Shown: one piece after another, positions 1 through 64,000 of the stretch
Numbering within the stretch: position 1 is the stretch's first letter
Layout of the letters: every line of letters starts with the position of its first letter
NCBI GenBank assembly: GCA_017962745.1
Contig: JAGCUR010000007.1
Coordinates: forward strand, 1 to 64,000
DNA length: 64,000 nt
Origin: Bacilli bacterium
GTDB lineage: Bacteria; Bacillota_I; Bacilli_A; ML615J-28; CAG-698
Direction of reading: 5' to 3'
Made by a program: the position numbers and the translations under genes
Notes under the pieces: generated by a model
Seen by the model: the letters and a program-made list of their open reading frames with translations, nothing else
What the model was told of the DNA's origin: nothing
Databases searched by the model: none

Positions 1-24
1 TGTTCCGCCTTTTGGTCTTCCCAT
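1..24 (-). CDS. 5' end of an unidentified gene (first 8 codons only)
   Basis: Reading the minus strand, an ATG at 24 follows a strong GAGGAGG ribosome site (about 31-37) and opens a frame beginning MGRPKGGT before the window ends. N-termini of this kind (GRP plus basic residues, like an AT-hook core) occur in IS3-type transposase OrfA proteins and in some TetR-like regulators. Eight residues cannot decide between these. The gene has its own -10 and an 18 bp palindrome upstream, so it is probably expressed separately from the XRE gene behind it. Confidence 0.55.
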
Positions 25-39
25 GTTTACCTCCTCGCC

Positions 40-71
40 GAACCCCTATAGGGGTTCTTATCTTTATTATA
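40..71 (-). promoter_or_regulatory. Promoter -10 and 18 bp palindrome ahead of the left-edge gene
   Basis: On the minus strand a TATAAT lies at 71-66. About two bases after the expected transcription start comes a perfect palindrome, GAACCCCTATAGGGGTTC, at 57-40, followed at once by the ribosome site. The palindrome is GC-rich in AT-rich surroundings. It could be an operator or an RNA hairpin in the 5' leader. The -35 box is weak. Confidence 0.5.
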
Positions 72-130
72 CGTTATAAAATAAAAAACTATTAATAAAC
101 ACTAATGTACTTTTAGTGTCTACTAATAGT
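72..130 (-). terminator. Terminator-like inverted repeat after the XRE gene
   Basis: Arms at 88-105 and 113-130 pair over 18 bp with two mismatches around a 7-base loop. Reading the minus strand, the second arm is followed by a T-rich tract (87-72). That is the geometry of an intrinsic terminator for the gene at 155-799, although the stem is AT-rich. An insertion-sequence end is an alternative. Confidence 0.5.
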
Positions 131-154
131 TTATCATTTCACAAACGAAGTGGT

Positions 155-799
155 TTATTTTTTTATTCTAAATTTACCCATTGCTCGCATATTATTCCAA
201 ATGATTATTAAAAGTTGGAATGAGAATGGTAAAAGTAATAAAAGCCATGCATTAGGTATATGTACATAATGTTCAATTGTTAATACAGTACATATAGCTA
301 TAGTCCAAATTAGAACTGATTCGATATATGTATTATTATAGCTTTTGCCCCAAATACAGTTAAATACTAATGCTACAATCGAAGCTGCTGGAATACCCCA
401 TAATAAAACATATAAAAATTCTTTATTAGTGCTAAATACTATTGATAAAACTACATAGACTAAGACAGTTATAAACAAAGTTAAGCCAATTGATAAAATA
501 GCGATATATTTATGTTTCTTGTTTAGTGCTTTTTCTGATGCTATTTCTTCAAGTTCTGGTTCACTTGCTAGTTGTTCTTTAGTAGTAGAAAGTAAGACAT
601 CGACACTTACCCCATAAATTATTGCAAGGTTAGTTAACACATAAGCATCAGGTATTCCATCTCCTCTCTCCCATTTTGAAATAGCTTTGTCAGAATAGTT
701 AAGCTTTTCAGCTACCATGCTTTGTGTTAAACCACATTTCTTGCGGTAATAGGCTAAGTTATTTGCTACTTGTTTTCTAAACGTTGTAAAATCTTCCAT
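155..799 (-). CDS. XRE-family regulator with four-helix membrane domain
   Basis: Residues 8-66 form a classic Cro/C1 helix-turn-helix, with a GLTQ...KLNYSDKAISKWERG core and the IYGVSVDVLL extension seen in Firmicutes regulators. After an acidic linker, the C-terminal half has four hydrophobic segments at about 98-122, 128-149, 160-177 and 184-202, so the DNA-binding domain is tethered to the inner face of the membrane. Such proteins usually sense envelope or membrane state, but no ligand is visible. It lies downstream of the SDR/PII/DUF1538 genes on the same strand with its own -10. The ATG sits only eight bases after that -10 and has no ribosome site, which suggests a leaderless message. 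Target genes are unknown. Confidence 0.8.
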   Translation of the reverse strand: MEDFTTFRKQVANNLAYYRKKCGLTQSMVAEKLNYSDKAISKWERGDGIPDAYVLTNLAIIYGVSVDVLLSTTKEQLASEPELEEIASEKALNKKHKYIAILSIGLTLFITVLVYVVLSIVFSTNKEFLYVLLWGIPAASIVALVFNCIWGKSYNNTYIESVLIWTIAICTVLTIEHYVHIPNAWLLLLLPFSFQLLIIIWNNMRAMGKFRIKK

Positions 800-807
800 A
801 TGTAAAC

Positions 808-813
808 ATTATA
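808..813 (-). promoter_or_regulatory. -10 box of the XRE gene, start codon almost at +1
   Basis: TATAAT reads on the minus strand at 813-808, and the XRE start ATG begins at 799. Transcription would start roughly at 802-800, leaving no room for a Shine-Dalgarno sequence. The -35 region is a poor match. Confidence 0.45.
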
Positions 814-868
814 CACAAAAATAAGTTAAAATAAAACTATAACGTTTTACTTTAACCTATCTTTAAGA

Positions 869-1669
869 TTATTTAATTACTTTTTTATAAATATTATCTT
901 GCATTTTCTCCGGCAAAGCATTCATAAAACGTAATGCTTTGCTATTTTTTATGCGGTATCTAATCTTTGGCTTTTTAACTTTTAATATCTTTAACATCAA
1001 ATTAGCTATTAAATCAGGATTAGCGTTTTTTGTGATTTCGCGGTCCATCATATATTTCATGGTCGTAAGTGGTGATTTAAAGTACTTAGTATTATTAAGC
1101 ATTTCTTGATATTCACTATCAGCTTTAGTTAACATCTTAGTTTTCATCGATCCTGACTGAATCTTAACTACTTTAATTCCTAAATAATTACATTCTCTTC
1201 TTAAGACATCCGAATATGTATCGACCATCTTTTTTGTAATCGCATAATAGCCCATAAATGGCTGTGGCGAATAGATTGCAATTTCGGATGACATATTAAT
1301 AATTCTAGAGTTATTATCGAGTAATTCAATTAATTCTTTATTTAAGTAATACATACTAAAGAAATTAACTTGAATGATCTTATTTAAATCTTCGCTACTG
1401 CCTTCAATAATTGATTGCATCATGAAGATACCAGCTAAATTAATAATCGCATATATATGATTAGTTTGGTTTTTGATATTTGTAATTAATTCTTGCCTTT
1501 GAGCATCATTAGTTAAATCACATACATAATGAGTATAGTTAGAATGGGTAATATTTGATGGTGCAATATCAATACCAATTACTTGATAATTATTATTTAA
1601 GAGGGCTAAGGTAGTATTTCTACCAAGCCCTCCATTTGCACCAGTCAAAACGACATAGTTACTGTTCAT
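869..1669 (-). CDS. Short-chain dehydrogenase/reductase
   Basis: This 266-residue protein has the classical SDR layout: the NAD(P)-binding glycine motif TGANGGLG at 9-16, NLAG at 77-80, the catalytic Ser region at 126-128, and the YxxxK pair Y142/K146. An Asp near the end of beta-2 (IGIDI) suggests preference for NAD(H). The C-terminal part is basic and of normal length. The substrate cannot be deduced. Its start overlaps the end of the upstream PII-like gene by 11 bases, with AAAGAGG as ribosome site, so the two are translationally linked. Whether its reaction relates to the PII/DUF1538 module or is incidental is unclear. Confidence 0.85.
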   Translation of the reverse strand: MNSNYVVLTGANGGLGRNTTLALLNNNYQVIGIDIAPSNITHSNYTHYVCDLTNDAQRQELITNIKNQTNHIYAIINLAGIFMMQSIIEGSSEDLNKIIQVNFFSMYYLNKELIELLDNNSRIINMSSEIAIYSPQPFMGYYAITKKMVDTYSDVLRRECNYLGIKVVKIQSGSMKTKMLTKADSEYQEMLNNTKYFKSPLTTMKYMMDREITKNANPDLIANLMLKILKVKKPKIRYRIKNSKALRFMNALPEKMQDNIYKKVIK

Positions 1670-1994
1670 TTTTAACCTCTTTTTTTAGACCGACACATTC
1701 GTTAACTGTAACTGAGAAAGCTATACCTTGTCCTTCACTAGAAAGACCAGCTTTTTGATAAATGGCATGAAGCACATCATCTTTAATATTTGATGGTACA
1801 ACTAGTAATACTGTATCTTTTTCATGTTGAACGGAGATATGGAAATAATCTTCAGCTTCTTTGTTAGCTGTCCCTCTAGCATGCATTACGGTGCCGCCTC
1901 TAGCGCCAACAGAGCTTGCTGCTTCCATTACTAAGCTAGAATAACCAGCATTAACGATTGCTATAACTAATTCGTATCCACTAGATTTTGCCAT
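1659..1994 (-). CDS. PII-like signalling protein, paralog 1
   Basis: This 111-residue protein has the PII ferredoxin-like fold signature. Beta-1 is YELVIAIVN at 7-15, and a helix then leads into GARGGTVMHARG at 30-41, close to the GARG(G)TV..ARG segment of GlnB/GlnK. A short T-loop replaces the usual long one, followed by strand DTVLLVVP at 60-67, a helix, and the GIAFSV strand near 90-95. The canonical uridylylation context in the T-loop is missing, so it is a PII-like family member and not GlnB. It starts directly after the stop of a second PII-like gene and lies in the DUF1538 operon. Like GlnK on AmtB, it probably binds the transporter or a small ligand. The effector is unknown. Confidence 0.8.
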   Translation of the reverse strand: MAKSSGYELVIAIVNAGYSSLVMEAASSVGARGGTVMHARGTANKEAEDYFHISVQHEKDTVLLVVPSNIKDDVLHAIYQKAGLSSEGQGIAFSVTVNECVGLKKEVKNEQ

Positions 1995-2390
1995 TTATGC
2001 GTCCTCCTTGATTGTTCTATTGTCCGATAAGAAACCATATATACTCTTACCAATTACACTTGATAAGGAAATTGTAAAAGCAATTCCTTTTCCATCTTTG
2101 ATTGTTCTAAATTTTTCTTCTAAAGTAGCCATTGCATTAGGAACTTTATCACGCGATATTACATTAAACATTACTAACTTTTCGGATGTGGATAAACCGA
2201 GTAGTGATTTCATTTGCTCACTAGCGGTTCCTTCACCTAATACTTTAAAAGTAAAGTTAACGCCTAAAGATGGCATTAAGTCCGTATAGAAGTCGCCTTT
2301 CTTCTTATTAATAATCGTTATTAAGATATCTAGTTTACTAGTGGCGACATTTTTTTCCGGTTCAATTGTCTTTTTCGTTTTAGTTGCCAT
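1995..2390 (-). CDS. PII-like signalling protein, paralog 2 (divergent)
   Basis: This 131-residue protein starts with a basic 18-residue tail. A region of PII-like topology follows: strand LDILITIIN at 20-28, a helix to SLGVNFTFKVLGEGTA, strand KLVMFNVIS at 71-79, a helix, and GKGIAFTISL at 100-109, which matches the GIAF strand of the neighbouring PII paralog. The GARGG segment is lost. An AGGAG ribosome site overlaps the stop of the DUF1538 gene. Two adjacent divergent PII-like proteins and a transporter with two homologous halves suggest one regulator per half, or a mixed trimer. That is inference. Confidence 0.65.
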   Translation of the reverse strand: MATKTKKTIEPEKNVATSKLDILITIINKKKGDFYTDLMPSLGVNFTFKVLGEGTASEQMKSLLGLSTSEKLVMFNVISRDKVPNAMATLEEKFRTIKDGKGIAFTISLSSVIGKSIYGFLSDNRTIKEDA

Positions 2391-2398
2391 AATAACTC

Positions 2399-3925
2399 CT
2401 AAAAGTAGATGATTTGTTCATCATCTTTATCAAGTATACGTTTTAATACGATTCGTTCATGAACTTTACGAGCAGCGACTGCTCTAAAGCCTAATATTTG
2501 AATAGTAATAAGTGGTGTTAATGCCACCATTGCTACAACACCAAAGGCACCTGTTAAAATAGCATCTTCGCCTTGAATGAAGTAACATACGCCAATCATG
2601 AAAGGTAAGATGAAACTACTAGTTAATGGACCACTAGCAACACCACCTGAGTCAAAGGCGATTGAAGTATAGATTTTAGGTACAAAGAACGATAATCCAA
2701 GGCTAATAATGTAACCTGGTATTAAGTAATATAAAATTGAAAAACCAAATATAATTCTAATTACGCTTAAACATATTGATAAGCCTACACCAATTGAAAG
2801 TGATATCATCATTGAACGTTTTGATACTGATCCCGCTGTTATTTCTTCAACTTGCTTATTTAAAACTTGTACAGCCGGTTCGGCGATTACTGTTAACATA
2901 CCAAATATAAAAGCAACTAATGCTAAAACGATATGATTAGATCCAGCTAATTCCGATCCAATTTTAAAGCCAACCGGCATAAAGCCAATCGCAGCTGCTC
3001 CTAAGAATAAAATTAAGCCAACAAGCGTATAAATGATTCCAAAACCAGTTTGGGCAAGTTTGCGCTTAGGTAGTTTAAGCATTGCGAAATTTAAAACAAA
3101 GAAAAATACGACTACTAAGCCTAAAGCTTTTAGTACATCTAGGCCAGAATTTAAAATTATTGCCCAAACATTCGCTAGTGTATGTCCTACAGAATAAGTA
3201 TTTAGGTCAATTTCATAATCTAAAGTGCCTGTTGCAAAGATAGCAAGAAACATAACTGCAATAATTGGGCCAACACTACACAAGGCAACAAGACCGAAAC
3301 TATTTTCGTTAGCGTCTCTTCCGCCAACGCTTGATGCAATTCCGACACCTAGTGCCATAATAAACGGAACAGTAATTGGTCCAGTTGTAACACCACCTGA
3401 ATCAAATGCTAGTGACATAAAGAAACTTTTACCGCTAGCGATTAACAAGCTACAAATTGCAAATAGCAAGAAGTAGAAGAATATTAACATATTCGATAAA
3501 CTTTGTTTGAATATAATTTTAATAATTGCAAGTAATAAAAATAAACCAACACCAATACCAATGGTAAAAATTAGCGTAGTTGGATTGATAAAACCAACTA
3601 ATTGGTCAGCTAAAACTGATAAGTCAGGTTCTGCTATTGTAATTAATACACCCATTATGAAGCATACAAATAATACAATTAATGGCTTTTTAGTTTTAGT
3701 TAAACCAGATCCTACATATTCACCCATTGGCGTCATCGCTAAGTCAGCACCTAAGTTAAATAGTCCTATACCCATAATTAGGACAACGCTACATATTACA
3801 AAAGTAATGATTTCAGCTGTTGTTAAGGAGATAACCCTAATCAAACACAAAAATAAAACTATACCCACAATCGGTAAAACCGAAAATAGGGCATCTTTAA
3901 TTTTTAAAATTAATGTTTTAAACAA
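2399..3925 (-). CDS. Two-domain DUF1538 membrane protein (UmpA-UmpB-type fusion)
   Basis: This is a polytopic inner-membrane protein of 508 residues with a twofold internal repeat. Each half carries an AEPxxxxL motif (first at about 98-105) and an AFDSGGVxxGPxT motif (first at about 173-185), the marks of DUF1538. As I recall, DUF1538 pairs called UmpA and UmpB were reported as a two-component Na+(Li+,K+)/H+ antiporter in Halomonas; here both halves are one chain. Start choice: an ATG at 3943 lies at or before the expected transcription start and overlaps the ribosome site AAGGAGG, so the TTG at 3925, eight bases after that site, is preferred. Two PII-like genes follow in the same operon, which suggests a regulated ion transporter. 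Confidence 0.8.
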   Translation of the reverse strand: MFKTLILKIKDALFSVLPIVGIVLFLCLIRVISLTTAEIITFVICSVVLIMGIGLFNLGADLAMTPMGEYVGSGLTKTKKPLIVLFVCFIMGVLITIAEPDLSVLADQLVGFINPTTLIFTIGIGVGLFLLLAIIKIIFKQSLSNMLIFFYFLLFAICSLLIASGKSFFMSLAFDSGGVTTGPITVPFIMALGVGIASSVGGRDANENSFGLVALCSVGPIIAVMFLAIFATGTLDYEIDLNTYSVGHTLANVWAIILNSGLDVLKALGLVVVFFFVLNFAMLKLPKRKLAQTGFGIIYTLVGLILFLGAAAIGFMPVGFKIGSELAGSNHIVLALVAFIFGMLTVIAEPAVQVLNKQVEEITAGSVSKRSMMISLSIGVGLSICLSVIRIIFGFSILYYLIPGYIISLGLSFFVPKIYTSIAFDSGGVASGPLTSSFILPFMIGVCYFIQGEDAILTGAFGVVAMVALTPLITIQILGFRAVAARKVHERIVLKRILDKDDEQIIYF

Positions 3926-3947
3926 TTTGGATACCTCCTTCATAATT

Positions 3948-3975
3948 ATTATACATATTTAATTTCAAAAGTTAA
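3948..3975 (-). promoter_or_regulatory. Promoter of the DUF1538-PII-SDR operon
   Basis: On the minus strand, TTAACT (3975-3970) is followed after 16 bases by TATAAT (3953-3948). The predicted start of transcription, near 3941, rules out the ATG at 3943 as the translation start. Confidence 0.6.
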
Positions 3976-3995
3976 AACTAAAAATATTAATGATT

Positions 3996-4050
3996 CTACT
4001 AGTAGTAGATATATTTTTAAATTAGTAGAAACTAAAACTATAGTAGTAGG
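3996..4050. repeat. TAGTAG-type short repeats between divergent promoters
   Basis: The divergent intergenic region contains the palindrome CTACTAGTAG (3996-4005) extended by a further TAG. Related ATTAGTAG and TATAGTAGTAG copies occur at about 4021-4028 and 4040-4049. They lie between the DUF1538 promoter and the degV promoter and could be binding sites for one regulator. Confidence 0.35.
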
Positions 4051-4051
4051 T

Positions 4052-4079
4052 TTGAAAATTGGCATTTGTTTATTAAGAT
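4052..4079 (+). promoter_or_regulatory. Promoter of degV-family gene
   Basis: TTGAAA at 4052-4057 and TAAGAT at 4074-4079 are separated by 16 bases, just upstream of the AGGAGGAT ribosome site of the DegV gene. Confidence 0.5.
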
Positions 4080-4104
4080 TAAAGTGTACAAGGAGGATAT
4101 AATT

Positions 4105-4953
4105 ATGAGAATAGCTATTTCGGCCGAATCTACAATCGACCTACCATTAGATTTATTAAATCAATATGATATCCACACATTACCGTTTACTGTCTTGATG
4201 GGGGATATTAAAGCACTGGATGGTAATATTAGTCCAGAAGACATCTTTAAATATGTCAATAAAAATAAGATTTTACCAAAAACTAGTGCTGTAAATGTTT
4301 CTGAATTTGAAGAACACTTTGATAAACTACTAAAAGATTATGACTATATTATTCATTTTTCTTTATCTAGTAAAATTAGTAGTGCATATAGTAATGCGCT
4401 TATCGCTGCCGGCGAGAATCCAAACATTAAAATTATTGATAGCGAAAGCTTATCAACAGGAATTGCGCTAGAAGCGATCTATGCATCTAAACTTGTTGGT
4501 GCTGGTTTAGAATTTAACGATATCGTAAATCACGCACTAGCTAGAATTAGTCATGTTCAAGCAAGTTTTATTTTAGAAAGATTAGATTATTTATATAAAG
4601 GTGGTAGATGCAATGCTTTGCAACTATTTGGGGCTAACTTATTAAAGCTTCATCCACAAATTATCGTACAAAATGGTAAGATGATAGTTGGTAAGAAATA
4701 CCGCGGTAAAATGGAAATTAACACGCTAAAGTATGTAGAAGATACATTAGAGAGATTTAATAATCCGGATAAAGAATTAGTATTTATTACATATACTACT
4801 GCCAAAGATGAAACAATTGAAGCGATTAAAGAAATACTAAAAGAAAAAGGATTTAAAACAATATATGTAACACGTGCTGGCTGTACAATATCTAGCCACT
4901 GCGGTGAAGGATGTTTAGGTATTTTATATATTAATGATGGACTTTCAAAGTAA
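4105..4953 (+). CDS. DegV-family fatty-acid-binding protein
   Basis: The protein has 282 residues. Its N-terminus (IAISAESTIDLP) and the SSKISSAYSNA segment are typical of DegV proteins, as is the ERLDYLYKGGRCN motif with its conserved Arg and Gly-Gly-Arg. The C-terminal CGEGCLGILY matches the family's terminal strand. Family members bind a fatty acid; the FakB members deliver it to the kinase FakA for acyl-phosphate formation. No fakA lies nearby, so whether this is a FakB is unproven. The ATG at 4105 is chosen because AGGAGGATATAATT precedes it; an upstream ATG at 4066 lies inside the promoter. Confidence 0.88.
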   Translation: MRIAISAESTIDLPLDLLNQYDIHTLPFTVLMGDIKALDGNISPEDIFKYVNKNKILPKTSAVNVSEFEEHFDKLLKDYDYIIHFSLSSKISSAYSNALIAAGENPNIKIIDSESLSTGIALEAIYASKLVGAGLEFNDIVNHALARISHVQASFILERLDYLYKGGRCNALQLFGANLLKLHPQIIVQNGKMIVGKKYRGKMEINTLKYVEDTLERFNNPDKELVFITYTTAKDETIEAIKEILKEKGFKTIYVTRAGCTISSHCGEGCLGILYINDGLSK

Positions 4954-4972
4954 GGGTAACCTTACTTTTTTT
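4947..4972 (+). terminator. Intrinsic terminator overlapping the degV stop codon
   Basis: AAAGTAAGG (4947-4955) pairs perfectly with CCTTACTTT (4960-4968) around a GTAA loop and runs into T residues. The TAA stop lies inside the 5' arm. Confidence 0.85.
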
Positions 4973-4980
4973 AATATATA

Positions 4981-5009
4981 TTGAAATTGTAACGCTAAAG
5001 CGTTATAAT
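4981..5009 (+). promoter_or_regulatory. Promoter with a palindrome in its spacer (HTH-mnmG operon)
   Basis: TTGAAA (4981-4986) and TATAAT (5004-5009) have ideal 17-base spacing. The spacer holds AACGCTAAAGCGTT at 4991-5004, a 5+5 inverted repeat overlapping the first base of the -10. A protein bound there would block polymerase. The first gene of the operon encodes a small HTH protein, so autoregulation is plausible. Confidence 0.7.
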
Positions 5010-5035
5010 CTTTATATAAATAGTGGAGGTTTAAT

Positions 5036-5251
5036 ATGGCATTCAAAAACTTATTAGACGAAAACAATGTATCAAAATATGAATTATCAAAAAAGACTAA
5101 TATCCCATACTCTACAATCTGCGATATTATCAACGATAAAGTAGATATTAGCAAATGTAGTTATGATGTATTACATAAGATTGCATCTTTCTTTGAGATT
5201 CCAACCGATCAACTTGTAATGCCTTACTTAGAGGAGGCTAAAGATGAATAA
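5036..5251 (+). CDS. Small XRE-family helix-turn-helix protein
   Basis: This 71-residue protein is essentially a single Cro/C1-type HTH: a helix with DENNVSKYELSKKTNIPYS, a recognition helix STICDIIND, and a tail FEIPTDQLVMP. There is no dimerisation or sensor domain. A GGAGG ribosome site precedes it. It is the promoter-proximal gene of the mnmG-rsmG operon and overlaps mnmG by 8 bases, so translation of mnmG probably depends on it. The promoter has a palindrome between -35 and -10, the obvious candidate binding site. Similar one-domain HTH proteins are common in Firmicutes and phages. No specific name can be given. Confidence 0.85.
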   Translation: MAFKNLLDENNVSKYELSKKTNIPYSTICDIINDKVDISKCSYDVLHKIASFFEIPTDQLVMPYLEEAKDE

Positions 5252-7127
5252 CATTAAAGAAAGATATGATTGTATCGTAATTGGTGCTGGCCACGCTGGT
5301 GTAGAAGCAGCCATGGCTTCAGCAAGACTAGGTAACTCTACATTAATGATTTGTGGAAACTTCAAAAAGATTGCTAATATGCCATGCAATCCATCAATTG
5401 GTGGACCAGCAAAAGGTATCATCGTTCGTGAAATTGATGCTTTAGGTGGCTGTATGGGTAAAGCAATTGATGCAACTCTTCTTCAAATCAAGATGTTAAA
5501 TTATTCTAAAGGACCAGCTGTATGGGCTTTGCGTGCCCAAGCTGATAAAGATACATATCCAGCTTATATGATTGATTTAGTAACTCACCAAGAAAACTTA
5601 GATATGTTAGAATATTTAGTTAGCGATATATTTGTAAATGAAAATAGTGAAGTTACTAGTATTAAAACAGTTGGTGGTAAATTAATTTATACAACTAATA
5701 TTATTGTTACGACTGGTACTTATCTAGATTCTTGTGTACTTTGTGGAAGCGAATCGACTCCATCTGGTCCTGATGGTCAAACTACAACTGCTTTATTATC
5801 TAGAAGTTTAGAAAAGTTAGGATTAAAACTAATTAGGCTAAAAACGGGTACGCCACCACGTGTTTTAAAATCATCAATTAATTATGATATTTTAGAAAAA
5901 CAATATGGCGATAAAAAAGAATTAAGATTTTCAGATGAAACTAAAGATGTTGTGCCATTTGAAAAGCAGTGTGTATGCTATTTAACATATACTACGCAAA
6001 AGACTCACGAAATTATTAAAGCTAATTTGCATAGATCAAGTATGTATTCAGGTCTAGTTAAAGGGGTGGGGCCAAGATATTGCCCATCGATTGAAGATAA
6101 AGTAGTTAGATTTTCAGATAAAGAGCGTCATCAACTATTTATTGAACCCGAAGGAATGTCACGTGATGAAGATTACATTCAAGGCTTCTCTACAAGTCTT
6201 CCTCATGATGTGCAAGAAAAAATGATTCACACCATTCCAGGTCTAGAAAACTGTATCATTACCAAATATGCTTATGCGATTGAATATGATGCAATTGATC
6301 CATTAGAATTAAAACCATCTCTAGAGACTAAAAAGATTAAAGGCTTATTCTTTGCTGGTCAAGTAAATGGTACAAGTGGATATGAAGAAGCAGCATGCCA
6401 AGGTTTAATGGCAGGTATTAACTCGAGCCAAGCTCTTAAAAATAAAGAAGCACTAGTTTTAAGAAGAGATGAAGCATATATTGGTGTCTTAATTGATGAT
6501 CTAATCACTAAAGGGGTTAAAGATCCATATCGTATGTTAACAAGTAGAGCCGAATATCGCCTACTTTTAAGAAATGATAATTCCGAAGATAGATTATTAA
6601 AATATGGTCACGAAGTAGGACTAGTAAGCGATGCTAGATATAATCATTATTTAGATGAATGCGAAAAAATGGATGAGATGGTTACATATCTAAAAGAAAC
6701 ATATCTAACCCCTACTAAAGAAGTAAATGATTATTTATTAAATAATGGTAAAGATGTAGTTAATAACAAAGTAAGTGCTTTTGATTTATTAAAAAGACCA
6801 GAAATTGATTTTAATGATTTAGAATTATTATTAAATCAAGAATTAGTATTAGATAAGAAATTAAAAGAAAAGATTGAAATCAATACTAAATATGATGGAT
6901 ATATTCAAAAAGCATATAAACAAGCATCAAAGATGCTTGTAATGGAAACTAGAAAGATTCCAGAAGATATTGATTATAATCTAATACCTAATATTGCCAG
7001 TGAAGCTAAAGATAAATTAAATAAAGTTAGACCACTTACAATTAGTCAAGCTTCACGTATTAGTGGTGTAAATCCTAGCGATATATCAATACTATTAGTT
7101 TATTTGGAGAATTATAAGCATGAATAA
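5244..7127 (+). CDS. mnmG: tRNA uridine-5-carboxymethylaminomethyl modification enzyme MnmG (GidA)
   Basis: With MnmE, this FAD enzyme installs (carboxymethyl)aminomethyl at U34 of tRNAs that read split codon boxes. At 627 residues it is of normal length. It shows the Rossmann FAD motif VIGAGHAGVEAA near the N-terminus, the PCNPSIGGPAKG and LKTGTPPR family signatures, the catalytic Cys segment PRYCPSIEDKV, and GQVNGTSGYEEAACQG in the second FAD region. The C-terminal helical part that binds MnmE and tRNA is present. A GAGGAGG ribosome site lies inside the preceding HTH gene. MnmE is not in the window. Confidence 0.97.
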   Translation: MNNIKERYDCIVIGAGHAGVEAAMASARLGNSTLMICGNFKKIANMPCNPSIGGPAKGIIVREIDALGGCMGKAIDATLLQIKMLNYSKGPAVWALRAQADKDTYPAYMIDLVTHQENLDMLEYLVSDIFVNENSEVTSIKTVGGKLIYTTNIIVTTGTYLDSCVLCGSESTPSGPDGQTTTALLSRSLEKLGLKLIRLKTGTPPRVLKSSINYDILEKQYGDKKELRFSDETKDVVPFEKQCVCYLTYTTQKTHEIIKANLHRSSMYSGLVKGVGPRYCPSIEDKVVRFSDKERHQLFIEPEGMSRDEDYIQGFSTSLPHDVQEKMIHTIPGLENCIITKYAYAIEYDAIDPLELKPSLETKKIKGLFFAGQVNGTSGYEEAACQGLMAGINSSQALKNKEALVLRRDEAYIGVLIDDLITKGVKDPYRMLTSRAEYRLLLRNDNSEDRLLKYGHEVGLVSDARYNHYLDECEKMDEMVTYLKETYLTPTKEVNDYLLNNGKDVVNNKVSAFDLLKRPEIDFNDLELLLNQELVLDKKLKEKIEINTKYDGYIQKAYKQASKMLVMETRKIPEDIDYNLIPNIASEAKDKLNKVRPLTISQASRISGVNPSDISILLVYLENYKHE

Positions 7128-7776
7128 CTTAGAGAAAAAATACTACGATTATTTAATAAGTGAAAATGCGAAATATAATTTAACTAACATAACTGATGAA
7201 AAAGAAGCAATGTGTAAACATTTTAAAGATTCATATATGTTAGGTGAAGCATTCGACTTAAATAGCAATATATCTATTTTAGATGTTGGTAGTGGAGCTG
7301 GCTTTCCTTCAATCGCTTTAAAACTTAAATATCCCAGTATTAAAGTAACAATAATTGAAGCGATGAAGAAAAGATGTGACTTTCTAGAAAGTCTAGTTAA
7401 AATATTAGGCCTAAATGATGTAACAATCATTTGTGACAGAGCCGAAAATTTAAAGAAATTAAGAGAATCATTTGATATAGTTACGGCTAGAGCAGTAGCA
7501 AGTATGCCAATACTAGCAGAAATTTGTAGCCAATTTGTAAAGATTGGTGGCTACTTTGCACCGCTTAAAGGTTCTAATTATTTAGAAGAAGTTAATCAAT
7601 CTAAAAATGCATTAAGCATACTTGGATTAAAGTATGAAGATGCATTCGAATATAACTTGATTGATGAAGATGGAATTGATTATGGTCTTCGTGCTATAAT
7701 TAAGTGCAAGAAGATTAAAAGTACGGATTTAAAATATCCACGTGCTTTTAGTCAAATCAAGAAGAAGAGTTTGTAG
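7120..7776 (+). CDS. rsmG: 16S rRNA (guanine-527-N7)-methyltransferase RsmG (GidB)
   Basis: This SAM-dependent methyltransferase makes m7G527 in 16S rRNA. The 218-residue protein has the SAM-binding motif LDVGSGAGFPSIALK after an N-terminal helical region, and the RsmG motifs EAMKKRCDFLE and VTARAVASMP. The ATG overlaps the end of mnmG by 8 bases, and the mnmG-rsmG pairing is the usual one in bacteria near the replication origin. No dnaA, parA or parB gene is present here. Loss of this enzyme gives low-level streptomycin resistance in other bacteria. Confidence 0.96.
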   Translation: MNNLEKKYYDYLISENAKYNLTNITDEKEAMCKHFKDSYMLGEAFDLNSNISILDVGSGAGFPSIALKLKYPSIKVTIIEAMKKRCDFLESLVKILGLNDVTIICDRAENLKKLRESFDIVTARAVASMPILAEICSQFVKIGGYFAPLKGSNYLEEVNQSKNALSILGLKYEDAFEYNLIDEDGIDYGLRAIIKCKKIKSTDLKYPRAFSQIKKKSL

Positions 7777-7784
7777 GTGATACA

Positions 7785-8528
7785 ATGATTGGAAAATTAT
7801 TACAAACTGAATATTGTGTGCTTGTTAGCGTTATTTTACTTTTAACTTATTTTTTAGTTATTGGGATTATCCGTTTTGTTACTTATAAAATAAGTGAAAG
7901 TAATGCGCATTCACTATCAAAAGCAACATATAAACATTTTTATTATATTATTTGTACATATGTAACAATGTTTTTATTCTTAAGCTTAATTAGTTTATGG
8001 CTTGGAATGATTGCTGGGGCAATCATCACCCTCTTCTTTATTGCTACAATGTTTATTAGATATGCATTTATTAAAAAGACTAAGGATTTCTATGGTATCT
8101 ATGAAATAGTTAAAAACAATAAATGTGATGTAAATGATTATATTAGTGTTGATAACTATAAAGGTAAAATCGTAAATATCACTTTATATCATTTAGAATT
8201 ACTTGATATGTGTGGAAACTATACATATTTAAGAGGATCAAATATTATTAACTTCGTTAACAATTCTAAAAATGTATACGATGTAAAGATTAATATATGC
8301 GTATCTAGTGATAAAAAGATTGATAACGTAAAAGAAATCTTAGAAAAAGAATTACCATCACTAATTAATGATTATCCATTAATTCTAGAAGGGCCTAATT
8401 TTGATGGCGTTGGTAAAATCGAAAAAGATTCTTATACAATAATTCTTTCTACGAAAGTTAAATACGAAGATATCGATAAAGCCAAAGCAGTTATTCAAAC
8501 TAAAGTAATGGAAGTATTAGGAAAATGA
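7785..8528 (+). CDS. MscS-like small-conductance mechanosensitive channel
   Basis: The 247-residue protein has three hydrophobic N-terminal segments (about 12-32, 54-75, 78-98). These are followed by the soluble beta domain of MscS channels, with a DYISVDNYKGKIVNITLYHLEL pattern and the NIINFVNNSK segment that matches the pore-distal NS.I.N motif. A mixed alpha/beta C-terminal domain ends the chain. It should release solutes on hypo-osmotic shock. An AGGTGATACA ribosome site precedes the ATG. In Firmicutes an MscS gene next to a DUF951 gene near gidAB is a recurring neighbourhood, which supports the call. Confidence 0.82.
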   Translation: MIGKLLQTEYCVLVSVILLLTYFLVIGIIRFVTYKISESNAHSLSKATYKHFYYIICTYVTMFLFLSLISLWLGMIAGAIITLFFIATMFIRYAFIKKTKDFYGIYEIVKNNKCDVNDYISVDNYKGKIVNITLYHLELLDMCGNYTYLRGSNIINFVNNSKNVYDVKINICVSSDKKIDNVKEILEKELPSLINDYPLILEGPNFDGVGKIEKDSYTIILSTKVKYEDIDKAKAVIQTKVMEVLGK

Positions 8529-8719
8529 TGAATACTTCTAATATTTACCAAGAAGGCGCGATTCTAGAATTTAAAAAGAACCACCCATGTGGATCTAACA
8601 AGTGGAAAGTATTAAAAACTGGCATCGATTATAAATTAGAATGCGTCGGTTGTGGACACGTAATCATTGTTCCCAGGATTGAATTAAAGAAAAAAGTAAA
8701 AAAAGTCATATCTGACTAG
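8525..8719 (+). CDS. DUF951 zinc-ribbon-like small protein
   Basis: The 64-residue protein has the DUF951 signature: EFKKNHPCGSNKWKV, then ECVGCGHVIIVPRIELKKKVKKV. The single Cys of HPCG and the CxGC pair could bind a metal. The function of the family is unknown; it often lies between the MscS channel gene and ychF, though ychF is not here. Its start overlaps the channel gene by four bases (ATGA). An alternative start is the second ATG, one codon later. Confidence 0.88.
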   Translation: MMNTSNIYQEGAILEFKKNHPCGSNKWKVLKTGIDYKLECVGCGHVIIVPRIELKKKVKKVISD

Positions 8720-8731
8720 AAAGGAGTATGC

Positions 8732-10252
8732 ATGGCTACTTGCGTTAGATGTAAAAAAGAAATAGAAGAATCATTACAAGTTTGTCCACATTGTGGGGCT
8801 AAACAAAATATGTTTATTGATGCTAACAAAGTAGTTAGCAAAAACTTAATTGATTCTAAAGAATTTGATCCAAAAAAAGATGTCTTAAAGACACCAAAAG
8901 TTGAAATCATTATCGATGATAGTGAAGCAGCTACTCCTGTCTTTTTTGAAAAAGAGAATAAAGATATATCACCGATTGAAGAATTACCTAATCCAGATGT
9001 AAAAGCAGCTGATATTAGTGATTATAACGATAATATTGATATGTCAATATTTGAAGAAAAGAAAGAAGAAGTTATAGAAGAAGAAATTAAAGAAGTAGAA
9101 CCAATATTTATTGATGATGAAGAACCATTGGAAATAATTAAATCTAGAAGAATAAATTTATTTAATACTATCTTTAATCTAATATTTAATATTGGCTGTA
9201 TATTTTTAGTTGGCTTTGGGTATTTCTATGAAACTAGCAATATGCTAGTTATTAGAATTATTAAAACATTTAAGAATAATTTAGTAGATATTGTTCATCT
9301 ACCATATAGTTATTATGCTGGTGCATTTGGTGTATTTAGCTTATTTACGGCACTACTATTTTTAATTATTTATATCGTTAAGATATTTATAAATATTAAA
9401 AAGAAACAAAGCGCGGTAAGAAGCAACTACATTTTTGGTATTTCAATGGCATTTATTGTATCTACATTATATTTCAATACTGAAATTGGTATCTTTAAAT
9501 TAAATTTAAATTATTTCTTTAGAATATATTCATATTTAATAATGGCATTTATCATCATTAGCTTACTTGCTAATATGATTTGTAGATGCGCCGATCCACT
9601 AAATTTATCATTTAGATGGGGCTTTATGCGTTACAACTTAGAAAACAATGAATGCTTACCGAAACTAGCTAAAATGAATTCATATTTAGTTAGAAGAAAG
9701 TTAGTATATATATTTATAGTTGCTATTGTCTTATTTAATATCTATTTAGGTTATTTAATTAACCTACATTCAATTGGTAACCGTACCGATTTATCATTAT
9801 ATAGTAACTTAGTATCAAAATATATTGCTTATAAAGGAACATTTGATGGCTGGTTTAATATCTTTAAGATAATAGCCCCAACAGCAGAAATTTTCTATAT
9901 CAATGGATATGGAACATATACAATGATGTTATTTGCATTTGTTATCTTAGTATGTATTTGTTTAATTGCGAAAGAATATGTATTTAAAAAGAAGGATGCA
10001 GTAGTAATTAGAGCATCGTCAATAATTTATATATTAACATTAATCACATTCGTAATCTTAGCATTTAGAAGTGGATTTACACTTTTATCAATCTTAGATG
10101 GTGCTGGTGTAAACGAAAACATACCACTAATGGTAAGAGATTGTATGGTAGCTCAAAGCTGTTCTTATTTAGTATGCTTTGTATTATTAATATTAGATAG
10201 AACACTAAATCGAAATATCGTTAGAAAAGAATTATCAATATATAGGAGTTAA
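8732..10252 (+). CDS. Zinc-ribbon polytopic membrane protein of unknown function
   Basis: The 506-residue protein begins with a zinc ribbon, CVRCKKEI...CPHCGAKQ (Cys at about 4, 7, 18, 21). An acidic, low-complexity linker follows (about 40-130). About eight hydrophobic segments then start near residue 137 and continue to the end. AAGGAG precedes the ATG. Zinc-ribbon plus linker plus membrane domain is a common hypothetical architecture in Firmicutes, often linked to envelope functions, but I do not recognise the family. It is the next gene in the mnmG operon, 12 bases after DUF951. Confidence 0.78.
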   Translation: MATCVRCKKEIEESLQVCPHCGAKQNMFIDANKVVSKNLIDSKEFDPKKDVLKTPKVEIIIDDSEAATPVFFEKENKDISPIEELPNPDVKAADISDYNDNIDMSIFEEKKEEVIEEEIKEVEPIFIDDEEPLEIIKSRRINLFNTIFNLIFNIGCIFLVGFGYFYETSNMLVIRIIKTFKNNLVDIVHLPYSYYAGAFGVFSLFTALLFLIIYIVKIFINIKKKQSAVRSNYIFGISMAFIVSTLYFNTEIGIFKLNLNYFFRIYSYLIMAFIIISLLANMICRCADPLNLSFRWGFMRYNLENNECLPKLAKMNSYLVRRKLVYIFIVAIVLFNIYLGYLINLHSIGNRTDLSLYSNLVSKYIAYKGTFDGWFNIFKIIAPTAEIFYINGYGTYTMMLFAFVILVCICLIAKEYVFKKKDAVVIRASSIIYILTLITFVILAFRSGFTLLSILDGAGVNENIPLMVRDCMVAQSCSYLVCFVLLILDRTLNRNIVRKELSIYRS

Positions 10253-10260
10253 AAAAAATT

Positions 10261-10704
10261 ATGGCATTAAAAGCATTTAGATGTGGAGCTAATGTATTAG
10301 CTTATGAAAAGAATAATAAAAAATATGGAATGACATGTGCGTGGGCAATGATGGTAGATTATGGCAAAGTTATGATGCTAATTGGTGGCCAATCAGAAAC
10401 TGGTAATAATTTGGAAGTTAATGATATTGTTGGGATTAGCGCTTTAGCTTGTGGACAAGAAGCAATTTCAAGAATCTTTGGAATGCATCACTCTTCAAAA
10501 GTTGATAAGTTTGCTCATGTTAATTATGAAGCAGATGACTGTGCATTACTAATTAAAGATGCAAAAGTAATTATGAAAGCAAAAGTAGTAGATATTAAAG
10601 ATTTAGATGGTGATCATTTAATCACATTTGAAGTATTAAATCACCAAGATAGAAATGATGTAGACTTCTTAGATGGATATAATCCAAAATGTTATCATGA
10701 ATAA
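10261..10704 (+). CDS. Flavin-reductase-like FMN-binding protein
   Basis: The 147-residue protein resembles the split-barrel flavin reductase family: GMTCAWAMMVDYGKVMMLIG is the barrel entry where family members have a T(S)xW segment. SETGNNLEVNDIVGISALACGQEAISRIFG matches the family's S.TG.NI...G.F.V..L...Q..L...FG pattern. Such proteins bind FMN and use NAD(P)H or ferredoxin. AGGAG overlaps the stop of the previous gene. It is probably the last gene of the operon, with a terminator just after it. The physiological substrate is not predictable. Confidence 0.7.
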   Translation: MALKAFRCGANVLAYEKNNKKYGMTCAWAMMVDYGKVMMLIGGQSETGNNLEVNDIVGISALACGQEAISRIFGMHHSSKVDKFAHVNYEADDCALLIKDAKVIMKAKVVDIKDLDGDHLITFEVLNHQDRNDVDFLDGYNPKCYHE

Positions 10705-10708
10705 AAAT

Positions 10709-10736
10709 AAAGGAAGCAAATAATTGCTTCCTTTTT
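10709..10736 (+). terminator. Intrinsic terminator
   Basis: AAGGAAGCAA (10710-10719) pairs perfectly with TTGCTTCCTT (10724-10733) around ATAA and is followed by T residues. It ends the operon that starts at 5036. Confidence 0.9.
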
Positions 10737-10739
10737 AAA

Positions 10740-10816
10740 TGGCGTCCCGTGGCAGATTCGAACTGCCGGCAGCCCGCTTAGGAGGCGGGTCCTCTATCCA
10801 TCTGAGGTAACGGGAC
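10740..10816 (-). tRNA. tRNA-Arg (anticodon CCT)
   Basis: The minus strand folds into a complete cloverleaf: acceptor GTCCCGT/ACGGGAC, D arm CCTC/GAGG, anticodon stem CCCGC/GCGGG with loop CTCCTAA (anticodon CCT), T arm GGCAG-TTCGAAT-CTGCC. A discriminator G and an encoded CCA follow. It reads AGG codons. Confidence 0.95.
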
Positions 10817-10826
10817 ACACATATGC

Positions 10827-10854
10827 ATTATATCATAATTTATGATTGAATTAA
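10827..10854 (-). promoter_or_regulatory. Promoter of tRNA-Arg
   Basis: On the minus strand TTAATT (10854-10849) is followed after 16 bases by TATAAT (10832-10827), ten bases upstream of the tRNA. It overlaps the opposing promoter at 10846-10874. Confidence 0.55.
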
Positions 10855-10874
10855 TATATTTATTTAATTATAAT
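10846..10874 (+). promoter_or_regulatory. Promoter of the metallo-hydrolase gene
   Basis: TTGAAT (10846-10851) and TATAAT (10869-10874) are 17 bases apart. The -10 contains the upstream in-frame ATG at 10873, so translation must start at the later ATG (10897). Confidence 0.65.
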
Positions 10875-10896
10875 GAAATTAGCTGAGGTGATATAT

Positions 10897-12495
10897 ATGG
10901 CATCAAAAAAGAAAACAAAGAAAAAACAAACAACCGCTAGTATTATTGCGGTATTAGTAGTTATTGCAATACTAGCTTTAGGTTTATTAATTACTCCTAG
11001 CATCCCTGCTTTAGAAGGTAAAGTATATCATGTGGATGTAAAGACTAGTCAAAATAATGTAACTATTACTGAAGGTGATGCACTTAATTTAAATTACGAA
11101 GCATCTTTTGATTATCTAGGCGTTTTTAATGCTAACTTAAAAGATAGCGTAGAAGTTAAATACTTTGATGCAGCAGGTAATGAAGTAAATGGCATTAGCG
11201 CAGCTGGTACATATCATGTAACATACACAGTTACATATCGTGGAACAACTAAGACTGAAGAAGTAGTTGTTACAGTTAAACCAAAAGCAACTGGAACTGG
11301 CCAAGGCGGCGAAGGCCAAGGAGGAACTGGTCAAGGTGGCGAAGGCCAAGGAGGTACTGGTGAAGGCGGTGAAGGCCAAGGAGGAACTGGTCAAGGTGGT
11401 GAAGGCCAAGGCGGCGAAGGTCTAGCAGGTGCTGCAAACCTATCAATCCATTTCATTGACCCAACATCAGCTTATCCATATGCTGGTGATGCTATATATA
11501 TTAAAGCTGGTGACACTGATATTTTAATCGATGCTGGTCCAAGACAAGGTTCAGCTGGTATTATAGAAAACTATATTAATCAATATTGTACTGATGGAAC
11601 ATTAGAATATGTTATTGCAACTCACGCTGACCAAGATCATATTGCTGGTTTTGTAGGGACGAATAGTGCACCATCTATATTTGAATATTATACTTGCGAA
11701 GTATTTATTGATTTTAATTTATCAGATAAACCATTAACAACTAACAAAGGCAATCCTACTTTATATGCAAATTACATTACCAAAAGAGATGCAGCCGTTG
11801 AGAATGGAATGAAACATTATACAGCCCTTGATTGTTGGAACGAAACTAACGGTGCTCAAAAGACATATGAAATAGCCGAAGGTATTACTTTAAATATCCT
11901 ATATAACTATTTCTATGATCATAAATCAAGTGATGAAAACAATTATTCGGTATGTGTATTAATTACTGAGACTGCAAATAATAAAAACTTCTATTTCCTA
12001 GGTGACTTAGAAGAAAAAGGTGAAGAATATTTAGTTCAATATAATACTTTACCTGAAGCTGATTTATTTAAAGCAGGTCATCATGGTTCTCCAACTTCCT
12101 CAAATGAAGTATTATTAGAAGTTATTAAACCAAAGATGACAGTATTTACATGTGCTGCAGGCAATGATGAATATACACCTGATATCGATAGAATATTCCC
12201 ATCAACATTTGCTATCAATAGACTAGCTAAATACACTGACAAAATGTATTGCACCGGTGTAATGCGCAATGGTCAATATGAAGCATTAAATGGAAATATA
12301 GTAGTATCATGCATCAATGGTGAAATAAGTGTTAACTGCTCTAATAACAATACATTATTAAAAGATTCATGGTGGTTTAATAGTGATGTAGATTACTATA
12401 AGAAAAATACAGCTTCATATGGATTATGTGATTACTTACCAGATAATAAGAATCCAAAAGAAGACACTAGAAAATGGCGTACATGGCCAGAATAA
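10897..12495 (+). CDS. Secreted/membrane-anchored ComEC-type metallo-beta-lactamase-fold hydrolase
   Basis: The 532-residue protein has a basic N-terminus, one membrane segment at about 15-35 and an Ig-like beta domain (about 45-130). A linker of four GQGGEGQGGT-type repeats (about 135-174) leads to a metallo-beta-lactamase domain (about 180-455). Metal ligands are visible in THADQDHIAG (HxDxDH), DAGPRQG, FLGDLEEKGE and AGHHGSPTSSNE, the pattern of the ComEC/Rec2 hydrolase domain. No ComEC channel domain is present. It should act outside the membrane, perhaps as a phosphodiesterase or nuclease. GAGGTGA precedes the chosen ATG. It is monocistronic, with its own promoter and terminator. Confidence 0.82.
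   Translation: MASKKKTKKKQTTASIIAVLVVIAILALGLLITPSIPALEGKVYHVDVKTSQNNVTITEGDALNLNYEASFDYLGVFNANLKDSVEVKYFDAAGNEVNGISAAGTYHVTYTVTYRGTTKTEEVVVTVKPKATGTGQGGEGQGGTGQGGEGQGGTGEGGEGQGGTGQGGEGQGGEGLAGAANLSIHFIDPTSAYPYAGDAIYIKAGDTDILIDAGPRQGSAGIIENYINQYCTDGTLEYVIATHADQDHIAGFVGTNSAPSIFEYYTCEVFIDFNLSDKPLTTNKGNPTLYANYITKRDAAVENGMKHYTALDCWNETNGAQKTYEIAEGITLNILYNYFYDHKSSDENNYSVCVLITETANNKNFYFLGDLEEKGEEYLVQYNTLPEADLFKAGHHGSPTSSNEVLLEVIKPKMTVFTCAAGNDEYTPDIDRIFPSTFAINRLAKYTDKMYCTGVMRNGQYEALNGNIVVSCINGEISVNCSNNNTLLKDSWWFNSDVDYYKKNTASYGLCDYLPDNKNPKEDTRKWRTWPE
11299..11418 (+). repeat. Four 30-bp in-frame tandem repeats (Gly-rich linker)
   Basis: Four units of 30 bp (11299-11328, 11329-11358, 11359-11388, 11389-11418) each encode GQGGEGQGGT or a one-residue variant. 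Third-base differences between units show they are not fresh duplications. The units are in phase with the reading frame, so copy-number change would alter linker length without a frameshift. Confidence 0.9.
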
Positions 12496-12502
12496 AATAA
12501 AG

Positions 12503-12536
12503 GTTTCACTCTATTTAATTAGAGTGAAACTTTTTT
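12503..12536 (+). terminator. Intrinsic terminator
   Basis: GTTTCACTCTA (12503-12513) pairs with TAGAGTGAAAC (12520-12530) and is followed by six T residues. Confidence 0.92.
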
Positions 12537-12544
12537 ATCATATA

Positions 12545-12575
12545 TTGTGCAGGCCTTTTTATATTTTGTTATAAT
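12545..12575 (+). promoter_or_regulatory. Probable promoter of the suf operon
   Basis: TATAAT lies at 12570-12575. The best -35 candidate, TTGTGC at 12545-12550, has a long 19-base spacer. No obvious IscR or Fur box is visible. Confidence 0.45.
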
Positions 12576-12602
12576 GATAAATAGTAAGATACGAGGTGGA
12601 TT

Positions 12603-13421
12603 ATGAGATTAGAAATTAAAGATTTACACGTTTCAATTTTAGATGATCAATCTAAAGAAATATTAAAAGGATTAAGCTTAACTGTTAATACTGGTGAAAT
12701 GCATGCTATCATGGGTCCTAATGGTAATGGTAAGTCAACTTTAGCTGCTACTATTATGGGTAATCCTAAATATGTAGTTACAAGTGGAGAAATTTTACTT
12801 GATGGTAAAAACTTACTTAAAATGAGTGTTGATGAAAGAAGTAGAGCTGGTATCTTTTTAGCAATGCAAAATCCAATGGAAATAAGTGGCGTTACTAATG
12901 CTGATTTTATTAAATCTGCAATGCAAACAAGGCTATCTGAAGGTGAACATGTTCCACTATTTAAATTTATTAAAGCTTTAGATAAATCTGTAGCTGACTT
13001 AAAGATGAATCCTGATCTTCCTCAACGATATATTAATGAAGGATTTTCAGGCGGTGAAAAGAAACGTAATGAAATTCTTCAAATGAAGATGTTAAAGCCA
13101 CATTTTGCAATTCTAGATGAAATTGATTCTGGTCTAGATGTAGATGCCTTAAAGATAGTTGGTGAAAACATTAACAATATGGCAAGTCCTGACTTTGGTA
13201 GTATTGTAATTACCCATTATCAAAGATTACTTGATTATATTGATGTAAGCCATGTTCATATTTTAATGGATGGAAAGATTGTTAGAAGCGGTGGTAAAGA
13301 ACTAATTACTAAAATTGATCAAGATGGATATGATTGGTTGAAGCTAGAATTAGGCTTAGAAGATATGGAAGAACCTAAAAAAGCGGTATTAGGTGTTTGT
13401 GGAGCGAAGAAAACAAAATGA
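12603..13421 (+). CDS. sufC: Fe-S cluster assembly ATPase SufC
   Basis: This cytosolic ABC-type ATPase powers the SufBCD scaffold. Walker A GPNGNGKST is at 38-46, the SufC-specific signature FSGGEKKRNEILQM follows at about 149-162, and Walker B FAILDEIDSGLD with the characteristic DE-DSGLD ends the site. At 272 residues it is about 20 longer than usual because of a basic C-terminal tail. GAGGTGG precedes the ATG. First gene of the sufC-D-S-U-B operon, the Bacillota order; it overlaps sufD by four bases. Confidence 0.97.
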   Translation: MRLEIKDLHVSILDDQSKEILKGLSLTVNTGEMHAIMGPNGNGKSTLAATIMGNPKYVVTSGEILLDGKNLLKMSVDERSRAGIFLAMQNPMEISGVTNADFIKSAMQTRLSEGEHVPLFKFIKALDKSVADLKMNPDLPQRYINEGFSGGEKKRNEILQMKMLKPHFAILDEIDSGLDVDALKIVGENINNMASPDFGSIVITHYQRLLDYIDVSHVHILMDGKIVRSGGKELITKIDQDGYDWLKLELGLEDMEEPKKAVLGVCGAKKTK

Positions 13422-14416
13422 AACAATTATTAGAAGTAATCGATTCCGCAAAATCTCTAATTGATGAGAACGAGAAGTACATTATTTTTAATGATGGCAA
13501 AGCGATTGATACTAATGCATTAGATGAAGTTGAGATTACTTTAAATGAAGCTATCGATTTTAGCGACTATTTAAGGAAAAACGATACTGATTTAGAAAAG
13601 CTAATCGACCAAAATGCGAAAGTAAAAACGCTAGTTAGCATTAAAAAGGATGTTGATTTAAAAATCATCCACGTCTGTGATGATGCTAAATATATCAATT
13701 ATCAAATTGATATCGCTAAAAGGTTAAACGTTAATTTAACGGTTGTTTATGGATATGTAGTAAATGATGCAAAGATTAAACTAGATGTATTAATTCACCA
13801 TAAAAGTGTTGTTAATTTTAGAGAATATCATGAATTTAGCGGCGAAGCTAAAATCAATACATCATTTTATTTATTAAGATTTAATCAATTAAATTATTTA
13901 TCATTAGAAAATAATTCTAATACAAATGATTTAACGCTAAACATGTATCTTCTCCAACAAGATATCTCGTTATCTTGCTTAAACGTAGCGATTAATGAAT
14001 CAGGAAAGATTCAAAATCAAAACTTAAATGTTTACCATTTACACGAAGATACAGCATCTAACTTTAATACATATGCGATAGCTAATAATAATTCAATCTT
14101 AAATATTAAAAATATAGGTAGAATTAATAATGGCTGTCCAAGATGTGATTTAAAACAAAAAACTAAAGGAATAATTGTCGATACTTATTCAAATATTGAA
14201 GCCGATCCGGCTTTAATAATTGATGAGAATGATGTTATGGCAAGCCATGGAGCTTCCATTGGTGCTATTGACCCAGAAGTTTTATATTATTTAATGAGTA
14301 GGGGCTTAACTAAAGAAGCATCAGAAAAACTAATTATTGAAGCTTATATTTCCCCATACTTTAAAGATTATAGTGAAACTAATTTAGGTAAGTATATTTT
14401 AGATAAAATAAAATAG
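13418..14416 (+). CDS. sufD: Fe-S cluster assembly protein SufD
   Basis: SufD is the partner of SufB in the SufBC2D scaffold. The 332-residue protein shows the SufB/SufD C-terminal signature HGASIGAIDPEVLYYLMSRG and the core beta-helix, including GRINNGCPRCDLKQKTKG. The N-terminal region is short compared with the usual 400-plus residues, so it is a minimal SufD. The ATG at 13418 overlaps the sufC stop as ATGA; an earlier in-frame ATG at 13397 would lengthen the overlap and is less likely. Confidence 0.92.
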   Translation: MKQLLEVIDSAKSLIDENEKYIIFNDGKAIDTNALDEVEITLNEAIDFSDYLRKNDTDLEKLIDQNAKVKTLVSIKKDVDLKIIHVCDDAKYINYQIDIAKRLNVNLTVVYGYVVNDAKIKLDVLIHHKSVVNFREYHEFSGEAKINTSFYLLRFNQLNYLSLENNSNTNDLTLNMYLLQQDISLSCLNVAINESGKIQNQNLNVYHLHEDTASNFNTYAIANNNSILNIKNIGRINNGCPRCDLKQKTKGIIVDTYSNIEADPALIIDENDVMASHGASIGAIDPEVLYYLMSRGLTKEASEKLIIEAYISPYFKDYSETNLGKYILDKIK

Positions 14417-14425
14417 GAGAAAATT

Positions 14426-15634
14426 ATGAATAAAATTAATATTGAAGATATTCGTAAATATTTTCCAATATATAATAATAATCCAGATTTTCATTATTTA
14501 GATAATGCAGCTACATCGCTAAAACCGAGCGTAGTAATTGATGCAATGAATGATTATTATGAAAACTATGGTGTTAATATTCACCGTGGTGTTTATAAAA
14601 TGAGTTATTTAGCTAGTACTGCATATGAAGATGCAAGAAGTAAAGTTGCTAAGTTTATTAATGCGGATGATAGAGAAGTGGTATTTTGTAGAAACGCGAG
14701 TGAAGGATTAAATCAAATTGATTTAATGTTAGCAAAAACACTTAAATCAGGTGACCACGTTTTATCAACTCCACTTGAGCATCATTCTTCAATTTTACCT
14801 TGGCAAAATGTGGCTAGTGTTGGAATTATCTTAGATTATATTGATTTAGATGAAGACTATCGTATCACTCTAAATAACATAAAAGCAAAAATTACTGATA
14901 ATACAAAAGTATTAGCGATTACATATGCATCTAATACAATGGGTTATATTACTGATATAAAAGATATTATTAGTTATGCTCATCAAAAAGGTATTTTAGT
15001 AGTTTTAGATGCAGCACAGTATATCCCTCACGCTAAAGTTGATGTTAAAGATATTGATTGTGACTTTTTAGCATTCTCCGCTCATAAGATGTTTGGTCCA
15101 ACCGGAATTGGTGTGTTTTATGGTAAATATAATTTACTGAAAAAATTAGCACCAGTATACTATGGTGGCGATATGAACAATGATGTAGATTTCTATAAAA
15201 CAGAAATCAAAAAGCCACCTTATTGTTTTGAAACAGGAACTCCTGCGATTGCAGAAGCGATTGGTCTTGCTAAGGCGATTGAATTTATTGAAGCAGTTGG
15301 CTATGATCAAATTCAAAAAGTTGAAAAAAACTTGCTAGATTATGCACACAGTAAACTTAAAGAAATCAAAGATGTAATTATATATAATCCTAATACTGAT
15401 TTAGGCATTATCAATTTTAATATTAAAGATGTTCATCCGCACGATGCTGCTACCATTTTTGATAACTACAATGTAGCATTGCGCGCAGGCCACCACTGTG
15501 CACAGCTTGTATCTAGAACATTAGGTGTTAACGGCACACTAAGAGCTAGTATATATGTTTATAATACTAAAGAAGACATTGATGCATTAGTTGATGGTAT
15601 TAAAGAGACGATTAGTTTCTTTAAACAATTTTAA
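14426..15634 (+). CDS. sufS: Cysteine desulfurase SufS
   Basis: This PLP-dependent enzyme removes sulfur from cysteine as a persulfide and passes it to SufU. The 402-residue protein has the N-terminal DNAATSLKP motif, the PLP-binding Asp in VLDAAQY, the Schiff-base lysine in FSAHKMFGPTGIG, and the active Cys in RAGHHCAQ near the C-terminus. These features define group II desulfurases. TAGGAG precedes the ATG. It directly precedes its partner gene sufU. Confidence 0.97.
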   Translation: MNKINIEDIRKYFPIYNNNPDFHYLDNAATSLKPSVVIDAMNDYYENYGVNIHRGVYKMSYLASTAYEDARSKVAKFINADDREVVFCRNASEGLNQIDLMLAKTLKSGDHVLSTPLEHHSSILPWQNVASVGIILDYIDLDEDYRITLNNIKAKITDNTKVLAITYASNTMGYITDIKDIISYAHQKGILVVLDAAQYIPHAKVDVKDIDCDFLAFSAHKMFGPTGIGVFYGKYNLLKKLAPVYYGGDMNNDVDFYKTEIKKPPYCFETGTPAIAEAIGLAKAIEFIEAVGYDQIQKVEKNLLDYAHSKLKEIKDVIIYNPNTDLGIINFNIKDVHPHDAATIFDNYNVALRAGHHCAQLVSRTLGVNGTLRASIYVYNTKEDIDALVDGIKETISFFKQF

Positions 15635-15644
15635 GGTGATAATT

Positions 15645-16088
15645 ATGAATGATATGAATAATTTATATAGACAAATAATTATGGATCATTATAAAAGTCC
15701 ACGTCATAAAGGCCTAAAAGGATATAAATGCGAACATTTGCACAATCCTTCTTGCGGAGACGATATAACTGTAGAAGCAAAGATTGAAAATGGTAAAGTT
15801 GTGGAAGTTAATCACGATGGAGCTGGTTGTTCAATTTGTTGTTCTAGTGCATCTGTAATGTCAGAACTATTAAGTGGTAAAAGTGTAGATGAAGCAAAAG
15901 AGATCATTGAAGATTACTTCAATATGATTAAAGGCGAAGAAATTGAAGATCCTGACCGTTTAGAAGATGCTCTTGTTTATCAAGGCGTTGCTCAGTTTCC
16001 AGCAAGAATGAAGTGCGCTACAATTTCTTGGCAAGCTTTAAAAGACGTCATTAATGATGATACCGATGGAGATAAAAAAGATGAGTAA
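15645..16088 (+). CDS. sufU: Zn-dependent sulfurtransferase SufU
   Basis: SufU accepts persulfide sulfur from SufS. The 147-residue protein has the zinc ligands in PSCGDDI and GCSICCSS and the final Cys in MKCATISW. The insert between the second and third ligands is the mark of SufU as opposed to IscU. The ATG at 15645 is chosen because AAGGTGAT lies seven bases upstream; longer forms would run into sufS. The gene overlaps sufB by eight bases. Confidence 0.95.
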
Positions 16089-17487
16089 TCATGATGAAGT
16101 AAAATCAATCATTGGCGATTACAAATATGGCTTTAAAACAAATGCAGCTACAGTTGCATCAACTGGTAAAGGCTTAACTCTAGATGTTGTTAAAGAGATA
16201 TCTAGATTAAAAGGTGAACCAGATTGGATGTTAGAATATCGTATTAAAGCATATAATGAATTTATATCAAGGCCATTACCTAATTTTGGACCAGATTTAT
16301 CGTTCATTGATTATGATGATTATACATACTACATTAAATCATCAAAAGATGTAGCATCTAAATGGGAAGATGTGCCAGAAGAAATCAAAGATACATTTGA
16401 TAAAATTGGTATTCCAGAAGCTGAAAGAAAGTTTTTAGCTGGTGTTTCTACCCAATTTGAAAGTGAAGCAGTATATCACTCTACTATTCAAGAATTAGAA
16501 GAAAAGGGCGTTCTTTTCTGTGATACTGATACAGCGGTTAAAAAGTATCCAGAAATTGTTAAAGAATACTTTGGAAAAGTAGTGCCATATACTGATAATA
16601 AATATGCAGCTTTAAATACGGCTGTATGGAGCGGTGGAAGTTTTATTTATATTCCTAAAGGTGTTGTATTAGAAAAACCACTTCAATCATATTTTAGAAT
16701 TAACTCAGAAAAGATGGGTCAATTTGAAAGAAGTTTGATAATCGTCGAAGAAGGGGCAAGCGTACATTACGTAGAAGGATGTACAGCACCAATCTATTCA
16801 AAAGATTCACTTCATGCGGCAGTAGTAGAAATTTATATTAAAGATAATGGTTATTGCCGTTACTCTACAATTCAAAACTGGTCTAATAATATTATTAACT
16901 TAGTTACTAAAAGAGCACTTTGCTTAAAAGGTGCGATGATGGAATGGATTGATGGTAATATTGGCTCAATGCTTAATATGAAATATCCGGCTTGTATCCT
17001 TGCGGGTGAAGGTGCAAAAGGTAACTGCGTATCAATTGCTTTTGCGGGAAGCGGCCAGTACCAAGATGCTGGTGCTAAAATGATCCATTTAGCAAGCAAT
17101 ACGTCAAGTACGATTATTTCTAAATCGATATGTAAAAGTGGTGGGGTTGTAAACTATAGAGGTACGGTAAAACATGCAAAGAACGCTCTTAACTGTAAGA
17201 GTAGCATTCAGTGCGATACGATCATTTTAGATGATATATCTAGAAGTGACACCATCCCTACAAATATCGTACAAAACAATACATCACGTATTGAACACGA
17301 AGCAACAGTATCAAAAATTTCCGAAGACCAATTATTCTATCTAATGAGTAGAGGTATTAAGAAAAACGATGCTATGCAAATGATTGTCATGGGCTTTATC
17401 GAACCATTCGCTAAAGAATTACCAATGGAATATGCTGTAGAATTAAATCAATTGATAAAATTAGAAATGGAAGATGCCATTGGATGA
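16081..17487 (+). CDS. sufB: Fe-S cluster assembly protein SufB
   Basis: SufB is the main scaffold subunit of SufBC2D on which the nascent cluster forms. The 468-residue protein is full length. It shows [30 protein letters not shown] with the conserved Cys, [16 protein letters not shown], and the C-terminal [19 protein letters not shown] segment shared with SufD. The ATG at 16081 lies inside the end of sufU with GGAG about ten bases upstream. Last gene of the operon, followed by a hairpin. Confidence 0.97.
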
Positions 17488-17491
17488 AATT

Positions 17492-17526
17492 AAGCACTAT
17501 AATTCAATTGATTATAGTGCTTTATT
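17492..17526 (+). terminator. Hairpin at the end of the suf operon
   Basis: AAGCACTATAAT (17492-17503) pairs perfectly with ATTATAGTGCTT (17511-17522) around a 7-base loop. The T tract is interrupted (TATTTATT), so termination may be partial. Confidence 0.75.
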
Positions 17527-17563
17527 TATTCTTTAAAGATAACTTAAGCGCTAGGCGCCTAAA

Positions 17564-17592
17564 TTGAAAACTACCTCGTTGTATTGTATAAT
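17564..17592 (+). promoter_or_regulatory. Promoter of the tilS-hpt-ftsH operon
   Basis: TTGAAA (17564-17569) and TATAAT (17587-17592) are 17 bases apart. Just upstream is an inverted repeat, TTAAGCGC/GCGCCTAA with one mismatch (about 17544-17562). Confidence 0.75.
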
Positions 17593-17611
17593 GAAATAAA
17601 TAGGTGAGATT

Positions 17612-18979
17612 ATGGTTAACTTACAAAAAGTAATTACGGAATATTTTAATAATCACGCAATTGATATTAATTCATCTACAGTTGTTATTGGAGTATCAAC
17701 TGGCGTTGATTCAATGGTGCTTTTAGATTTGATATCTAAATATACAACAGCTAGTATCGTTATTGCGCATGTTAACCATGGCAAAAGAGTAGAGTCCACT
17801 AAAGAAGAAGAATATATCAAAAAATATGCTAAGGATAATGATATTAAAATTTATGTATATCATATTCAAAAGCAAGAAATTGAAGAAGGTAATTTTCAAG
17901 AAAAAGCAAGAGATATTAGATATAAATTCTTTAAAGAGGTAATGATTAAAGAAGATGCTAAATATTTACTGTTAGCCCACCATTTAAACGATGATATCGA
18001 AACGATGTTATTTAGATTACAAAGAGGATCAAACTTAGCAGGTTATGCGGGAATAAGCGATTTTGTAAAGATTGAAGAAGGCTATATCGCAAGGCCTCTA
18101 CTTGGTGTCTTAAAAGAAGATATCGTTAGTTATGCTAAAGCTAATAATATTAAGTATTTTGAAGATTCTTCAAACGAACTTGATATTTATTCGCGTAATA
18201 AAATTAGACATAATGATGTAGTAGAAATATTTGATGCGATTGAAGATGCATCTAATAATTTCATTGAAATGAAGAATAACATTAAAAATGCTGCCATTGT
18301 TTTAAATGAATATCGCGATAATTTAATTAAAGCAATTGTTAAGAAGCAAAAGAATGGTTATTCTTTTAAAGTAGATGACTTTAAAAAAGTACATGAATAT
18401 ATCGCAAGAGAAATAATATTTAATCTAACTAAAGAAAATAAACTATCAAGCAAACAAGTAGATGAAATTATGAAGATAATTTATTCTTCTAAAGCTAATA
18501 TCGTTACTGAAATTGGCTCTATTCAAGTTGTTAAGTCTTATAATGAAGTATATTTGTTTATAAATAAAATCGAAGAAAACGTTAATATAGAAATTACTAT
18601 TAACGATTTGAATAAATTAGAGTATAATGTAGATAATGTGATAGTTAATATAAATAACATTGATAATGATGCTTGTAGAAGAAGTTCGAAGAATTGTTAT
18701 ATGATGAGTTTTAACTATAACTATTTACCACTTGTAATTAGAAATTGGAGAAATGGTGATAAAATAGTTACCGCAAGTGGTACTAAAAAAGTAAGTAGAA
18801 TATTAATTGATAATCATATTAGTATGTTAGATAGAAAGAAAACATTAGTTGTTTGTAAAGACGATGATGTTTTAATGGTAGTAGGTTTACAAAAGAGCCT
18901 TAAAGCATTAGAAAAATATACTAAGTTAGAAGATTGTAATATGATTATTAATTTTAAAAAGGAGGATTACGATGCATAA
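17612..18979 (+). CDS. tilS: tRNA(Ile)-lysidine synthase TilS
   Basis: TilS converts C34 of the tRNA-Ile CAU anticodon to lysidine, changing AUG decoding to AUA. The PP-loop appears as GVSTGVDSMVLL, with Thr where SGG is usual, a variant known in some Firmicutes. The middle contains the HVNHGKR and LAHHLNDDIETMLFRLQRGS motifs. The C-terminal domain (about 370-450) carries the NGDKI...KKVSRILIDNHI region that recognises the acceptor stem. GGTGAGATT precedes the ATG. First gene of the conserved tilS-hpt-ftsH block. Confidence 0.95.
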   Translation: MVNLQKVITEYFNNHAIDINSSTVVIGVSTGVDSMVLLDLISKYTTASIVIAHVNHGKRVESTKEEEYIKKYAKDNDIKIYVYHIQKQEIEEGNFQEKARDIRYKFFKEVMIKEDAKYLLLAHHLNDDIETMLFRLQRGSNLAGYAGISDFVKIEEGYIARPLLGVLKEDIVSYAKANNIKYFEDSSNELDIYSRNKIRHNDVVEIFDAIEDASNNFIEMKNNIKNAAIVLNEYRDNLIKAIVKKQKNGYSFKVDDFKKVHEYIAREIIFNLTKENKLSSKQVDEIMKIIYSSKANIVTEIGSIQVVKSYNEVYLFINKIEENVNIEITINDLNKLEYNVDNVIVNINNIDNDACRRSSKNCYMMSFNYNYLPLVIRNWRNGDKIVTASGTKKVSRILIDNHISMLDRKKTLVVCKDDDVLMVVGLQKSLKALEKYTKLEDCNMIINFKKEDYDA

Positions 18980-19511
18980 AGATGTGGAAGAAATTTTGTT
19001 TTCATTAGATCAAATTGTAGCTAGATGTGATGAAATTGGAAAACAAATCAGTAAAGATTATGAGGGTAAGACTCCTGTTATAATTGGTCTTTTAAAAGGT
19101 TGTGTACCTTTTATGGCTGAATTAATCAAACACATTGATTGTGATATCCAAATTGATTTCTTTGATGTGTCTAGTTATGATGGTGTAAATCAAACTGGTA
19201 ACATTAGAATCTTAAAAGATATTGAAACAGATGTACATGGTAGAGATATCATTATTTGTGAAGATATTGTTGATACAGGATTAACAATTAAAAGAGTTAT
19301 GGAACTACTTGGATGTAGAGGAGCAACTTCAGTTGAAGTAGTTACATTATTTGATAAAAAAGAAGGTAGAACTGTTAGTAATATAGAACCTAAATATATT
19401 GGCTTTGATGTTCCGAAAAAGTTCGTTGTTGGATTTGGACTAGACTATAACGAAGTATATCGTAATTTACCATATGTTGGGGTACTAAAACGAACTGTTT
19501 ATGAAAAATAG
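18972..19511 (+). CDS. hpt: Hypoxanthine(-guanine) phosphoribosyltransferase
   Basis: This salvage enzyme joins hypoxanthine or guanine to PRPP. The 179-residue protein has the PRPP-binding motif IIICEDIVDTGLTI (about 95-108), the GLLKGCVPFMAEL loop and the SSYDG flexible-loop segment. It overlaps tilS by eight bases and has a strong AAGGAGG site in the tilS end. In Bacillus, Hpt and TilS interact with FtsH regulation; the shared order here is the conserved one. Confidence 0.96.
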   Translation: MHKDVEEILFSLDQIVARCDEIGKQISKDYEGKTPVIIGLLKGCVPFMAELIKHIDCDIQIDFFDVSSYDGVNQTGNIRILKDIETDVHGRDIIICEDIVDTGLTIKRVMELLGCRGATSVEVVTLFDKKEGRTVSNIEPKYIGFDVPKKFVVGFGLDYNEVYRNLPYVGVLKRTVYEK

Positions 19512-19519
19512 GTGAAAAT

Positions 19520-21595
19520 ATGAACGATAAACAAAACAAAAATCCAAATAACAAAGGTCGTTTTAATAAACGCGACATTGCTTTTATTGTTTTGCTAGTA
19601 GCTGTAGTAGTTGGTATTATTATTTTCTTTTCAACAAGCCGCAATCAACCAACTGAATTAAACGTTAATCAGTTTTATCAATATGTTGATGCTGGGCAAA
19701 TTGATACGATTGTAGCAAGCCCTTCAGGAAGTGGCGCTAATGCTAAGTTATATAGCGTTAGTGGAAATCTAAAAAATGATGCTGGTAAATATGTAGCAGT
19801 AATTGATGATGCCACATATGCATACTTACTAGAAAAGATTAATAATGGTACTGCTTCATTTACTTTACAAGTAGAAGAATTAAGAGAAATTGATTGGTTA
19901 ACAATTATTGTTTCAATTGGTATTCCAATCTTACTAGTTGTTTTCTTAATTGTAATGTTAAGAAATAGTGCTGGTAGTAATAATAAAGCATTTGATTTTG
20001 CTAGAAGTAGAGCAAAACTAAATCGTCAATCTTCAGTTACATTTGATCAAGTAGCTGGTGCTGATGAAGAAAAAGAAGAAATGAAAGAAATCATCGATTT
20101 TCTAAAATATCCAAAGAAGTATCGTGAAATTGGTGCTAGAATTCCAAAAGGTATTTTACTTGTTGGCCATCCAGGAACTGGTAAAACATTACTTGCTAAA
20201 GCTGTGGCAGGAGAAGCAAAAGTTCCATTCTATTCAATTTCAGGTTCTGATTTCGTAGAAATGTTTGTTGGTGTTGGTGCAAGTAGAGTTAGAGATATGT
20301 TTAAGACTGCAAAGCAGACTGCTCCTTGTATCGTATTCATCGATGAAATTGATGCCGTTGGTAGACAACGTGGAGCCGGTCTTGGCGGTGGTAATGATGA
20401 AAGAGAACAAACTCTTAACCAATTACTGGTAGAGATGGATGGATTTGGTGAAAACTCAAGCGTCATCATTATGGCAGCAACAAATAGACCTGACGTTTTA
20501 GACCCTGCCTTACTTAGACCTGGTAGATTTGACCGTCAAATTACAATGACAATGCCTGATGTTAATGCTCGTACAGAAATCTTAAAAGTACACGCTCGTA
20601 ATAAGAAATTATCACCACGTGTTAACTTAGAAGATGTATCACGTAGAACTCCAGGCTTTAGTGGTGCTGATCTAGAAAACTTATTAAATGAGGCCGCATT
20701 ACTAGCTGCTAGAGAAAATCGTAAAGAAATTAAGATTTATGATATTGATGAAGCTATTGACCGTGTAATCATGGGACCTGCTAAGAAGAGTAGAAAATAT
20801 ACTGATAAAGAAAAACGTATTATTTCCTTCCACGAAGCAGGACATGCAGTTATCGGTGTTAAGTTAGATAACGCAGAAATTGTTCAAAAGGTAACAATTG
20901 TACCGCGTGGACAAGCAGGTGGATATGCAATGATGACACCTGAAGAAGAACACTTTATTGAGACTAAAGATCAATTGATCGATGAAATCGTTGGCTTACT
21001 TGGTGGTAGAGCATCTGAAGAACTTATGTGCGGTGTTGTTACAACTGGCGCTCATAACGATTTAGAAAAGTCTACAAAGATTGCTCGTGCAATGGTAGCT
21101 GAATATGGTATGAGTGATTTGGGTCTTGTTCAATATGAACAAAGAGGTGGATCAGTATTCTTAGGTCGTGATTACATGACTGATAAGAATTTCTCAAACG
21201 AAATTGCAAATGAAATTGATTCACAAGTAAGACTACTAGTTAGTGCTTGCTATGAAAAAGCAAAGAAAGTTTTAGAAGAAAACAAAGAATTATTAAAACT
21301 TGTAGCTGACCACTTATACGAAATTGAAACTCTTACTAAAGAAGATATTTACGAACTTGTAGAAACAGGTAAACTTGCTTGGTGGGAAAAGAAGAAAGCT
21401 AAAGCAGAAGCTGAAAGAATTGCGAAAGAAAAAGAAGCAGAGCTTCAAGGAATTTATCAAAAGCAACTTAAGGCTATGGAAGATGCAAAAAATGCAGCTA
21501 ACAACGAATCTGTTTTAACTGATGAGCCAGATGACACTAGCGACAGTGAACCTGTAGAAGATGTAACAGAAGATAACGATAATAAAGAAGAATAA
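19520..21595 (+). CDS. ftsH: ATP-dependent zinc metalloprotease FtsH
   Basis: FtsH is a membrane-anchored hexameric AAA+ protease. The 691-residue protein has a first membrane segment near 15-34, an extracytoplasmic domain, and a second segment near 128-148. Walker A reads GHPGTGKT, with His where Pro is nearly universal. Walker B is [12 protein letters not shown], the second-region-of-homology segment is [19 protein letters not shown], the pore motif is [10 protein letters not shown], and the zinc motif is HEAGHAV. The last 60 residues are acidic and Ala/Glu-rich. AGGTGAAAAT precedes the ATG. Confidence 0.97.
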
Positions 21596-21596
21596 T

Positions 21597-21851
21597 ATGA
21601 GACTTGATAAATATTTAAAAGTATCGCGTATTATTAAAAGAAGAACAGTAGCAGCTGATGCTGCTAAAGATGAACATATATATGTAAATGGCCGCTTAGC
21701 TAAGCCCTCTACAAACTTAAAAATAGGTGATATCATCGATATCAACTATTCTAAAAAGATTGTTAAGGTTAAAGTGTTATCGATTGATAATGTTGTTAAA
21801 GCAAGCGATGCATCAAGTATGTATGAAATTATTGAAGTGATTGAAAAATAA
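21597..21851 (+). CDS. rqcP: S4-domain RNA-binding protein RqcP (YabO-like)
   Basis: The 84-residue protein is an S4 RNA-binding domain of the RqcP/Hsp15 type. It opens MRLDKYLKVSRIIKRRT and continues with IYVNGRLAKPSTNLKIGD, the pattern of Bacillus YabO. RqcP works with RqcH on stalled 50S subunits to add alanine tails to nascent chains. It lies one base after the ftsH stop. In B. subtilis yabO is in the same chromosomal neighbourhood as tilS-hpt-ftsH, which supports orthology. Confidence 0.88.
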   Translation: MRLDKYLKVSRIIKRRTVAADAAKDEHIYVNGRLAKPSTNLKIGDIIDINYSKKIVKVKVLSIDNVVKASDASSMYEIIEVIEK

Positions 21852-21875
21852 AAGAAAATAAATGGGAGGTTAATT

Positions 21876-23189
21876 ATGAAAAAAGGATTGAAAATTGCAA
21901 TCATTGGATCTGGATCTACTTACACTCCAGAATTAATTGAAGGTCTTATTAACAAACGCGAAACTCTTCCTCTAGAAGAATTATATTTTATGGATATCGA
22001 CGAGAGAAAGAGAACTATCGTTGGTGGACTATGTGTAAGAATGATTAAGGCTGCTGGCTTAAATTGTAAATGCGTATTAACTGATAACCTTGATGAAGCA
22101 TTAGATGGTGCTGATTTCGTATTAGCACAAATCAGAGTAGGTAAATTACCTGCTAGAGTTAAGGACGAAAAGATTCCTCTTAAATATGGTTTGTTAGGAC
22201 AAGAAACAAATGGTATCGGTGGAATGTTCAAAGGTTTAAGAACTGTTCCAGTAATTGTAGATATCGCACATCGTATGGAAAAATTATGTCCAAATGCATG
22301 GTTAATTAATTTCTCAAACCCTGCTGGTATGGTAGCAGAAGCTGTATTAAATAATACAAAGATTAAAATGTTCGGTTTATGTAACGTTCCAATCAATATG
22401 GAAGGTAGCGTAAAATCTAAACTTGGTTTAGATGACGCAGAAATCGAATATATCGGTTTAAACCATTTAAGTTGGATTACATCAATTAAAGCAAATGGTC
22501 ATGAATACTTAGCAGATGCTTTAAATGCTGGTTTAAATTCAGACGCCATGAAGAATATCCCAGCAACAGGATTCCCTAAAGATTTAATTCAAGCAGTTGG
22601 TGGAATTCCTAATTCTTATTTAGAATATTTCTATTTCAGAAATGCTAAAGTTGAACATTGTCAACACGCTGAAAAATGTCGTGGTGAAGAATGTATGGAA
22701 ATTGAAGAAAACTTACTTAAGATTTATTCAGATAGTGAACTTCATGTTAAACCTGAATTATTAAGTAAACGTGGTGGTTCTAGATATTCTGAAGTTGCTA
22801 TTAACTTAGTTAACTCAATTCACAATAACATTAACGATATTCAAGTTGTTAATTTAAAGAATAATGGTGCTGTACCATTCATGGAAGATGATGATGTAGT
22901 TGAAACTAGAGCATACATCGGTAAAGATGGTGGTAAGACTATTAAAGTACAACATTATAACGATCATATCGCTGCTTACATGAAGATGATGAAATCATAT
23001 GAAAAGCATGCAGTTAAAGCTGCTTTAACTGGCGATGTTAATGAAGCATTCCAAGCATTATTAATCAACCCTCTAACTGGTGATTATGATAAATTTGCTC
23101 CTTGCTTCTGGGAATTACTTGAAGCACATAAAGAATTCTTACCTAACTTTGCAAAAGCGTTAGAAGAACATAAAGCGAGCGAAAAGTAA
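21876..23189 (+). CDS. GH4-family 6-phospho-beta-glucosidase
   Basis: GH4 enzymes hydrolyse 6-phospho-glycosides by an NAD+ and metal-dependent oxidation-elimination mechanism in the cytoplasm. The 437-residue protein has the NAD motif IAIIGSGSTYTPELIEG, the phosphate-binding region FMDIDERK, the QIRVGKLPARVKDE and GQETNGIGGM segments, the metal-ligand Cys and His in GLCNVPI and GLNHLSW, and NFSNPAG. These fit the CelF/LicH branch. No PTS gene is nearby to make the phospho-sugar; a sugar kinase gene overlaps its stop by one base. GGGAGG precedes the ATG. Confidence 0.93.
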   Translation: MKKGLKIAIIGSGSTYTPELIEGLINKRETLPLEELYFMDIDERKRTIVGGLCVRMIKAAGLNCKCVLTDNLDEALDGADFVLAQIRVGKLPARVKDEKIPLKYGLLGQETNGIGGMFKGLRTVPVIVDIAHRMEKLCPNAWLINFSNPAGMVAEAVLNNTKIKMFGLCNVPINMEGSVKSKLGLDDAEIEYIGLNHLSWITSIKANGHEYLADALNAGLNSDAMKNIPATGFPKDLIQAVGGIPNSYLEYFYFRNAKVEHCQHAEKCRGEECMEIEENLLKIYSDSELHVKPELLSKRGGSRYSEVAINLVNSIHNNINDIQVVNLKNNGAVPFMEDDDVVETRAYIGKDGGKTIKVQHYNDHIAAYMKMMKSYEKHAVKAALTGDVNEAFQALLINPLTGDYDKFAPCFWELLEAHKEFLPNFAKALEEHKASEK

Positions 23190-24187
23190 TGAGATATGTA
23201 TTAGGTGTAGATGGTGGTAATACAAAAACCGATTATTTCTTATTTAATGAGAAAGGTGAATTTGTAGACCACTTAAGAGCAGGTACTTGCTCACATGAAG
23301 CATTAGACGATGAATTTGATGGTGCATACCGCGTAATGAAGCATTGCATTACGGAATTACTATCACGTAACAACTTAAAAGTTAGCGATGTAGCTGCCGC
23401 TACATTCGGCTTAGCTGGAGTTGATGTGCCATTCCAAAAAGTTGCCTTAGAAGGTATTGTAAAGAAAATTGGTTTCACTAATTTCGCAGTAGTAAATGAT
23501 TCGGCTATTGGTATTAAAGCGGGAACTAGCAAAGGATATGGAATTTGTAGCGTAAATGGTACTGGTACATCAAATAGTGGTATTGATCAATATGGTGGAT
23601 ATTTACAAGTTGGTGGTATTGGTGATGTATCTTGCGACTTTGCTGGCGGTGGATTTTTAGCTGAAGAAGTTATAAGAGCAGTATACTCTGCTGCCTATAG
23701 ATGTGGAGAAGCTACATCTTTATCACAAATCGTATTCGATAAATTAGGTATCGAAGGCAAAGAAGATTTAATGGATGGAATCGCTAACGTATTTAAACGC
23801 CGTAGATTCAATTACACAGAATTAACTATTGCTTGCTTTGAAGAAGCAAACAAAGGCGATAAAGTTGCTTTAGATATTTTATATCGTATGGGCGATAACT
23901 GCGCTAAAAGCGGAGCTGGTTTAATCAATAACCTTAAATTTGGTGATGAAGTCGATGCATGTTTAGTTGGTAGTGTATGGGTAAAAGGAGCATGCCCTCA
24001 TGCTATCAATACATATAAACAAAAGATTCAAGAATACACTGGTAAGAAAGTTAATGTAAATGTTCTAACTGTTCCACCAGCAACTGGTGCAATCATTTGG
24101 GCATTAGAATTATTAACTGGTAAATACCCATCTCTAAGTGAGAGAAAACGTATCATTGATATCGTAAGTGAAGAATTAAATAAATAA
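23189..24187 (+). CDS. BadF/NagK-type sugar kinase (ASKHA fold)
   Basis: The 332-residue protein has the phosphate-1 motif VLGVDGGNTKTDYFLF, the AATFGLAGVDVP segment, VVNDSAIGIKAG and NGTGTSNSGI (phosphate-2), and GGIGDVSCDFAGGGFLAEE. These are the marks of the BadF/BadG/BcrA/BcrD ATPase family, whose members include N-acetylglucosamine kinases. It starts within the stop of the GH4 gene (TAATG). In this context it probably phosphorylates a sugar or disaccharide inside the cell. GlcNAc kinase is the alternative, which would link it to the GH20/nagB locus. Confidence 0.85.
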   Translation: MRYVLGVDGGNTKTDYFLFNEKGEFVDHLRAGTCSHEALDDEFDGAYRVMKHCITELLSRNNLKVSDVAAATFGLAGVDVPFQKVALEGIVKKIGFTNFAVVNDSAIGIKAGTSKGYGICSVNGTGTSNSGIDQYGGYLQVGGIGDVSCDFAGGGFLAEEVIRAVYSAAYRCGEATSLSQIVFDKLGIEGKEDLMDGIANVFKRRRFNYTELTIACFEEANKGDKVALDILYRMGDNCAKSGAGLINNLKFGDEVDACLVGSVWVKGACPHAINTYKQKIQEYTGKKVNVNVLTVPPATGAIIWALELLTGKYPSLSERKRIIDIVSEELNK

Positions 24188-24738
24188 TGAAAATAGTATT
24201 AGGATCTAAATCTCCAAGAAGAAAAGAAATCTTAACTTTAATGGGATATGATTTTGAAGTTAGAGTAAGTAGTAGTGACGAAATCATAACTTCATCTGAT
24301 CCCCAAGAAGTAGTTAAATCCATTGCTTCACAAAAAGCAAGCGCGATAAATATTAACGATGGTGAATTATTAATATGCGCTGATACAATCGTTGTATTAA
24401 ATAATATGATTTTAGGTAAACCTAAAGATAAAGATGATGCGAGAAAGATGATTTCTTTAATTCAAGGGACTAAGCATACCGTCTATACAGCTGTATGCAT
24501 TAAGACGACTACAAAAATAGTAGAATTCTTAGATGAAGCAACAGTTGAGATTTATCCGATGAGCGATAAAGAGATTGAAGACTATATCAATACCCCTGAA
24601 CCTTATGATAAAGCTGGTGGCTATGCCATCCAAGGAATCTTTTCTAAATATATTAAAGAATACCAGGGCGACTATTATACAATTATGGGATTACCTAAAA
24701 ATAAATTAGAAACAATTTTAAAAGAAATGACAAAATAA
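24187..24738 (+). CDS. maf: Maf-family nucleoside triphosphate pyrophosphatase
   Basis: Maf proteins hydrolyse dTTP, UTP or modified nucleotides to the monophosphate. The 183-residue protein begins IVLGSKSPRRKEIL, the conserved SxSPRR phosphate-binding site. It has the catalytic Asp in LICADTIVVLN, and GKPKDKDDARKMI and YDKAGGYAIQG follow. Start overlaps the kinase stop as TAATG. Its link to the sugar genes is probably only transcriptional. A terminator overlaps the stop codon. Confidence 0.95.
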   Translation: MKIVLGSKSPRRKEILTLMGYDFEVRVSSSDEIITSSDPQEVVKSIASQKASAININDGELLICADTIVVLNNMILGKPKDKDDARKMISLIQGTKHTVYTAVCIKTTTKIVEFLDEATVEIYPMSDKEIEDYINTPEPYDKAGGYAIQGIFSKYIKEYQGDYYTIMGLPKNKLETILKEMTK

Positions 24739-24763
24739 CAAGGGCAACCTTGTTATTTTTTTT
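24733..24763 (+). terminator. Intrinsic terminator overlapping the maf stop codon
   Basis: AAATAACAAGG (24733-24743) pairs with CCTTGTTATTT (24748-24758) around GCAA, followed by a T run. Confidence 0.92.
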
Positions 24764-24780
24764 CAATACCTTTAAATGAT

Positions 24781-24808
24781 TTACATATTTAGTGCTTAGT
24801 GTTAAAAT
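24781..24808 (+). promoter_or_regulatory. Promoter of the GH35-symporter pair
   Basis: TTACAT (24781-24786) and TAAAAT (24803-24808) are separated by 16 bases. An in-frame GTG at 24799 falls inside the promoter, which excludes it as the start of the GH35 protein. Confidence 0.6.
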
Positions 24809-24831
24809 GGAAGAGGTGCTTAGGAGGAGTT

Positions 24832-26574
24832 ATGAAAATTGTTGATGGGCATTTTGAATTGAATGGAGAGAAGTTCCATATTTATTCAGGTGCAATTCAT
24901 TACTTTAGAATCATGCCAGAGTATTGGCGTGATCGACTACTTAAATTAAAAGCCGCTGGTTTTAATACAGTCGAAACTTATATTCCTTGGAATTTAAACG
25001 AAAAGAGAAAAGGAGAATTTGATTTCAGCGGTAGACTAGATATTGAAAAGTTTTTAAGTATTGCTCAGGAAGTTGGCTTATATGCAATTGTTAGACCAGG
25101 TCCATACATTTGTGCTGAATGGGATTTAGGAGGGCTTCCTGCTTGGTTAATTAAGGAAACGAAAAATATTCGTTGCATGGATGAAGTATATACTCGCCAT
25201 GTGAAAGATTATTTTACAGAACTATTTAAACATTTAGTTAATCATCAATTGTCACATGGTGGCAATATAATTATGATGCAAGTAGAAAATGAATATGGAA
25301 ACTATGGCGCTGATCATAATTATATGGAATGGTTGCGCGACATAATGATTAACCTTGGCTGTGACTGTCTACTTTGTACATCTGATGATAAAAATAAAAG
25401 AGCATTATCATCAGGAATGATTGATAATGTCTATGCGACGATTAACTTTGGGTCAAAAGCTAAAGATGCATTTGACGATTTAGCATTATTTAATCGCAAT
25501 GAGCCGAAGATGGTTATGGAATTTTGGTGTGGATGGTTTGACCACTGGGGTGAAAAACATCACACTAAAAAAGCTAAATGGGTAGCTAAACAAGTAAGCG
25601 ACTTAATCGATATGGATGCTAACTTTAATTTCTATGTATTCAATGGCGGCACTAACTTTGGCTTTACTAGTGGAGCTAATACATATCTAAAATATACAGC
25701 AACCGTAACAAGTTATGATTATGCAGCACCGTTAACTGAATGGGGCGACTATACTAAGCAATATTATATGGTTAGAGATGTAATGAAAAACAAATTACAT
25801 CTAGATTTGCCAGAGCTTCCACCGCGTCCTACGCTTCAAAATATTGGAGAAGTTGATTTAGAAGTAGTTGGTAGCTTATTTGGTAACCTAGATAACCTTG
25901 CTACAAAGCGCCGTGTCATCTATCCAGAACCAATGGAAATGTATGATCAAGCAAGCGGCTTAATTTATTATGAAGTAGAAGTAAATGGTAAATATAGTCC
26001 AGTAATCTTTTCGATAAAAGGATTACATGATTATGCTTATATTTATCGTGATCATAAATTTGTTAAGAAAGTTAAGAACAATATTAAAAACTTACCAACT
26101 AAAATATTAAAAGAACCAACTGTTCTTTTAAAAGAAATAGATGGTAAGGTAACGCTTGGAGTATTAGTTGATAATGATGGCCATGTAAACTTTGGTAATC
26201 ATATTACTGATATGAAAGGTATTACTGGTTTAGAGATAGTACCATCTAATCTATATAATATGGATGTATATAATATTCCTCTTGATAATATTGGAAATAT
26301 TAAAGAAAACGATGATTTAACATTCCCACTATTTTTAAGAGGTAAGTTTAAAGCATCATCAAAAGATGATTGCTTTGTTCACTTTGATGGTTTTAGTAAA
26401 GGCATTATATATGTAAATGGTTTTAATCTAGGTAGATATAATAAGATAGGTCCGCAAAAGACACTATATTTACCAGGATGCATTTTAAAAGATGAAAATG
26501 AAATTGTAATTTTAGAATTAGAAGGTTATAAAAAACCGATTATAACAATAAACGATAAGCCAAAATTAGGTTAG
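24832..26574 (+). CDS. GH35-family beta-galactosidase
   Basis: The 580-residue enzyme has the family 35 TIM-barrel pattern: GEKFHIYSGAIHYFRIMPEYW at the start, RPGPYICAEWDLGGLPAWL, the acid/base Glu in VENEYGNYG, and the nucleophile Glu in MVMEFWCGWFDHWG. A beta-rich C-terminal region follows, ending in a jelly-roll with GIIYVNGFNLGRYNKIGPQ. There is no signal peptide, so it acts on imported galactosides. TAGGAGGAG precedes the chosen ATG. A sugar symporter gene follows after eight bases, giving a transport-and-cleave pair. Confidence 0.93.
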   Translation: MKIVDGHFELNGEKFHIYSGAIHYFRIMPEYWRDRLLKLKAAGFNTVETYIPWNLNEKRKGEFDFSGRLDIEKFLSIAQEVGLYAIVRPGPYICAEWDLGGLPAWLIKETKNIRCMDEVYTRHVKDYFTELFKHLVNHQLSHGGNIIMMQVENEYGNYGADHNYMEWLRDIMINLGCDCLLCTSDDKNKRALSSGMIDNVYATINFGSKAKDAFDDLALFNRNEPKMVMEFWCGWFDHWGEKHHTKKAKWVAKQVSDLIDMDANFNFYVFNGGTNFGFTSGANTYLKYTATVTSYDYAAPLTEWGDYTKQYYMVRDVMKNKLHLDLPELPPRPTLQNIGEVDLEVVGSLFGNLDNLATKRRVIYPEPMEMYDQASGLIYYEVEVNGKYSPVIFSIKGLHDYAYIYRDHKFVKKVKNNIKNLPTKILKEPTVLLKEIDGKVTLGVLVDNDGHVNFGNHITDMKGITGLEIVPSNLYNMDVYNIPLDNIGNIKENDDLTFPLFLRGKFKASSKDDCFVHFDGFSKGIIYVNGFNLGRYNKIGPQKTLYLPGCILKDENEIVILELEGYKKPIITINDKPKLG

Positions 26575-26582
26575 GAGATTAT

Positions 26583-28406
26583 ATGAAAGAAAAGAAAGTT
26601 TTAACTGCAGACGAAAGAGAGTTTAGAAAGAACAAGTGGTTCTTTAGTGCTGGTGGTATTGGAAGAGATATGCTATACACTCTTGTTAGTACATATTTCT
26701 TACAATATGTTCAATTTGGTTTAACTTTAACTGTAGCACAGTTTGCTACATTATCAATTTTAATTGGTATCTTAGGAAGAGTATGGGATGGTATCAATGA
26801 CCCAATGATGGGAGCAATCATTGATGGGACACATCTAAAGATGGGTAAGTTTAGACCATGGATCATGATTGGAGCCATTCTTACTGCCTTACTTACAGTA
26901 TTACTATTTAACGTAAGGCCAAGTGGATGGACATATATCTTTGTAATATGTGCGATTTACTTAGTTTGGGAAGCATCATTCACAATGAATGATATTGGAT
27001 ATTGGAGTATGATTCCATCTTTATCACGCACTAAAGAACGTCGTGATAACATCACTACTTATGTAACATTCTTTGCAGGTCTTGGTACAATCATCATGAC
27101 AGGCCTTGTAACATTCTTCAGCCCTGGTAATGTATTAAGTGCTTATGCAATTTATTCAGTTATCGCTTGTGTTGCTATTTTAGTATGTCAAATGATGGTA
27201 GTATTTACTGTTAAAGAAGCACCACGTGATGAAGTTGAAGCACATGAGGAAAATAGCGTATCGTTTAAGAAGATGGTTAAAACTATTTTCCATAATAAAC
27301 AGTTGTTATGGATGAGCTTAGCTTTACTATTCTCATCAACTGCTACAGCTATTTTACTTGGTTTAATTTATAACTTGTATTATCTAGAAGGAAGCTATAA
27401 CGGCGATATCTTTATCTTCTTAGTAATATATGGTATTGCTAATACTGTTATTCAATTAATGTATCCAAGAATCGCTAAGCGATTCTCAAGAAAGCAAATT
27501 CAATTTGTTTGCTTCTTTGTCCAAGCAGCAGGATACTTAGGCCTTGGCTTAATGGGCTGGTTTAATACTGGCATTCCACTAATCATCCCTCTATGTATAT
27601 TTGCTTTATTAGTATTTGCTGGTAATACATTATTCTATGTAGCAGAACTTGTTAACTTGAATAACTGTGTAGAATACAACGAATACATTACTGGTCGTAG
27701 AGAAGAAGCTGTTGTAACAACAATGAGACCATTAATTGTTAAGTTTGCAGATGCTGTTAAATATTTAGTAGTAACAATTACTTTAATCGTTTCTGGCTTA
27801 TATGCAATTACGCAAAACATTAGTACAATTGAAACACAAAAGAATATATTTGAAAAACGTTATGAAACAATCGAAACTGCTAGAGATTATGTAGCTGAAT
27901 ATAAAGCATTAGTTATTTTAGAAAATAATGGTGCTACAGTTGATGATCTAAATTCAGAAATGGAAAGTGGCAATTATGAAACATTAAATAAATGCCAAGT
28001 TAATCCAGAATATTTAGATGCTATCGGCTATATGTATTTAGTAAGAGTAGATGATAAAGGTAAATATGTAGATTCAATTCAATTAAAAGAAGATGGATCG
28101 TATTTATTCATCATTGATGGTTATGAATATCAATTATTAATCACTGTAAGTGATGCTCAAAATAAAGAAATTCACAACGCAGCTGATGAAATATATGATG
28201 TTAAACGTACACTTGGTACAAGAATTGTTATTAGAATAGCTTGTTGTATCGTACCACTTGCATTAATGTTTGGATCAATGATGGTTCAAAGAAAGAAATT
28301 CATCGTAGATGAAAAATATTACGATGAAATGATGGCACAAATCGAAGCTAAAAAAGCTCCTCACGAAGAGGATGGCGAAGAAGCTAAAGAAGAAGCTATT
28401 GAATAA
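26583..28406 (+). CDS. GPH-family sugar:cation symporter with an inserted domain
   Basis: The N-terminal 410 residues match the glycoside-pentoside-hexuronide (MelB-like) major facilitator group. They show GRVWDGINDPMMGAIIDGT, MGKFRPWIMIGA and WSMIPSLSRTKERRDNITTY. Normal members have about 450-500 residues; this one has 607. About 125 extra residues (roughly 410-535) separate the penultimate and last membrane helices and are soluble-looking, with charged helices and short strands. The chain ends in an acidic tail. TAGGAG precedes the ATG. Partner gene GH35 suggests uptake of beta-galactosides. Confidence 0.88.
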   Translation: MKEKKVLTADEREFRKNKWFFSAGGIGRDMLYTLVSTYFLQYVQFGLTLTVAQFATLSILIGILGRVWDGINDPMMGAIIDGTHLKMGKFRPWIMIGAILTALLTVLLFNVRPSGWTYIFVICAIYLVWEASFTMNDIGYWSMIPSLSRTKERRDNITTYVTFFAGLGTIIMTGLVTFFSPGNVLSAYAIYSVIACVAILVCQMMVVFTVKEAPRDEVEAHEENSVSFKKMVKTIFHNKQLLWMSLALLFSSTATAILLGLIYNLYYLEGSYNGDIFIFLVIYGIANTVIQLMYPRIAKRFSRKQIQFVCFFVQAAGYLGLGLMGWFNTGIPLIIPLCIFALLVFAGNTLFYVAELVNLNNCVEYNEYITGRREEAVVTTMRPLIVKFADAVKYLVVTITLIVSGLYAITQNISTIETQKNIFEKRYETIETARDYVAEYKALVILENNGATVDDLNSEMESGNYETLNKCQVNPEYLDAIGYMYLVRVDDKGKYVDSIQLKEDGSYLFIIDGYEYQLLITVSDAQNKEIHNAADEIYDVKRTLGTRIVIRIACCIVPLALMFGSMMVQRKKFIVDEKYYDEMMAQIEAKKAPHEEDGEEAKEEAIE

Positions 28407-28414
28407 GATATAAG

Positions 28415-28443
28415 AAAAGGAAAGTAAAAATTACTTTCCTTTT
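28415..28443. terminator. Bidirectional terminator between convergent genes
   Basis: AAAAGGAAAGTAA (28415-28427) pairs with TTACTTTCCTTTT (28431-28443) around AAA. It serves the symporter gene on the plus strand and overlaps the hslO stop on the minus strand. The T tract is better on the plus side. Confidence 0.85.
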
Positions 28444-29297
28444 TTGTTTAATATTTCTTTTAATTCATCGACACTAAATTCATACCTTTCTCCACAATAA
28501 TGACATATTGTTTCAATTGGTTTACCATCTTCAATCATTTCTTCTAAATCTTTTTTAGATAATGTAAGTAAACCTTCGCTAAAGCGATCTTTATTGCATG
28601 GGCATAAAAACTTGATATCAAGTTTACCCACAATCTCGGCATCATCAAATAACATATCTAATATATCTTCAAGCGCATGCGTTTGAAGAAGTGTCGACAT
28701 CTTTTTTAAGATATCGTATTTAGATTCAATATAAGTGATAGCATCTTCAGTAGCATTAGGTAATAACTGAATTAAAACACCACCATTAATAATGGCTAAG
28801 TTATTAACATCAATTAAAGTGCCTAAACTAATTAAGGTCGGTGTTTGTTCACTCTCCACATAATACTTACTAAAATCAGTTGCGATATCACCAGTTGCCT
28901 CAACTGAAGATGTAAATAAATCTTTTAAGTGTAAGTCTTTAATGACATCTAAAAAGCCATTATCACCTAAAGTCATCTTTTCATTTAGACCACCATCATT
29001 GTTAACAAAGTTAATATGATTAGCCCCAACATAACCCCTTACATTACCATTTGCATCTGCATCTACGATAATGGAACCTACTGGCCCACCGGCATTATAT
29101 TTTACAGTAACGGCTTCTTCGCCTTTTAGATTAGCTCCTAAGAATAAGCCAGTTGTCATAACTTTACCAAGACAGCTAGCACTTGATGGCCAAATATCGT
29201 GGCGCTTGATAGCTTCATTTAAAGCATCAGGCGCATTGACTAAAAATACACGTACTTGTTCTTTAAAAGCTAGCGCTTTAATTAAATAATTTTTCAT
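28431..29297 (-). CDS. hslO: Redox-regulated chaperone Hsp33
   Basis: Hsp33 is a cytosolic holdase activated by oxidation. The 288-residue protein has the family N-terminus (MKNYLIKALAFKEQVRVF), the GPVGSIIVDADANGNVRGYV region, and a C-terminal zinc switch with CPC and CHYC. The ATG at 29297 is used because a -10 box lies at 29319-29314, so a longer form starting at 29348 would begin upstream of the promoter. The ribosome site (CGGTGATT) is modest. Convergent with the symporter gene. Confidence 0.95.
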   Translation of the reverse strand: MKNYLIKALAFKEQVRVFLVNAPDALNEAIKRHDIWPSSASCLGKVMTTGLFLGANLKGEEAVTVKYNAGGPVGSIIVDADANGNVRGYVGANHINFVNNDGGLNEKMTLGDNGFLDVIKDLHLKDLFTSSVEATGDIATDFSKYYVESEQTPTLISLGTLIDVNNLAIINGGVLIQLLPNATEDAITYIESKYDILKKMSTLLQTHALEDILDMLFDDAEIVGKLDIKFLCPCNKDRFSEGLLTLSKKDLEEMIEDGKPIETICHYCGERYEFSVDELKEILNKKGK

Positions 29298-29313
29298 AAT
29301 AATCACCGAAAAG

Positions 29314-29342
29314 ATTATAACATACTGCTTTAAAAAGATAAA
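29314..29342 (-). promoter_or_regulatory. Promoter of hslO
   Basis: On the minus strand TATAAT reads at 29319-29314; 17 bases upstream is a weak -35, TTTATC. It fixes the start of hslO at 29297. Confidence 0.5.
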
Positions 29343-29383
29343 TATCATATCTTTAAGTTGCCTTAAACTAATCTTGATTTATC

Positions 29384-29412
29384 TTAACAAGCGATATTTA
29401 ATATGTTATAAT
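29384..29412 (+). promoter_or_regulatory. Promoter of the YcxB-like membrane gene group
   Basis: TTAACA (29384-29389) and TATAAT (29407-29412) are 17 bases apart, upstream of a GCGGAGG ribosome site. Confidence 0.7.
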
Positions 29413-29433
29413 GTCTTTACGCGGAGGTAAAAG

Positions 29434-30054
29434 ATGTCTGAAATCAAAAAAACCCCTTTAGAAAAAGTAGATAATACTAAAATATATGATCACGTTATTT
29501 CAAAAAGTGAATATAGAAGAAAAGATCACAAAAGATTTTATTTATTCCATACTTTCTTTAGAAGTTCTACGCCATTACTAGTTTTAATCTTAATGGGCTT
29601 TATGATTTTCTATGCGATTAGAACTACGCTTAGAATGCAAGAGACTGATTCATACAGTACTTTAATTATGGTCTGGACTTTAACTGCAGCTACGGCTATG
29701 ATGGTTCCATTCTTAATGATTGGTCAAGTTAACAGTGTAATCAAAAAAGAAACTCAAGAATTAAGAGAAGGTATCGATACAATTGAAGTTAACAAAGTTA
29801 AGATTGTTAGAAGTAATCCAGCGATTAAAGGTAAAGTGGTAATATCTTGGTATCAAGTAGAAAATATTTGCGAAACTAAGAATTATATCTTTATTTACAC
29901 TGGTCCTAAACAAGGTATCTTTATTGTTAAGAAAGATATCAGTGAAGGAAATGTAGTAACATTTAGAGAATTAGCTAAAAAGAATATGCGTAAGAATAAA
30001 AAAGGAAAGGTTGATTACCATTATTATTTCGTAAGTAAAAAGAAACCTTTCTAA
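29434..30054 (+). CDS. YcxB-like membrane protein, paralog 1
   Basis: The 206-residue protein has two membrane helices (about 47-66 and 78-100). A YcxB-like C-terminal beta domain follows, with the pattern KVVISWYQVENICETKNYIFIYTGPKQGIFIVKK. The same pattern (WdkiievCETKkYfYLY...IvqKkel) occurs in the protein at 36723 and, more distantly, at 35869, so the window has three paralogs in two clusters. YcxB-like proteins have no established function. It is followed within nine bases by another unknown gene. GGAGG precedes the ATG. Confidence 0.78.
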   Translation: MSEIKKTPLEKVDNTKIYDHVISKSEYRRKDHKRFYLFHTFFRSSTPLLVLILMGFMIFYAIRTTLRMQETDSYSTLIMVWTLTAATAMMVPFLMIGQVNSVIKKETQELREGIDTIEVNKVKIVRSNPAIKGKVVISWYQVENICETKNYIFIYTGPKQGIFIVKKDISEGNVVTFRELAKKNMRKNKKGKVDYHYYFVSKKKPF

Positions 30055-30063
30055 GGAGATGCC

Positions 30064-30618
30064 ATGTATAAAGATTATGAATATTGGTATAAAGAAAATA
30101 AAGACTTACTAGAACATCTAGAACATCATAAATCATTACTGTATGATGATTACCGCGATATCATTGCGGTTCTAAACTATATTAAAGGTTTAGATGCATC
30201 TGAAATCGATAATGATTTAGAAGTTATATTTGATGAAGGATATGCATATATTTATGATCGTATCAACTACATCAAAACATGTTTAAAGCAAGACTTTATT
30301 GGTGACTTACACGCATTCTTAAAATATGAAGAATTATTTAGATACTATTTATTTATTGAAGATTTAATTGATGCTTACTTAAGAGAAGATATGGATACTA
30401 AAACAATTAAGGAAGCATTTAGCGATATCCAAAATAAAATATTAGATATCATTAATAATAGAAAACCTTTCGGACGTGAAGTATTAGAAGAATTTGATAT
30501 GATTGTATCATCTTTAATTCCTTCAAATAAAATGCTTCAAACTGTTCCTCAAGTATTTAATCAAATAAATGATGAATTATTAATAATGAAAGATCATAAA
30601 CATTTTGATCAAGAATAA
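30064..30618 (+). CDS. Uncharacterised helical protein
   Basis: The 184-residue protein is soluble-looking, acidic and rich in Tyr, Asp and Leu. It is predicted to be almost entirely helical, with no membrane segment and no recognisable motif. AAGGAGATGCC precedes the ATG. It sits between a YcxB-like membrane protein and a coiled-coil membrane protein with short gaps, so the three probably work together, perhaps as a cytoplasmic partner of the membrane proteins. I do not recognise the family. Confidence 0.7.
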   Translation: MYKDYEYWYKENKDLLEHLEHHKSLLYDDYRDIIAVLNYIKGLDASEIDNDLEVIFDEGYAYIYDRINYIKTCLKQDFIGDLHAFLKYEELFRYYLFIEDLIDAYLREDMDTKTIKEAFSDIQNKILDIINNRKPFGREVLEEFDMIVSSLIPSNKMLQTVPQVFNQINDELLIMKDHKHFDQE

Positions 30619-30629
30619 GGAGGTGTCAT

Positions 30630-31583
30630 ATGGATACAAAAAGAGCAAATGACATCACATTACTTAACAATCAAATAATAATTCTTGATGCATGGAATAA
30701 TTGGAAACAAAAGACTAATGATAATTATGATGCGAGGATTAAAGACTTCAACGAAAAAATCGAAGAGAAATCAAAAGAAATAGAGCAATTACAGAAAACA
30801 ATTGATACTCTTGATTATGGTAGAAGTCTTGGTGCTTTAATATTAATTATATTATGCGCAGTTTTATACATTGTTCCATCATTTATTGAGTTTGCTAAGC
30901 CTTATAGAGCATATTGTGCTATGGCAACAATGTTATTTGTTATTCCATATATATTTTGGCTAAGAGGTGCAAAGAAAACATTTATTGCGCACTTACTATA
31001 CTGGTTAACAAATGGTTTATTATTTGGAGCTACTTTATATATCGTAAGTATTAAAGATGGCCAACCAAATTTATATTATGCTTTATTTGAAAATCCACGC
31101 TTTGATCAAATTAATCATATCTTTTGGTATTTAAGCTTAGGCTCAATCATCATTTTAACTGCATCGATGATTATTAGAAAGATTCATCTAGAAAGAGTAA
31201 AAGCAAAACTAAATAGACTTTTATTTGAATATGAAGGTGAAGTAAGCGAAAACAAAGATTTAGTTGCTAATTTAATTAGTGAAAGAGAACAACTTCTTGA
31301 AAACAAAGAAAGAGAATACTTTAGTAAGTATCCTCTTGCGTTACCAAATTACTCAATTCAAGATGTTAAGAAATTACTTTACTATATGATTAATCATCGC
31401 GCTGATACAATTAAAGAAGCTATTAATTTAAATAAGCAAGATGAAACTCTTCAAAACATTCAAAATGATGTTAGGGCTCTAAGAACTATGCAAGAGAAAA
31501 CTAACGAACAAATTGAAGAGATGAAGAAAGAAAAAGAAAAACAAGAAATAGTAGAAGAAGAAAAAGAAGACTTAGTTTACTAA
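30630..31583 (+). CDS. Coiled-coil membrane protein of unknown function
   Basis: The 317-residue protein begins with a charged coiled coil (about 25-65). Four hydrophobic segments follow (about 70-88, 96-112, 118-138, 165-185), then a second long helical part that ends in a strongly charged Lys/Glu coiled coil (about 270-317). Both ends are likely cytoplasmic. AGGAGGTG precedes the ATG. It is the last gene of the group and its stop lies in a terminator. The architecture suggests scaffold or assembly functions at the membrane; the family is not recognised. Confidence 0.72.
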   Translation: MDTKRANDITLLNNQIIILDAWNNWKQKTNDNYDARIKDFNEKIEEKSKEIEQLQKTIDTLDYGRSLGALILIILCAVLYIVPSFIEFAKPYRAYCAMATMLFVIPYIFWLRGAKKTFIAHLLYWLTNGLLFGATLYIVSIKDGQPNLYYALFENPRFDQINHIFWYLSLGSIIILTASMIIRKIHLERVKAKLNRLLFEYEGEVSENKDLVANLISEREQLLENKEREYFSKYPLALPNYSIQDVKKLLYYMINHRADTIKEAINLNKQDETLQNIQNDVRALRTMQEKTNEQIEEMKKEKEKQEIVEEEKEDLVY

Positions 31584-31593
31584 GTCTTCTTTT
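31562..31593. terminator. Bidirectional terminator between convergent genes
   Basis: AAAAGAAGACTTAG (31562-31575) pairs perfectly with CTAAGTCTTCTTTT (31580-31593) around TTTA. The plus-strand stop codon lies within it, and lysS ends just beyond at 31599. Confidence 0.85.
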
Positions 31594-31598
31594 AATAT

Positions 31599-33509
31599 CT
31601 AATATAATTTAGCACCAGCTGGGATATGATTATCTAACATCATTAAGTGAAGTTTTTCTTCACCATTTTCATGGTGAACAGCACTTAATAGCATTCCACA
31701 AGATTCAATACCCATCATTGGTCTTGGAGGTAAGTTAGTAATTGCTACTAATGTTTTACCAAGTAATTGTTCTGGTTCATAAAATGTGTGAATACCGCTT
31801 AAAATAACTCTAGGTGAATCTGTTCCATCATTTAAAGTAAACTTTAATAATTTCTTACTCTTTTCAACTGCTACGCAGTCTAATACTTTAACTACTCTAA
31901 AGTCAGATTTAGAGAATGTTTCGAAATCTACAAAGCTTTCAAATAATGGTTCAACCTCCACATTAGAAAAATCAATTACTTCTTCAGTATTTTCTACCAC
32001 TTTCTTAACTTCTTTTTTCTTACCGACATCTTTCATTTGAGGGAATAGGATCGCATCACGAATTGATTCGATTTCGCCTAGTAACATAACTAGTCTATCA
32101 ATTCCTATACCAATGCCACCTGTAGGTGCCATCCCGTATTCTAGAGCCTCTAAGAAATCAGTATCCATTTCATTAGCTTCATCGTTACCTAATTCTTTTT
32201 CAGCTAATTGTTTTTCAAATCTTTCTCTTTGATCGATTGGGTCATTTAATTCGCTAAAAGCATTAGCATATTCATGACCAGCAATGAATAATTCAAAACG
32301 ATCAGTATAACGAGGATCTTGACGATTCTTTTTAGCAAGTGGAGATATCTCAATTGGATGGCCAAAAACAAATGTTGGTTGAATCAATGTTTCTTCCACA
32401 TACTTTTCAAAGAATAAGTTTAGAATATGACCAACAGTTTTTTCGTGATTTTGAACCTTAATTTCATGCTTTGAAGCAAGATCTAGGGCTTCATTAACAT
32501 CAGTAATCTTTTTAAAGTCAATTCCAGTAGCATCTTTTACAGCATCAGCCATATGAATCTTTTTAAATGGTTCACCTAAATTGATTTCAATATCGTGATT
32601 ATTAACAGTAGTCTTACCTAAAACATCATTAGCCACATGTTTAATTAAACTTTCAGCTAATTCCATCATACCATCGATATCAGAATATGCTTGATATGCT
32701 TCCACAGTTGTAAATTCAGGATTATGCATTGAATCCATTCCTTCATTACGGAATAATCTTCCGATTTCATAAACTCTTTCCATTCCACCAACGATTAATT
32801 TCTTTAGTGATAATTCAGTAGCGATTCTTAAATAGAAATCTTTATCAAGAGTATTATGATGAGTAATGAAAGGTTTAGCAGCAGCACCACCTAAAATTGG
32901 TTGAAGCACTGGAGTTTCTACTTCCACAAATCCTCTTTCATCAAAGAATCTTTGAATTGAACGAATGATTCTAGGACGTAAGAAAGCATTCTTCTTAGAT
33001 TCTTCATTCATGATTAAATCTACATAGCGGTGACGTCTTGCTTCTTCTTTATCTTGAAGGCCGTGGAACTTTTCAGGTAGAGGTCTTAGGGCTTTTGATA
33101 AGTGTGTATAAACTGTTGCTTTAACAGTTAATTCACCGGTATCAGTTTTAATAACTTCCCCTTCTACTCCACAAATATCGCCAATGTCAGCTTTCTTAAA
33201 TATTTCGTATGGTTCTTCACCTAATACATCTTGGCGAACGTATGCTTGGATTTGACCAAATTTATCTTGAATATGCATGAAAGCAACCTTGCCTTTACGG
33301 CGAAGTGACATAATTCTACCAGCAACGCTAGTAATTACATGCATCTCTTGTAATTCTTCTTTAGAAAAATCAGAATATTTGTCCTTTAAATCTTGGCTAG
33401 TAGCTTTACGGTCGTATCTAGCACCATATGGGTCGATACCTAATTCTCTTAATTCCTTAGCCTTGCTACGACGGACAAGTTCTTGATCGTTTAACTTAAT
33501 TTCTTCCAT
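31599..33509 (-). CDS. lysS: Lysyl-tRNA synthetase (class II) with C-terminal Trbp111-like domain
   Basis: The first 500 or so residues are a complete class II LysRS: an N-terminal OB fold (about 55-155), motif 1 near [12 protein letters not shown], motif 2 as [18 protein letters not shown], and motif 3 as [14 protein letters not shown]. After a linker of about 30 residues, a second OB-type domain (about 526-636) begins [17 protein letters not shown]. It contains [10 protein letters not shown] and [16 protein letters not shown], the Trbp111/EMAP-II tRNA-binding domain normally attached to MetRS. LysRS is usually about 490-510 residues; this chain has 636. GAGGTGTAAT precedes the ATG. Confidence 0.95.
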
Positions 33510-33531
33510 ATTACACCTCTATTTCTCTACC

Positions 33532-33560
33532 ATTTTATCACTTGTAGCTAATAAAATCAA
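33532..33560 (-). promoter_or_regulatory. Promoter of lysS
   Basis: On the minus strand TTGATT (33560-33555) and TAAAAT (33537-33532) are 17 bases apart. Confidence 0.65.
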
Positions 33561-33566
33561 ATATAA

Positions 33567-33596
33567 TTGCAAATGGCGTGCCTGTTGTGATACAAT
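33567..33596 (+). promoter_or_regulatory. Promoter of the membrane protein gene at 33618
   Basis: TTGCAA (33567-33572) and TACAAT (33591-33596) are 18 bases apart, back to back with the lysS promoter. Confidence 0.55.
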
Positions 33597-33617
33597 GGCA
33601 CCATATGGGAGGCAGAT

Positions 33618-34136
33618 ATGAAATATTTACCATATATAATAATTGGCTCAATCATTATCTTAATTTTGATATATGTATTTTTTATTAGACCGATCCAAAT
33701 TAAAAAGACAGTAACGACTAAACTATTATCTTATTTTAAAGAACTAGGTTATACCGAAGGTAAAAAAGCTAGTCTATATAATATTTTACTAACTAAAGGT
33801 GAAGAGAAGTTATACTTTAAGTATTTAATAATACCATCTAATTCCCAAATTACCATTAACTGTAAAGAGAAGTGGCGCTTATCTTGGGGAGGAAATCCCG
33901 ATAAAGTAGGCCGTGCTTACCCCAATAACCGTTATCTAACCGAAATTGAAGATTTCGCTAAAGCAACCCTTGATGGTAAGAAGATATTTATTGTTTATTA
34001 CTCAACTGAACATATCTTAAGATATATTAATGAATGCGAACTAGAAACGATTGATATTACGAAAACACCATACGATTATAAGATTGTATGTTTCGATAAA
34101 TTTGAAGAAGAAATACCTTATTGTATTAACAAATAG
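33618..34136 (+). CDS. Uncharacterised single-pass membrane protein
   Basis: The 172-residue protein has one N-terminal membrane helix (about 4-24). An alpha/beta domain of about 145 residues follows that I cannot assign. GGCAKTTLDGKKIFIVYYSTE-like strands and a conserved-looking Trp pair in WRLSWGGNPDK are the only notable features. GGGAGGC precedes the ATG. It has its own promoter and is followed by the tRNA cluster, with no terminator seen between them. Confidence 0.7.
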   Translation: MKYLPYIIIGSIIILILIYVFFIRPIQIKKTVTTKLLSYFKELGYTEGKKASLYNILLTKGEEKLYFKYLIIPSNSQITINCKEKWRLSWGGNPDKVGRAYPNNRYLTEIEDFAKATLDGKKIFIVYYSTEHILRYINECELETIDITKTPYDYKIVCFDKFEEEIPYCINK

Positions 34137-34146
34137 AAAAATATTC

Positions 34147-34175
34147 TTGCATTTTATAGCCTATCATAGTATAAT
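34147..34175 (+). promoter_or_regulatory. Promoter of the tRNA-Tyr/tRNA-Gln operon
   Basis: TTGCAT (34147-34152) and TATAAT (34170-34175) are 17 bases apart, 28 bases ahead of the first tRNA. Confidence 0.8.
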
Positions 34176-34203
34176 GGTTAAGGTAAAAAGAAAATAGCTT
34201 AAT

Positions 34204-34288
34204 GGTGGGGTAGCGAAGTGGCTAAACGCGGCGGACTGTAAATCCGCTCTCTCCGAGTTCGGTGGTTCGAATCCACTCCCCACCACCA
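34204..34288 (+). tRNA. tRNA-Tyr (anticodon GTA)
   Basis: The cloverleaf is complete, with a long class II variable arm. The acceptor is GGTGGGG/CCCCACC, the anticodon stem GCGGA/TCCGC has loop CTGTAAA (anticodon GTA), and the T arm is GGTGG-TTCGAAT-CCACT-like. Discriminator A and CCA are encoded. A GTA anticodon makes it a substrate for queuosine; queH lies further downstream. Confidence 0.96.
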
Positions 34289-34294
34289 TTTTCT

Positions 34295-34369
34295 AGGGCT
34301 ATAGCCAAGCGGTAAGGCATCAGACTTTGACTCTGACATTCTCTGGTTCGAATCCAGATAGCCCTGCCA
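34295..34369 (+). tRNA. tRNA-Gln (anticodon TTG)
   Basis: The cloverleaf has acceptor AGGGCTA/TAGCCCT, anticodon stem TCAGA/TCTGA with loop CTTTGAC (anticodon TTG), T arm CTGG-TTCGAAT-CCAG, discriminator G and encoded CCA. It follows tRNA-Tyr by six bases. Confidence 0.96.
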
Positions 34370-34386
34370 TCTATAAAGAGTTATGA

Positions 34387-34414
34387 TTATGCATCTTGGT
34401 GCATAATTTTTTTT
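34387..34414 (+). terminator. Intrinsic terminator of the tRNA operon
   Basis: TTATGCA (34387-34393) pairs with TGCATAA (34400-34406) around a 6-base loop and is followed by eight T residues. Confidence 0.92.
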
Positions 34415-34417
34415 ATT

Positions 34418-34446
34418 TTGTATAATTTTGCTACTTATGATAAAAT
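34418..34446 (+). promoter_or_regulatory. Promoter of the aspartase/fumarase-like gene
   Basis: TTGTAT (34418-34423) and TAAAAT (34441-34446) are 17 bases apart. In-frame starts upstream of 34464 fall inside it. Confidence 0.7.
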
Positions 34447-34463
34447 GGATGAGAGGTATAATT

Positions 34464-35828
34464 ATGCGTATTAGAATTGAAAAAGATGAATTAGGCGAAG
34501 TAGTAATGCCGGCTGAGGTGTATTATGGCATCCATACATATCGCGCTAAAGAAAACTTTCAAATATCAAAAAGACCGATTTGTAGACAAATGATTAAGGG
34601 ACTTGCTATCGTAAAGAAAGCAGCTGCTTATGCGAACTACGATGCGGGCTTAATTACAAAAGAGATTAGAGATGTCATCGCTTTGTGTTGCGATGAGATT
34701 CTAAACGGACGTTTACACGGGCAGTTTGTTACCGACCTTATTCAAGGCGGTGCTGGTTTTGGTATGAATATGAACGCTAATGAAGTAATAGCTAACCGTG
34801 CTAATGAAATGTTAGGTCACGAAAAAGGTGAATACTATCCAGTTCACCCAATTGATCACGTCAACTTATGCCAATCAACTAACGATGTAATAGCAACAGC
34901 GGGTAGAATTGCGGCTTTAAGGCTATCTAAGAAGTTGATTGTGGAGATGAAAAAGCTTAAAGATGCTTATATGCAGAAAGCTGAAGAGTTTAGAAATGCC
35001 TATACTATAGCTAGAACTCACCTAATCGAAAGTGGTCCGATTTCATTTGGAACCATCTTTGATTCACTAGCTAATTCAATTGAACGTGATACGATCAAAC
35101 TAGAAGCGGCAACTAAAGGCTTACTAGAACTTCCACTAGGCGGCACCATTACCGGAACTGGTTTTAATGCAAATGAAGTATATAAAGAAAAAGTATGTAC
35201 ATATGTAGCTAAGTTTACAAGTGAAAAGTTTTATCAATCATCTAACTTAGTAGATACTACTAGACACATTGATGCCTTTGTATGGATGAGTTCAGCACTA
35301 AAGTTATTTGCCATTAACTTAAATAAAGTTGCTAACGATTTTCGCTTAATGAGTACGATCATTGGTAACATTACGATTCCACGTGTACAAGCAGGTAGTA
35401 CAAACTATCCAGGTAGAAGCATCCCAGTTATTTTAGAGATGGTTAACCAAGTAGTTTACTATATTGAAGGAAACGATTTAACTATTGCAAGAAGCGCTGA
35501 AAGTGGTGAACTAGAATTAAATAACACACTACCAATCGTGCTAGCTTGTTTATTTGAAAGCTTGAATTTTGTTAGAAGAACAATTGCCACTTTAAGGAGT
35601 AAGGTTGTAGAAGAAATTAAAGTAAATGAAACTACAATTAATCAAATTCAAGAAAACAATATGTTTGTAGCATATATTACCAGCGAAGTTGGATATCATA
35701 GATGTCTAGAAATTGTTAATAGCTGCGATTGTGCATCGATTGCGGAATACGTAGTTAAAGAAGGAATCATGACAAAAGATCATGTAGATGAAATTTTAGA
35801 TATAATTCATAACAAAAGTAAGGTATAA
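34464..35828 (+). CDS. Divergent aspartase/fumarase-superfamily lyase
   Basis: The 454-residue protein has the whole superfamily frame, closest to aspartate ammonia-lyase: GIHTYRAKENFQIS, NMNANEVIANRANEMLG, DHVNLCQSTNDV (137-141 QSTND), ARTHL (183-187), LPLGGTITGTGFNA. Key positions differ. The substrate loop is GAGFGMNMN (97-105) where aspartases have GAGTSTNMN. The signature loop is GSTNYPGRSIPV (311-322) where GSSxMPGKxNPV is expected. The catalytic Ser of that loop is kept, but the carboxylate-binding Lys is Arg and the Asn is Ile. The reaction is probably an elimination giving a fumarate-like product, with a substrate other than aspartate. GAGAGG precedes the ATG. Confidence 0.82.
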   Translation: MRIRIEKDELGEVVMPAEVYYGIHTYRAKENFQISKRPICRQMIKGLAIVKKAAAYANYDAGLITKEIRDVIALCCDEILNGRLHGQFVTDLIQGGAGFGMNMNANEVIANRANEMLGHEKGEYYPVHPIDHVNLCQSTNDVIATAGRIAALRLSKKLIVEMKKLKDAYMQKAEEFRNAYTIARTHLIESGPISFGTIFDSLANSIERDTIKLEAATKGLLELPLGGTITGTGFNANEVYKEKVCTYVAKFTSEKFYQSSNLVDTTRHIDAFVWMSSALKLFAINLNKVANDFRLMSTIIGNITIPRVQAGSTNYPGRSIPVILEMVNQVVYYIEGNDLTIARSAESGELELNNTLPIVLACLFESLNFVRRTIATLRSKVVEEIKVNETTINQIQENNMFVAYITSEVGYHRCLEIVNSCDCASIAEYVVKEGIMTKDHVDEILDIIHNKSKV

Positions 35829-35868
35829 TTAAGATAAGTTATATATAATGAATAAAAAGGAGATACTT

Positions 35869-36720
35869 ATGGAACAAAAAGAATTAGAAAAAGAAGTATT
35901 AGAAGAAATCAATGCAACTAGCGAAGAGACTCCAGTTGAAGAGGCTCCAGCTGAAGAAGCTGAAGCTCAAGAAGAAGTATTAGAGGCTAGTAGCAGAAAA
36001 GTAGTTGTTAAATTAAATGTCGACTACAGAACTTTAAAATACTATAACGTTTATGTTTTAAAATATGTTAGAAAGTTTTATTGGTTATATGCAATATTCT
36101 TGCTTTTACTTGCTGGTGGACTAGTATATTCAATCATTGTTAAGACTTATATCGTTGTAGCATTAATGGCTGTATTTGCTTTATATTTAGTTTATCAAAT
36201 GTTATCAATCGAAAAGACAATCGATAGACAACTTACAGCTCATTTTATGAGAAGACGTCCTCAAGTGCAAACATACACATTTACTGATGAAGGTATCACA
36301 ATTGATCCTGCTGATGGCGGTGATCCAATTAACTATGAATGGGTATATGTTACTCACATTTATCAAATCCCTCAATTCTATTATTTATATTTGGGTAAAC
36401 AACCAATTATCGTAGATAGAAATGAAGATATGATTATTGAAGGTACAAAAGAAGACTTAGAAGGTATTATTGCTACTCAAGCAACTAAGAAACCATTCAA
36501 GTTACTTGATAAGAACATTTTAAAAGAACCTGTAGAATTCAACTATCCAGATTATGATGCGATGGAAGCAGCTCAAGAAGAACAAAGAGCAGCTATCGAA
36601 AGCGAAGAAAAAGCTGAAGTTGAAGAGACAGTGGAAGCTGAAGCTATCGAAGAAGAAAAGGCTGAAGCAGCAGAACCAGTTGAAGAAGCTGCTGAAGAAA
36701 CTGAAGCTAAAGAGGAATAA
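35869..36720 (+). CDS. YcxB-like membrane protein with acidic tails, paralog 2
   Basis: The 283-residue protein has Glu/Ala-rich termini (about 1-40 and 225-283) and two membrane helices (about 70-90 and 95-115). A C-terminal beta domain with TYTFTDEGITIDPADGG and NYEWVYVTHIYQIPQFYYLYLGKQPIIVDR resembles a YcxB-like domain. AAGGAGATACTT precedes the ATG at 35869; the earlier ATG at 35848 overlaps a TATAAT-like -10 (35844-35849). It is followed after two bases by paralog 3, so the pair probably act together. Confidence 0.72.
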   Translation: MEQKELEKEVLEEINATSEETPVEEAPAEEAEAQEEVLEASSRKVVVKLNVDYRTLKYYNVYVLKYVRKFYWLYAIFLLLLAGGLVYSIIVKTYIVVALMAVFALYLVYQMLSIEKTIDRQLTAHFMRRRPQVQTYTFTDEGITIDPADGGDPINYEWVYVTHIYQIPQFYYLYLGKQPIIVDRNEDMIIEGTKEDLEGIIATQATKKPFKLLDKNILKEPVEFNYPDYDAMEAAQEEQRAAIESEEKAEVEETVEAEAIEEEKAEAAEPVEEAAEETEAKEE

Positions 36721-36722
36721 TA

Positions 36723-37241
36723 GTGGAAACTAAGCAAATCGATGTTTCCTTAGATTATAAAGAAGAAGTCCTTGCGGACTTCTTTAAGTTTCAAATTAAC
36801 GTAAGGCAAAATACTAAATGGCTTTTTATCTTAGCAGCCTTAGTAATAGCTGGTGCTGGGGCAGTAATGTGGTTTGTAATTAAAATACCAGCAGTTGGCA
36901 TTGCTTGCATGATTGTTGCTTTAGTAATAATTGTTAATTACCCATTACAAATGCGCCGTGCGATTAGACGTCAAGATTTTAGAAGATTAAGTAGACCGAA
37001 TCAAAGGCTTAAGATAAACGAAGATAACCTTATTCAATATGATTTAAATGGTAAAGTAACATACGAGTGGGATAAGATTATTGAAGTTTGTGAAACTAAG
37101 AAATATTTTTATTTATATAGTTCTAAATATGGTGCTTTGATTGTACAAAAAAAAGAATTAACTGAAGAGACAGCTAATTCTTTAAGAGAAATAATAATTA
37201 GTAAAAACATTAAAATCAAAAAATATTTATATCATAAGTAG
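36723..37241 (+). CDS. YcxB-like membrane protein, paralog 3 (GTG start)
   Basis: The 172-residue protein has two membrane helices (about 33-52 and 56-73) and a YcxB-like domain, KVTYEWDKIIEVCETKKYFYLYSSKYGALIVQKKEL, very close to paralog 1. Translation starts at GTG, two bases after the previous stop, with AAAGAGG about eight bases upstream. Strong resemblance to the gene at 29434 in a different cluster implies duplication. The function is unknown. Confidence 0.75.
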   Translation: METKQIDVSLDYKEEVLADFFKFQINVRQNTKWLFILAALVIAGAGAVMWFVIKIPAVGIACMIVALVIIVNYPLQMRRAIRRQDFRRLSRPNQRLKINEDNLIQYDLNGKVTYEWDKIIEVCETKKYFYLYSSKYGALIVQKKELTEETANSLREIIISKNIKIKKYLYHK

Positions 37242-37249
37242 GTAGCATT

Positions 37250-38017
37250 ATGAGCGATATTAAATTATATGATTTAAAGAATAATAAACAGATTAAAAGA
37301 TGTAATGTTTTAGATGTTAAACAAATGATTGAAAGGCATCTAAAAGATGTTTTTAAAATCGACTTGTTAGCAAAAGAACTAAAACTAGAAGAAAATAGTA
37401 ATGATGCTATTAGTTATCTAGGATTAGATGAAAACATGCAACTAGTTATAATTGAATATCGCTATGGTAAATTTGGCTCATTAACTAAAAAAGGTTTATT
37501 TTATATCGACTATATTAAAGATCATATTAGTAGATTTAAAATGATTGCTAATGATTATAAGAAAGGAATAGCTGATGCTATTAATTATAATGCTAGATTA
37601 TTAGTATTTTGTGATGATGCTAATAGTTATGATCATTATGCAATTAAACAATTACCTTATACAATTGAGTTAATTCAGATCCATTTATATGATGGATATG
37701 TTGCTTTTGAAAAAGTATATCAAAGTAAAAATATTGATCATTCCTTACTTAAGTTTAATTTAAAAGCACTACCTTATTATGACTTATATAAATATATTAG
37801 TGATTATGTTTTATCTTTAGGTGATGAAGTAATAGAAACAGCTAATAATAACTTTGTATATTTCCGTAAGATCAATACATTTGCATATATGATATTTGAA
37901 AAAGAAATTAAGCTTAGTATTTTATTAGATGGTAAATATGTATCTTATAATATAAGTGATGCAGATGCCTTTGATAAAATAGTTAACATGGTTGAGAAGA
38001 GTTATGATGAATGTTAA
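37250..38017 (+). CDS. Uncharacterised protein, possible PD-(D/E)XK-like fold
   Basis: The 255-residue soluble protein contains ISYLGLDENMQLVIIEYRYG, a hairpin where a strand ends in an acidic-x-basic triplet. It resembles the LxD...LVIIExK core of NucS-like and related restriction-nuclease folds. Here Arg stands where the catalytic Lys is expected, so an inactive or altered enzyme is possible. The rest is alternating helices and strands without motifs. It follows the YcxB-like pair by eight bases and overlaps the pseudouridine synthase gene. The fold assignment is tentative. Confidence 0.55.
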   Translation: MSDIKLYDLKNNKQIKRCNVLDVKQMIERHLKDVFKIDLLAKELKLEENSNDAISYLGLDENMQLVIIEYRYGKFGSLTKKGLFYIDYIKDHISRFKMIANDYKKGIADAINYNARLLVFCDDANSYDHYAIKQLPYTIELIQIHLYDGYVAFEKVYQSKNIDHSLLKFNLKALPYYDLYKYISDYVLSLGDEVIETANNNFVYFRKINTFAYMIFEKEIKLSILLDGKYVSYNISDADAFDKIVNMVEKSYDEC

Positions 38018-38702
38018 TGATTATGTAAAGAGACTTAACATTCTTTATGAAGATAATCACTTAATTGTTTGCGAAAAGTTTGTAAATGTCTTATCACAAA
38101 AAGATATTACAGGGGATGTTGATATGTGTGAAATTGTTAAAGCATATATCAAAGAAAAATATAATAAACCTGGCAATGTCTATTTAGGATTAGTACATCG
38201 CCTTGACCGCCGTGTTGGTGGCGTGATGGTATTTGCGAAGACTAGTAAAGCAGCAAGCAGATTGTCTAGTGCCATATCTAATCATGAAGTAGTTAAAAAA
38301 TACATGTGTATATGCAAAGGCAAGCTAGAAGATAGCGGAAATATTTGCTTAACTATTGCTAAAGATGAGAAGAATAATGTCGCTTATTTTTCTAAAGATG
38401 GTAAAGAAGCAAAACTAAATTACAAACTAATTGGTACTAAGAATAATAATTCAGTAGTTGATGTTGATTTACTAACTGGAAGATATAATCAAATTAGATT
38501 TAGTTTCGCATACATTAAGCATCCGATTCTAAATGATTATAAGTATGATAAATCATGCCCAGTTAATAATAACGAGTTAGCTTTATGGTGCTATTATTTA
38601 GAACTAATTCATCCTGTTATCAAAAAGAAAATGGTATTTAAATTATTACCTAAAGGATTACTTTGGGATGAATACAAACAAATGATTTTGGAATATAAAT
38701 AA
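38007..38702 (+). CDS. RluA-family pseudouridine synthase
   Basis: The protein of about 231 residues has the catalytic HRLDRRVGGVMVFAKT motif. Other family elements are LYEDNHLIVCEKF at the start, KKYMCICKG and VDLLTGRYNQIRFSFAYIKHPIL. It has no S4 domain and is short, as in the RluA/YhcT-type members that modify a few rRNA or tRNA sites. ATG at 38007 is chosen over 38004 and an upstream TTG because GAGAAGAG ends five bases before it. It overlaps the previous gene by 11 bases. The target RNA cannot be inferred. Confidence 0.9.
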   Translation: MNVNDYVKRLNILYEDNHLIVCEKFVNVLSQKDITGDVDMCEIVKAYIKEKYNKPGNVYLGLVHRLDRRVGGVMVFAKTSKAASRLSSAISNHEVVKKYMCICKGKLEDSGNICLTIAKDEKNNVAYFSKDGKEAKLNYKLIGTKNNNSVVDVDLLTGRYNQIRFSFAYIKHPILNDYKYDKSCPVNNNELALWCYYLELIHPVIKKKMVFKLLPKGLLWDEYKQMILEYK

Positions 38703-38727
38703 AAAATGTCCCATCTGGGACATTTTT
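38702..38727. terminator. Bidirectional terminator
   Basis: AAAAATGTCCC (38702-38712) pairs with GGGACATTTTT (38717-38727) around ATCT. It separates the pseudouridine synthase gene from convergent rpmE. Confidence 0.92.
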
Positions 38728-38737
38728 ATATTGTCAA

Positions 38738-38950
38738 TTATTTGTTTTCTTTCTTTTCTAAACGCTTATTGAAACGTTCAACACGACCAGCAGCTTGGAC
38801 GAACTTTTGTTGTCCTGTGTAGAATGGATGACATTTAGAACATGTATCTACACGTAACTCCTTCATTGTTGATCCACTTTCAAAAGTTGCGCCGCATGAT
38901 GTACAAGTAACAGTAACTTTATTGTAAGTTGGATGAATACCTTTTTTCAT
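38738..38950 (-). CDS. rpmE: 50S ribosomal protein L31, zinc-binding form
   Basis: The 70-residue protein has the bL31 pattern: [27 protein letters not shown], a [10 protein letters not shown] motif, and a C-terminal [11 protein letters not shown]. Cys16, Cys19, Cys37 and Cys40 form a zinc site, so this is the C+ type (RpmE rather than YtiA/RpmE2). AAGGAG precedes the ATG. A leader of about 80 nt with two hairpins lies upstream. Confidence 0.96.
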
Positions 38951-39033
38951 TTTTTTCTCCTTCCGCCATGATAGATTCGAACCATAGTAAGTTTCTTTTT
39001 ATAAAGAAGGGTTTCTTCTTTAGTTCCTTAAAC
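38951..39033 (-). ncRNA. Structured 5' leader of rpmE (possible L31 autoregulatory leader)
   Basis: From the predicted start near 39027 the leader carries a hairpin, AAAGAAG/CTTCTTT. It then carries a small arm around TATGG-TTCGAATC-TATCA that looks like a tRNA T-arm, ending in GGCGGAAGGAG next to the start codon. Several bacterial groups have L31 leader RNAs that bind the protein. Whether this belongs to one of them must be tested by covariance search. Confidence 0.4.
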
Positions 39034-39062
39034 ATTATACTATAAGTCTCGCCTAATTGCAA
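39034..39062 (-). promoter_or_regulatory. Promoter of rpmE
   Basis: On the minus strand TTGCAA (39062-39057) and TATAAT (39039-39034) are 17 bases apart. Confidence 0.8.
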
Positions 39063-39123
39063 ACATTATTTATTTTTTGTTTTGAATATCACAAAATTTT
39101 ATCTCATCATAATGATTATTGCT

Positions 39124-39152
39124 TTGACTTTTGGCAACCGATATTATACAAT
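39124..39152 (+). promoter_or_regulatory. Promoter of the tdk-tadA operon
   Basis: TTGACT (39124-39129) and TACAAT (39147-39152) are 17 bases apart, upstream of an AATAGGAG ribosome site. Confidence 0.75.
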
Positions 39153-39184
39153 TTTAATAGAAGTAAAATTAATAGGAGTTAGAT

Positions 39185-39757
39185 ATGGATTTACCTTTAC
39201 AAGCTGGTTGGATTGAAGTTATTTGTGGATGCATGTATGCTGGTAAGACAGAAGAATTATTACGTCGTGTACGTCGTATACAATATGCGAAAAAAGAAGT
39301 AGTTTTATTTAAACCAAAAATTGATAATCGCTATAGCGAAGATGCAGTTGTATCACACAATAAGAATCAATTAAAATCGGTTAGCATATCTAAATCAAGT
39401 GAAATATTCAAACATATCACGAAAGAGACATATGCAGTAGCAATCGATGAAGTACAATTCTTCGATAATGATATCGTTAATGTATGTAATAGCTTAGCTG
39501 ATAATGGTATTAGAGTGATTGTAGCAGGACTTGATTGCGACTTTAGAGGCGAACCTTTTGGACCAGTTCCTCAACTACTTGCTAGAGCTGAAGATGTTAC
39601 AAAATTAACTGCTATTTGCCAAGTATGTGGAGCTCCCGCAACACGTACCCAAAGAATTATAAATGGTGAACCTGCTAAGTATTCTGATCCAGTTATTTTA
39701 GTTGGAGCAAAAGAATCATATGAAGCAAGATGCAGACACCATCATATCGTGAAATAA
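39185..39757 (+). CDS. tdk: Thymidine kinase
   Basis: This type II thymidine kinase salvages thymidine to dTMP. The 190-residue protein has the P-loop [17 protein letters not shown], the Asp in AIDEVQFFD, the lasso-type segment and a zinc site whose first half is [13 protein letters not shown], with the last ligands in CRHHH. These are standard for the bacterial TK1-like form. It is followed after one base by tadA. Confidence 0.95.
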
Positions 39758-39758
39758 A

Positions 39759-40217
39759 ATGATTAAAGATGATGCATACTATATGCGGATTGCTTTGAAA
39801 GAAGCAAAAAAAGCATATGAAGAAAAAGAAGTTCCTGTTGGGTGCTGTATCGTATGCGATGAGATAGTCATCGCCAAAGGACACAACCTAAGAGAAACTA
39901 AAAAAGATGTTACGATGCATGCGGAAATTGTAGCGATCAAGAAAGCATGCAGCAAGTTAAATAGATGGATACTAGATGATTGCACGATATACATTACAGC
40001 AGAACCATGCTTAATGTGTGCAGGAGCTATTAGCCAAGCAAGAATTAAAAAAATAGTATATGGCGTAGCAAGCCCTAAATATGGTGCATGCGAAAGCGTA
40101 TGTAATGTCATAGATAACCCAAGATTATTTACTAATACAATTATTACTAAAGGTGTTTTAAAAGAAGAAATCGAAAAGATGATGAAAGATTTCTTTATAT
40201 GTCTTCGGAAACAGTAA
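39759..40217 (+). CDS. tadA: tRNA-specific adenosine deaminase TadA
   Basis: TadA deaminates A34 of tRNA-Arg(ACG) to inosine. The 152-residue protein has the cytidine/deoxycytidylate deaminase zinc site: HAE at about 54-56 and PCLMC at about 84-88. It also has EVPVGCCIV, RETKKDVTMHAEI and the C-terminal basic helix typical of TadA. There is no clear ribosome site in the two-base gap after tdk, so translational coupling is likely. The SRP RNA gene begins where this gene ends, a common Firmicutes neighbourhood. Confidence 0.95.
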   Translation: MIKDDAYYMRIALKEAKKAYEEKEVPVGCCIVCDEIVIAKGHNLRETKKDVTMHAEIVAIKKACSKLNRWILDDCTIYITAEPCLMCAGAISQARIKKIVYGVASPKYGACESVCNVIDNPRLFTNTIITKGVLKEEIEKMMKDFFICLRKQ

Positions 40218-40328
40218 TCTCGCTTGATGTACCCATATTCAAGATTAAGTGGTGAACCAGGTCAGGTCGTGACAGAAGCAGCCTTAAGCTTACTTAGTTT
40301 GTGAGTATGGGTACATGAGGCGAGATTA
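40216..40328 (+). ncRNA. ffs: Bacterial small SRP RNA (4.5S-like)
   Basis: AATCTCGC (40216-40223) pairs with GCGAGATT (40320-40327), and a long hairpin continues (GTACCCATA/TATGGGTAC). The apical part contains ACCAGGTCAGG and AGAAGCAGCC, the universal Ffh-binding asymmetric and symmetric loops. The tip reads UGAC where GGAA is usual, flanked by G and A. There is no Alu domain, so it is the short bacterial form of about 110 nt. No terminator follows, and the next gene's ribosome site is 10 bases away. Confidence 0.92.
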
Positions 40329-40349
40329 ATACTATCGGGAGGATTATTT

Positions 40350-42632
40350 ATGAGAATAAATAATTTGAGCAAAATTTATCGTGGAAAATATGATACCGTT
40401 AAAGCCCTTAACGATATGACACTAAACTTTGATGAGAAAGGTTTAGTTTTTATTGTCGGCGTTAGTGGATCAGGTAAATCTACGTTAATGAATATGTTAT
40501 CTGGCATTGATAAACCATCTAATGGTGATGTAATCGTAGGCGGTAAAAGCCTATATGACCAAGAAAATGGCGAAATGTTTGGATACCGTAATTCGTATGT
40601 TGGTTTAATTTTCCAAGACTATAACTTAATAGATGACTTAGATGTATACGATAATATCAAATTACCTCTTGAATTATTAGGCAAAACTGACTTCTCAAAA
40701 GTTGATGAAGTAGCTAAAGCAATTGATATTGAAGATATTCTTCATCACAAAGTTAATGAAATATCATCAGGACAAATGCAAAGAGTTGCAATTGCTAGAG
40801 CACTTGTAAAAGATGCTAATATCATTTTAGCTGACGAACCAACTGGTAACCTAGACTCTACTAATGGCGATATCGTATTAAATTTATTAAAAGAAGTTAG
40901 TAATGAAAAGCTAGTAGTTGTCATTACTCATGATGATTATGCAGCCCATAAATTTGGTGATCGTATTATTGAAATCGAAGATGGTAAGATTTTAAGCGAT
41001 TCAAAACCATTAGCACAAGATTTAGATAATACATTACCAGAGTTTAGACAACCAATTGTTACATTTAAAAATCAAGTTAGATTTACTAAGAGCTTTATTA
41101 AAAGATATCTTGCTAGATCTTTAACTATTTTTATTACATTATTGTTAATCCCAATCATTGGGGCAATCCTAGCTGGATATGGCTTCTTTGATGTAGCTAA
41201 GACATATCAATCTCACCAAAAGAAATATGGTGGCGAATATGTCGTATTAGCTACTGAAAAAAGAGGACTTAATGTATACTTTGATGCCGATTTATATACC
41301 GATACATTTAATGCTTATCCTGGTAGTAAATTAATTCAAGTATTTAATACATCTATTGTCTTTAAAGAAGTTAATGAAACTGATGAAGATTATGATTCAT
41401 TCTATACAAATGAAATCAAACATGTATCAATTTATCAAAATGGTTTCTTCAAGATTGATGGTATGGAACCTACATCTACTGATGAGATCGTAATTACTGA
41501 TTATCTTGAAGCATCGCTAGAACATTATTTAGGCTATACTCCGGATAGACTAAATATTTATGGCCATAACTATGAAATAGTTGGTATCGCTGATACAAAC
41601 TATGAAAAGTTTATCAATGCGGATATGAGTGATGATTTCACGAGAATGGCATTTGAAGATAATATGTATATCTACAATTCAATCATTATGGATGAAGCAA
41701 GTTATGGCGATCCAACTGATTCTAAATCATTTGTACGTAGATGTACTCAATATAAAGAAATATTCTTCTGTAAAAACGTTAATACAGGCGAAACAATGAA
41801 AGATATTGAAATAACAGTTTATACTCAATCTGCTAAGAGTGTTTCTGTTATGTCAACTTCAGTTAGAGGCTACCCAACAATTGGTGGTAAGACTGCATAT
41901 TTCTCTACTGCTTTAATTCAAACATTGGGATTTGGTAATAATTATCGTGGTGCAGTTTCTAAGAATGCCCCAACGATGACATTCTATGATCGTAGTAGAT
42001 GTGCAGCTAACTTCCAAATTGGTGGAGTATTTGAGAGTGATAAATGTGAAATCATTTTAGCTGATTCCACATTCAGAACTTATGCAGTTGATAAAGTAGG
42101 TTATGGCCGCCTAGTCATCTCTACAAACGATAAAAACTACAATAAGATTGTTAATAACGAAAATGTCATCAATAATTCATTCGTTTATGCTAATAGCATT
42201 AACGATCGTATTAAATCGACACGTATTGCGATCTTTGAAGTATTATTTGCTGTACTTGTAATTTTAATTGCTTTTGGTGGATTTATTAATTCATATACTT
42301 TATCAAATGAAAAACGTAAGATTGGTATTAAATATTCTTTAGGTTTATCGAGAAAGAAGATTGTAACACCATATATCTTAGAATACAGTTTATACATTTT
42401 AATTGGTTTTGTAATTAGCTTTGGTATTGCGAAGTTTGGTTTCCCATTTATTTTAAGATTACTTAATATGGCTGATGATTTCGCATATAAAGAAGCTACA
42501 TTCTTCTATATTTCAGTAGCTGTTATTGTTGGCTGGAACTTAACGATAGCTATTATAATGATCGCAAGCTTACTACTCATGATTGCTACAATCATGCGTA
42601 AGAGCCCAGTCGAGATCATTAAGGATATTTAG
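40350..42632 (+). CDS. ABC transporter with fused ATPase and FtsX-type permease (1)
   Basis: The 760-residue chain starts with an ABC ATPase of the MacB/LolD type: Walker A GVSGSGKST near 38-46, Q-loop FQDYNLID, signature SSGQMQRVAIARAL, Walker B IILADEPTGNLD. Four membrane helices follow: one near 252-275, then an extracellular domain of about 340 residues, then three near 625-648, 672-698 and 715-745, as in FtsX permeases. Fused forms act as half-exporters, typically for peptides, lipoproteins or bacitracin-like compounds. A second fused protein follows after 10 bases. GGGAGGATT precedes the ATG. The substrate is unknown. Confidence 0.85.
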   Translation: MRINNLSKIYRGKYDTVKALNDMTLNFDEKGLVFIVGVSGSGKSTLMNMLSGIDKPSNGDVIVGGKSLYDQENGEMFGYRNSYVGLIFQDYNLIDDLDVYDNIKLPLELLGKTDFSKVDEVAKAIDIEDILHHKVNEISSGQMQRVAIARALVKDANIILADEPTGNLDSTNGDIVLNLLKEVSNEKLVVVITHDDYAAHKFGDRIIEIEDGKILSDSKPLAQDLDNTLPEFRQPIVTFKNQVRFTKSFIKRYLARSLTIFITLLLIPIIGAILAGYGFFDVAKTYQSHQKKYGGEYVVLATEKRGLNVYFDADLYTDTFNAYPGSKLIQVFNTSIVFKEVNETDEDYDSFYTNEIKHVSIYQNGFFKIDGMEPTSTDEIVITDYLEASLEHYLGYTPDRLNIYGHNYEIVGIADTNYEKFINADMSDDFTRMAFEDNMYIYNSIIMDEASYGDPTDSKSFVRRCTQYKEIFFCKNVNTGETMKDIEITVYTQSAKSVSVMSTSVRGYPTIGGKTAYFSTALIQTLGFGNNYRGAVSKNAPTMTFYDRSRCAANFQIGGVFESDKCEIILADSTFRTYAVDKVGYGRLVISTNDKNYNKIVNNENVINNSFVYANSINDRIKSTRIAIFEVLFAVLVILIAFGGFINSYTLSNEKRKIGIKYSLGLSRKKIVTPYILEYSLYILIGFVISFGIAKFGFPFILRLLNMADDFAYKEATFFYISVAVIVGWNLTIAIIMIASLLLMIATIMRKSPVEIIKDI

Positions 42633-42642
42633 GAGGTGGATT

Positions 42643-45408
42643 ATGAGTTACGTAAAGATTAAACACCTAACTAAGTATTATACGCGTGAAGAACCAGTTA
42701 TCTCTAACCTAAATCTTGAGTTCCCAGCAACAGGACTTAATATTGTCGTTGGTAAGAGTGGCTGCGGAAAGACGACTTTACTTAATGTAATCGGATCAAT
42801 GGATAATGATTACATCGGTACAGTAAATGTCGGTGGTAAAGTTTTATCAAAGATGAGCGATAAGCAATTATCGAAATATAAAAATTTTACAATTGGTTAT
42901 ATCTTCCAAAAAGAAGATTTATTTGAAGAACTAACAGTAGAAGAAAACTTAAAAATTGTCTTAGATATGCAATCTAAGAAAGCAAGTATAGCTGATGTAT
43001 TAGAGCGAGTTGGCCTAGCTGGTTTTGAAAAGCGTAAGATTAAATATCTATCTGGCGGTGAAAGACAACGTGTAGGTATCGCGAGAGTCTTAATTAAAGA
43101 TTGTTCAATCATTTTAGCCGATGAACCTACTAGTGCTCTAGATAGTAAGAATGGTAATCAAATCTTTAAGCTACTCCAAGATATCAGTAAAGAAAGATTA
43201 GTAATCGCGGTTACCCACGATACTAAGAAAGCATTTAACTATGCGGACCGTATCATCCGCTTTAGCGATGGTAATGTAGTAGAAGATAAAGAAATTAATG
43301 ATTGTCCTGATAAAGAAATCGTTGATATTTATAAAAAGCCTAGAGGCGCTGCTTTAGCACCAGTCTTTAAGTTCCAATTTACAAGAGGCTTATTCATCAA
43401 TATCTTTGTTACTTTACTTTTATCTTTAGCGATGATGGCTTTAAGCGTATCAGCTGAACAAAAGATAATTTATGATGAATACCAAAAGTATGAAGCTGAA
43501 GGCTATACTGGTGTAAATGTAGATAGGGTAATATCAACGCAAATTAAAAATAATATTAATTTGTGGAGCGTAGCACCAAAGACTACCGAAGAATCACCTT
43601 ATCAATACTTAAGCGAAGTAGCACTTATTAAAGGTGGCCTTGATAGTTCTGATTTAGAAATCCTTAAAAACCATGTAAATGGTGCCAACATTAATGTTAA
43701 CAATAGTGTTGTTGGTAACTTAATTGTTAAGTATGCTTCTAAATCACAACCAAAAGATGCATCAATTTCGGGCATTGGCTCAGTTGCTTGGCATGAAGAT
43801 GAAAGAACACCATTTGAATACTATCTATATGATGCAAATAATAAATACGATATTATCGGTACTCTTCCTAAAGAAGATAACGAAATATTAGTAACTGATA
43901 CATTTGCGGATTTATATTGTAGAGCAAGATCTGAAGATGGATCGTTTGTTAATGGTGGTGTATCAGAATATTATGGTACATTTACAGGTGACTATACTAC
44001 CCTAATCGGTGATACAGTAGTTATTAGAGATATTTATTATCAAATTGATTCATATTACTACACTAACGAAGTAGAATTTAAAGTAACTGGTATTATTAAA
44101 ACTGGTCAACTTGATTATTTCTATTATCGTGAAGGCGATTATTACTATACTAGTAAAATTAAACAACAAACTGGTAGAGCAACTTATATGAATTCAGCTC
44201 ATAACCAACCATATGGATATATCGTTACTATGGTTGATTTAGATGCGATTAGAACTACACCATATCTATTTAAGACTCTTAACTTAACAGGCGTTGATTT
44301 ACAAGATGTAAATGTTGGCGGTAATGTTAAGGCATTTGTGGGGACAGATGATTACCGTGTAAGAGGATATAATGATCCAACATATGGTTACTATACAGTT
44401 TACTATGTGGATAACTTACAAAAAGACCGCAATGAACGTATCATCGTTAAGTCTACAACTAATGCTAACTTGCAAGATAACGAAGTAATGTTAACGCTAA
44501 GTGCACTTAAAAAGATTGCACCAAGTGTAGATACTAGTAGCGAATCAGCTGTTACTAATTATTTCAATAATAATCTAAAAGATAGAACATTTAAGATTTC
44601 ATTTGAAACAATTAATAATTCTAATGAAATGGATTGTAGAATCGTTGGTATTACTAAAGAAGATGGTGATATATCAATGTATATATCTGATAACTTGTAT
44701 GCTAGTTTATTTGCGGATAACCAACCAGAAATTAATTATGGTGTAACGCTAGATTTAGCAGGTTTAAACTTAAATCAAAGAAAGAAGTTAATGGAACATT
44801 TATATGATTTAGGTTACATTATGTCACCAATCGATGTAATGCCTGGTGCATATTCTGAATTTATCCCTGAAGCATCAATTGCTACAATTACCGATTCAAT
44901 CGGTGAATCAGAAGAAGGTAATATATCTTTATACAATATGTATTCAGAATATTACAATACTGCTTCAGTTAAGAGTATGAATAACTTCTTAAGAATTCTA
45001 GATAGCATTTCAATCTTTACATTAGTAATGGCACTAGTTGTATCAATTGGCTGTATTTATCTAAATGAACGTAAGCACAAAGTATATATCGTTAAGATGT
45101 GTATTTTAGGTGTAAGACCAAGAAAGATTATTGTAATGCAATTCATTACATATCTACTAATGTCAGTATTAGTATTTGGTTTGACAATGCTTGGTACATT
45201 CTTATTTAGTATCTTAGCTAATAGCGCAATGACGCTAACATTCCCAGTTATTAACGCTCAAGGTGTGGAAGCTGGGGCATTTAGTGTATATCGTATTAGA
45301 ATGATTTTAACATCTAATACAATTAAGTTTGCGGCACTTGGTACAATAATTACAGCCTTTATAGGCTTAGTATGTACTTCAATTGCAGTTAAGCAATTTA
45401 AGAAATAA
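42643..45408 (+). CDS. ABC transporter with fused ATPase and FtsX-type permease (2)
   Basis: The 921-residue chain repeats the design of its neighbour: ATPase with GKSGCGKTTLLN, LSGGERQRVGIARVL and IILADEPTSALD, then a first helix near 245-268, and a long extracytoplasmic domain (about 270-790). Three final helices follow near 795-820, 845-875 and 895-915. The outer domain is about 170 residues larger and only loosely related to that of protein 1. AGGAGGTGG precedes the ATG at 42643; the longer frame starting at 42583 lies inside the previous gene. The two chains most likely form a heterodimeric exporter or mechanotransmitter. Confidence 0.85.
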   Translation: MSYVKIKHLTKYYTREEPVISNLNLEFPATGLNIVVGKSGCGKTTLLNVIGSMDNDYIGTVNVGGKVLSKMSDKQLSKYKNFTIGYIFQKEDLFEELTVEENLKIVLDMQSKKASIADVLERVGLAGFEKRKIKYLSGGERQRVGIARVLIKDCSIILADEPTSALDSKNGNQIFKLLQDISKERLVIAVTHDTKKAFNYADRIIRFSDGNVVEDKEINDCPDKEIVDIYKKPRGAALAPVFKFQFTRGLFINIFVTLLLSLAMMALSVSAEQKIIYDEYQKYEAEGYTGVNVDRVISTQIKNNINLWSVAPKTTEESPYQYLSEVALIKGGLDSSDLEILKNHVNGANINVNNSVVGNLIVKYASKSQPKDASISGIGSVAWHEDERTPFEYYLYDANNKYDIIGTLPKEDNEILVTDTFADLYCRARSEDGSFVNGGVSEYYGTFTGDYTTLIGDTVVIRDIYYQIDSYYYTNEVEFKVTGIIKTGQLDYFYYREGDYYYTSKIKQQTGRATYMNSAHNQPYGYIVTMVDLDAIRTTPYLFKTLNLTGVDLQDVNVGGNVKAFVGTDDYRVRGYNDPTYGYYTVYYVDNLQKDRNERIIVKSTTNANLQDNEVMLTLSALKKIAPSVDTSSESAVTNYFNNNLKDRTFKISFETINNSNEMDCRIVGITKEDGDISMYISDNLYASLFADNQPEINYGVTLDLAGLNLNQRKKLMEHLYDLGYIMSPIDVMPGAYSEFIPEASIATITDSIGESEEGNISLYNMYSEYYNTASVKSMNNFLRILDSISIFTLVMALVVSIGCIYLNERKHKVYIVKMCILGVRPRKIIVMQFITYLLMSVLVFGLTMLGTFLFSILANSAMTLTFPVINAQGVEAGAFSVYRIRMILTSNTIKFAALGTIITAFIGLVCTSIAVKQFKK

Positions 45409-45412
45409 AATT

Positions 45413-45447
45413 AAAAGTCTACATTTTTCTAAAATGTAGGCTTTTTT
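45413..45447 (+). terminator. Intrinsic terminator
   Basis: AAAAGTCTACATTTT (45413-45427) pairs with AAAATGTAGGCTTTT (45431-45445), with one G-T wobble, around TCT and followed by T residues. Confidence 0.92.
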
Positions 45448-45459
45448 AGTTATTTTTGG

Positions 45460-45465
45460 TATAAT
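45460..45465 (+). promoter_or_regulatory. -10 box of the dusB-queH pair
   Basis: TATAAT lies 20 bases ahead of the dusB ATG. There is no convincing -35. Confidence 0.4.
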
Positions 45466-45484
45466 CTACCAGTAGGTATTTATT

Positions 45485-46462
45485 ATGGAATTAAAGATTA
45501 GAGATATTATATTGCCATCTAAAGTAATTGTAGCGCCGCTTGCGGGTTACACTAATAAAGTGTACCGCGAGATAATGCATTTACATAAAGCCGGGATGGT
45601 GTGTTGCGAAATGGTGAGCGCTAAAGGCTTGCTTTACGAAAACCAAAAAACATTTGATATGTTAGAAGTAGGGGATGAAGGTATTTGCTCAATGCAAATA
45701 TTTGGTTCGACTCCTGAAGACTTAGTAGTAGCTGCTAAGATATTAGATAAAGAAACTAAATGCGATATTATCGATATCAATATGGGCTGCCCAGTTAAGA
45801 AAGTCACAACCACTGGCGCGGGATCAGCTTTGCTTAAAGATCCAAAACTAATATATGATATCGTTAAAGCGGTTTGTGATAACGTATCTAAACCGGTAAC
45901 AGTTAAAATTAGAGCCGGTTGGGATCATAAATCTATTAACTGCGCTGAAGTTGCAAAAATGATTGAAGCCGCTGGTGCTAGTATGATCACAATACATGGC
46001 CGTACTAAAAGTGATTTATATTCTGGTAAAGTAAATTTAGACTATATCAAGATGGTAAAAGATGCCGTATCAATTCCAGTAATTGGTAATGGTGATATTA
46101 AATCATATGAAGATGCGATTAAGATGATGCAATATACTGGTTGCGATGGCGTAATGATCGGTAGAGCAACGCTAGGTAATCCGTGGCTTGTAGAAGAAAT
46201 TGTAGATAAAATGGAAGGTAGACCATTTAGCGCTCCATCTAAAAAAGAAAAGATTGATATGTTAATCTATCACTTTAACGAACTAGTTAAACTTAAAGGC
46301 GAAAAGATTGCAGTTTTAGAAATGCGTAGTATGGCTGGCTGGTATGTAAAAGGGATGGCTAACGTTAAGGAATACAAACGCGCCCTCGTAAACATTAAAA
46401 CTAAAGATGAATTCTTAGAACTAATCGATAAGTATTTAGTAAATGGTGATAATGATGATTGA
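45485..46462 (+). CDS. dusB: tRNA-dihydrouridine synthase
   Basis: This FMN enzyme reduces specific uridines in the tRNA D-loop. The 325-residue protein has the family opening APLAGYTNKVYREI, the catalytic Cys in INMGCPVKKVTTTGAGSALL, KIRAGWD, TIHGRTKSDLYSGK and IGNGDIKSYEDA. It is closest to DusB, the usual Firmicutes form. The ribosome site is weak (AGTAGGT). It overlaps queH. Confidence 0.95.
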   Translation: MELKIRDIILPSKVIVAPLAGYTNKVYREIMHLHKAGMVCCEMVSAKGLLYENQKTFDMLEVGDEGICSMQIFGSTPEDLVVAAKILDKETKCDIIDINMGCPVKKVTTTGAGSALLKDPKLIYDIVKAVCDNVSKPVTVKIRAGWDHKSINCAEVAKMIEAAGASMITIHGRTKSDLYSGKVNLDYIKMVKDAVSIPVIGNGDIKSYEDAIKMMQYTGCDGVMIGRATLGNPWLVEEIVDKMEGRPFSAPSKKEKIDMLIYHFNELVKLKGEKIAVLEMRSMAGWYVKGMANVKEYKRALVNIKTKDEFLELIDKYLVNGDNDD

Positions 46463-47045
46463 TTCATATAATAAATATTTAGAGTTACTAGCATCGCTAA
46501 ATGGTAAAAAGCCAACGCTTTTACTTCAAGCATGTTGCGGACCATGCTCAAGTGCTGTCTTAGAACAACTTAAACCTTATTTTGAAATAACGATATTGTA
46601 TTATAATCCTAATACTTACCCTGAAGCTGAATACGAAAAACGCTATAACGAGTTTAGTAAACTTGATGGCTTCAAGATGATTAAAGTAGATTATGATCAT
46701 AATGAATTTTTAGATGTTGCTAAGGGATTAGAGGCTGAAATTGAAGGTGGAGCCAGGTGCTACAAATGCTACGAATTAAGACTTCAAAAAACTGCCACTT
46801 TAGCCAAGGAATTAGCATTTGACTACTTCTCTACAACCCTTTCAATTTCTCCACATAAAAATGCCAAGTGGATTAACGAAATTGGCTTAAAGTTAGAAGA
46901 AGAAATTGGCGTTAAGTTTCTATATTCTGACTTTAAAAAGAAAGAAGGATACAAAAGAAGTATCGAGATTTCTAAAGAAATTGGATTGTACAGACAAGAT
47001 TATTGTGGATGTGAATATTCACTTAGAAACAATAATAACCACTAA
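46455..47045 (+). CDS. queH: Epoxyqueuosine reductase QueH
   Basis: QueH carries out the last step of queuosine synthesis in bacteria without QueG. The roughly 196-residue protein has LLQACCGPCSSAVLE, GARCYKCYELRL, DYFSTTLSISPHKN and CGCEYSL. These give the Cys set for a 4Fe-4S cluster and an extra iron, with YYNPNTYPEAEYEKR also typical. Starts at 46443, 46452 and 46455 are possible; 46455 gives the best spacing to GGTGAT and a short overlap with dusB. Queuosine sits at G34 of tRNAs including the tRNA-Tyr(GTA) encoded here. Confidence 0.94.
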   Translation: MIDSYNKYLELLASLNGKKPTLLLQACCGPCSSAVLEQLKPYFEITILYYNPNTYPEAEYEKRYNEFSKLDGFKMIKVDYDHNEFLDVAKGLEAEIEGGARCYKCYELRLQKTATLAKELAFDYFSTTLSISPHKNAKWINEIGLKLEEEIGVKFLYSDFKKKEGYKRSIEISKEIGLYRQDYCGCEYSLRNNNNH

Positions 47046-47069
47046 ACGAAGTAATTAATCTATGTGAAC

Positions 47070-47098
47070 TTCACAAATTGAATTATTTAATATATAAT
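47070..47098 (+). promoter_or_regulatory. Promoter of the acetyltransferase leader
   Basis: TTCACA (47070-47075) and TATAAT (47093-47098) are 17 bases apart. Transcription would start near 47105, right at the 5' edge of the structured leader. Confidence 0.7.
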
Positions 47099-47104
47099 CA
47101 TAGT

Positions 47105-47219
47105 AGAATATTAGGTCACCGGAGAACAAGTGCCGTAGCACTATTTGTTGATTAGGTGTCGAGTGAGCTCGGAATTATTAGGTTTATACCTTTAGTTATC
47201 CGAGCTCTTTTTATTTTTT
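47105..47219 (+). ncRNA. Riboswitch-like leader with an intrinsic terminator (class not recognised)
   Basis: The leader folds into a compact element: CACC (47117-47120) with GGTG (47155-47158), AACAA (47125-47129) with TTGTT (47145-47149), and a closed hairpin GTGC-CGTA-GCAC (47130-47141). Next comes CGAG-TGAG-CTCG (47160-47171). Its 3' half is also the 5' arm of a terminator, GAGCTCGGA (47165-47173) with TCCGAGCTC (47199-47207) plus 12 mostly-T bases. The two forms are mutually exclusive, the logic of a transcription-controlling riboswitch. The gene's GAGGAGG site follows directly. It does not have the T-box consensus. Confidence 0.65.
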
Positions 47220-47230
47220 GAGGAGGTATT

Positions 47231-47770
47231 ATGTCAGTAGTTACACTTACAAAACTAAAAGAAGATGATTTAGAACAATTTGTAGTTGATAATCAAGAAG
47301 CATTTAAATATGGTGCCTTAGAGGAATTTGGAAAAAGAGATGACCATTTTGAAGAAGATGAAGAAATAATATCGAGAAAAACGATCATCGATTGTATTCA
47401 AAATGGCGAAGCGTATAGAATCAAAGAGGATGGAGCAATTGTTGGTGGATTAGTTTTAAAAATCGATTATGAAACAAAACATAATCATTTAGACTTGTTA
47501 TTCATTAAGCCTGCATATCATAGTAGAGGAATTGGATATAAAGCTTGGCAACTAGTTGAAAAATTATATCCAGATACTGTTATATGGGAAACATGTACAC
47601 CTTATTTTGAAACAAGAAATATCCATTTTTATGTTAATAAATGTGGATTCAAGATTGTAGAGTTCTTTAACAGTCATCATGTTGATCCGAATGATCCGGA
47701 AGGGTGCGATGAAGAATCATATGATGATTTTGATGGAATGTTTAGATTTGAAAAGTATATGGACAAATGA
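47231..47770 (+). CDS. GNAT-family N-acetyltransferase
   Basis: The 179-residue protein has the GNAT fold: an N-terminal region TLTKLKEDDLEQFVVDN, the central strand pair AIVGGLVLKID and HNHLDLLFIKPAYHSRGIGYKAW with the acetyl-CoA loop RGIGYK, and a C-terminal IHFYVNKCGFKIVEFF. A Glu/Asp-rich tail ends the chain. The substrate is unknown; a small molecule or antibiotic is more likely than a ribosomal protein, because the gene sits behind a riboswitch-like leader. GAGGAGG precedes the ATG. Confidence 0.88.
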   Translation: MSVVTLTKLKEDDLEQFVVDNQEAFKYGALEEFGKRDDHFEEDEEIISRKTIIDCIQNGEAYRIKEDGAIVGGLVLKIDYETKHNHLDLLFIKPAYHSRGIGYKAWQLVEKLYPDTVIWETCTPYFETRNIHFYVNKCGFKIVEFFNSHHVDPNDPEGCDEESYDDFDGMFRFEKYMDK

Positions 47771-47834
47771 TGGTAAATCATATGATTTGATTATGATGAG
47801 TGTCATTGGATATTTCACTTGTCTTTGCACGAAA

Positions 47835-47870
47835 AAATTAGTAGCAGTTTTAGCCAACTGCTACTAATTT
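47835..47870 (+). terminator. Terminator-like hairpin after the acetyltransferase gene
   Basis: AAATTAGTAGCAGTT (47835-47849) pairs perfectly with AACTGCTACTAATTT (47856-47870) around a 6-base loop. The T tract is short. Confidence 0.8.
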
Positions 47871-47921
47871 AAATTTGCATAAGTTTATAAAACATACAAT
47901 AAAATATTATTATAAAAACTT

Positions 47922-47936
47922 AACAAAGTGTTTGTT
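47922..47936. promoter_or_regulatory. Candidate operator ahead of the glycan locus
   Basis: AACAAAGTGTTTGTT is a 6+6 palindrome with a 3-base centre, ending eight bases upstream of the -35 of the GH20 promoter. No regulator gene is in the locus. Confidence 0.4.
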
Positions 47937-47944
47937 TTTCACTC

Positions 47945-47973
47945 TTGTATTAATCTACAAAAAATAGTAAAAT
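47945..47973 (+). promoter_or_regulatory. Promoter of the GH20-ABC glycan operon
   Basis: TTGTAT (47945-47950) and TAAAAT (47968-47973) are 17 bases apart. An upstream in-frame ATG (47972) lies in the -10 and cannot be the start. No other strong promoter was seen until the end of the window. Confidence 0.7.
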
Positions 47974-48019
47974 GATAATTAGAGATATTATATTCATTTT
48001 TACGATAAAGGAGATATTT

Positions 48020-49855
48020 ATGAGTGTTTTTCCTGTGCCCAAAAAGGTCATAAGAGCCGATGGATTTTTTGAAACAAGTGAATTAATGAAGGTTTTCAGC
48101 GAGTTAGAAAGTCTTTTTGTTTATGAAGAGTTGAAAACGTTTGTTAATTTTGAGAAAGCAGCGAAAGAAGATGCACAATTAAAGTACTTACTCGATAATG
48201 AATTAGCTGAACAAGATTATAAAATTGTGGTAGAAGACAAAACTATAACAATCTATGCATCAAGTGCTGTAGGTCATTTCTATGGAACTACTACACTGAA
48301 ACAAATTTTTGATAAATCTATACAGTGTCAAACAATAATTGATGGACCGGACTTAAAGGTGCGAGGCTTTATGTATGACATCAGTCGTAATAAAGTGCCA
48401 AAAGTAGAAACAGTTAAATTAATTATTGATGTAATGGCAAAACTTAAAATGAATCATTTAGAGTTATATGTGGAAGGATTCTCATTCGGATATAAATCAT
48501 TTCCAGAATATCTACACAAGGATGGATATTTATCGATTGAAGAATATCAAGAGATTGAAGCATATGCTAATTCTAAATTTATTGATTTCGTACCAAATAT
48601 GAATGGTTTTGGGCATATGAATGCATGGCTTGCTATTCCAGAGCTTAAACATTTAGGTGAAACCGAAACTGGTATGTATAAATGGGGTAAGTTTAGAAAA
48701 CCATCTACACTTAATGCCCTAGATCCTGAATCTATTGAATTAGTTAAAAAGATGTATGCGGATATGATTCCATATATGAAATCACAATACTTCAATATGA
48801 ACTTTGATGAACCATTTGAACTTGGTTTAGAAAAGACTAAAGAAGCAGTAGAACAATATGGTGAAGAAAAAGTATATATCGATTATATGTTAAAGGCATA
48901 TGAAGAGATTAAGAAATACGGTAAAACGCCAATCATTTGGGGTGATGTATTAATTAATCACGATAATGCTTTACCACTTATTCCAAAAGATATGATATTT
49001 GCGGAATGGGGATATGAAGCAGAACATCCATTTAAAGATCATCTAAAGAAGTTATCAAAGGAAGGCATTAAATTCTTAGCTGCTCCAGGAACATCTACTT
49101 GGAATACAATTGCTGGTAGAAAAGACGATGCTTATGAAAATATCTTAAATGCTTGCTACTATACTAAAGAATATGGTGGTGAAGGAATTCTCCTTACTGA
49201 TTGGGGTGATAATGGTCACTTACAACCATTACCAATTAGCTTACCTTATTTAGCATATGCGGGATTATTATCTTACAGATGTAATGAAGGCGCATTTAAG
49301 AAAGTTAGAAAGTTTGTAAACAAAGAGATATTTGATGATAGTAGCGGAATGATAGCTGATTTAATTTTAGAATTAGGCAATTATTATCATTTTGAAAATG
49401 ATTATGTAGGCAATGCTACTCATTCATTCCATGTGATTACACAATCAGTTAATGCCCTAGATCAAGAGGAAGAAGATAGGGTTGATTATGTAATTAAGAG
49501 AATGCATGGTAAAGAATTAACAATTGAGAAATACAACGCAATTATGGATTTCTATGATGCTAAACATAATCAGCTACTTGATTGTGATGTGGATAACTTA
49601 GTAAAAGATGAATTGGCATTTGCAATTCATCTACTAAAGACTCTTGCTACATTCTTACTTGCTGTTAATGATATTTATGATAACAAGTTTAGAATTAAGA
49701 GATTTAAAGAAGTATTGAAACAAAAAGACATATTAATTGGAACGCTCGAATATATTTGGTTAGAGAGAAACAAATATAGCGAATTAGAAGATAGCATACA
49801 GAAAATTACAAGTGTAATGACTATGTGTGAAGAATTTATAGGGAGGCTTAAATGA
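48020..49855 (+). CDS. GH20-type beta-N-acetylhexosaminidase, cytoplasmic
   Basis: The 611-residue protein starts VFPVPKKVIRADGFF, as GH20 N-terminal domains do. A barrel follows with the GH20 pattern KVRGFMYDISRNKVPK (RGxxxDxxR-like), MAKLKMNHLELYVEGF and VPNMNGFGHMNAWL. NMNFDEPFELG near residue 259 is the probable catalytic Asp-Glu pair, in place of the commoner GGDE. IIWGDVLINHDNALPL and LTDWGDNGHLQP follow. No signal peptide is present, so it acts on imported sugars, releasing GlcNAc or GalNAc. AAAGGAGAT precedes the ATG. It overlaps the binding-protein gene by four bases. Confidence 0.83.
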   Translation: MSVFPVPKKVIRADGFFETSELMKVFSELESLFVYEELKTFVNFEKAAKEDAQLKYLLDNELAEQDYKIVVEDKTITIYASSAVGHFYGTTTLKQIFDKSIQCQTIIDGPDLKVRGFMYDISRNKVPKVETVKLIIDVMAKLKMNHLELYVEGFSFGYKSFPEYLHKDGYLSIEEYQEIEAYANSKFIDFVPNMNGFGHMNAWLAIPELKHLGETETGMYKWGKFRKPSTLNALDPESIELVKKMYADMIPYMKSQYFNMNFDEPFELGLEKTKEAVEQYGEEKVYIDYMLKAYEEIKKYGKTPIIWGDVLINHDNALPLIPKDMIFAEWGYEAEHPFKDHLKKLSKEGIKFLAAPGTSTWNTIAGRKDDAYENILNACYYTKEYGGEGILLTDWGDNGHLQPLPISLPYLAYAGLLSYRCNEGAFKKVRKFVNKEIFDDSSGMIADLILELGNYYHFENDYVGNATHSFHVITQSVNALDQEEEDRVDYVIKRMHGKELTIEKYNAIMDFYDAKHNQLLDCDVDNLVKDELAFAIHLLKTLATFLLAVNDIYDNKFRIKRFKEVLKQKDILIGTLEYIWLERNKYSELEDSIQKITSVMTMCEEFIGRLK

Positions 49856-52800
49856 AAGTAGTAATTACTGATAAGATGCTAAAGAAAATATTCTTTATAG
49901 CACTTGGAGTTGTTGTGTTCGTCATACTGATAATTGCTATTGTTCAAAGTTTTGACAAAGGTCATGTGTCATCTAATTCAACAATCATGAAAGATGTATC
50001 ACCAACCGGCAAATACTTGAAATATTTACAACTTAACAATTATGAAGACGAAAGTTTATATCCTACTGAAACAATTGAACTAAATGCTAAAGACGCTGTT
50101 TTAGTAGCTGGTTCAACAAACGAAACATATTTCAAAGAAATCAATTCAAATCATGTTCATATGCAAAGAAATGATCGTGGTGAAGAACAAGAAGTAACTA
50201 TTAGATATGATGAGATTACAGATACTGATGGCACACTTTTAGCAAGTGATGCATCAGATAAAGTAATTTACATGGGAGCAACAGGATCAGCCACTTGGGA
50301 ATTTAATGTTCCTGCTGATGGCTTCTATAATATCTTACTTGATTATGTAGCAGAACAAAGCGGTGGGGCTAACATCGAACGTAAATTTGTTGTTGATGAA
50401 GCAAAAGATGCAAATGGTAATTACATCCCTCCATATGATGCATTACTAAATGTATCATTCCAACGTGTTTGGGGCGATGCACCAGGTGCTGATATCATTA
50501 CTGATATCAATGGTAACCAAATTAAACCTGAACAAGCTGAATACTTCTTCAGACGTCAAGTTTACGCTAAAGACTCAGTTGGTTATGTTACTGAACCTTA
50601 CCTTGTATTCTTCGAAGCTGGTAATCATAAATTAACAATTGAAGCTGTTAGAGAATGCATGACAATCTATAATGTATATCTAACACCAAAAGAACATTAT
50701 GATTCATATCAAACAGTTTATAACAACTGGATTAGTAGTGGTGCTAAGATTGTAGATAAAGACAATATGGATATTAACCAAACTGAATGGACAATCCAAG
50801 GTGAAGACTCTACATATCGTTCATCATCTACTTTATATGCTGTATCAGACCGTTCATCTAAATTTAATCATCCTGCTGATCACGTTAAGATTTTACTAAA
50901 CGTAATCGGTGGAGCTAAATGGTCAACATCAGGCGACTGGATTAGTTGGAATGTAAATGTTCCAGTAGCGGGCTTATATAAAATCTCTCTAAGATGTAAG
51001 CAAAATTCATCTCGTGGACTATTTGCAGTTAGAACTGTAAGTATAAACAATGAAATACCATTCGCTGAAGCAAAGAACTGTAAATTTAATTATAGTGCTA
51101 ACTACAGTATCGTAACACTTGGTAATTCTGAAGGAGACTTCTATTTCTACCTAAATCAAGGTGAAAATATTATTTCTTTAGAAGCAAGCTTAGGTGATTA
51201 TGGTAGTGAAATTAATAGCGTACAATCAATCATCGATAACTTAAATAATGTATATCGTCAAATTATTGCTATTACTGGTACATCTCCAGATAACTATATT
51301 AACTATAAGTTAAAAGAAAGATTACCAGAATTATTTGATAACGCTGATACTGAAGAAGCAAATGATGGTTTATTTAAATCATATGCTAAAGAACTAAGAG
51401 AAATAGCAGCGAGAATCACTGAAATATCAGGTGAAAAGAGTGGTGAAACTGCATCACTTGAAACAATGGCGTTACAGTTAGAAAAGTTTGTTAAGAAGCC
51501 TCGTAACATTCAACGTAACTTATCGACATTTAGTTCTAATATTTCTTCTTTAGGTACTTGGATTTTAACAGTAACAGAACAAACATTAACAATTGATGAA
51601 ATATATGTTCATACAAAAGATTTCAAATTACCAAGAGCTAATCCTAACTTCTTTGGTGATTTAGGATTCAAGTTTATAGCATTCGTTAGATCATTCTTCT
51701 TTGATTACACTACAATTGGTAAAACAGAAGCAACTGCTGGCTATGAAAATATCGAAGTATGGTTACTTACTGGTGGATCTGCTGGTCGTGAACAAGCTAA
51801 TGCGATTAGAACTTTAGTAAATAGTTCATTTACTCATCAACATCGTATTAACGTTGACTTAAAAGCCGTATCAAGTGGTGTATTACTAACAGCAACACTT
51901 TCTGGTAATGGACCAGATGTAGCGATCCAAGCTGATAATGGTACACCTGTTAACTACGCTATCCGTGGCGCAATTTATGATTTAACTCAATTTGATGACT
52001 TCGTTGTAGAAGAAAAAGTTGATGCTAATGGTAATAAGAGTTATTCAGTTAAAGTTGATGGTGAAGCAGAATCTAGATGGCAAGATAGTGCGATGACTCC
52101 TTATGAGTTAGAAGGTGGCTTCTATGCCTTACCTAATACCCAAGGATTCCTAGTAATGTTCTACCGTACAGATATCTTTGAAGCTCAAGGATGGGATGTA
52201 CCTCAAACTTGGACTGATGCAATTAACTTAATTCCAGAATTACAATTCCAGAACTTATCATTCTACTTACCATTAAATACAGTTGGTGCAAGTAGCGTTG
52301 TTAACCAAGTATTTGCAAGTAGACTATATCAAACAGGTGGTAGATTCTATCGTACTAAGTTAAACGAAGAAACTGGATTAGAATATATGGAATCTAATTT
52401 CGATTCAGAAGAAGCAATCAATGCATTCGAATTCTGGTGTTCATTCTATACAGATTATAGTTTCTCACTTTCAGTAAGTGGTGGAACATTCATCAATAGA
52501 TTTAGAACTGGTGAAATGCCAATCGGTATTGCGAGTTATGAAACATACAATACACTTGCCGTATCTGCGCCAGAAATTAGAGGTAAATGGAAATTTGCCC
52601 TAATGCCAGGAACAGTTGATGATAACGGCGACTTACACATTGATGGTGCTGCTGGTGGTAGCGCAATCATGTTAATGAAGCAAGCTAAAAACCCTGAAGG
52701 TGGTTGGGAATTCATGAAGTGGTGGACTAGTGCTGATACACAAATCCAATACGCTCGTGAAATCGAATCTATCTTAGGTGCAGCTGCTCGTCATCCAACT

Positions 52801-53067
52801 GCTAATATTGAAGCATTCCAAGCATTGTCTTGGACAGTTGATGAATTAGCTGTTCTAATGCAACAATGGGAAAACACAGTTGGTGTACCAGAAGTAGCAG
52901 GTGGTTATTACACTGGACGTAACCTAGAAAATGCATTTAGATATGTAGTTAATAATAAAACAAATCCTCGAGAGACACTTGATGACTATGTAAGAACAAT
53001 CAATAACGAAATAAATCGTAAGCGTGATGAGTTCGGACTTGGTACATCACCTGACTACTACGGCTAA
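49852..53067 (+). CDS. Large membrane-anchored ABC solute-binding protein with carbohydrate-binding-like modules
   Basis: The 1071-residue chain has one membrane helix (about 12-33) and no lipobox Cys, so it is tethered by the helix and not by lipid. Two beta-sandwich-like modules follow (about 85-280 and 318-460), each with a GSATWEFNVPADGFYNI-like or WISWNVNVPVAGLYKISL pattern reminiscent of CBM6/35. A helical linker and a small strand region come next. From about 633 to the end there is a family-1 sugar-binding protein with WLLTGGSAGREQANAIRTL, SGNGPDVAIQADNGTPVN and WEFMKWWTS. Usual binding proteins have about 430 residues. It is the only binding protein in the locus. Confidence 0.85.
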   Translation: MKVVITDKMLKKIFFIALGVVVFVILIIAIVQSFDKGHVSSNSTIMKDVSPTGKYLKYLQLNNYEDESLYPTETIELNAKDAVLVAGSTNETYFKEINSNHVHMQRNDRGEEQEVTIRYDEITDTDGTLLASDASDKVIYMGATGSATWEFNVPADGFYNILLDYVAEQSGGANIERKFVVDEAKDANGNYIPPYDALLNVSFQRVWGDAPGADIITDINGNQIKPEQAEYFFRRQVYAKDSVGYVTEPYLVFFEAGNHKLTIEAVRECMTIYNVYLTPKEHYDSYQTVYNNWISSGAKIVDKDNMDINQTEWTIQGEDSTYRSSSTLYAVSDRSSKFNHPADHVKILLNVIGGAKWSTSGDWISWNVNVPVAGLYKISLRCKQNSSRGLFAVRTVSINNEIPFAEAKNCKFNYSANYSIVTLGNSEGDFYFYLNQGENIISLEASLGDYGSEINSVQSIIDNLNNVYRQIIAITGTSPDNYINYKLKERLPELFDNADTEEANDGLFKSYAKELREIAARITEISGEKSGETASLETMALQLEKFVKKPRNIQRNLSTFSSNISSLGTWILTVTEQTLTIDEIYVHTKDFKLPRANPNFFGDLGFKFIAFVRSFFFDYTTIGKTEATAGYENIEVWLLTGGSAGREQANAIRTLVNSSFTHQHRINVDLKAVSSGVLLTATLSGNGPDVAIQADNGTPVNYAIRGAIYDLTQFDDFVVEEKVDANGNKSYSVKVDGEAESRWQDSAMTPYELEGGFYALPNTQGFLVMFYRTDIFEAQGWDVPQTWTDAINLIPELQFQNLSFYLPLNTVGASSVVNQVFASRLYQTGGRFYRTKLNEETGLEYMESNFDSEEAINAFEFWCSFYTDYSFSLSVSGGTFINRFRTGEMPIGIASYETYNTLAVSAPEIRGKWKFALMPGTVDDNGDLHIDGAAGGSAIMLMKQAKNPEGGWEFMKWWTSADTQIQYAREIESILGAAARHPTANIEAFQALSWTVDELAVLMQQWENTVGVPEVAGGYYTGRNLENAFRYVVNNKTNPRETLDDYVRTINNEINRKRDEFGLGTSPDYYG

Positions 53068-53081
53068 AAAGGAGGGAAATA

Positions 53082-54083
53082 ATGGAAAATTCAATAAACA
53101 AAGAACCTAACTTTTTAGTTAAGGGGTGGAAGAAATTTACTAATTGGTGGAACGAAACTGGTCGTAAGATTGACAAATGGAGTAAACGTGGTAAACCAAT
53201 CAGAAGAAAATTATATTTGAATAGAACATTATATTTAATGATGTTCCCATTCTTACTATTATTCTTATTCTTCACAGTTATTCCAGTATTAATGAGTTTA
53301 TATTTAAGCTTTACTTACTATAACATGTTAGAGACACCAAAGTTTATTTGGTTTAGTAACTACTTAACACTATTCTTAGATGACCAAATATTTATTACTG
53401 CTTTAAAGAATACAGTAATCTTAGCAGTTATTACTGGTCCAGTTGGTTATATCATGGCATTCGTATTTGCCTGGTTAATTAACGAACTACCTGACCGTAT
53501 TAGACCTATTATTACATTAGTATTCTATGCACCATCACTTGCAGGTAATGCCCTAGCTATTTGGACATATATCTTCTCAAGTGACTCATATGGATATGCT
53601 AATGCGTTCTTAGTAAGTTTTGGTTTAATCCAAGAACCAATTCAATGGTTAACAAATACTAAATACATCTTAGCAATCGTTATTATCGTACAGTTATGGA
53701 TGAGTTTAGGTGTTAACTTCTTGTCACTAGTTGCGGGTCTTAAAGGTGTTGATAAAACACTATATGAAGCTGCAGCTGTTGACGGTGTTAAAAATAGATG
53801 GCAAGAGTTATGGTACATCACACTTCCTAGTATGAAACCACAACTTGTGTTTAGTGCCGTTATTCAAATTTCAGGTACTTTAGGTATCGGATCAATTACT
53901 GTATCACTAGCGGGCTTCCCATCAGTAGACTATGCAGCCCATACGATTGTAAACCACTTACAAGACTATGGTAACTTGCGTTTCGAAATGGGTTACGCTT
54001 CAGCTATCGCAACCTTATTATTCTTAGCATCAATCGGACTTAATAAGTTGATCAGAAAGATCATTAGTAAGGTAGGTGAATAA
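53082..54083 (+). CDS. Sugar ABC transporter permease, MalF-type, pair 1
   Basis: The 333-residue protein has a basic cytoplasmic N-terminus of about 45 residues and six membrane helices. The coupling motif is EAAAVDGVKNRWQELWYITLP near residues 227-247, the EAA loop that contacts the ATPase. The first helix region (YLMMFPFLLLFLFFTVIPVLMS) is typical of MalF/UgpA-like subunits. GGAGGG precedes the ATG. Its gene lies directly after the binding protein and 1 base before its partner. Confidence 0.92.
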   Translation: MENSINKEPNFLVKGWKKFTNWWNETGRKIDKWSKRGKPIRRKLYLNRTLYLMMFPFLLLFLFFTVIPVLMSLYLSFTYYNMLETPKFIWFSNYLTLFLDDQIFITALKNTVILAVITGPVGYIMAFVFAWLINELPDRIRPIITLVFYAPSLAGNALAIWTYIFSSDSYGYANAFLVSFGLIQEPIQWLTNTKYILAIVIIVQLWMSLGVNFLSLVAGLKGVDKTLYEAAAVDGVKNRWQELWYITLPSMKPQLVFSAVIQISGTLGIGSITVSLAGFPSVDYAAHTIVNHLQDYGNLRFEMGYASAIATLLFLASIGLNKLIRKIISKVGE

Positions 54084-54084
54084 G

Positions 54085-55056
54085 ATGGCAGAAAAGATTA
54101 AAAAAGTTAGAGTAAAGCGTTCTAAACGCGATATTAACGATATCAAGTCTGCTAGAATTGATTCGCGCCCATTCTCAGAAATTAGTAATTCGAAGGTATA
54201 TCGTAGATCAAAGAAAAAGAAAAGAGTAAACCGTTCAACAGGTGGTGATATTGCCCTAATCGTATTCTTAGCGATTTGTGGAATATTTAGTTTCTTACCA
54301 TTATTACTAACAGTTAATAATGCGTTCAAACCACTTGATGAATTATTCTTATTCCCACCAAGATTCTTCGTTCGTAAGCCAACACTTGCAAACTTTGAAA
54401 ACTTGGCTAATGCGCTAACTAGTTCACTAGTTCCATTCTCAAGATATTTCTTCAATACTATATTAATTACAATCGCCGGAACATTTGGTCACTTATTAGT
54501 TGCTTCAATGTGTGCATACCCACTAGCAAAATATAAAGTACCTGGTGGTGCATTCATTCTATCAATTATCACTTTATCATTAATGTTCCCTGGTAGTGTT
54601 ACAGGTATCCCTCGTTATATCATTTTCAACTGGTTTGGAATGATTGATACCCACTGGTCAATAATCTTACCTGCCCTACAATCATCCCTTGGTCTATTCT
54701 TAATGAGACAGTTTATGGTTGGTGTACCAACAGAACTTCTAGAATCTGCCAAGATCGATGGTGCTGGTGAGTTTAGAATTTATTGGAAAATCGTTATGCC
54801 TCTAGTTAAACCTGCTTGGTTAACTTTAATTATCTTATTAATCCAAGATCTATGGTCTGCAGATGGATCAAGTTATATCTATCGTGAAGATTATAAGTTA
54901 GTAAGTTATGCCTTAAGCCAGATTTCAGCTGGTGGTCCAGCCCTAGAAGGTATTTCAGCTGCCGTTAGTTTAATTATGATTTTAGTACCAATCCTTGTAT
55001 TCATAATTTCTCAATCACAAGTTATGGAAACAATGGCTCATTCTGGTATGAAGTAG
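54085..55056 (+). CDS. Sugar ABC transporter permease, MalG-type, pair 1
   Basis: The 323-residue protein has a very basic N-terminus (about 1-50, many Lys/Arg) and six membrane helices. The EAA loop is ESAKIDGAGEFRIYWKIVMP. The SMCAYPLAKYKVPG and GVPTELLESAK segments are typical of MalG/UgpE-like subunits. ATG at 54085 is used because AGGTAGGTGA is well spaced; a GTG at 54076 would sit on that site. It completes the first permease pair. Confidence 0.92.
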   Translation: MAEKIKKVRVKRSKRDINDIKSARIDSRPFSEISNSKVYRRSKKKKRVNRSTGGDIALIVFLAICGIFSFLPLLLTVNNAFKPLDELFLFPPRFFVRKPTLANFENLANALTSSLVPFSRYFFNTILITIAGTFGHLLVASMCAYPLAKYKVPGGAFILSIITLSLMFPGSVTGIPRYIIFNWFGMIDTHWSIILPALQSSLGLFLMRQFMVGVPTELLESAKIDGAGEFRIYWKIVMPLVKPAWLTLIILLIQDLWSADGSSYIYREDYKLVSYALSQISAGGPALEGISAAVSLIMILVPILVFIISQSQVMETMAHSGMK

Positions 55057-55067
55057 GAGTAAGTTTT

Positions 55068-57254
55068 ATGAAAAGAATTATCTCTAAAATCTTCATTCTA
55101 GTTTTAGCCGTTAGTTTACTTGGTCTCGGATTACACAGTAAGGCAGCAACTGGTTATTCATATGACCACAATAAAAAAATTATTTATTCAGCAGAAGGCT
55201 TAATTTATGACCACAGCTTCGATGGTAAATCATTAGGTATTGGTTATAGTGGACTTACTTCTCCTGAAGACTTCTTCATCTTCAATCATCCAACTACAGA
55301 TGAAGTGAAGATGTACTTAACAGATTCAAAAGCAAACACAATATATGTATTAGATACAACATTTAATAAGATTGATGCATACAATTCATTTGTTTTAGAT
55401 GTAGCTAAATTTAATGATACACAACTTAAAGCAATGAAGAGTAATGGTGCTTCTATTGTAGTAAGTTATGAAAAAGCTGATAGGATTGTAGAAGACTTTT
55501 TGAAAGATTTAAATAAATCAATCAAAGCTAATGGATTTATGCCACAAAATGGTATTGAAATTAGTGGCGGTACTAAAGTCACTACAATTAGCGCATCTAA
55601 CTTCTACGAAGCTACTAAATATATTTTAGTAGGTAAAGGAACAAGTGATGAAAACTGGGATAGTACTGCTAAAGGTCTTTTAGAAGTTGATAAAGCATTC
55701 ACATCAAAATGGTTATGGTATTTATCATATGCTCAAAGCACTCATTTAAGTAATGAATACTTACTTGGTGCATGTAACAAAGCAGGCTTGCTATATGATT
55801 ATAGCGGTGCAACAGCAGAAGTATATGATGTAAGTTCAGCAAAGATGTTAGCTAATAACATTGCTAACTTAATCAATTACTCTAGTGAAACAAAACACGG
55901 TGTAGAAGGTAATAGCTATGTAGCTTCAAACTTCGCAAATAAAGAAGCAACTGAAGCTAAGTTAGTAGAAGATTGTGGTGCAATGTCACTAAATGCTATT
56001 AGAAATGCTGGTACTTATACAATCGGTTTAGCTAACCCTAAATCAGCATATCGTAGTGTTATCACTAAGTTTGCAGATGAATCATTAGATAACCGTGATT
56101 TCTTATACATTTGTGACTACGATAATAACCAAGTATTATGTATCGATTCACAAACATTAGAAATTAAGATCGTTATTACTAACCCTAACGAATACGAAAA
56201 TGTATTAGTATTCGACGCGCAAGTATTCCAACCTCAAAAAGTTGTTACTGATAACGCTGGTAGAATTTATGTTATCGCTAATAGTGTCTTTGAAGGTATT
56301 CTTCAATTCGATGCTGATGGTATTTATAAACGTTTCACAGGTGTTAACAACGTAACATTAACTGCTTGGGATATCTTCTGGTTATCAGTATCAACTGAAG
56401 CCCAATACGAAAGTAGAAAATCATATATCAATACGACATTTACAAGTATGGCAGTAGATGTAACTGGTACATTTATTTATAGTACTGCTTCACCTATTAC
56501 TAACTCAAATGGTAGTGTTAACTCTACAGCAATGATTAAGAAACTTAATCCAGCTGGAAAAGATGTACTACGTCGTAACGGATATGCTCCTCCTCAAGGT
56601 GACTTGACATATGTAGCTGACACTGCAAATGGTGCAGAAATTGCTGTTGGTCCATCAAGCTTTAACGCAATCGCTGTTAATGAATATGGTATGTATACAG
56701 TCGTTGATAGTAAACGTAACCGCCTATTTACATATGACAACGAAGGACATCTACTTTATATCTCAGGTGAAAGCGGAAAATACACTAACGTATTAGATGC
56801 TCCTGTTGCTATTCAATATTATGGCGATGATATCATCGTCCTAGATAAGAATACTAAAGAATTAAAAGTATTCGTATCAACTGAAATCGGTGGTTACATC
56901 AATAAAGCCGTAGAACTAGAATACAAAGGCGATATTGATAGTGCAGCAGAATACTGGAAGAAAGTTATCAAATTCAATGCTAACTACGAATATGCATATG
57001 TTGGTGTTGGTAAGAAGTACTTAAAAGATAAAGAGTACAAGACTGCAATGCAATACTTCAAGAATGGTTCTAATAAATTACAATACTCTGAAGCATATAA
57101 GTTATATCGAAATAACATCATCAAGAAATATGCTCCTCCAGTATTATATGTAATTGTAGGACTAGTAATTGTTCTAGTTGTATTCAAGATTGTTAGAAAG
57201 AAGCTAGGTAAGAACAAACCTAAAGAAGAATTAAATATGGGTGAGGACGAATAA
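55068..57254 (+). CDS. Secreted beta-propeller (NHL/YVTN-like) protein with TPR and C-terminal anchor
   Basis: The 728-residue protein has a Sec signal peptide (1-27, ending SKAAT). The long beta-rich part looks like a propeller: LYICDYDNNQVLCIDSQTLEIKIVI, VTDNAGRIYVIANSVFEGILQFDADG, IAVNEYGMYTVVDSKRNRLFTYDNEG and YYGDDIIVLDKNTKELKVF are successive blade strands. A TPR-like region follows (about 611-685: GDIDSAAEYWKKVIKFNANYE, YKTAMQYFKNGS). A membrane helix (688-708) and a Lys-rich tail end the chain. It should face outward. AGGAG precedes the ATG. Its role beside permeases is not established. Confidence 0.82.
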   Translation: MKRIISKIFILVLAVSLLGLGLHSKAATGYSYDHNKKIIYSAEGLIYDHSFDGKSLGIGYSGLTSPEDFFIFNHPTTDEVKMYLTDSKANTIYVLDTTFNKIDAYNSFVLDVAKFNDTQLKAMKSNGASIVVSYEKADRIVEDFLKDLNKSIKANGFMPQNGIEISGGTKVTTISASNFYEATKYILVGKGTSDENWDSTAKGLLEVDKAFTSKWLWYLSYAQSTHLSNEYLLGACNKAGLLYDYSGATAEVYDVSSAKMLANNIANLINYSSETKHGVEGNSYVASNFANKEATEAKLVEDCGAMSLNAIRNAGTYTIGLANPKSAYRSVITKFADESLDNRDFLYICDYDNNQVLCIDSQTLEIKIVITNPNEYENVLVFDAQVFQPQKVVTDNAGRIYVIANSVFEGILQFDADGIYKRFTGVNNVTLTAWDIFWLSVSTEAQYESRKSYINTTFTSMAVDVTGTFIYSTASPITNSNGSVNSTAMIKKLNPAGKDVLRRNGYAPPQGDLTYVADTANGAEIAVGPSSFNAIAVNEYGMYTVVDSKRNRLFTYDNEGHLLYISGESGKYTNVLDAPVAIQYYGDDIIVLDKNTKELKVFVSTEIGGYINKAVELEYKGDIDSAAEYWKKVIKFNANYEYAYVGVGKKYLKDKEYKTAMQYFKNGSNKLQYSEAYKLYRNNIIKKYAPPVLYVIVGLVIVLVVFKIVRKKLGKNKPKEELNMGEDE

Positions 57255-57255
57255 T

Positions 57256-58002
57256 ATGGAAAAAGAAGTATTAGATTCTCAACAATTAAATAAATCTTCT
57301 GAAGAAACAAAGGAAAGCAAAGCTAAGAAGTTCTTCGGCGTTCTTAAAAGATTTTGGAAATATTTCGTAGAAGAATATATTAAGTTTCCACTATATATTC
57401 TTGCCCATCCAATGAAGGGTTTCATGATGTTCCAAAGAGAACATCGTGCAAAATGGGGTCCAGCAATCTTTTATGCCGTAGTTGTTATCATTATTAACAT
57501 CTTAGACTTCCAATATGTTTCGATTGAAATTCGTGACCGTGATTTGAAGAACTTAAAGTTCTTCGCCCAAATCACATATATCGTAGGACCCATCTTACTT
57601 TATACATTTGCTAGTTGGGCATGTACTACCATCCTTGATGGTAAAGGTAAATTAAAAGAAATATTCTTAATGACATGCTATTCATTATTCCCACTTGCTT
57701 GGTGTAGTGGAATTGCCTTAGCATTAAGTAATATTTTAACTGGTACAGAACTTGCCATTTACCGTTTGATTTATGCTCTAGGTTATGTATTAATGGGTTA
57801 TATGATCTTTACGGGAATGATTACTATTCACGAGTTTGGATTAGGTAAAACACTGTTTTCTTTAATTCTTACATTAATAGCGGCAATCGTAATTGTCTTT
57901 GTCATTTTATTAATGTATGAATTGTTCCAAAAGATGTTCGGTTTTCTTTATACTTTGTATACTGAAATAACGCAAAGAGATCTTTTGAGGTTCCGAAAAT
58001 GA
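57256..58002 (+). CDS. Yip1-family membrane protein
   Basis: The 248-residue protein has a basic/acidic N-terminal 50 residues and five hydrophobic helices. The FPLYILAHPMKGFMMFQRE opening, TTILDGKGKLKEIFLMTCYSLFP loop and TGMITIHEFGLGKTLFSLILT are those of the bacterial YIP1 family. Members have no defined biochemical role. It starts two bases after the propeller gene and overlaps the DUF5696 gene by four bases, so the three are translationally coupled. A start at 57241 (GTG) is also open but lies within the previous gene. Confidence 0.83.
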   Translation: MEKEVLDSQQLNKSSEETKESKAKKFFGVLKRFWKYFVEEYIKFPLYILAHPMKGFMMFQREHRAKWGPAIFYAVVVIIINILDFQYVSIEIRDRDLKNLKFFAQITYIVGPILLYTFASWACTTILDGKGKLKEIFLMTCYSLFPLAWCSGIALALSNILTGTELAIYRLIYALGYVLMGYMIFTGMITIHEFGLGKTLFSLILTLIAAIVIVFVILLMYELFQKMFGFLYTLYTEITQRDLLRFRK

Positions 58003-61000
58003 TGCGATTTTTAAAAGCTAAATTCATCATTCCGGCTTTAATTGTAATCCTTGCAGTTATCGTAGTACTTTTATATTTTGTTGGTGCTTTAAAAGCTAAC
58101 GCTAAATCATTTGATAATATTCCATTTGATTTATCAAAGTTTGTGGTTGCTAGTGAACAAGAAACACTTAACAAAAATAAGAAGATAGCTGAAAATGCTA
58201 ACTTCATTATGTATTTTGATGAAGACACAACAGTTGTAACTATCGAAGATAAGACTACTCATAAGCTTTATACAACTGCTATCCCATCTGAAGCTAACGC
58301 CGAAGGTGAATATGTAGCAGAAGGTCAAGATACAGGCTTACTTGATAGTGAAAATAATCCAATTTTAGAAAACGTAGATAAGAAATCATTAATGTCTAAC
58401 TTCATTCTTTACTACATTAAGAAAGATGGTAAAGAAAGCGGAAGTAGCTTAAACGTTATTGAAAATAGCGTTGCCTTCAAGAATGAATTAATTGGTGAAT
58501 ACGAACGTCATTATTCATTCTATGAAAACCAAGAAGAAGGCTTAGTTCAAGTATGTTATGACATTGGTAAATTCTCATCAATTTCAGCTTATTTCCCTTC
58601 AAAAGCTAAAAAGACTGATTGGGATGACCTAATCAGAGGTAACATTAGATTTGAAGAAAGAATTACTAGTCAAAAAGAAACTGGTTATATTTCATATACT
58701 GGTCGTGCTTATTGTTATGGTGATGATATTCTAGAATATCTTCAAAATAATGATTTACTAGATTATGAAACTGAACCAAGACTTACTGATCCTAAAGAAA
58801 GAGAATATTTAGTAACTCTAAATCCTGATAATCTTCTTTATGATACATATGGAACATATTTAAATTGTGAAGGTTCACCTCTTAAATATAATCCATTCAT
58901 TTCATACAACGAATGGGAATTCTTATCAAAGACATATTATCAATTGGGTGTTTCAGATACAATCGTTGATGAAAACGGCGAAGCTGTTAGATATTACGGT
59001 GTTGATAAAATGTCTACAAACATCGCTCGTGAATTATATAATTACTTATACACAAAACATATTCAAACAGTAGAAAAAGTAGTTGGTAGTACAACTGAAA
59101 CTGTTCAATTAAAATATGATAATGGTGAATATGTATACCGTGGTGGTTTCCATGCCCGCGATGAAGAAGGTAATTATTTATATGAAACAGATGAAGAAGG
59201 TAACTTAGTTCCTGTTCAAGGCTTCTATAACGTTGAAATGGTAGAAGAACAAGATATTTACTTTGGTGTTGATGCCGATGTTACACTTCCTGTATTTAGA
59301 GTAGCTTTACAATTCAAGCTAACTGAAAAAGGTTTAGAAGTATCTGTTATTCATGATTCATTATTAGATTCATCAAATTGGACTAAAGATGATAACAAGA
59401 TGTATAACGGTAAATGTAAGATCGCACGTATTGAAATGGCACCAATGCTTGCTTCTTCATATGTAGCAACAGATGGCGCTGGCCAAATCATCTTACCAGA
59501 TGGTAGCGGCTCAGTTATTGAATTCAATAACCACGCCGAAGACCGTGGCGCATCTGCTTACAACCATACAATTTATGGTCCTGATGAAGTATTCTTAGTA
59601 AATAACCAAACAGCTCAAACGCCAGATTTAATGTTCCCAATGTTTGGTTTCTTAGATAACGCAAGTAACAAAGGCGTTATGGGTGTTGTTAAGAAAGGTG
59701 CTAACCTATCTTCAATTGTAGCCGACTCAAATAGATCGGGTACACCATATAACTATGTTAAGTTTACAACTTATATTCGTGAAATCGAAAAGCTAGAATT
59801 AGCTTATGGATGGTATCGATATAAAATCGATAAATGGGCTGAATATATGTGCCCAACAGATATTGTATATGATTATTGGTTCATTAAAGGCGACGATCTA
59901 AACTACTCAAGTTTAGCTAAGGTTTATCAATCATACTTATGCGCTCAATATAATATCTTGCCATCTGATGCTACAGATAAAACAGTTGTTAACCTTAATA
60001 TGGTAGGTGCTTATAGACATTACCAATTAACACTTGGTATTATCTACTACAAGAAGAGTGCCTTAACATCATTCGAACAAGCTGAAGAAATCGTTCAAGA
60101 ATTAATTGATAATGGCGTCGATAAGATGGCTATATCTTATAAAGGCTGGACGCAAGATGCGCTAGAATATAAGTTACGTCGTAACTTTAGTATCTCAAGT
60201 GCCCTTGGTGGCAAGAAAGATATGCAAGATTTAAGCGCCTTCTTTGCTAGCAAAGGAATTGACTTCTATCCAGAACTTAATATCTCTACAAACAAAGGAT
60301 ATAAGTTAGGATTTGGTAATTCTAAATACACAGCTAGAGGTGTTGGTAATGTTGCGGCTAAAGAATATGCATACGACTTATCAAAGAATCAATACGATAA
60401 GAAATCAAAACCAACTTATTTAGTATCTCCTAAGTTCTATACTAATATTTCAGAAGTAGTATCTAAATCATTTGCAAAGACAAATGCTAATGGTATTTAC
60501 TTAATTGACTTAGGAAATGAAAAGATTGGTGATTATCGTAAGAGTAATCCAATTTACGCCGAAGCTAATAAGTATTATCAAATCGATGCCATGAATTATT
60601 GGAAAGAGAATGGCTATAAAGTTCAATTAAATCGTCCATTTGATTATGCTATTGGATCTGCTTCAAGTATCGTTGGTGCTCCACTAACTACAACTTTAGA
60701 TCCAATCATTAACTATACTATTCCATTCTATGAATTAGTATTAAGTGGAATTGTTGATTATAGTATGGAAATCATTAATGGTACTAATGACTATAGCGTT
60801 GAATGGTATTTAGCTAAAGCAGCTGAAACTGGATCTAACTTATATTTCCAAGTAGCATATAAAGATAATTCAATCTTGCTTGAAACAGATTATACTCAAT
60901 ATTACCGTGTTCATTTTGAACAATGGAAAGATACAATCATTGATATGACTACAAGATTAAATCAACTTGGAATTCATGGTGGTCACTTAGTTAAACATGA

Positions 61001-61136
61001 ATCAATCAACGTCAATGGATTAACTATTGCGAAAGTAGAATATAGTAACGGTATTAAACTATATGTTAACACTAATAGTCGTGATGTCATCTACGATGGT
61101 AAGACTATTAAAGCATATAGTTGGTACAAGTTATAG
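57999..61136 (+). CDS. DUF5696-type large extracytoplasmic protein, possible glycoside-hydrolase-like barrel
   Basis: The 1045-residue protein has an N-terminal membrane helix (about 10-30) and is then extracytoplasmic. The N-terminal half is beta-rich. From about 483 come SSYVATDGAGQIILPDGSGSVIEFNN, a segment I associate with DUF5696, and from about 690 alternating strands and helices. Motifs such as MAISYKGWTQDAL, GIDFYPELNIS, ANGIYLIDLGNEK and YSMEIINGTND suggest a TIM barrel. Candidate acidic residues sit at strand ends, but no family-specific catalytic pair can be named. It may be an enzyme trimming a glycan at the surface or an inactive binder. GAGG precedes the ATG. Confidence 0.75.
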   Translation: MMRFLKAKFIIPALIVILAVIVVLLYFVGALKANAKSFDNIPFDLSKFVVASEQETLNKNKKIAENANFIMYFDEDTTVVTIEDKTTHKLYTTAIPSEANAEGEYVAEGQDTGLLDSENNPILENVDKKSLMSNFILYYIKKDGKESGSSLNVIENSVAFKNELIGEYERHYSFYENQEEGLVQVCYDIGKFSSISAYFPSKAKKTDWDDLIRGNIRFEERITSQKETGYISYTGRAYCYGDDILEYLQNNDLLDYETEPRLTDPKEREYLVTLNPDNLLYDTYGTYLNCEGSPLKYNPFISYNEWEFLSKTYYQLGVSDTIVDENGEAVRYYGVDKMSTNIARELYNYLYTKHIQTVEKVVGSTTETVQLKYDNGEYVYRGGFHARDEEGNYLYETDEEGNLVPVQGFYNVEMVEEQDIYFGVDADVTLPVFRVALQFKLTEKGLEVSVIHDSLLDSSNWTKDDNKMYNGKCKIARIEMAPMLASSYVATDGAGQIILPDGSGSVIEFNNHAEDRGASAYNHTIYGPDEVFLVNNQTAQTPDLMFPMFGFLDNASNKGVMGVVKKGANLSSIVADSNRSGTPYNYVKFTTYIREIEKLELAYGWYRYKIDKWAEYMCPTDIVYDYWFIKGDDLNYSSLAKVYQSYLCAQYNILPSDATDKTVVNLNMVGAYRHYQLTLGIIYYKKSALTSFEQAEEIVQELIDNGVDKMAISYKGWTQDALEYKLRRNFSISSALGGKKDMQDLSAFFASKGIDFYPELNISTNKGYKLGFGNSKYTARGVGNVAAKEYAYDLSKNQYDKKSKPTYLVSPKFYTNISEVVSKSFAKTNANGIYLIDLGNEKIGDYRKSNPIYAEANKYYQIDAMNYWKENGYKVQLNRPFDYAIGSASSIVGAPLTTTLDPIINYTIPFYELVLSGIVDYSMEIINGTNDYSVEWYLAKAAETGSNLYFQVAYKDNSILLETDYTQYYRVHFEQWKDTIIDMTTRLNQLGIHGGHLVKHESINVNGLTIAKVEYSNGIKLYVNTNSRDVIYDGKTIKAYSWYKL

Positions 61137-61154
61137 GACTAAAGGAGGTTAAAA

Positions 61155-62246
61155 ATGGAAGTTAAACAAGAAAAGAAATCATTTTTCCGTAACCTTGGTC
61201 ATTCTATCGCAAATGGTTGGCGTAAGATGCGCAATGCCATTAGCAATTTCTTCTATAAGATAAGAAATTCAAAGTTTATGAGAAAAGTTGGTGAGATTTT
61301 ATCATTCTTACCAAACAAGATCGCTAAACATATTCCTTATCGTAAAAGAAAAGCTATTTGGGGTGTTATCTTTGTCATTCCACTAGCTATTGGTTTTACA
61401 TATTTCTTCTTAATTCCATTCGTCCAAATGTTCATCTATAGTTTCTCTTTTGTAACTATTGGTGATGCTGGTCTAGAACAATGGGGTGTTGGTTTTAAGA
61501 ACTACATATATATCTTTACAGAAGATCCAAACTTTACAGAAAACTTCAGTAAAGCCGTATTATCAATGTTAACAGATATTCCAACCATTTTAATCTTTAG
61601 TTTATTAATGGCTGTAATTCTAAATTCTAAATTTAAAGGTAGAGCACTTGTAAGAAGTATATTCTTCGTGCCAGTTATCTTTAACTCACAAGCCGTTACT
61701 GCTGCTATTGCTAATACATCTAATTCATTAAATGCAGCCGCAAGTGCTTCAACAAACGACTTGTTTGCCCAAATGTTTAACTTTAGTACGTTCCTTCAAA
61801 ACGCTGGTATTCCATACTTCTTAGTATCATTTATCGGAAGCGTTTCAACGAAGATTTACGATATTATTAGTTATTCAGGTATTCAAATTATTATCTTCCT
61901 AACAGCTATTCAAGGTGTTCCTGTTCACCTATATGAAGCAGCTAAAATGGAAGGTGCAACACAATACGATATGTTCTGGAAGATTACTTTCCCAATGGTA
62001 TCACCAATGATGTTAACTTGTGCGGTGTATACAGTTGTAGATGCATTCTTAAGATCACCAATCTTATCAAGTATTCAAGCATGGTATGCAAAAGGTACAG
62101 GTACATACGGAAGTAAAACTCTAGGAACTTTATCAAACTACGGAATTAATGCTGCTATGTCAGTTATATTCTGTTTGATGAGTTTATTGATCGTAGCTAT
62201 TGTGTTAGGCATATTGTCAAGGTTGGTATTCTACTATGACGATTAA
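61155..62246 (+). CDS. Sugar ABC transporter permease, MalF-type, pair 2
   Basis: The 363-residue protein has an unusually long basic N-terminus (about 75 residues) and six membrane helices. The EAA loop reads EAAKMEGATQYDMFWKITFP. Between helices there is an Asn/Ala/Ser-rich outer loop (ANTSNSLNAAASASTND) not seen in the pair 1 subunit. AAAGGAGG precedes the ATG. It overlaps its partner by 11 bases. Sequence differences from the pair 1 permease are large, so the pairs are old paralogs. Confidence 0.9.
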   Translation: MEVKQEKKSFFRNLGHSIANGWRKMRNAISNFFYKIRNSKFMRKVGEILSFLPNKIAKHIPYRKRKAIWGVIFVIPLAIGFTYFFLIPFVQMFIYSFSFVTIGDAGLEQWGVGFKNYIYIFTEDPNFTENFSKAVLSMLTDIPTILIFSLLMAVILNSKFKGRALVRSIFFVPVIFNSQAVTAAIANTSNSLNAAASASTNDLFAQMFNFSTFLQNAGIPYFLVSFIGSVSTKIYDIISYSGIQIIIFLTAIQGVPVHLYEAAKMEGATQYDMFWKITFPMVSPMMLTCAVYTVVDAFLRSPILSSIQAWYAKGTGTYGSKTLGTLSNYGINAAMSVIFCLMSLLIVAIVLGILSRLVFYYDD

Positions 62247-63297
62247 TGAAAGACCAGAACCTAGGACAATAAAAGAAGCAATCGCATACTTCAAAGAAGA
62301 TATGCAAAATCCAATTAGAAGAAAGATTAGGCTTACAGGACTATTATCGACAATCGCATCGATCTTTAGAGCATTCTTACTACTGGGTTTATGCTTCATA
62401 ATTTTAATGCCATTCCTTCAAAAAATATCTTATTCATTTAGATATGTAACTGATACTGATAACCCACTAGTTATTTGGATTCCTGAGACTTGGTCAGTAG
62501 TTAACTACAAGATCGGTCTTGAATGCTTACAATTTAGTACATCATTCTGGGTTAGTTTAACATTATCTGCTGTTACAACAGTATTACAAGTATTATCAAC
62601 AGCTATCGCTGGTTACGCATTTGCAAGATTAAAATTTAAAGGAAGTACAATTTTCTTCTATATCGTTTTATTTGCTCTTGTAGTTCCAGATGAAGCATTA
62701 AAAGGAACAAGATCATTATTCTTCTCGAATAATAGATTCTTCTGGATTAACTTAATTAAGTTATCTACATACACTAGTTCATTTGTTCCATGGCAGATCA
62801 TTAGAAACTGTGCTGCTGTATTCATTATGTCAGCCTTTGGCCAGGGTTTACGTAGTTCTATCTTCATTTATCTATTTAGACAGTTCTTTAGAAATGTTCC
62901 AATCGAACTTGAAGAATCAGCACAAGTGGATGGTGCAACTGTTACACAAACATTCTGGAGAGTTATGTTTCCAAATGCTAGAGGTACAATAATTACTGTC
63001 GCTTTGTTCTCATTTGTATGGCAATACAATGATTCATATTATGCAAGTATTTATGGTATCAACACTATTGCAACTAGACTTGCCAACATTTCTTCATCTT
63101 CAATTAAACTAGTTGTACAATTATATGAAGAATTTAGATTAATCTTCGGTTCAGAATTAATCGTTGACGAAAGAATGGTTGGTCTAATCGGTAATACATG
63201 TGCTTTGATCATGATGGTACCATTACTAATTGGTTACTTCTTCGTTCAAAGATTGTTTGTAGAAAGCATTGAACGTACTGGTTTAACTGGTATGTAA
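62236..63297 (+). CDS. Sugar ABC transporter permease, MalG-type, pair 2
   Basis: The 353-residue protein has a cytoplasmic N-terminus of about 40 residues and six membrane helices. Its EAA loop is ESAQVDGATVTQTFWRVMFP, and GYAFARLKFKGSTIFF matches the MalG-type helix 3 region. An insert of about 30 residues (VVPDEALKGTRSLFFSNNRFFW) enlarges the second outer loop compared with pair 1. It completes a second permease dimer. A long hairpin separates it from nagB. Confidence 0.9.
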   Translation: MTINERPEPRTIKEAIAYFKEDMQNPIRRKIRLTGLLSTIASIFRAFLLLGLCFIILMPFLQKISYSFRYVTDTDNPLVIWIPETWSVVNYKIGLECLQFSTSFWVSLTLSAVTTVLQVLSTAIAGYAFARLKFKGSTIFFYIVLFALVVPDEALKGTRSLFFSNNRFFWINLIKLSTYTSSFVPWQIIRNCAAVFIMSAFGQGLRSSIFIYLFRQFFRNVPIELEESAQVDGATVTQTFWRVMFPNARGTIITVALFSFVWQYNDSYYASIYGINTIATRLANISSSSIKLVVQLYEEFRLIFGSELIVDERMVGLIGNTCALIMMVPLLIGYFFVQRLFVESIERTGLTGM

Positions 63298-63303
63298 TAA
63301 AAC

Positions 63304-63341
63304 AAGGTTACATACTTATATTCCTAAGTGTGTAACCTTTT
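63304..63341 (+). terminator. Long hairpin between the permease operon and nagB
   Basis: AAGGTTACA (63304-63312) pairs with TGTAACCTT (63331-63339). A six-base inner extension, TACTTA with TAAGTG (one wobble), leaves a 6-base loop. Only four T residues follow, so it may terminate weakly or act as an RNA-stability element. Confidence 0.7.
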
Positions 63342-63361
63342 AAAGAGAAAGAAGGTACAAA

Positions 63362-64000
63362 ATGAAAATTATAATTACTAAAGACTATCAAGAATTAAGC
63401 GAAAAAGCAGCTGAAATTATTATTGATTTAGTTAAGAACAATCCAAGTTGTACTCTAGGACTTGCAACCGGATCAAGCCCAATTGGTTTATATAAAAACT
63501 TAATTAAGGCTTATGAAGATGGCGTTATCTCTTTTAAAGATGTTAAATCATATAACTTAGATGAATATTGTGAACTTCCAAAACAACATCGTGAAAGTTA
63601 TTATTCATTCATGCATGCTAACTTATTTGATCACATCGATATTAAAGAAGAAAATACTCATCTTCCATCAAGCGAAGGATCAGACTTACAAGCTAACTGT
63701 AAAGCATATAACAAGATGTTAAATTCTACAGTTGTAGATTTACAACTTTTAGGAATTGGTGCTAATGGTCATATCGGTTTCAATGAACCTGGTACTCCAT
63801 TCAAAAACGAAACATCAGTTATTAAATTAACTGATAAAACTAGAGAAGATAACAAGAGATTCTTTGATGGCGATATCAACCAAGTTCCTAAATATGCCAT
63901 TACAATGGGTATTAAGAACATTCTAAATGCTAAATCAATTTTACTTGTAGCTAACGGTAAGAATAAAGCTGAAGCTATCGCTAAACTAGTAAGTGGCGAA
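63362..64000 (+). CDS. nagB: Glucosamine-6-phosphate deaminase NagB (3' end outside the window)
   Basis: NagB converts glucosamine-6-phosphate to fructose-6-phosphate and ammonia. The 213 residues visible show the ring-opening and phosphate motif LATGSSPIGLY (34-44), the catalytic Asp in NLDEY (65-69), and IGANGHIGFNEPGTPF (132-147). AGAAGGTAC precedes the ATG. Its place after a GH20 and sugar importer genes shows that the locus handles amino sugars. NagA and a kinase are not in the visible part; the BadF-type kinase at 23189 is one possible source of GlcNAc-6-P. Confidence 0.97.
   Translation, partial: MKIIITKDYQELSEKAAEIIIDLVKNNPSCTLGLATGSSPIGLYKNLIKAYEDGVISFKDVKSYNLDEYCELPKQHRESYYSFMHANLFDHIDIKEENTHLPSSEGSDLQANCKAYNKMLNSTVVDLQLLGIGANGHIGFNEPGTPFKNETSVIKLTDKTREDNKRFFDGDINQVPKYAITMGIKNILNAKSILLVANGKNKAEAIAKLVSGE

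Follow-up and report, generated by a model that had tools for sequence, protein, structure and literature searches.

Toward its downstream end, the window analysed here (the whole stretch of 64,000 nucleotides) encodes two permease pairs of the MalF/MalG type in one run of genes, together with a giant solute-binding protein (SBPg), a propeller protein, a Yip1-domain protein, and a DUF5696 protein. CUT1 importers have been described with one binding protein and two transmembrane subunits (PMC13311272, PMC7658222), and the locus raises the question of whether it encodes one uptake system or several, and for which glycans. We conclude that it is probably one copy of a conserved, undescribed CUT1 (MalFG-type) ABC glycan-uptake module.

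Gene order in the window and its host genome

The preliminary description placed the genes from GH20 to nagB on one strand, nearly without gaps apart from a hairpin, and the open reading frames and Pfam matches bear this out (Table 1). Spacing from GH20 to G2 runs from short overlaps up to 18 bases, and the sole larger gap, of 64 bases, lies 5' of nagB and contains the hairpin. The hairpin is absent from the listing of a terminator scan, and Rfam has zero matches across 44 to 64 kb of the window, hairpin included; it is not a typical terminator, and possibly acts as an element of mRNA processing or stability. Two gene starts merit comment: for GH20, position 47972 is the first in-frame start and the ATG at 48020 is the better fit, and for the Yip1 gene an alternative ATG at 57256 is possible. 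Behind nagB on the same contig we note a gene for an 802-residue lipoprotein with a DUF4886 domain (L010:1798-4203, + strand).

Table 1. Features of the locus, with positions in the window
Feature	Positions	Strand	Evidence and remarks
GH20 family glycosidase	48020..49855	+	Pfam GH20, 3e-23
SBPg, giant solute-binding protein, 1071 aa	49852..53067	+	SBP_bac_1 at C-terminus (Pfam, 77.5 bits)
F1, MalF-type permease	53082..54083	+	BPD_transp_1; EAA motif EAAAVDG
G1, MalG-type permease	54076..55056	+	BPD_transp_1; EAA motif ESAKIDG
N, secreted NHL/propeller protein, C-terminal transmembrane segment	55068..57254	+	Pfam NHL, 19.5 bits (cut-off 20)
Y, Yip1-domain membrane protein	57241..58002	+	Pfam Yip1 (PF04893), 3.5e-12, 47 bits (cut-off 28.6)
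DUF5696 protein, 1045 aa, N-terminal hydrophobic anchor	57999..61136	+	PF18952, 433 bits, 2e-129
F2, MalF-type permease	61155..62246	+	BPD_transp_1; EAA motif EAAKMEG
G2, MalG-type permease	62236..63297	+	EAA motif ESAQVDG; BPD_transp_1 25.8 bits, just below cut-off 26.4
Hairpin in the G2-nagB gap	63304..63339	+	15-pair stem, -18.9 kcal/mol, z -4.3, without T tract
nagB, glucosamine-6-phosphate deaminase	63362..64093 (contig)	+	PF01182; in window to 64000, last 93 bases beyond

The Yip1 match exceeds the curated cut-off of its family, as does that of the DUF5696 protein, which covers positions 4 to 611 of the 612 in PF18952. The label of propeller-TPR protein given earlier to N is only partly apt; its NHL match is marginal, and TPR repeats are lacking in the window protein but occur among its paralogues, which give clear NHL matches and some TPR matches. 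SBPg carries a hydrophobic anchor at its N-terminus, a pair of beta-sandwiches resembling CBM35 (both sub-threshold), a helical region, and the SBP_bac_1 domain at about 630 to 1060, and was modelled with AlphaFold2 at a pLDDT of 80. Its C-terminus matches sugar-binding proteins such as Lin1841 (5ysb, E 1.5e-23), and SBPg thus belongs with the SBP_bac_1-type extracellular solute-binding proteins.

A PF18952 search of the host's own assembly (1.54 Mb, 19 contigs) recovered four full-length DUF5696 genes, and all four lie in the common order SBPg, F1, G1, NHL(-TPR)-Yip1, DUF5696, F2, G2. The N and Y genes, separate in the window, form one fused gene in the three other copies, and F2 and G2 are fused in one of these (L006). 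Together, the four modules account for 16 of the 26 BPD_transp_1 matches in the genome. The copies are accompanied by different cargo genes, from whose enzyme families the substrates are named: GH20 and nagB in the window; a PF10091 (GH144-type) protein and GH3 at L006, with a 1500-residue protein upstream, for β-1,2-glucan; two GH130 genes at L007 for β-mannan; and GH16, GH30, and a GH94/GH149-like phosphorylase at L008 for laminarin. The 1500-residue protein (L178:2730-7229, - strand, contig C6) joins SOGP phosphorylase domains and PF10091 in a single chain and is possibly a two-step β-1,2-glucan enzyme.

Distribution and integrity of the module

A scan of GTDB contigs found at least 530 stretches that encode DUF5696 relatives. 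The best 80 of these 530 come mainly from Bacillaceae, Paenibacillus, Acholeplasmatales, Izimaplasma, and Haloplasma, with others from Clostridiales, Thermoanaerobacter, Fervidobacterium, Thermosipho, and one Chloroflexi MAG. Fictibacillus, Paenibacillus, and Lederbergia are among the hosts, with GH144-type cargo at their loci. About 160 further loci were retrieved and their genes labelled with profiles built from the module parts, giving 161 DUF5696 loci, window included, in Bacilli, Clostridiales, Thermotogota, and one Chloroflexi MAG. All eight parts are present in order in 146 loci, another 14 run off a contig end but keep their surviving parts in order, and one is a real exception; the order is therefore complete in 146 of the 147 loci free of such cuts. 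A first tally had given 138 complete loci of 159, and re-examination in six frames of its 21 exceptions and of two missed loci showed eight to be complete (hidden by overlapping open reading frames), 14 to be contig-cut, and one to be the exception. Among the 138 first-counted loci, 110 have N and Y as one fused gene. These 138 loci encode 131 distinct DUF5696 proteins; some genomes were represented in each of the two collections. The exception, L092 (G042:C3:126685-146584), has only a truncated DUF5696 gene with F2 and G2, and is the sole partial module inside a contig; it could be a decaying copy, an assembly error, or a genuinely reduced form. With three further copies in the same genome and the same order at nearly every untruncated locus, the gene order of the window is not a matter of chance.

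Co-occurrence gives the same picture. Among 392 sampled genomes of the same phylum, 48 have a strong full DUF5696 match, and the genomes matched by N-Y (47) and by the SBPg N-terminal half (46) are both nested within these 48; the missing cases are G042, with its partial module, and G371, where the genes are at contig edges. Pairwise identities of the module parts also correlate over 93 loci (r 0.75 to 0.98). A single machine would be called into question if pair 2 and the middle genes could be found apart from pair 1, and a search for separable permease pairs in the 161 loci and 392 genomes found none apart from G042. Since the parts co-occur and correlate in identity, they travel together, and the proposal of a single uptake module has held up to the synteny comparison. 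Nonetheless, a fixed operon order does not prove that the products form one physical machine.

Weak DUF5696 matches to partial barrels (positions about 200 to 450), seen in other and control genomes, were set aside; they look like unrelated TIM-barrel glycosidases, and the four such loci (L082-L084, L009) are without the module. Viral contigs gave zero DUF5696 matches. We note that whole or partial modules are seen in MAGs that carry the labels Chloroflexi, Fervidobacterium, and Thermosipho (L148, L155, L159, L173), which may reflect spread across phyla, gene transfer, or faulty binning. In the open-access full texts searched, no mention of DUF5696, PF18952, or IPR043751 was found, and nothing relevant on double-pair importers came up there.

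Receptors, cargo genes, and energy supply

The idea that two channels share one giant receptor did not survive the wider comparison, as a second binding protein (SBP2) is a normal member of the module. In most loci a lipoprotein of about 450 to 530 residues is encoded directly 5' of SBPg; it is a divergent binding protein of which Pfam detects only some members, and strict criteria identify it in 93 of 132 loci, with more where the lipobox or start was missed. In the GH20 subtype to which the window belongs, SBP2 is not adjacent. In the relative L055, an orthologous locus, it is located behind nagB, and the best match to the L055 protein in the host genome of the window, with 36% identity along 506 residues, is encoded on contig C18 next to a gene for a PIG-L deacetylase. 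Judged by this similarity, the C18 protein is a plausible SBP2 partner of the window module. Adjoining the C18 binding protein and PIG-L genes is a gene for a 391-residue protein without a Pfam match (L177:9839-11011, - strand). When SBP2 specificity was compared by cargo class, a class effect appeared in one divergence band and not in the next; this weakly positive outcome gives weak support to SBP2 as the sole determinant of specificity, and we did not adopt that proposal.

The cargo genes also bear on the suggestion that the machine is dedicated to GlcNAc-containing glycans. Cargo could be classed in 138 loci as β-1,2-glucan (47), β-1,3-glucan (36), MurNAc (15), GlcNAc (9), mannan (5), or NAGPA (3), with 23 unassigned. 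Because cargo varies between loci, with the module also adjoining β-1,2-glucan, β-1,3-glucan, mannan, and MurNAc enzymes, a GlcNAc-specific machine is rejected, and only the GH20 subtype of the window looks GlcNAc-directed. GH20 lies directly 5' of SBPg in all nine loci of this subtype and is a substrate-specific cargo gene outside the conserved core; for the window copy, GH20 with nagB points to import of GlcNAc-containing oligosaccharides. Overall, the module looks less like an importer specialised for one sugar than like a general, though uncharacterised, machine for glycan uptake.

Other cargo versions were seen. In L015, L017, L019-L028, L034, and similar loci the module adjoins NamZ, a NagZ-type GH3, and a BadF/BadG-type kinase, a combination that suggests a version for peptidoglycan (MurNAc-GlcNAc) uptake. 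A further version (L013, L014, L033, L066, L067) has NAGPA-type phosphodiester glycosidase and/or GHL10 proteins, and some of its loci have DUF624 genes.

Both permease pairs of the window are of the MalF/MalG type with EAA coupling loops, and a strict pattern finds an EAA-like motif in F1, G1, F2, and G2 in 137, 121, 135, and 131 of 138 loci, respectively. With these loops kept in both pairs, each of them appears to be ATPase-coupled. The module itself showed no ATPase gene. The host genome encodes four MalK-type ATPases, one of which stands alone on contig C10 next to pgk and has as its best PDB match MsmX of B. subtilis (6yir, 5e-148), a multitask ATPase of sugar importers (PMC7658222). By sequence similarity, a candidate MalK/MsmX-type ATPase is thus available to the module, and the arrangement of a locus without an ATPase gene and an orphan MsmX-type ATPase elsewhere in the genome resembles that of Bacillus MsmX systems (PMC7658222).

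Alternative readings and a proposed mode of action

The module could be two ordinary CUT1 importers in one operon, SBPg-F1-G1 and SBP2-F2-G2, that take up chains of different length or different products of one polysaccharide; N-Y and DUF5696 would then be surface accessories. The one-to-one pairing of two binding proteins with two permease pairs in most loci fits this arrangement, as do the distinct subfamilies of F1/G1 and F2/G2, which profiles tell apart in each locus, and the retention by every pair of its own EAA motif. Yet independent importers should be met alone at times, and the two halves are together in 146 of the 147 untruncated loci; moreover, SBP2 and F2-G2 are not side by side but have the inner genes between them, and the window subtype retains both pairs even though its SBP2 is elsewhere. 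Two importers are a possible reading that we take seriously, although we do not think it the likely one. A different division of labour is suggested by median pairwise identities over the same 93 loci, which are 62% for F1, 57% for G1, 45% for the C-terminal domain of SBPg, 44% for G2, and 40% for F2, and fall to 34% for N-Y, 27% for the N-terminal half of SBPg, 27% for DUF5696, and 25% for SBP2. As F1, G1, and the SBPg domain are the parts most conserved across cargo, pair 1 and SBPg might be a sensor or regulator, or an importer of one common compound, leaving glycan import to pair 2 and SBP2. We think this improbable, because F1 and G1 keep their EAA loops, a signalling domain is not seen, SBPg has CBM35-like modules, and differing rates are normal between families. 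The gradient rather suggests that pair 1 and the SBPg domain are the constant part of the module and SBP2 the variable, substrate-facing part.

The role of DUF5696 was approached through a homologue, L099, which shares 21% identity with the window protein and was modelled with a pLDDT of 91 and a pTM of 0.90. Foldseek places this model closest to ZgGH129 (5opq, E 1e-38, TM 0.74 by target), followed by NagBb of GH129 and then GH101 and GH36; the three-domain fold with a TIM barrel of NagBb and ZgGH129 is present in the L099 model, and is extended to the window protein as a member of the same family. This fold of GH129, GH101, and GH36 enzymes would be expected if DUF5696 were an active surface-trimming glycosidase with non-canonical catalytic residues, the module then being an importer with its enzyme, and D617 of L099, a position occupied by an acidic residue (D or E) in 98% of homologues, would suit such a role. 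Against it, the position aligned with the GH129 nucleophile (D435 of NagBb, equivalent to D486 of ZgGH129; PMC5698469) is S, N, Y, or T, and acids three to four residues before are not conserved, in a weak alignment (E about 1e-4) whose register is uncertain by a few residues; in the window, D617 is replaced by N or by Y according to the alignment used. That one DUF5696 family is present at loci of very different cargo (β-glucan, mannan, MurNAc, and GlcNAc), a range too wide for any single specificity, likewise speaks against an enzyme dedicated to one substrate, and we consider an active glycosidase quite unlikely. DUF5696 is instead predicted from the model to be a membrane-anchored GH129-like protein without a conserved catalytic nucleophile, and is probably a non-hydrolytic, glycan-binding relative of GH129-type enzymes.

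For the reading that we prefer, a single glycan-uptake module, comparison of the loci shows at the sequence level a fixed core of SBPg, F1, G1, N, Y, DUF5696, F2, and G2, normally with SBP2 upstream and with exchangeable glycosidases and phosphorylases around it. In such a module, the variable lipoprotein SBP2 would capture the substrate-specific oligosaccharide, and long chains would be retained and passed on at the outer face of the membrane by the anchored SBPg, CBM-like at its N-terminus, together with the propeller/Yip1 protein and the DUF5696 protein of GH129-like fold. Both permease pairs, powered by a shared MsmX-type ATPase, would import oligosaccharides, and the neighbouring enzymes would complete the breakdown. 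A bolder version, offered tentatively, is a composite ABC importer in which two pairs, SBPg, the propeller-Yip1 protein, and a glycosidase-like but catalytically dead protein are one assembly threading long glycans inward, and which, with its exchangeable second receptors and enzymes, would be a MalFG-based counterpart of Sus systems.

Sus-type loci of Bacteroidota combine surface glycan binding, uptake, and matching enzymes, and occur in several copies per genome. The module has the same logic and likewise several copies per genome, but uses a MalFG-type ABC system in place of SusC/SusD. It shares with CUT1 systems (MalEFGK2 and the Bacillus MsmX systems) the SBP_bac_1 receptor and the MalF/MalG-type pair with EAA loops, and departs from them in having two pairs and normally two binding proteins, a giant anchored SBPg, N-Y, and DUF5696; one binding protein and one pair per transporter would apply only in the case of two independent importers encoded in a single operon. 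The C-terminal domain of SBPg is like the Lin1841-type β-1,2-glucooligosaccharide-binding proteins, from which SBPg differs by an N-terminal extension of about 600 residues, which includes CBM-like sandwiches as well as a membrane anchor, and by the conservation of its binding domain over loci of unlike cargo. Similarly, the DUF5696 homologue L099 has the overall fold of GH129, ZgGH129, and GH101, whereas the family differs from GH129 and GH101 in its non-conserved nucleophile Asp, its N-terminal membrane anchor, and its constant location inside an import module.

Nearly all of the 161 loci combine two permease pairs, usually along with a second receptor, and two or three further proteins for which the open-access papers searched give no function, against the description of such importers with one receptor and one pair. 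If the parts cooperate, the module would be a general route by which Gram-positive bacteria and their relatives import long β-glycans, and would give a function to DUF5696 and to this group of Yip1 proteins.
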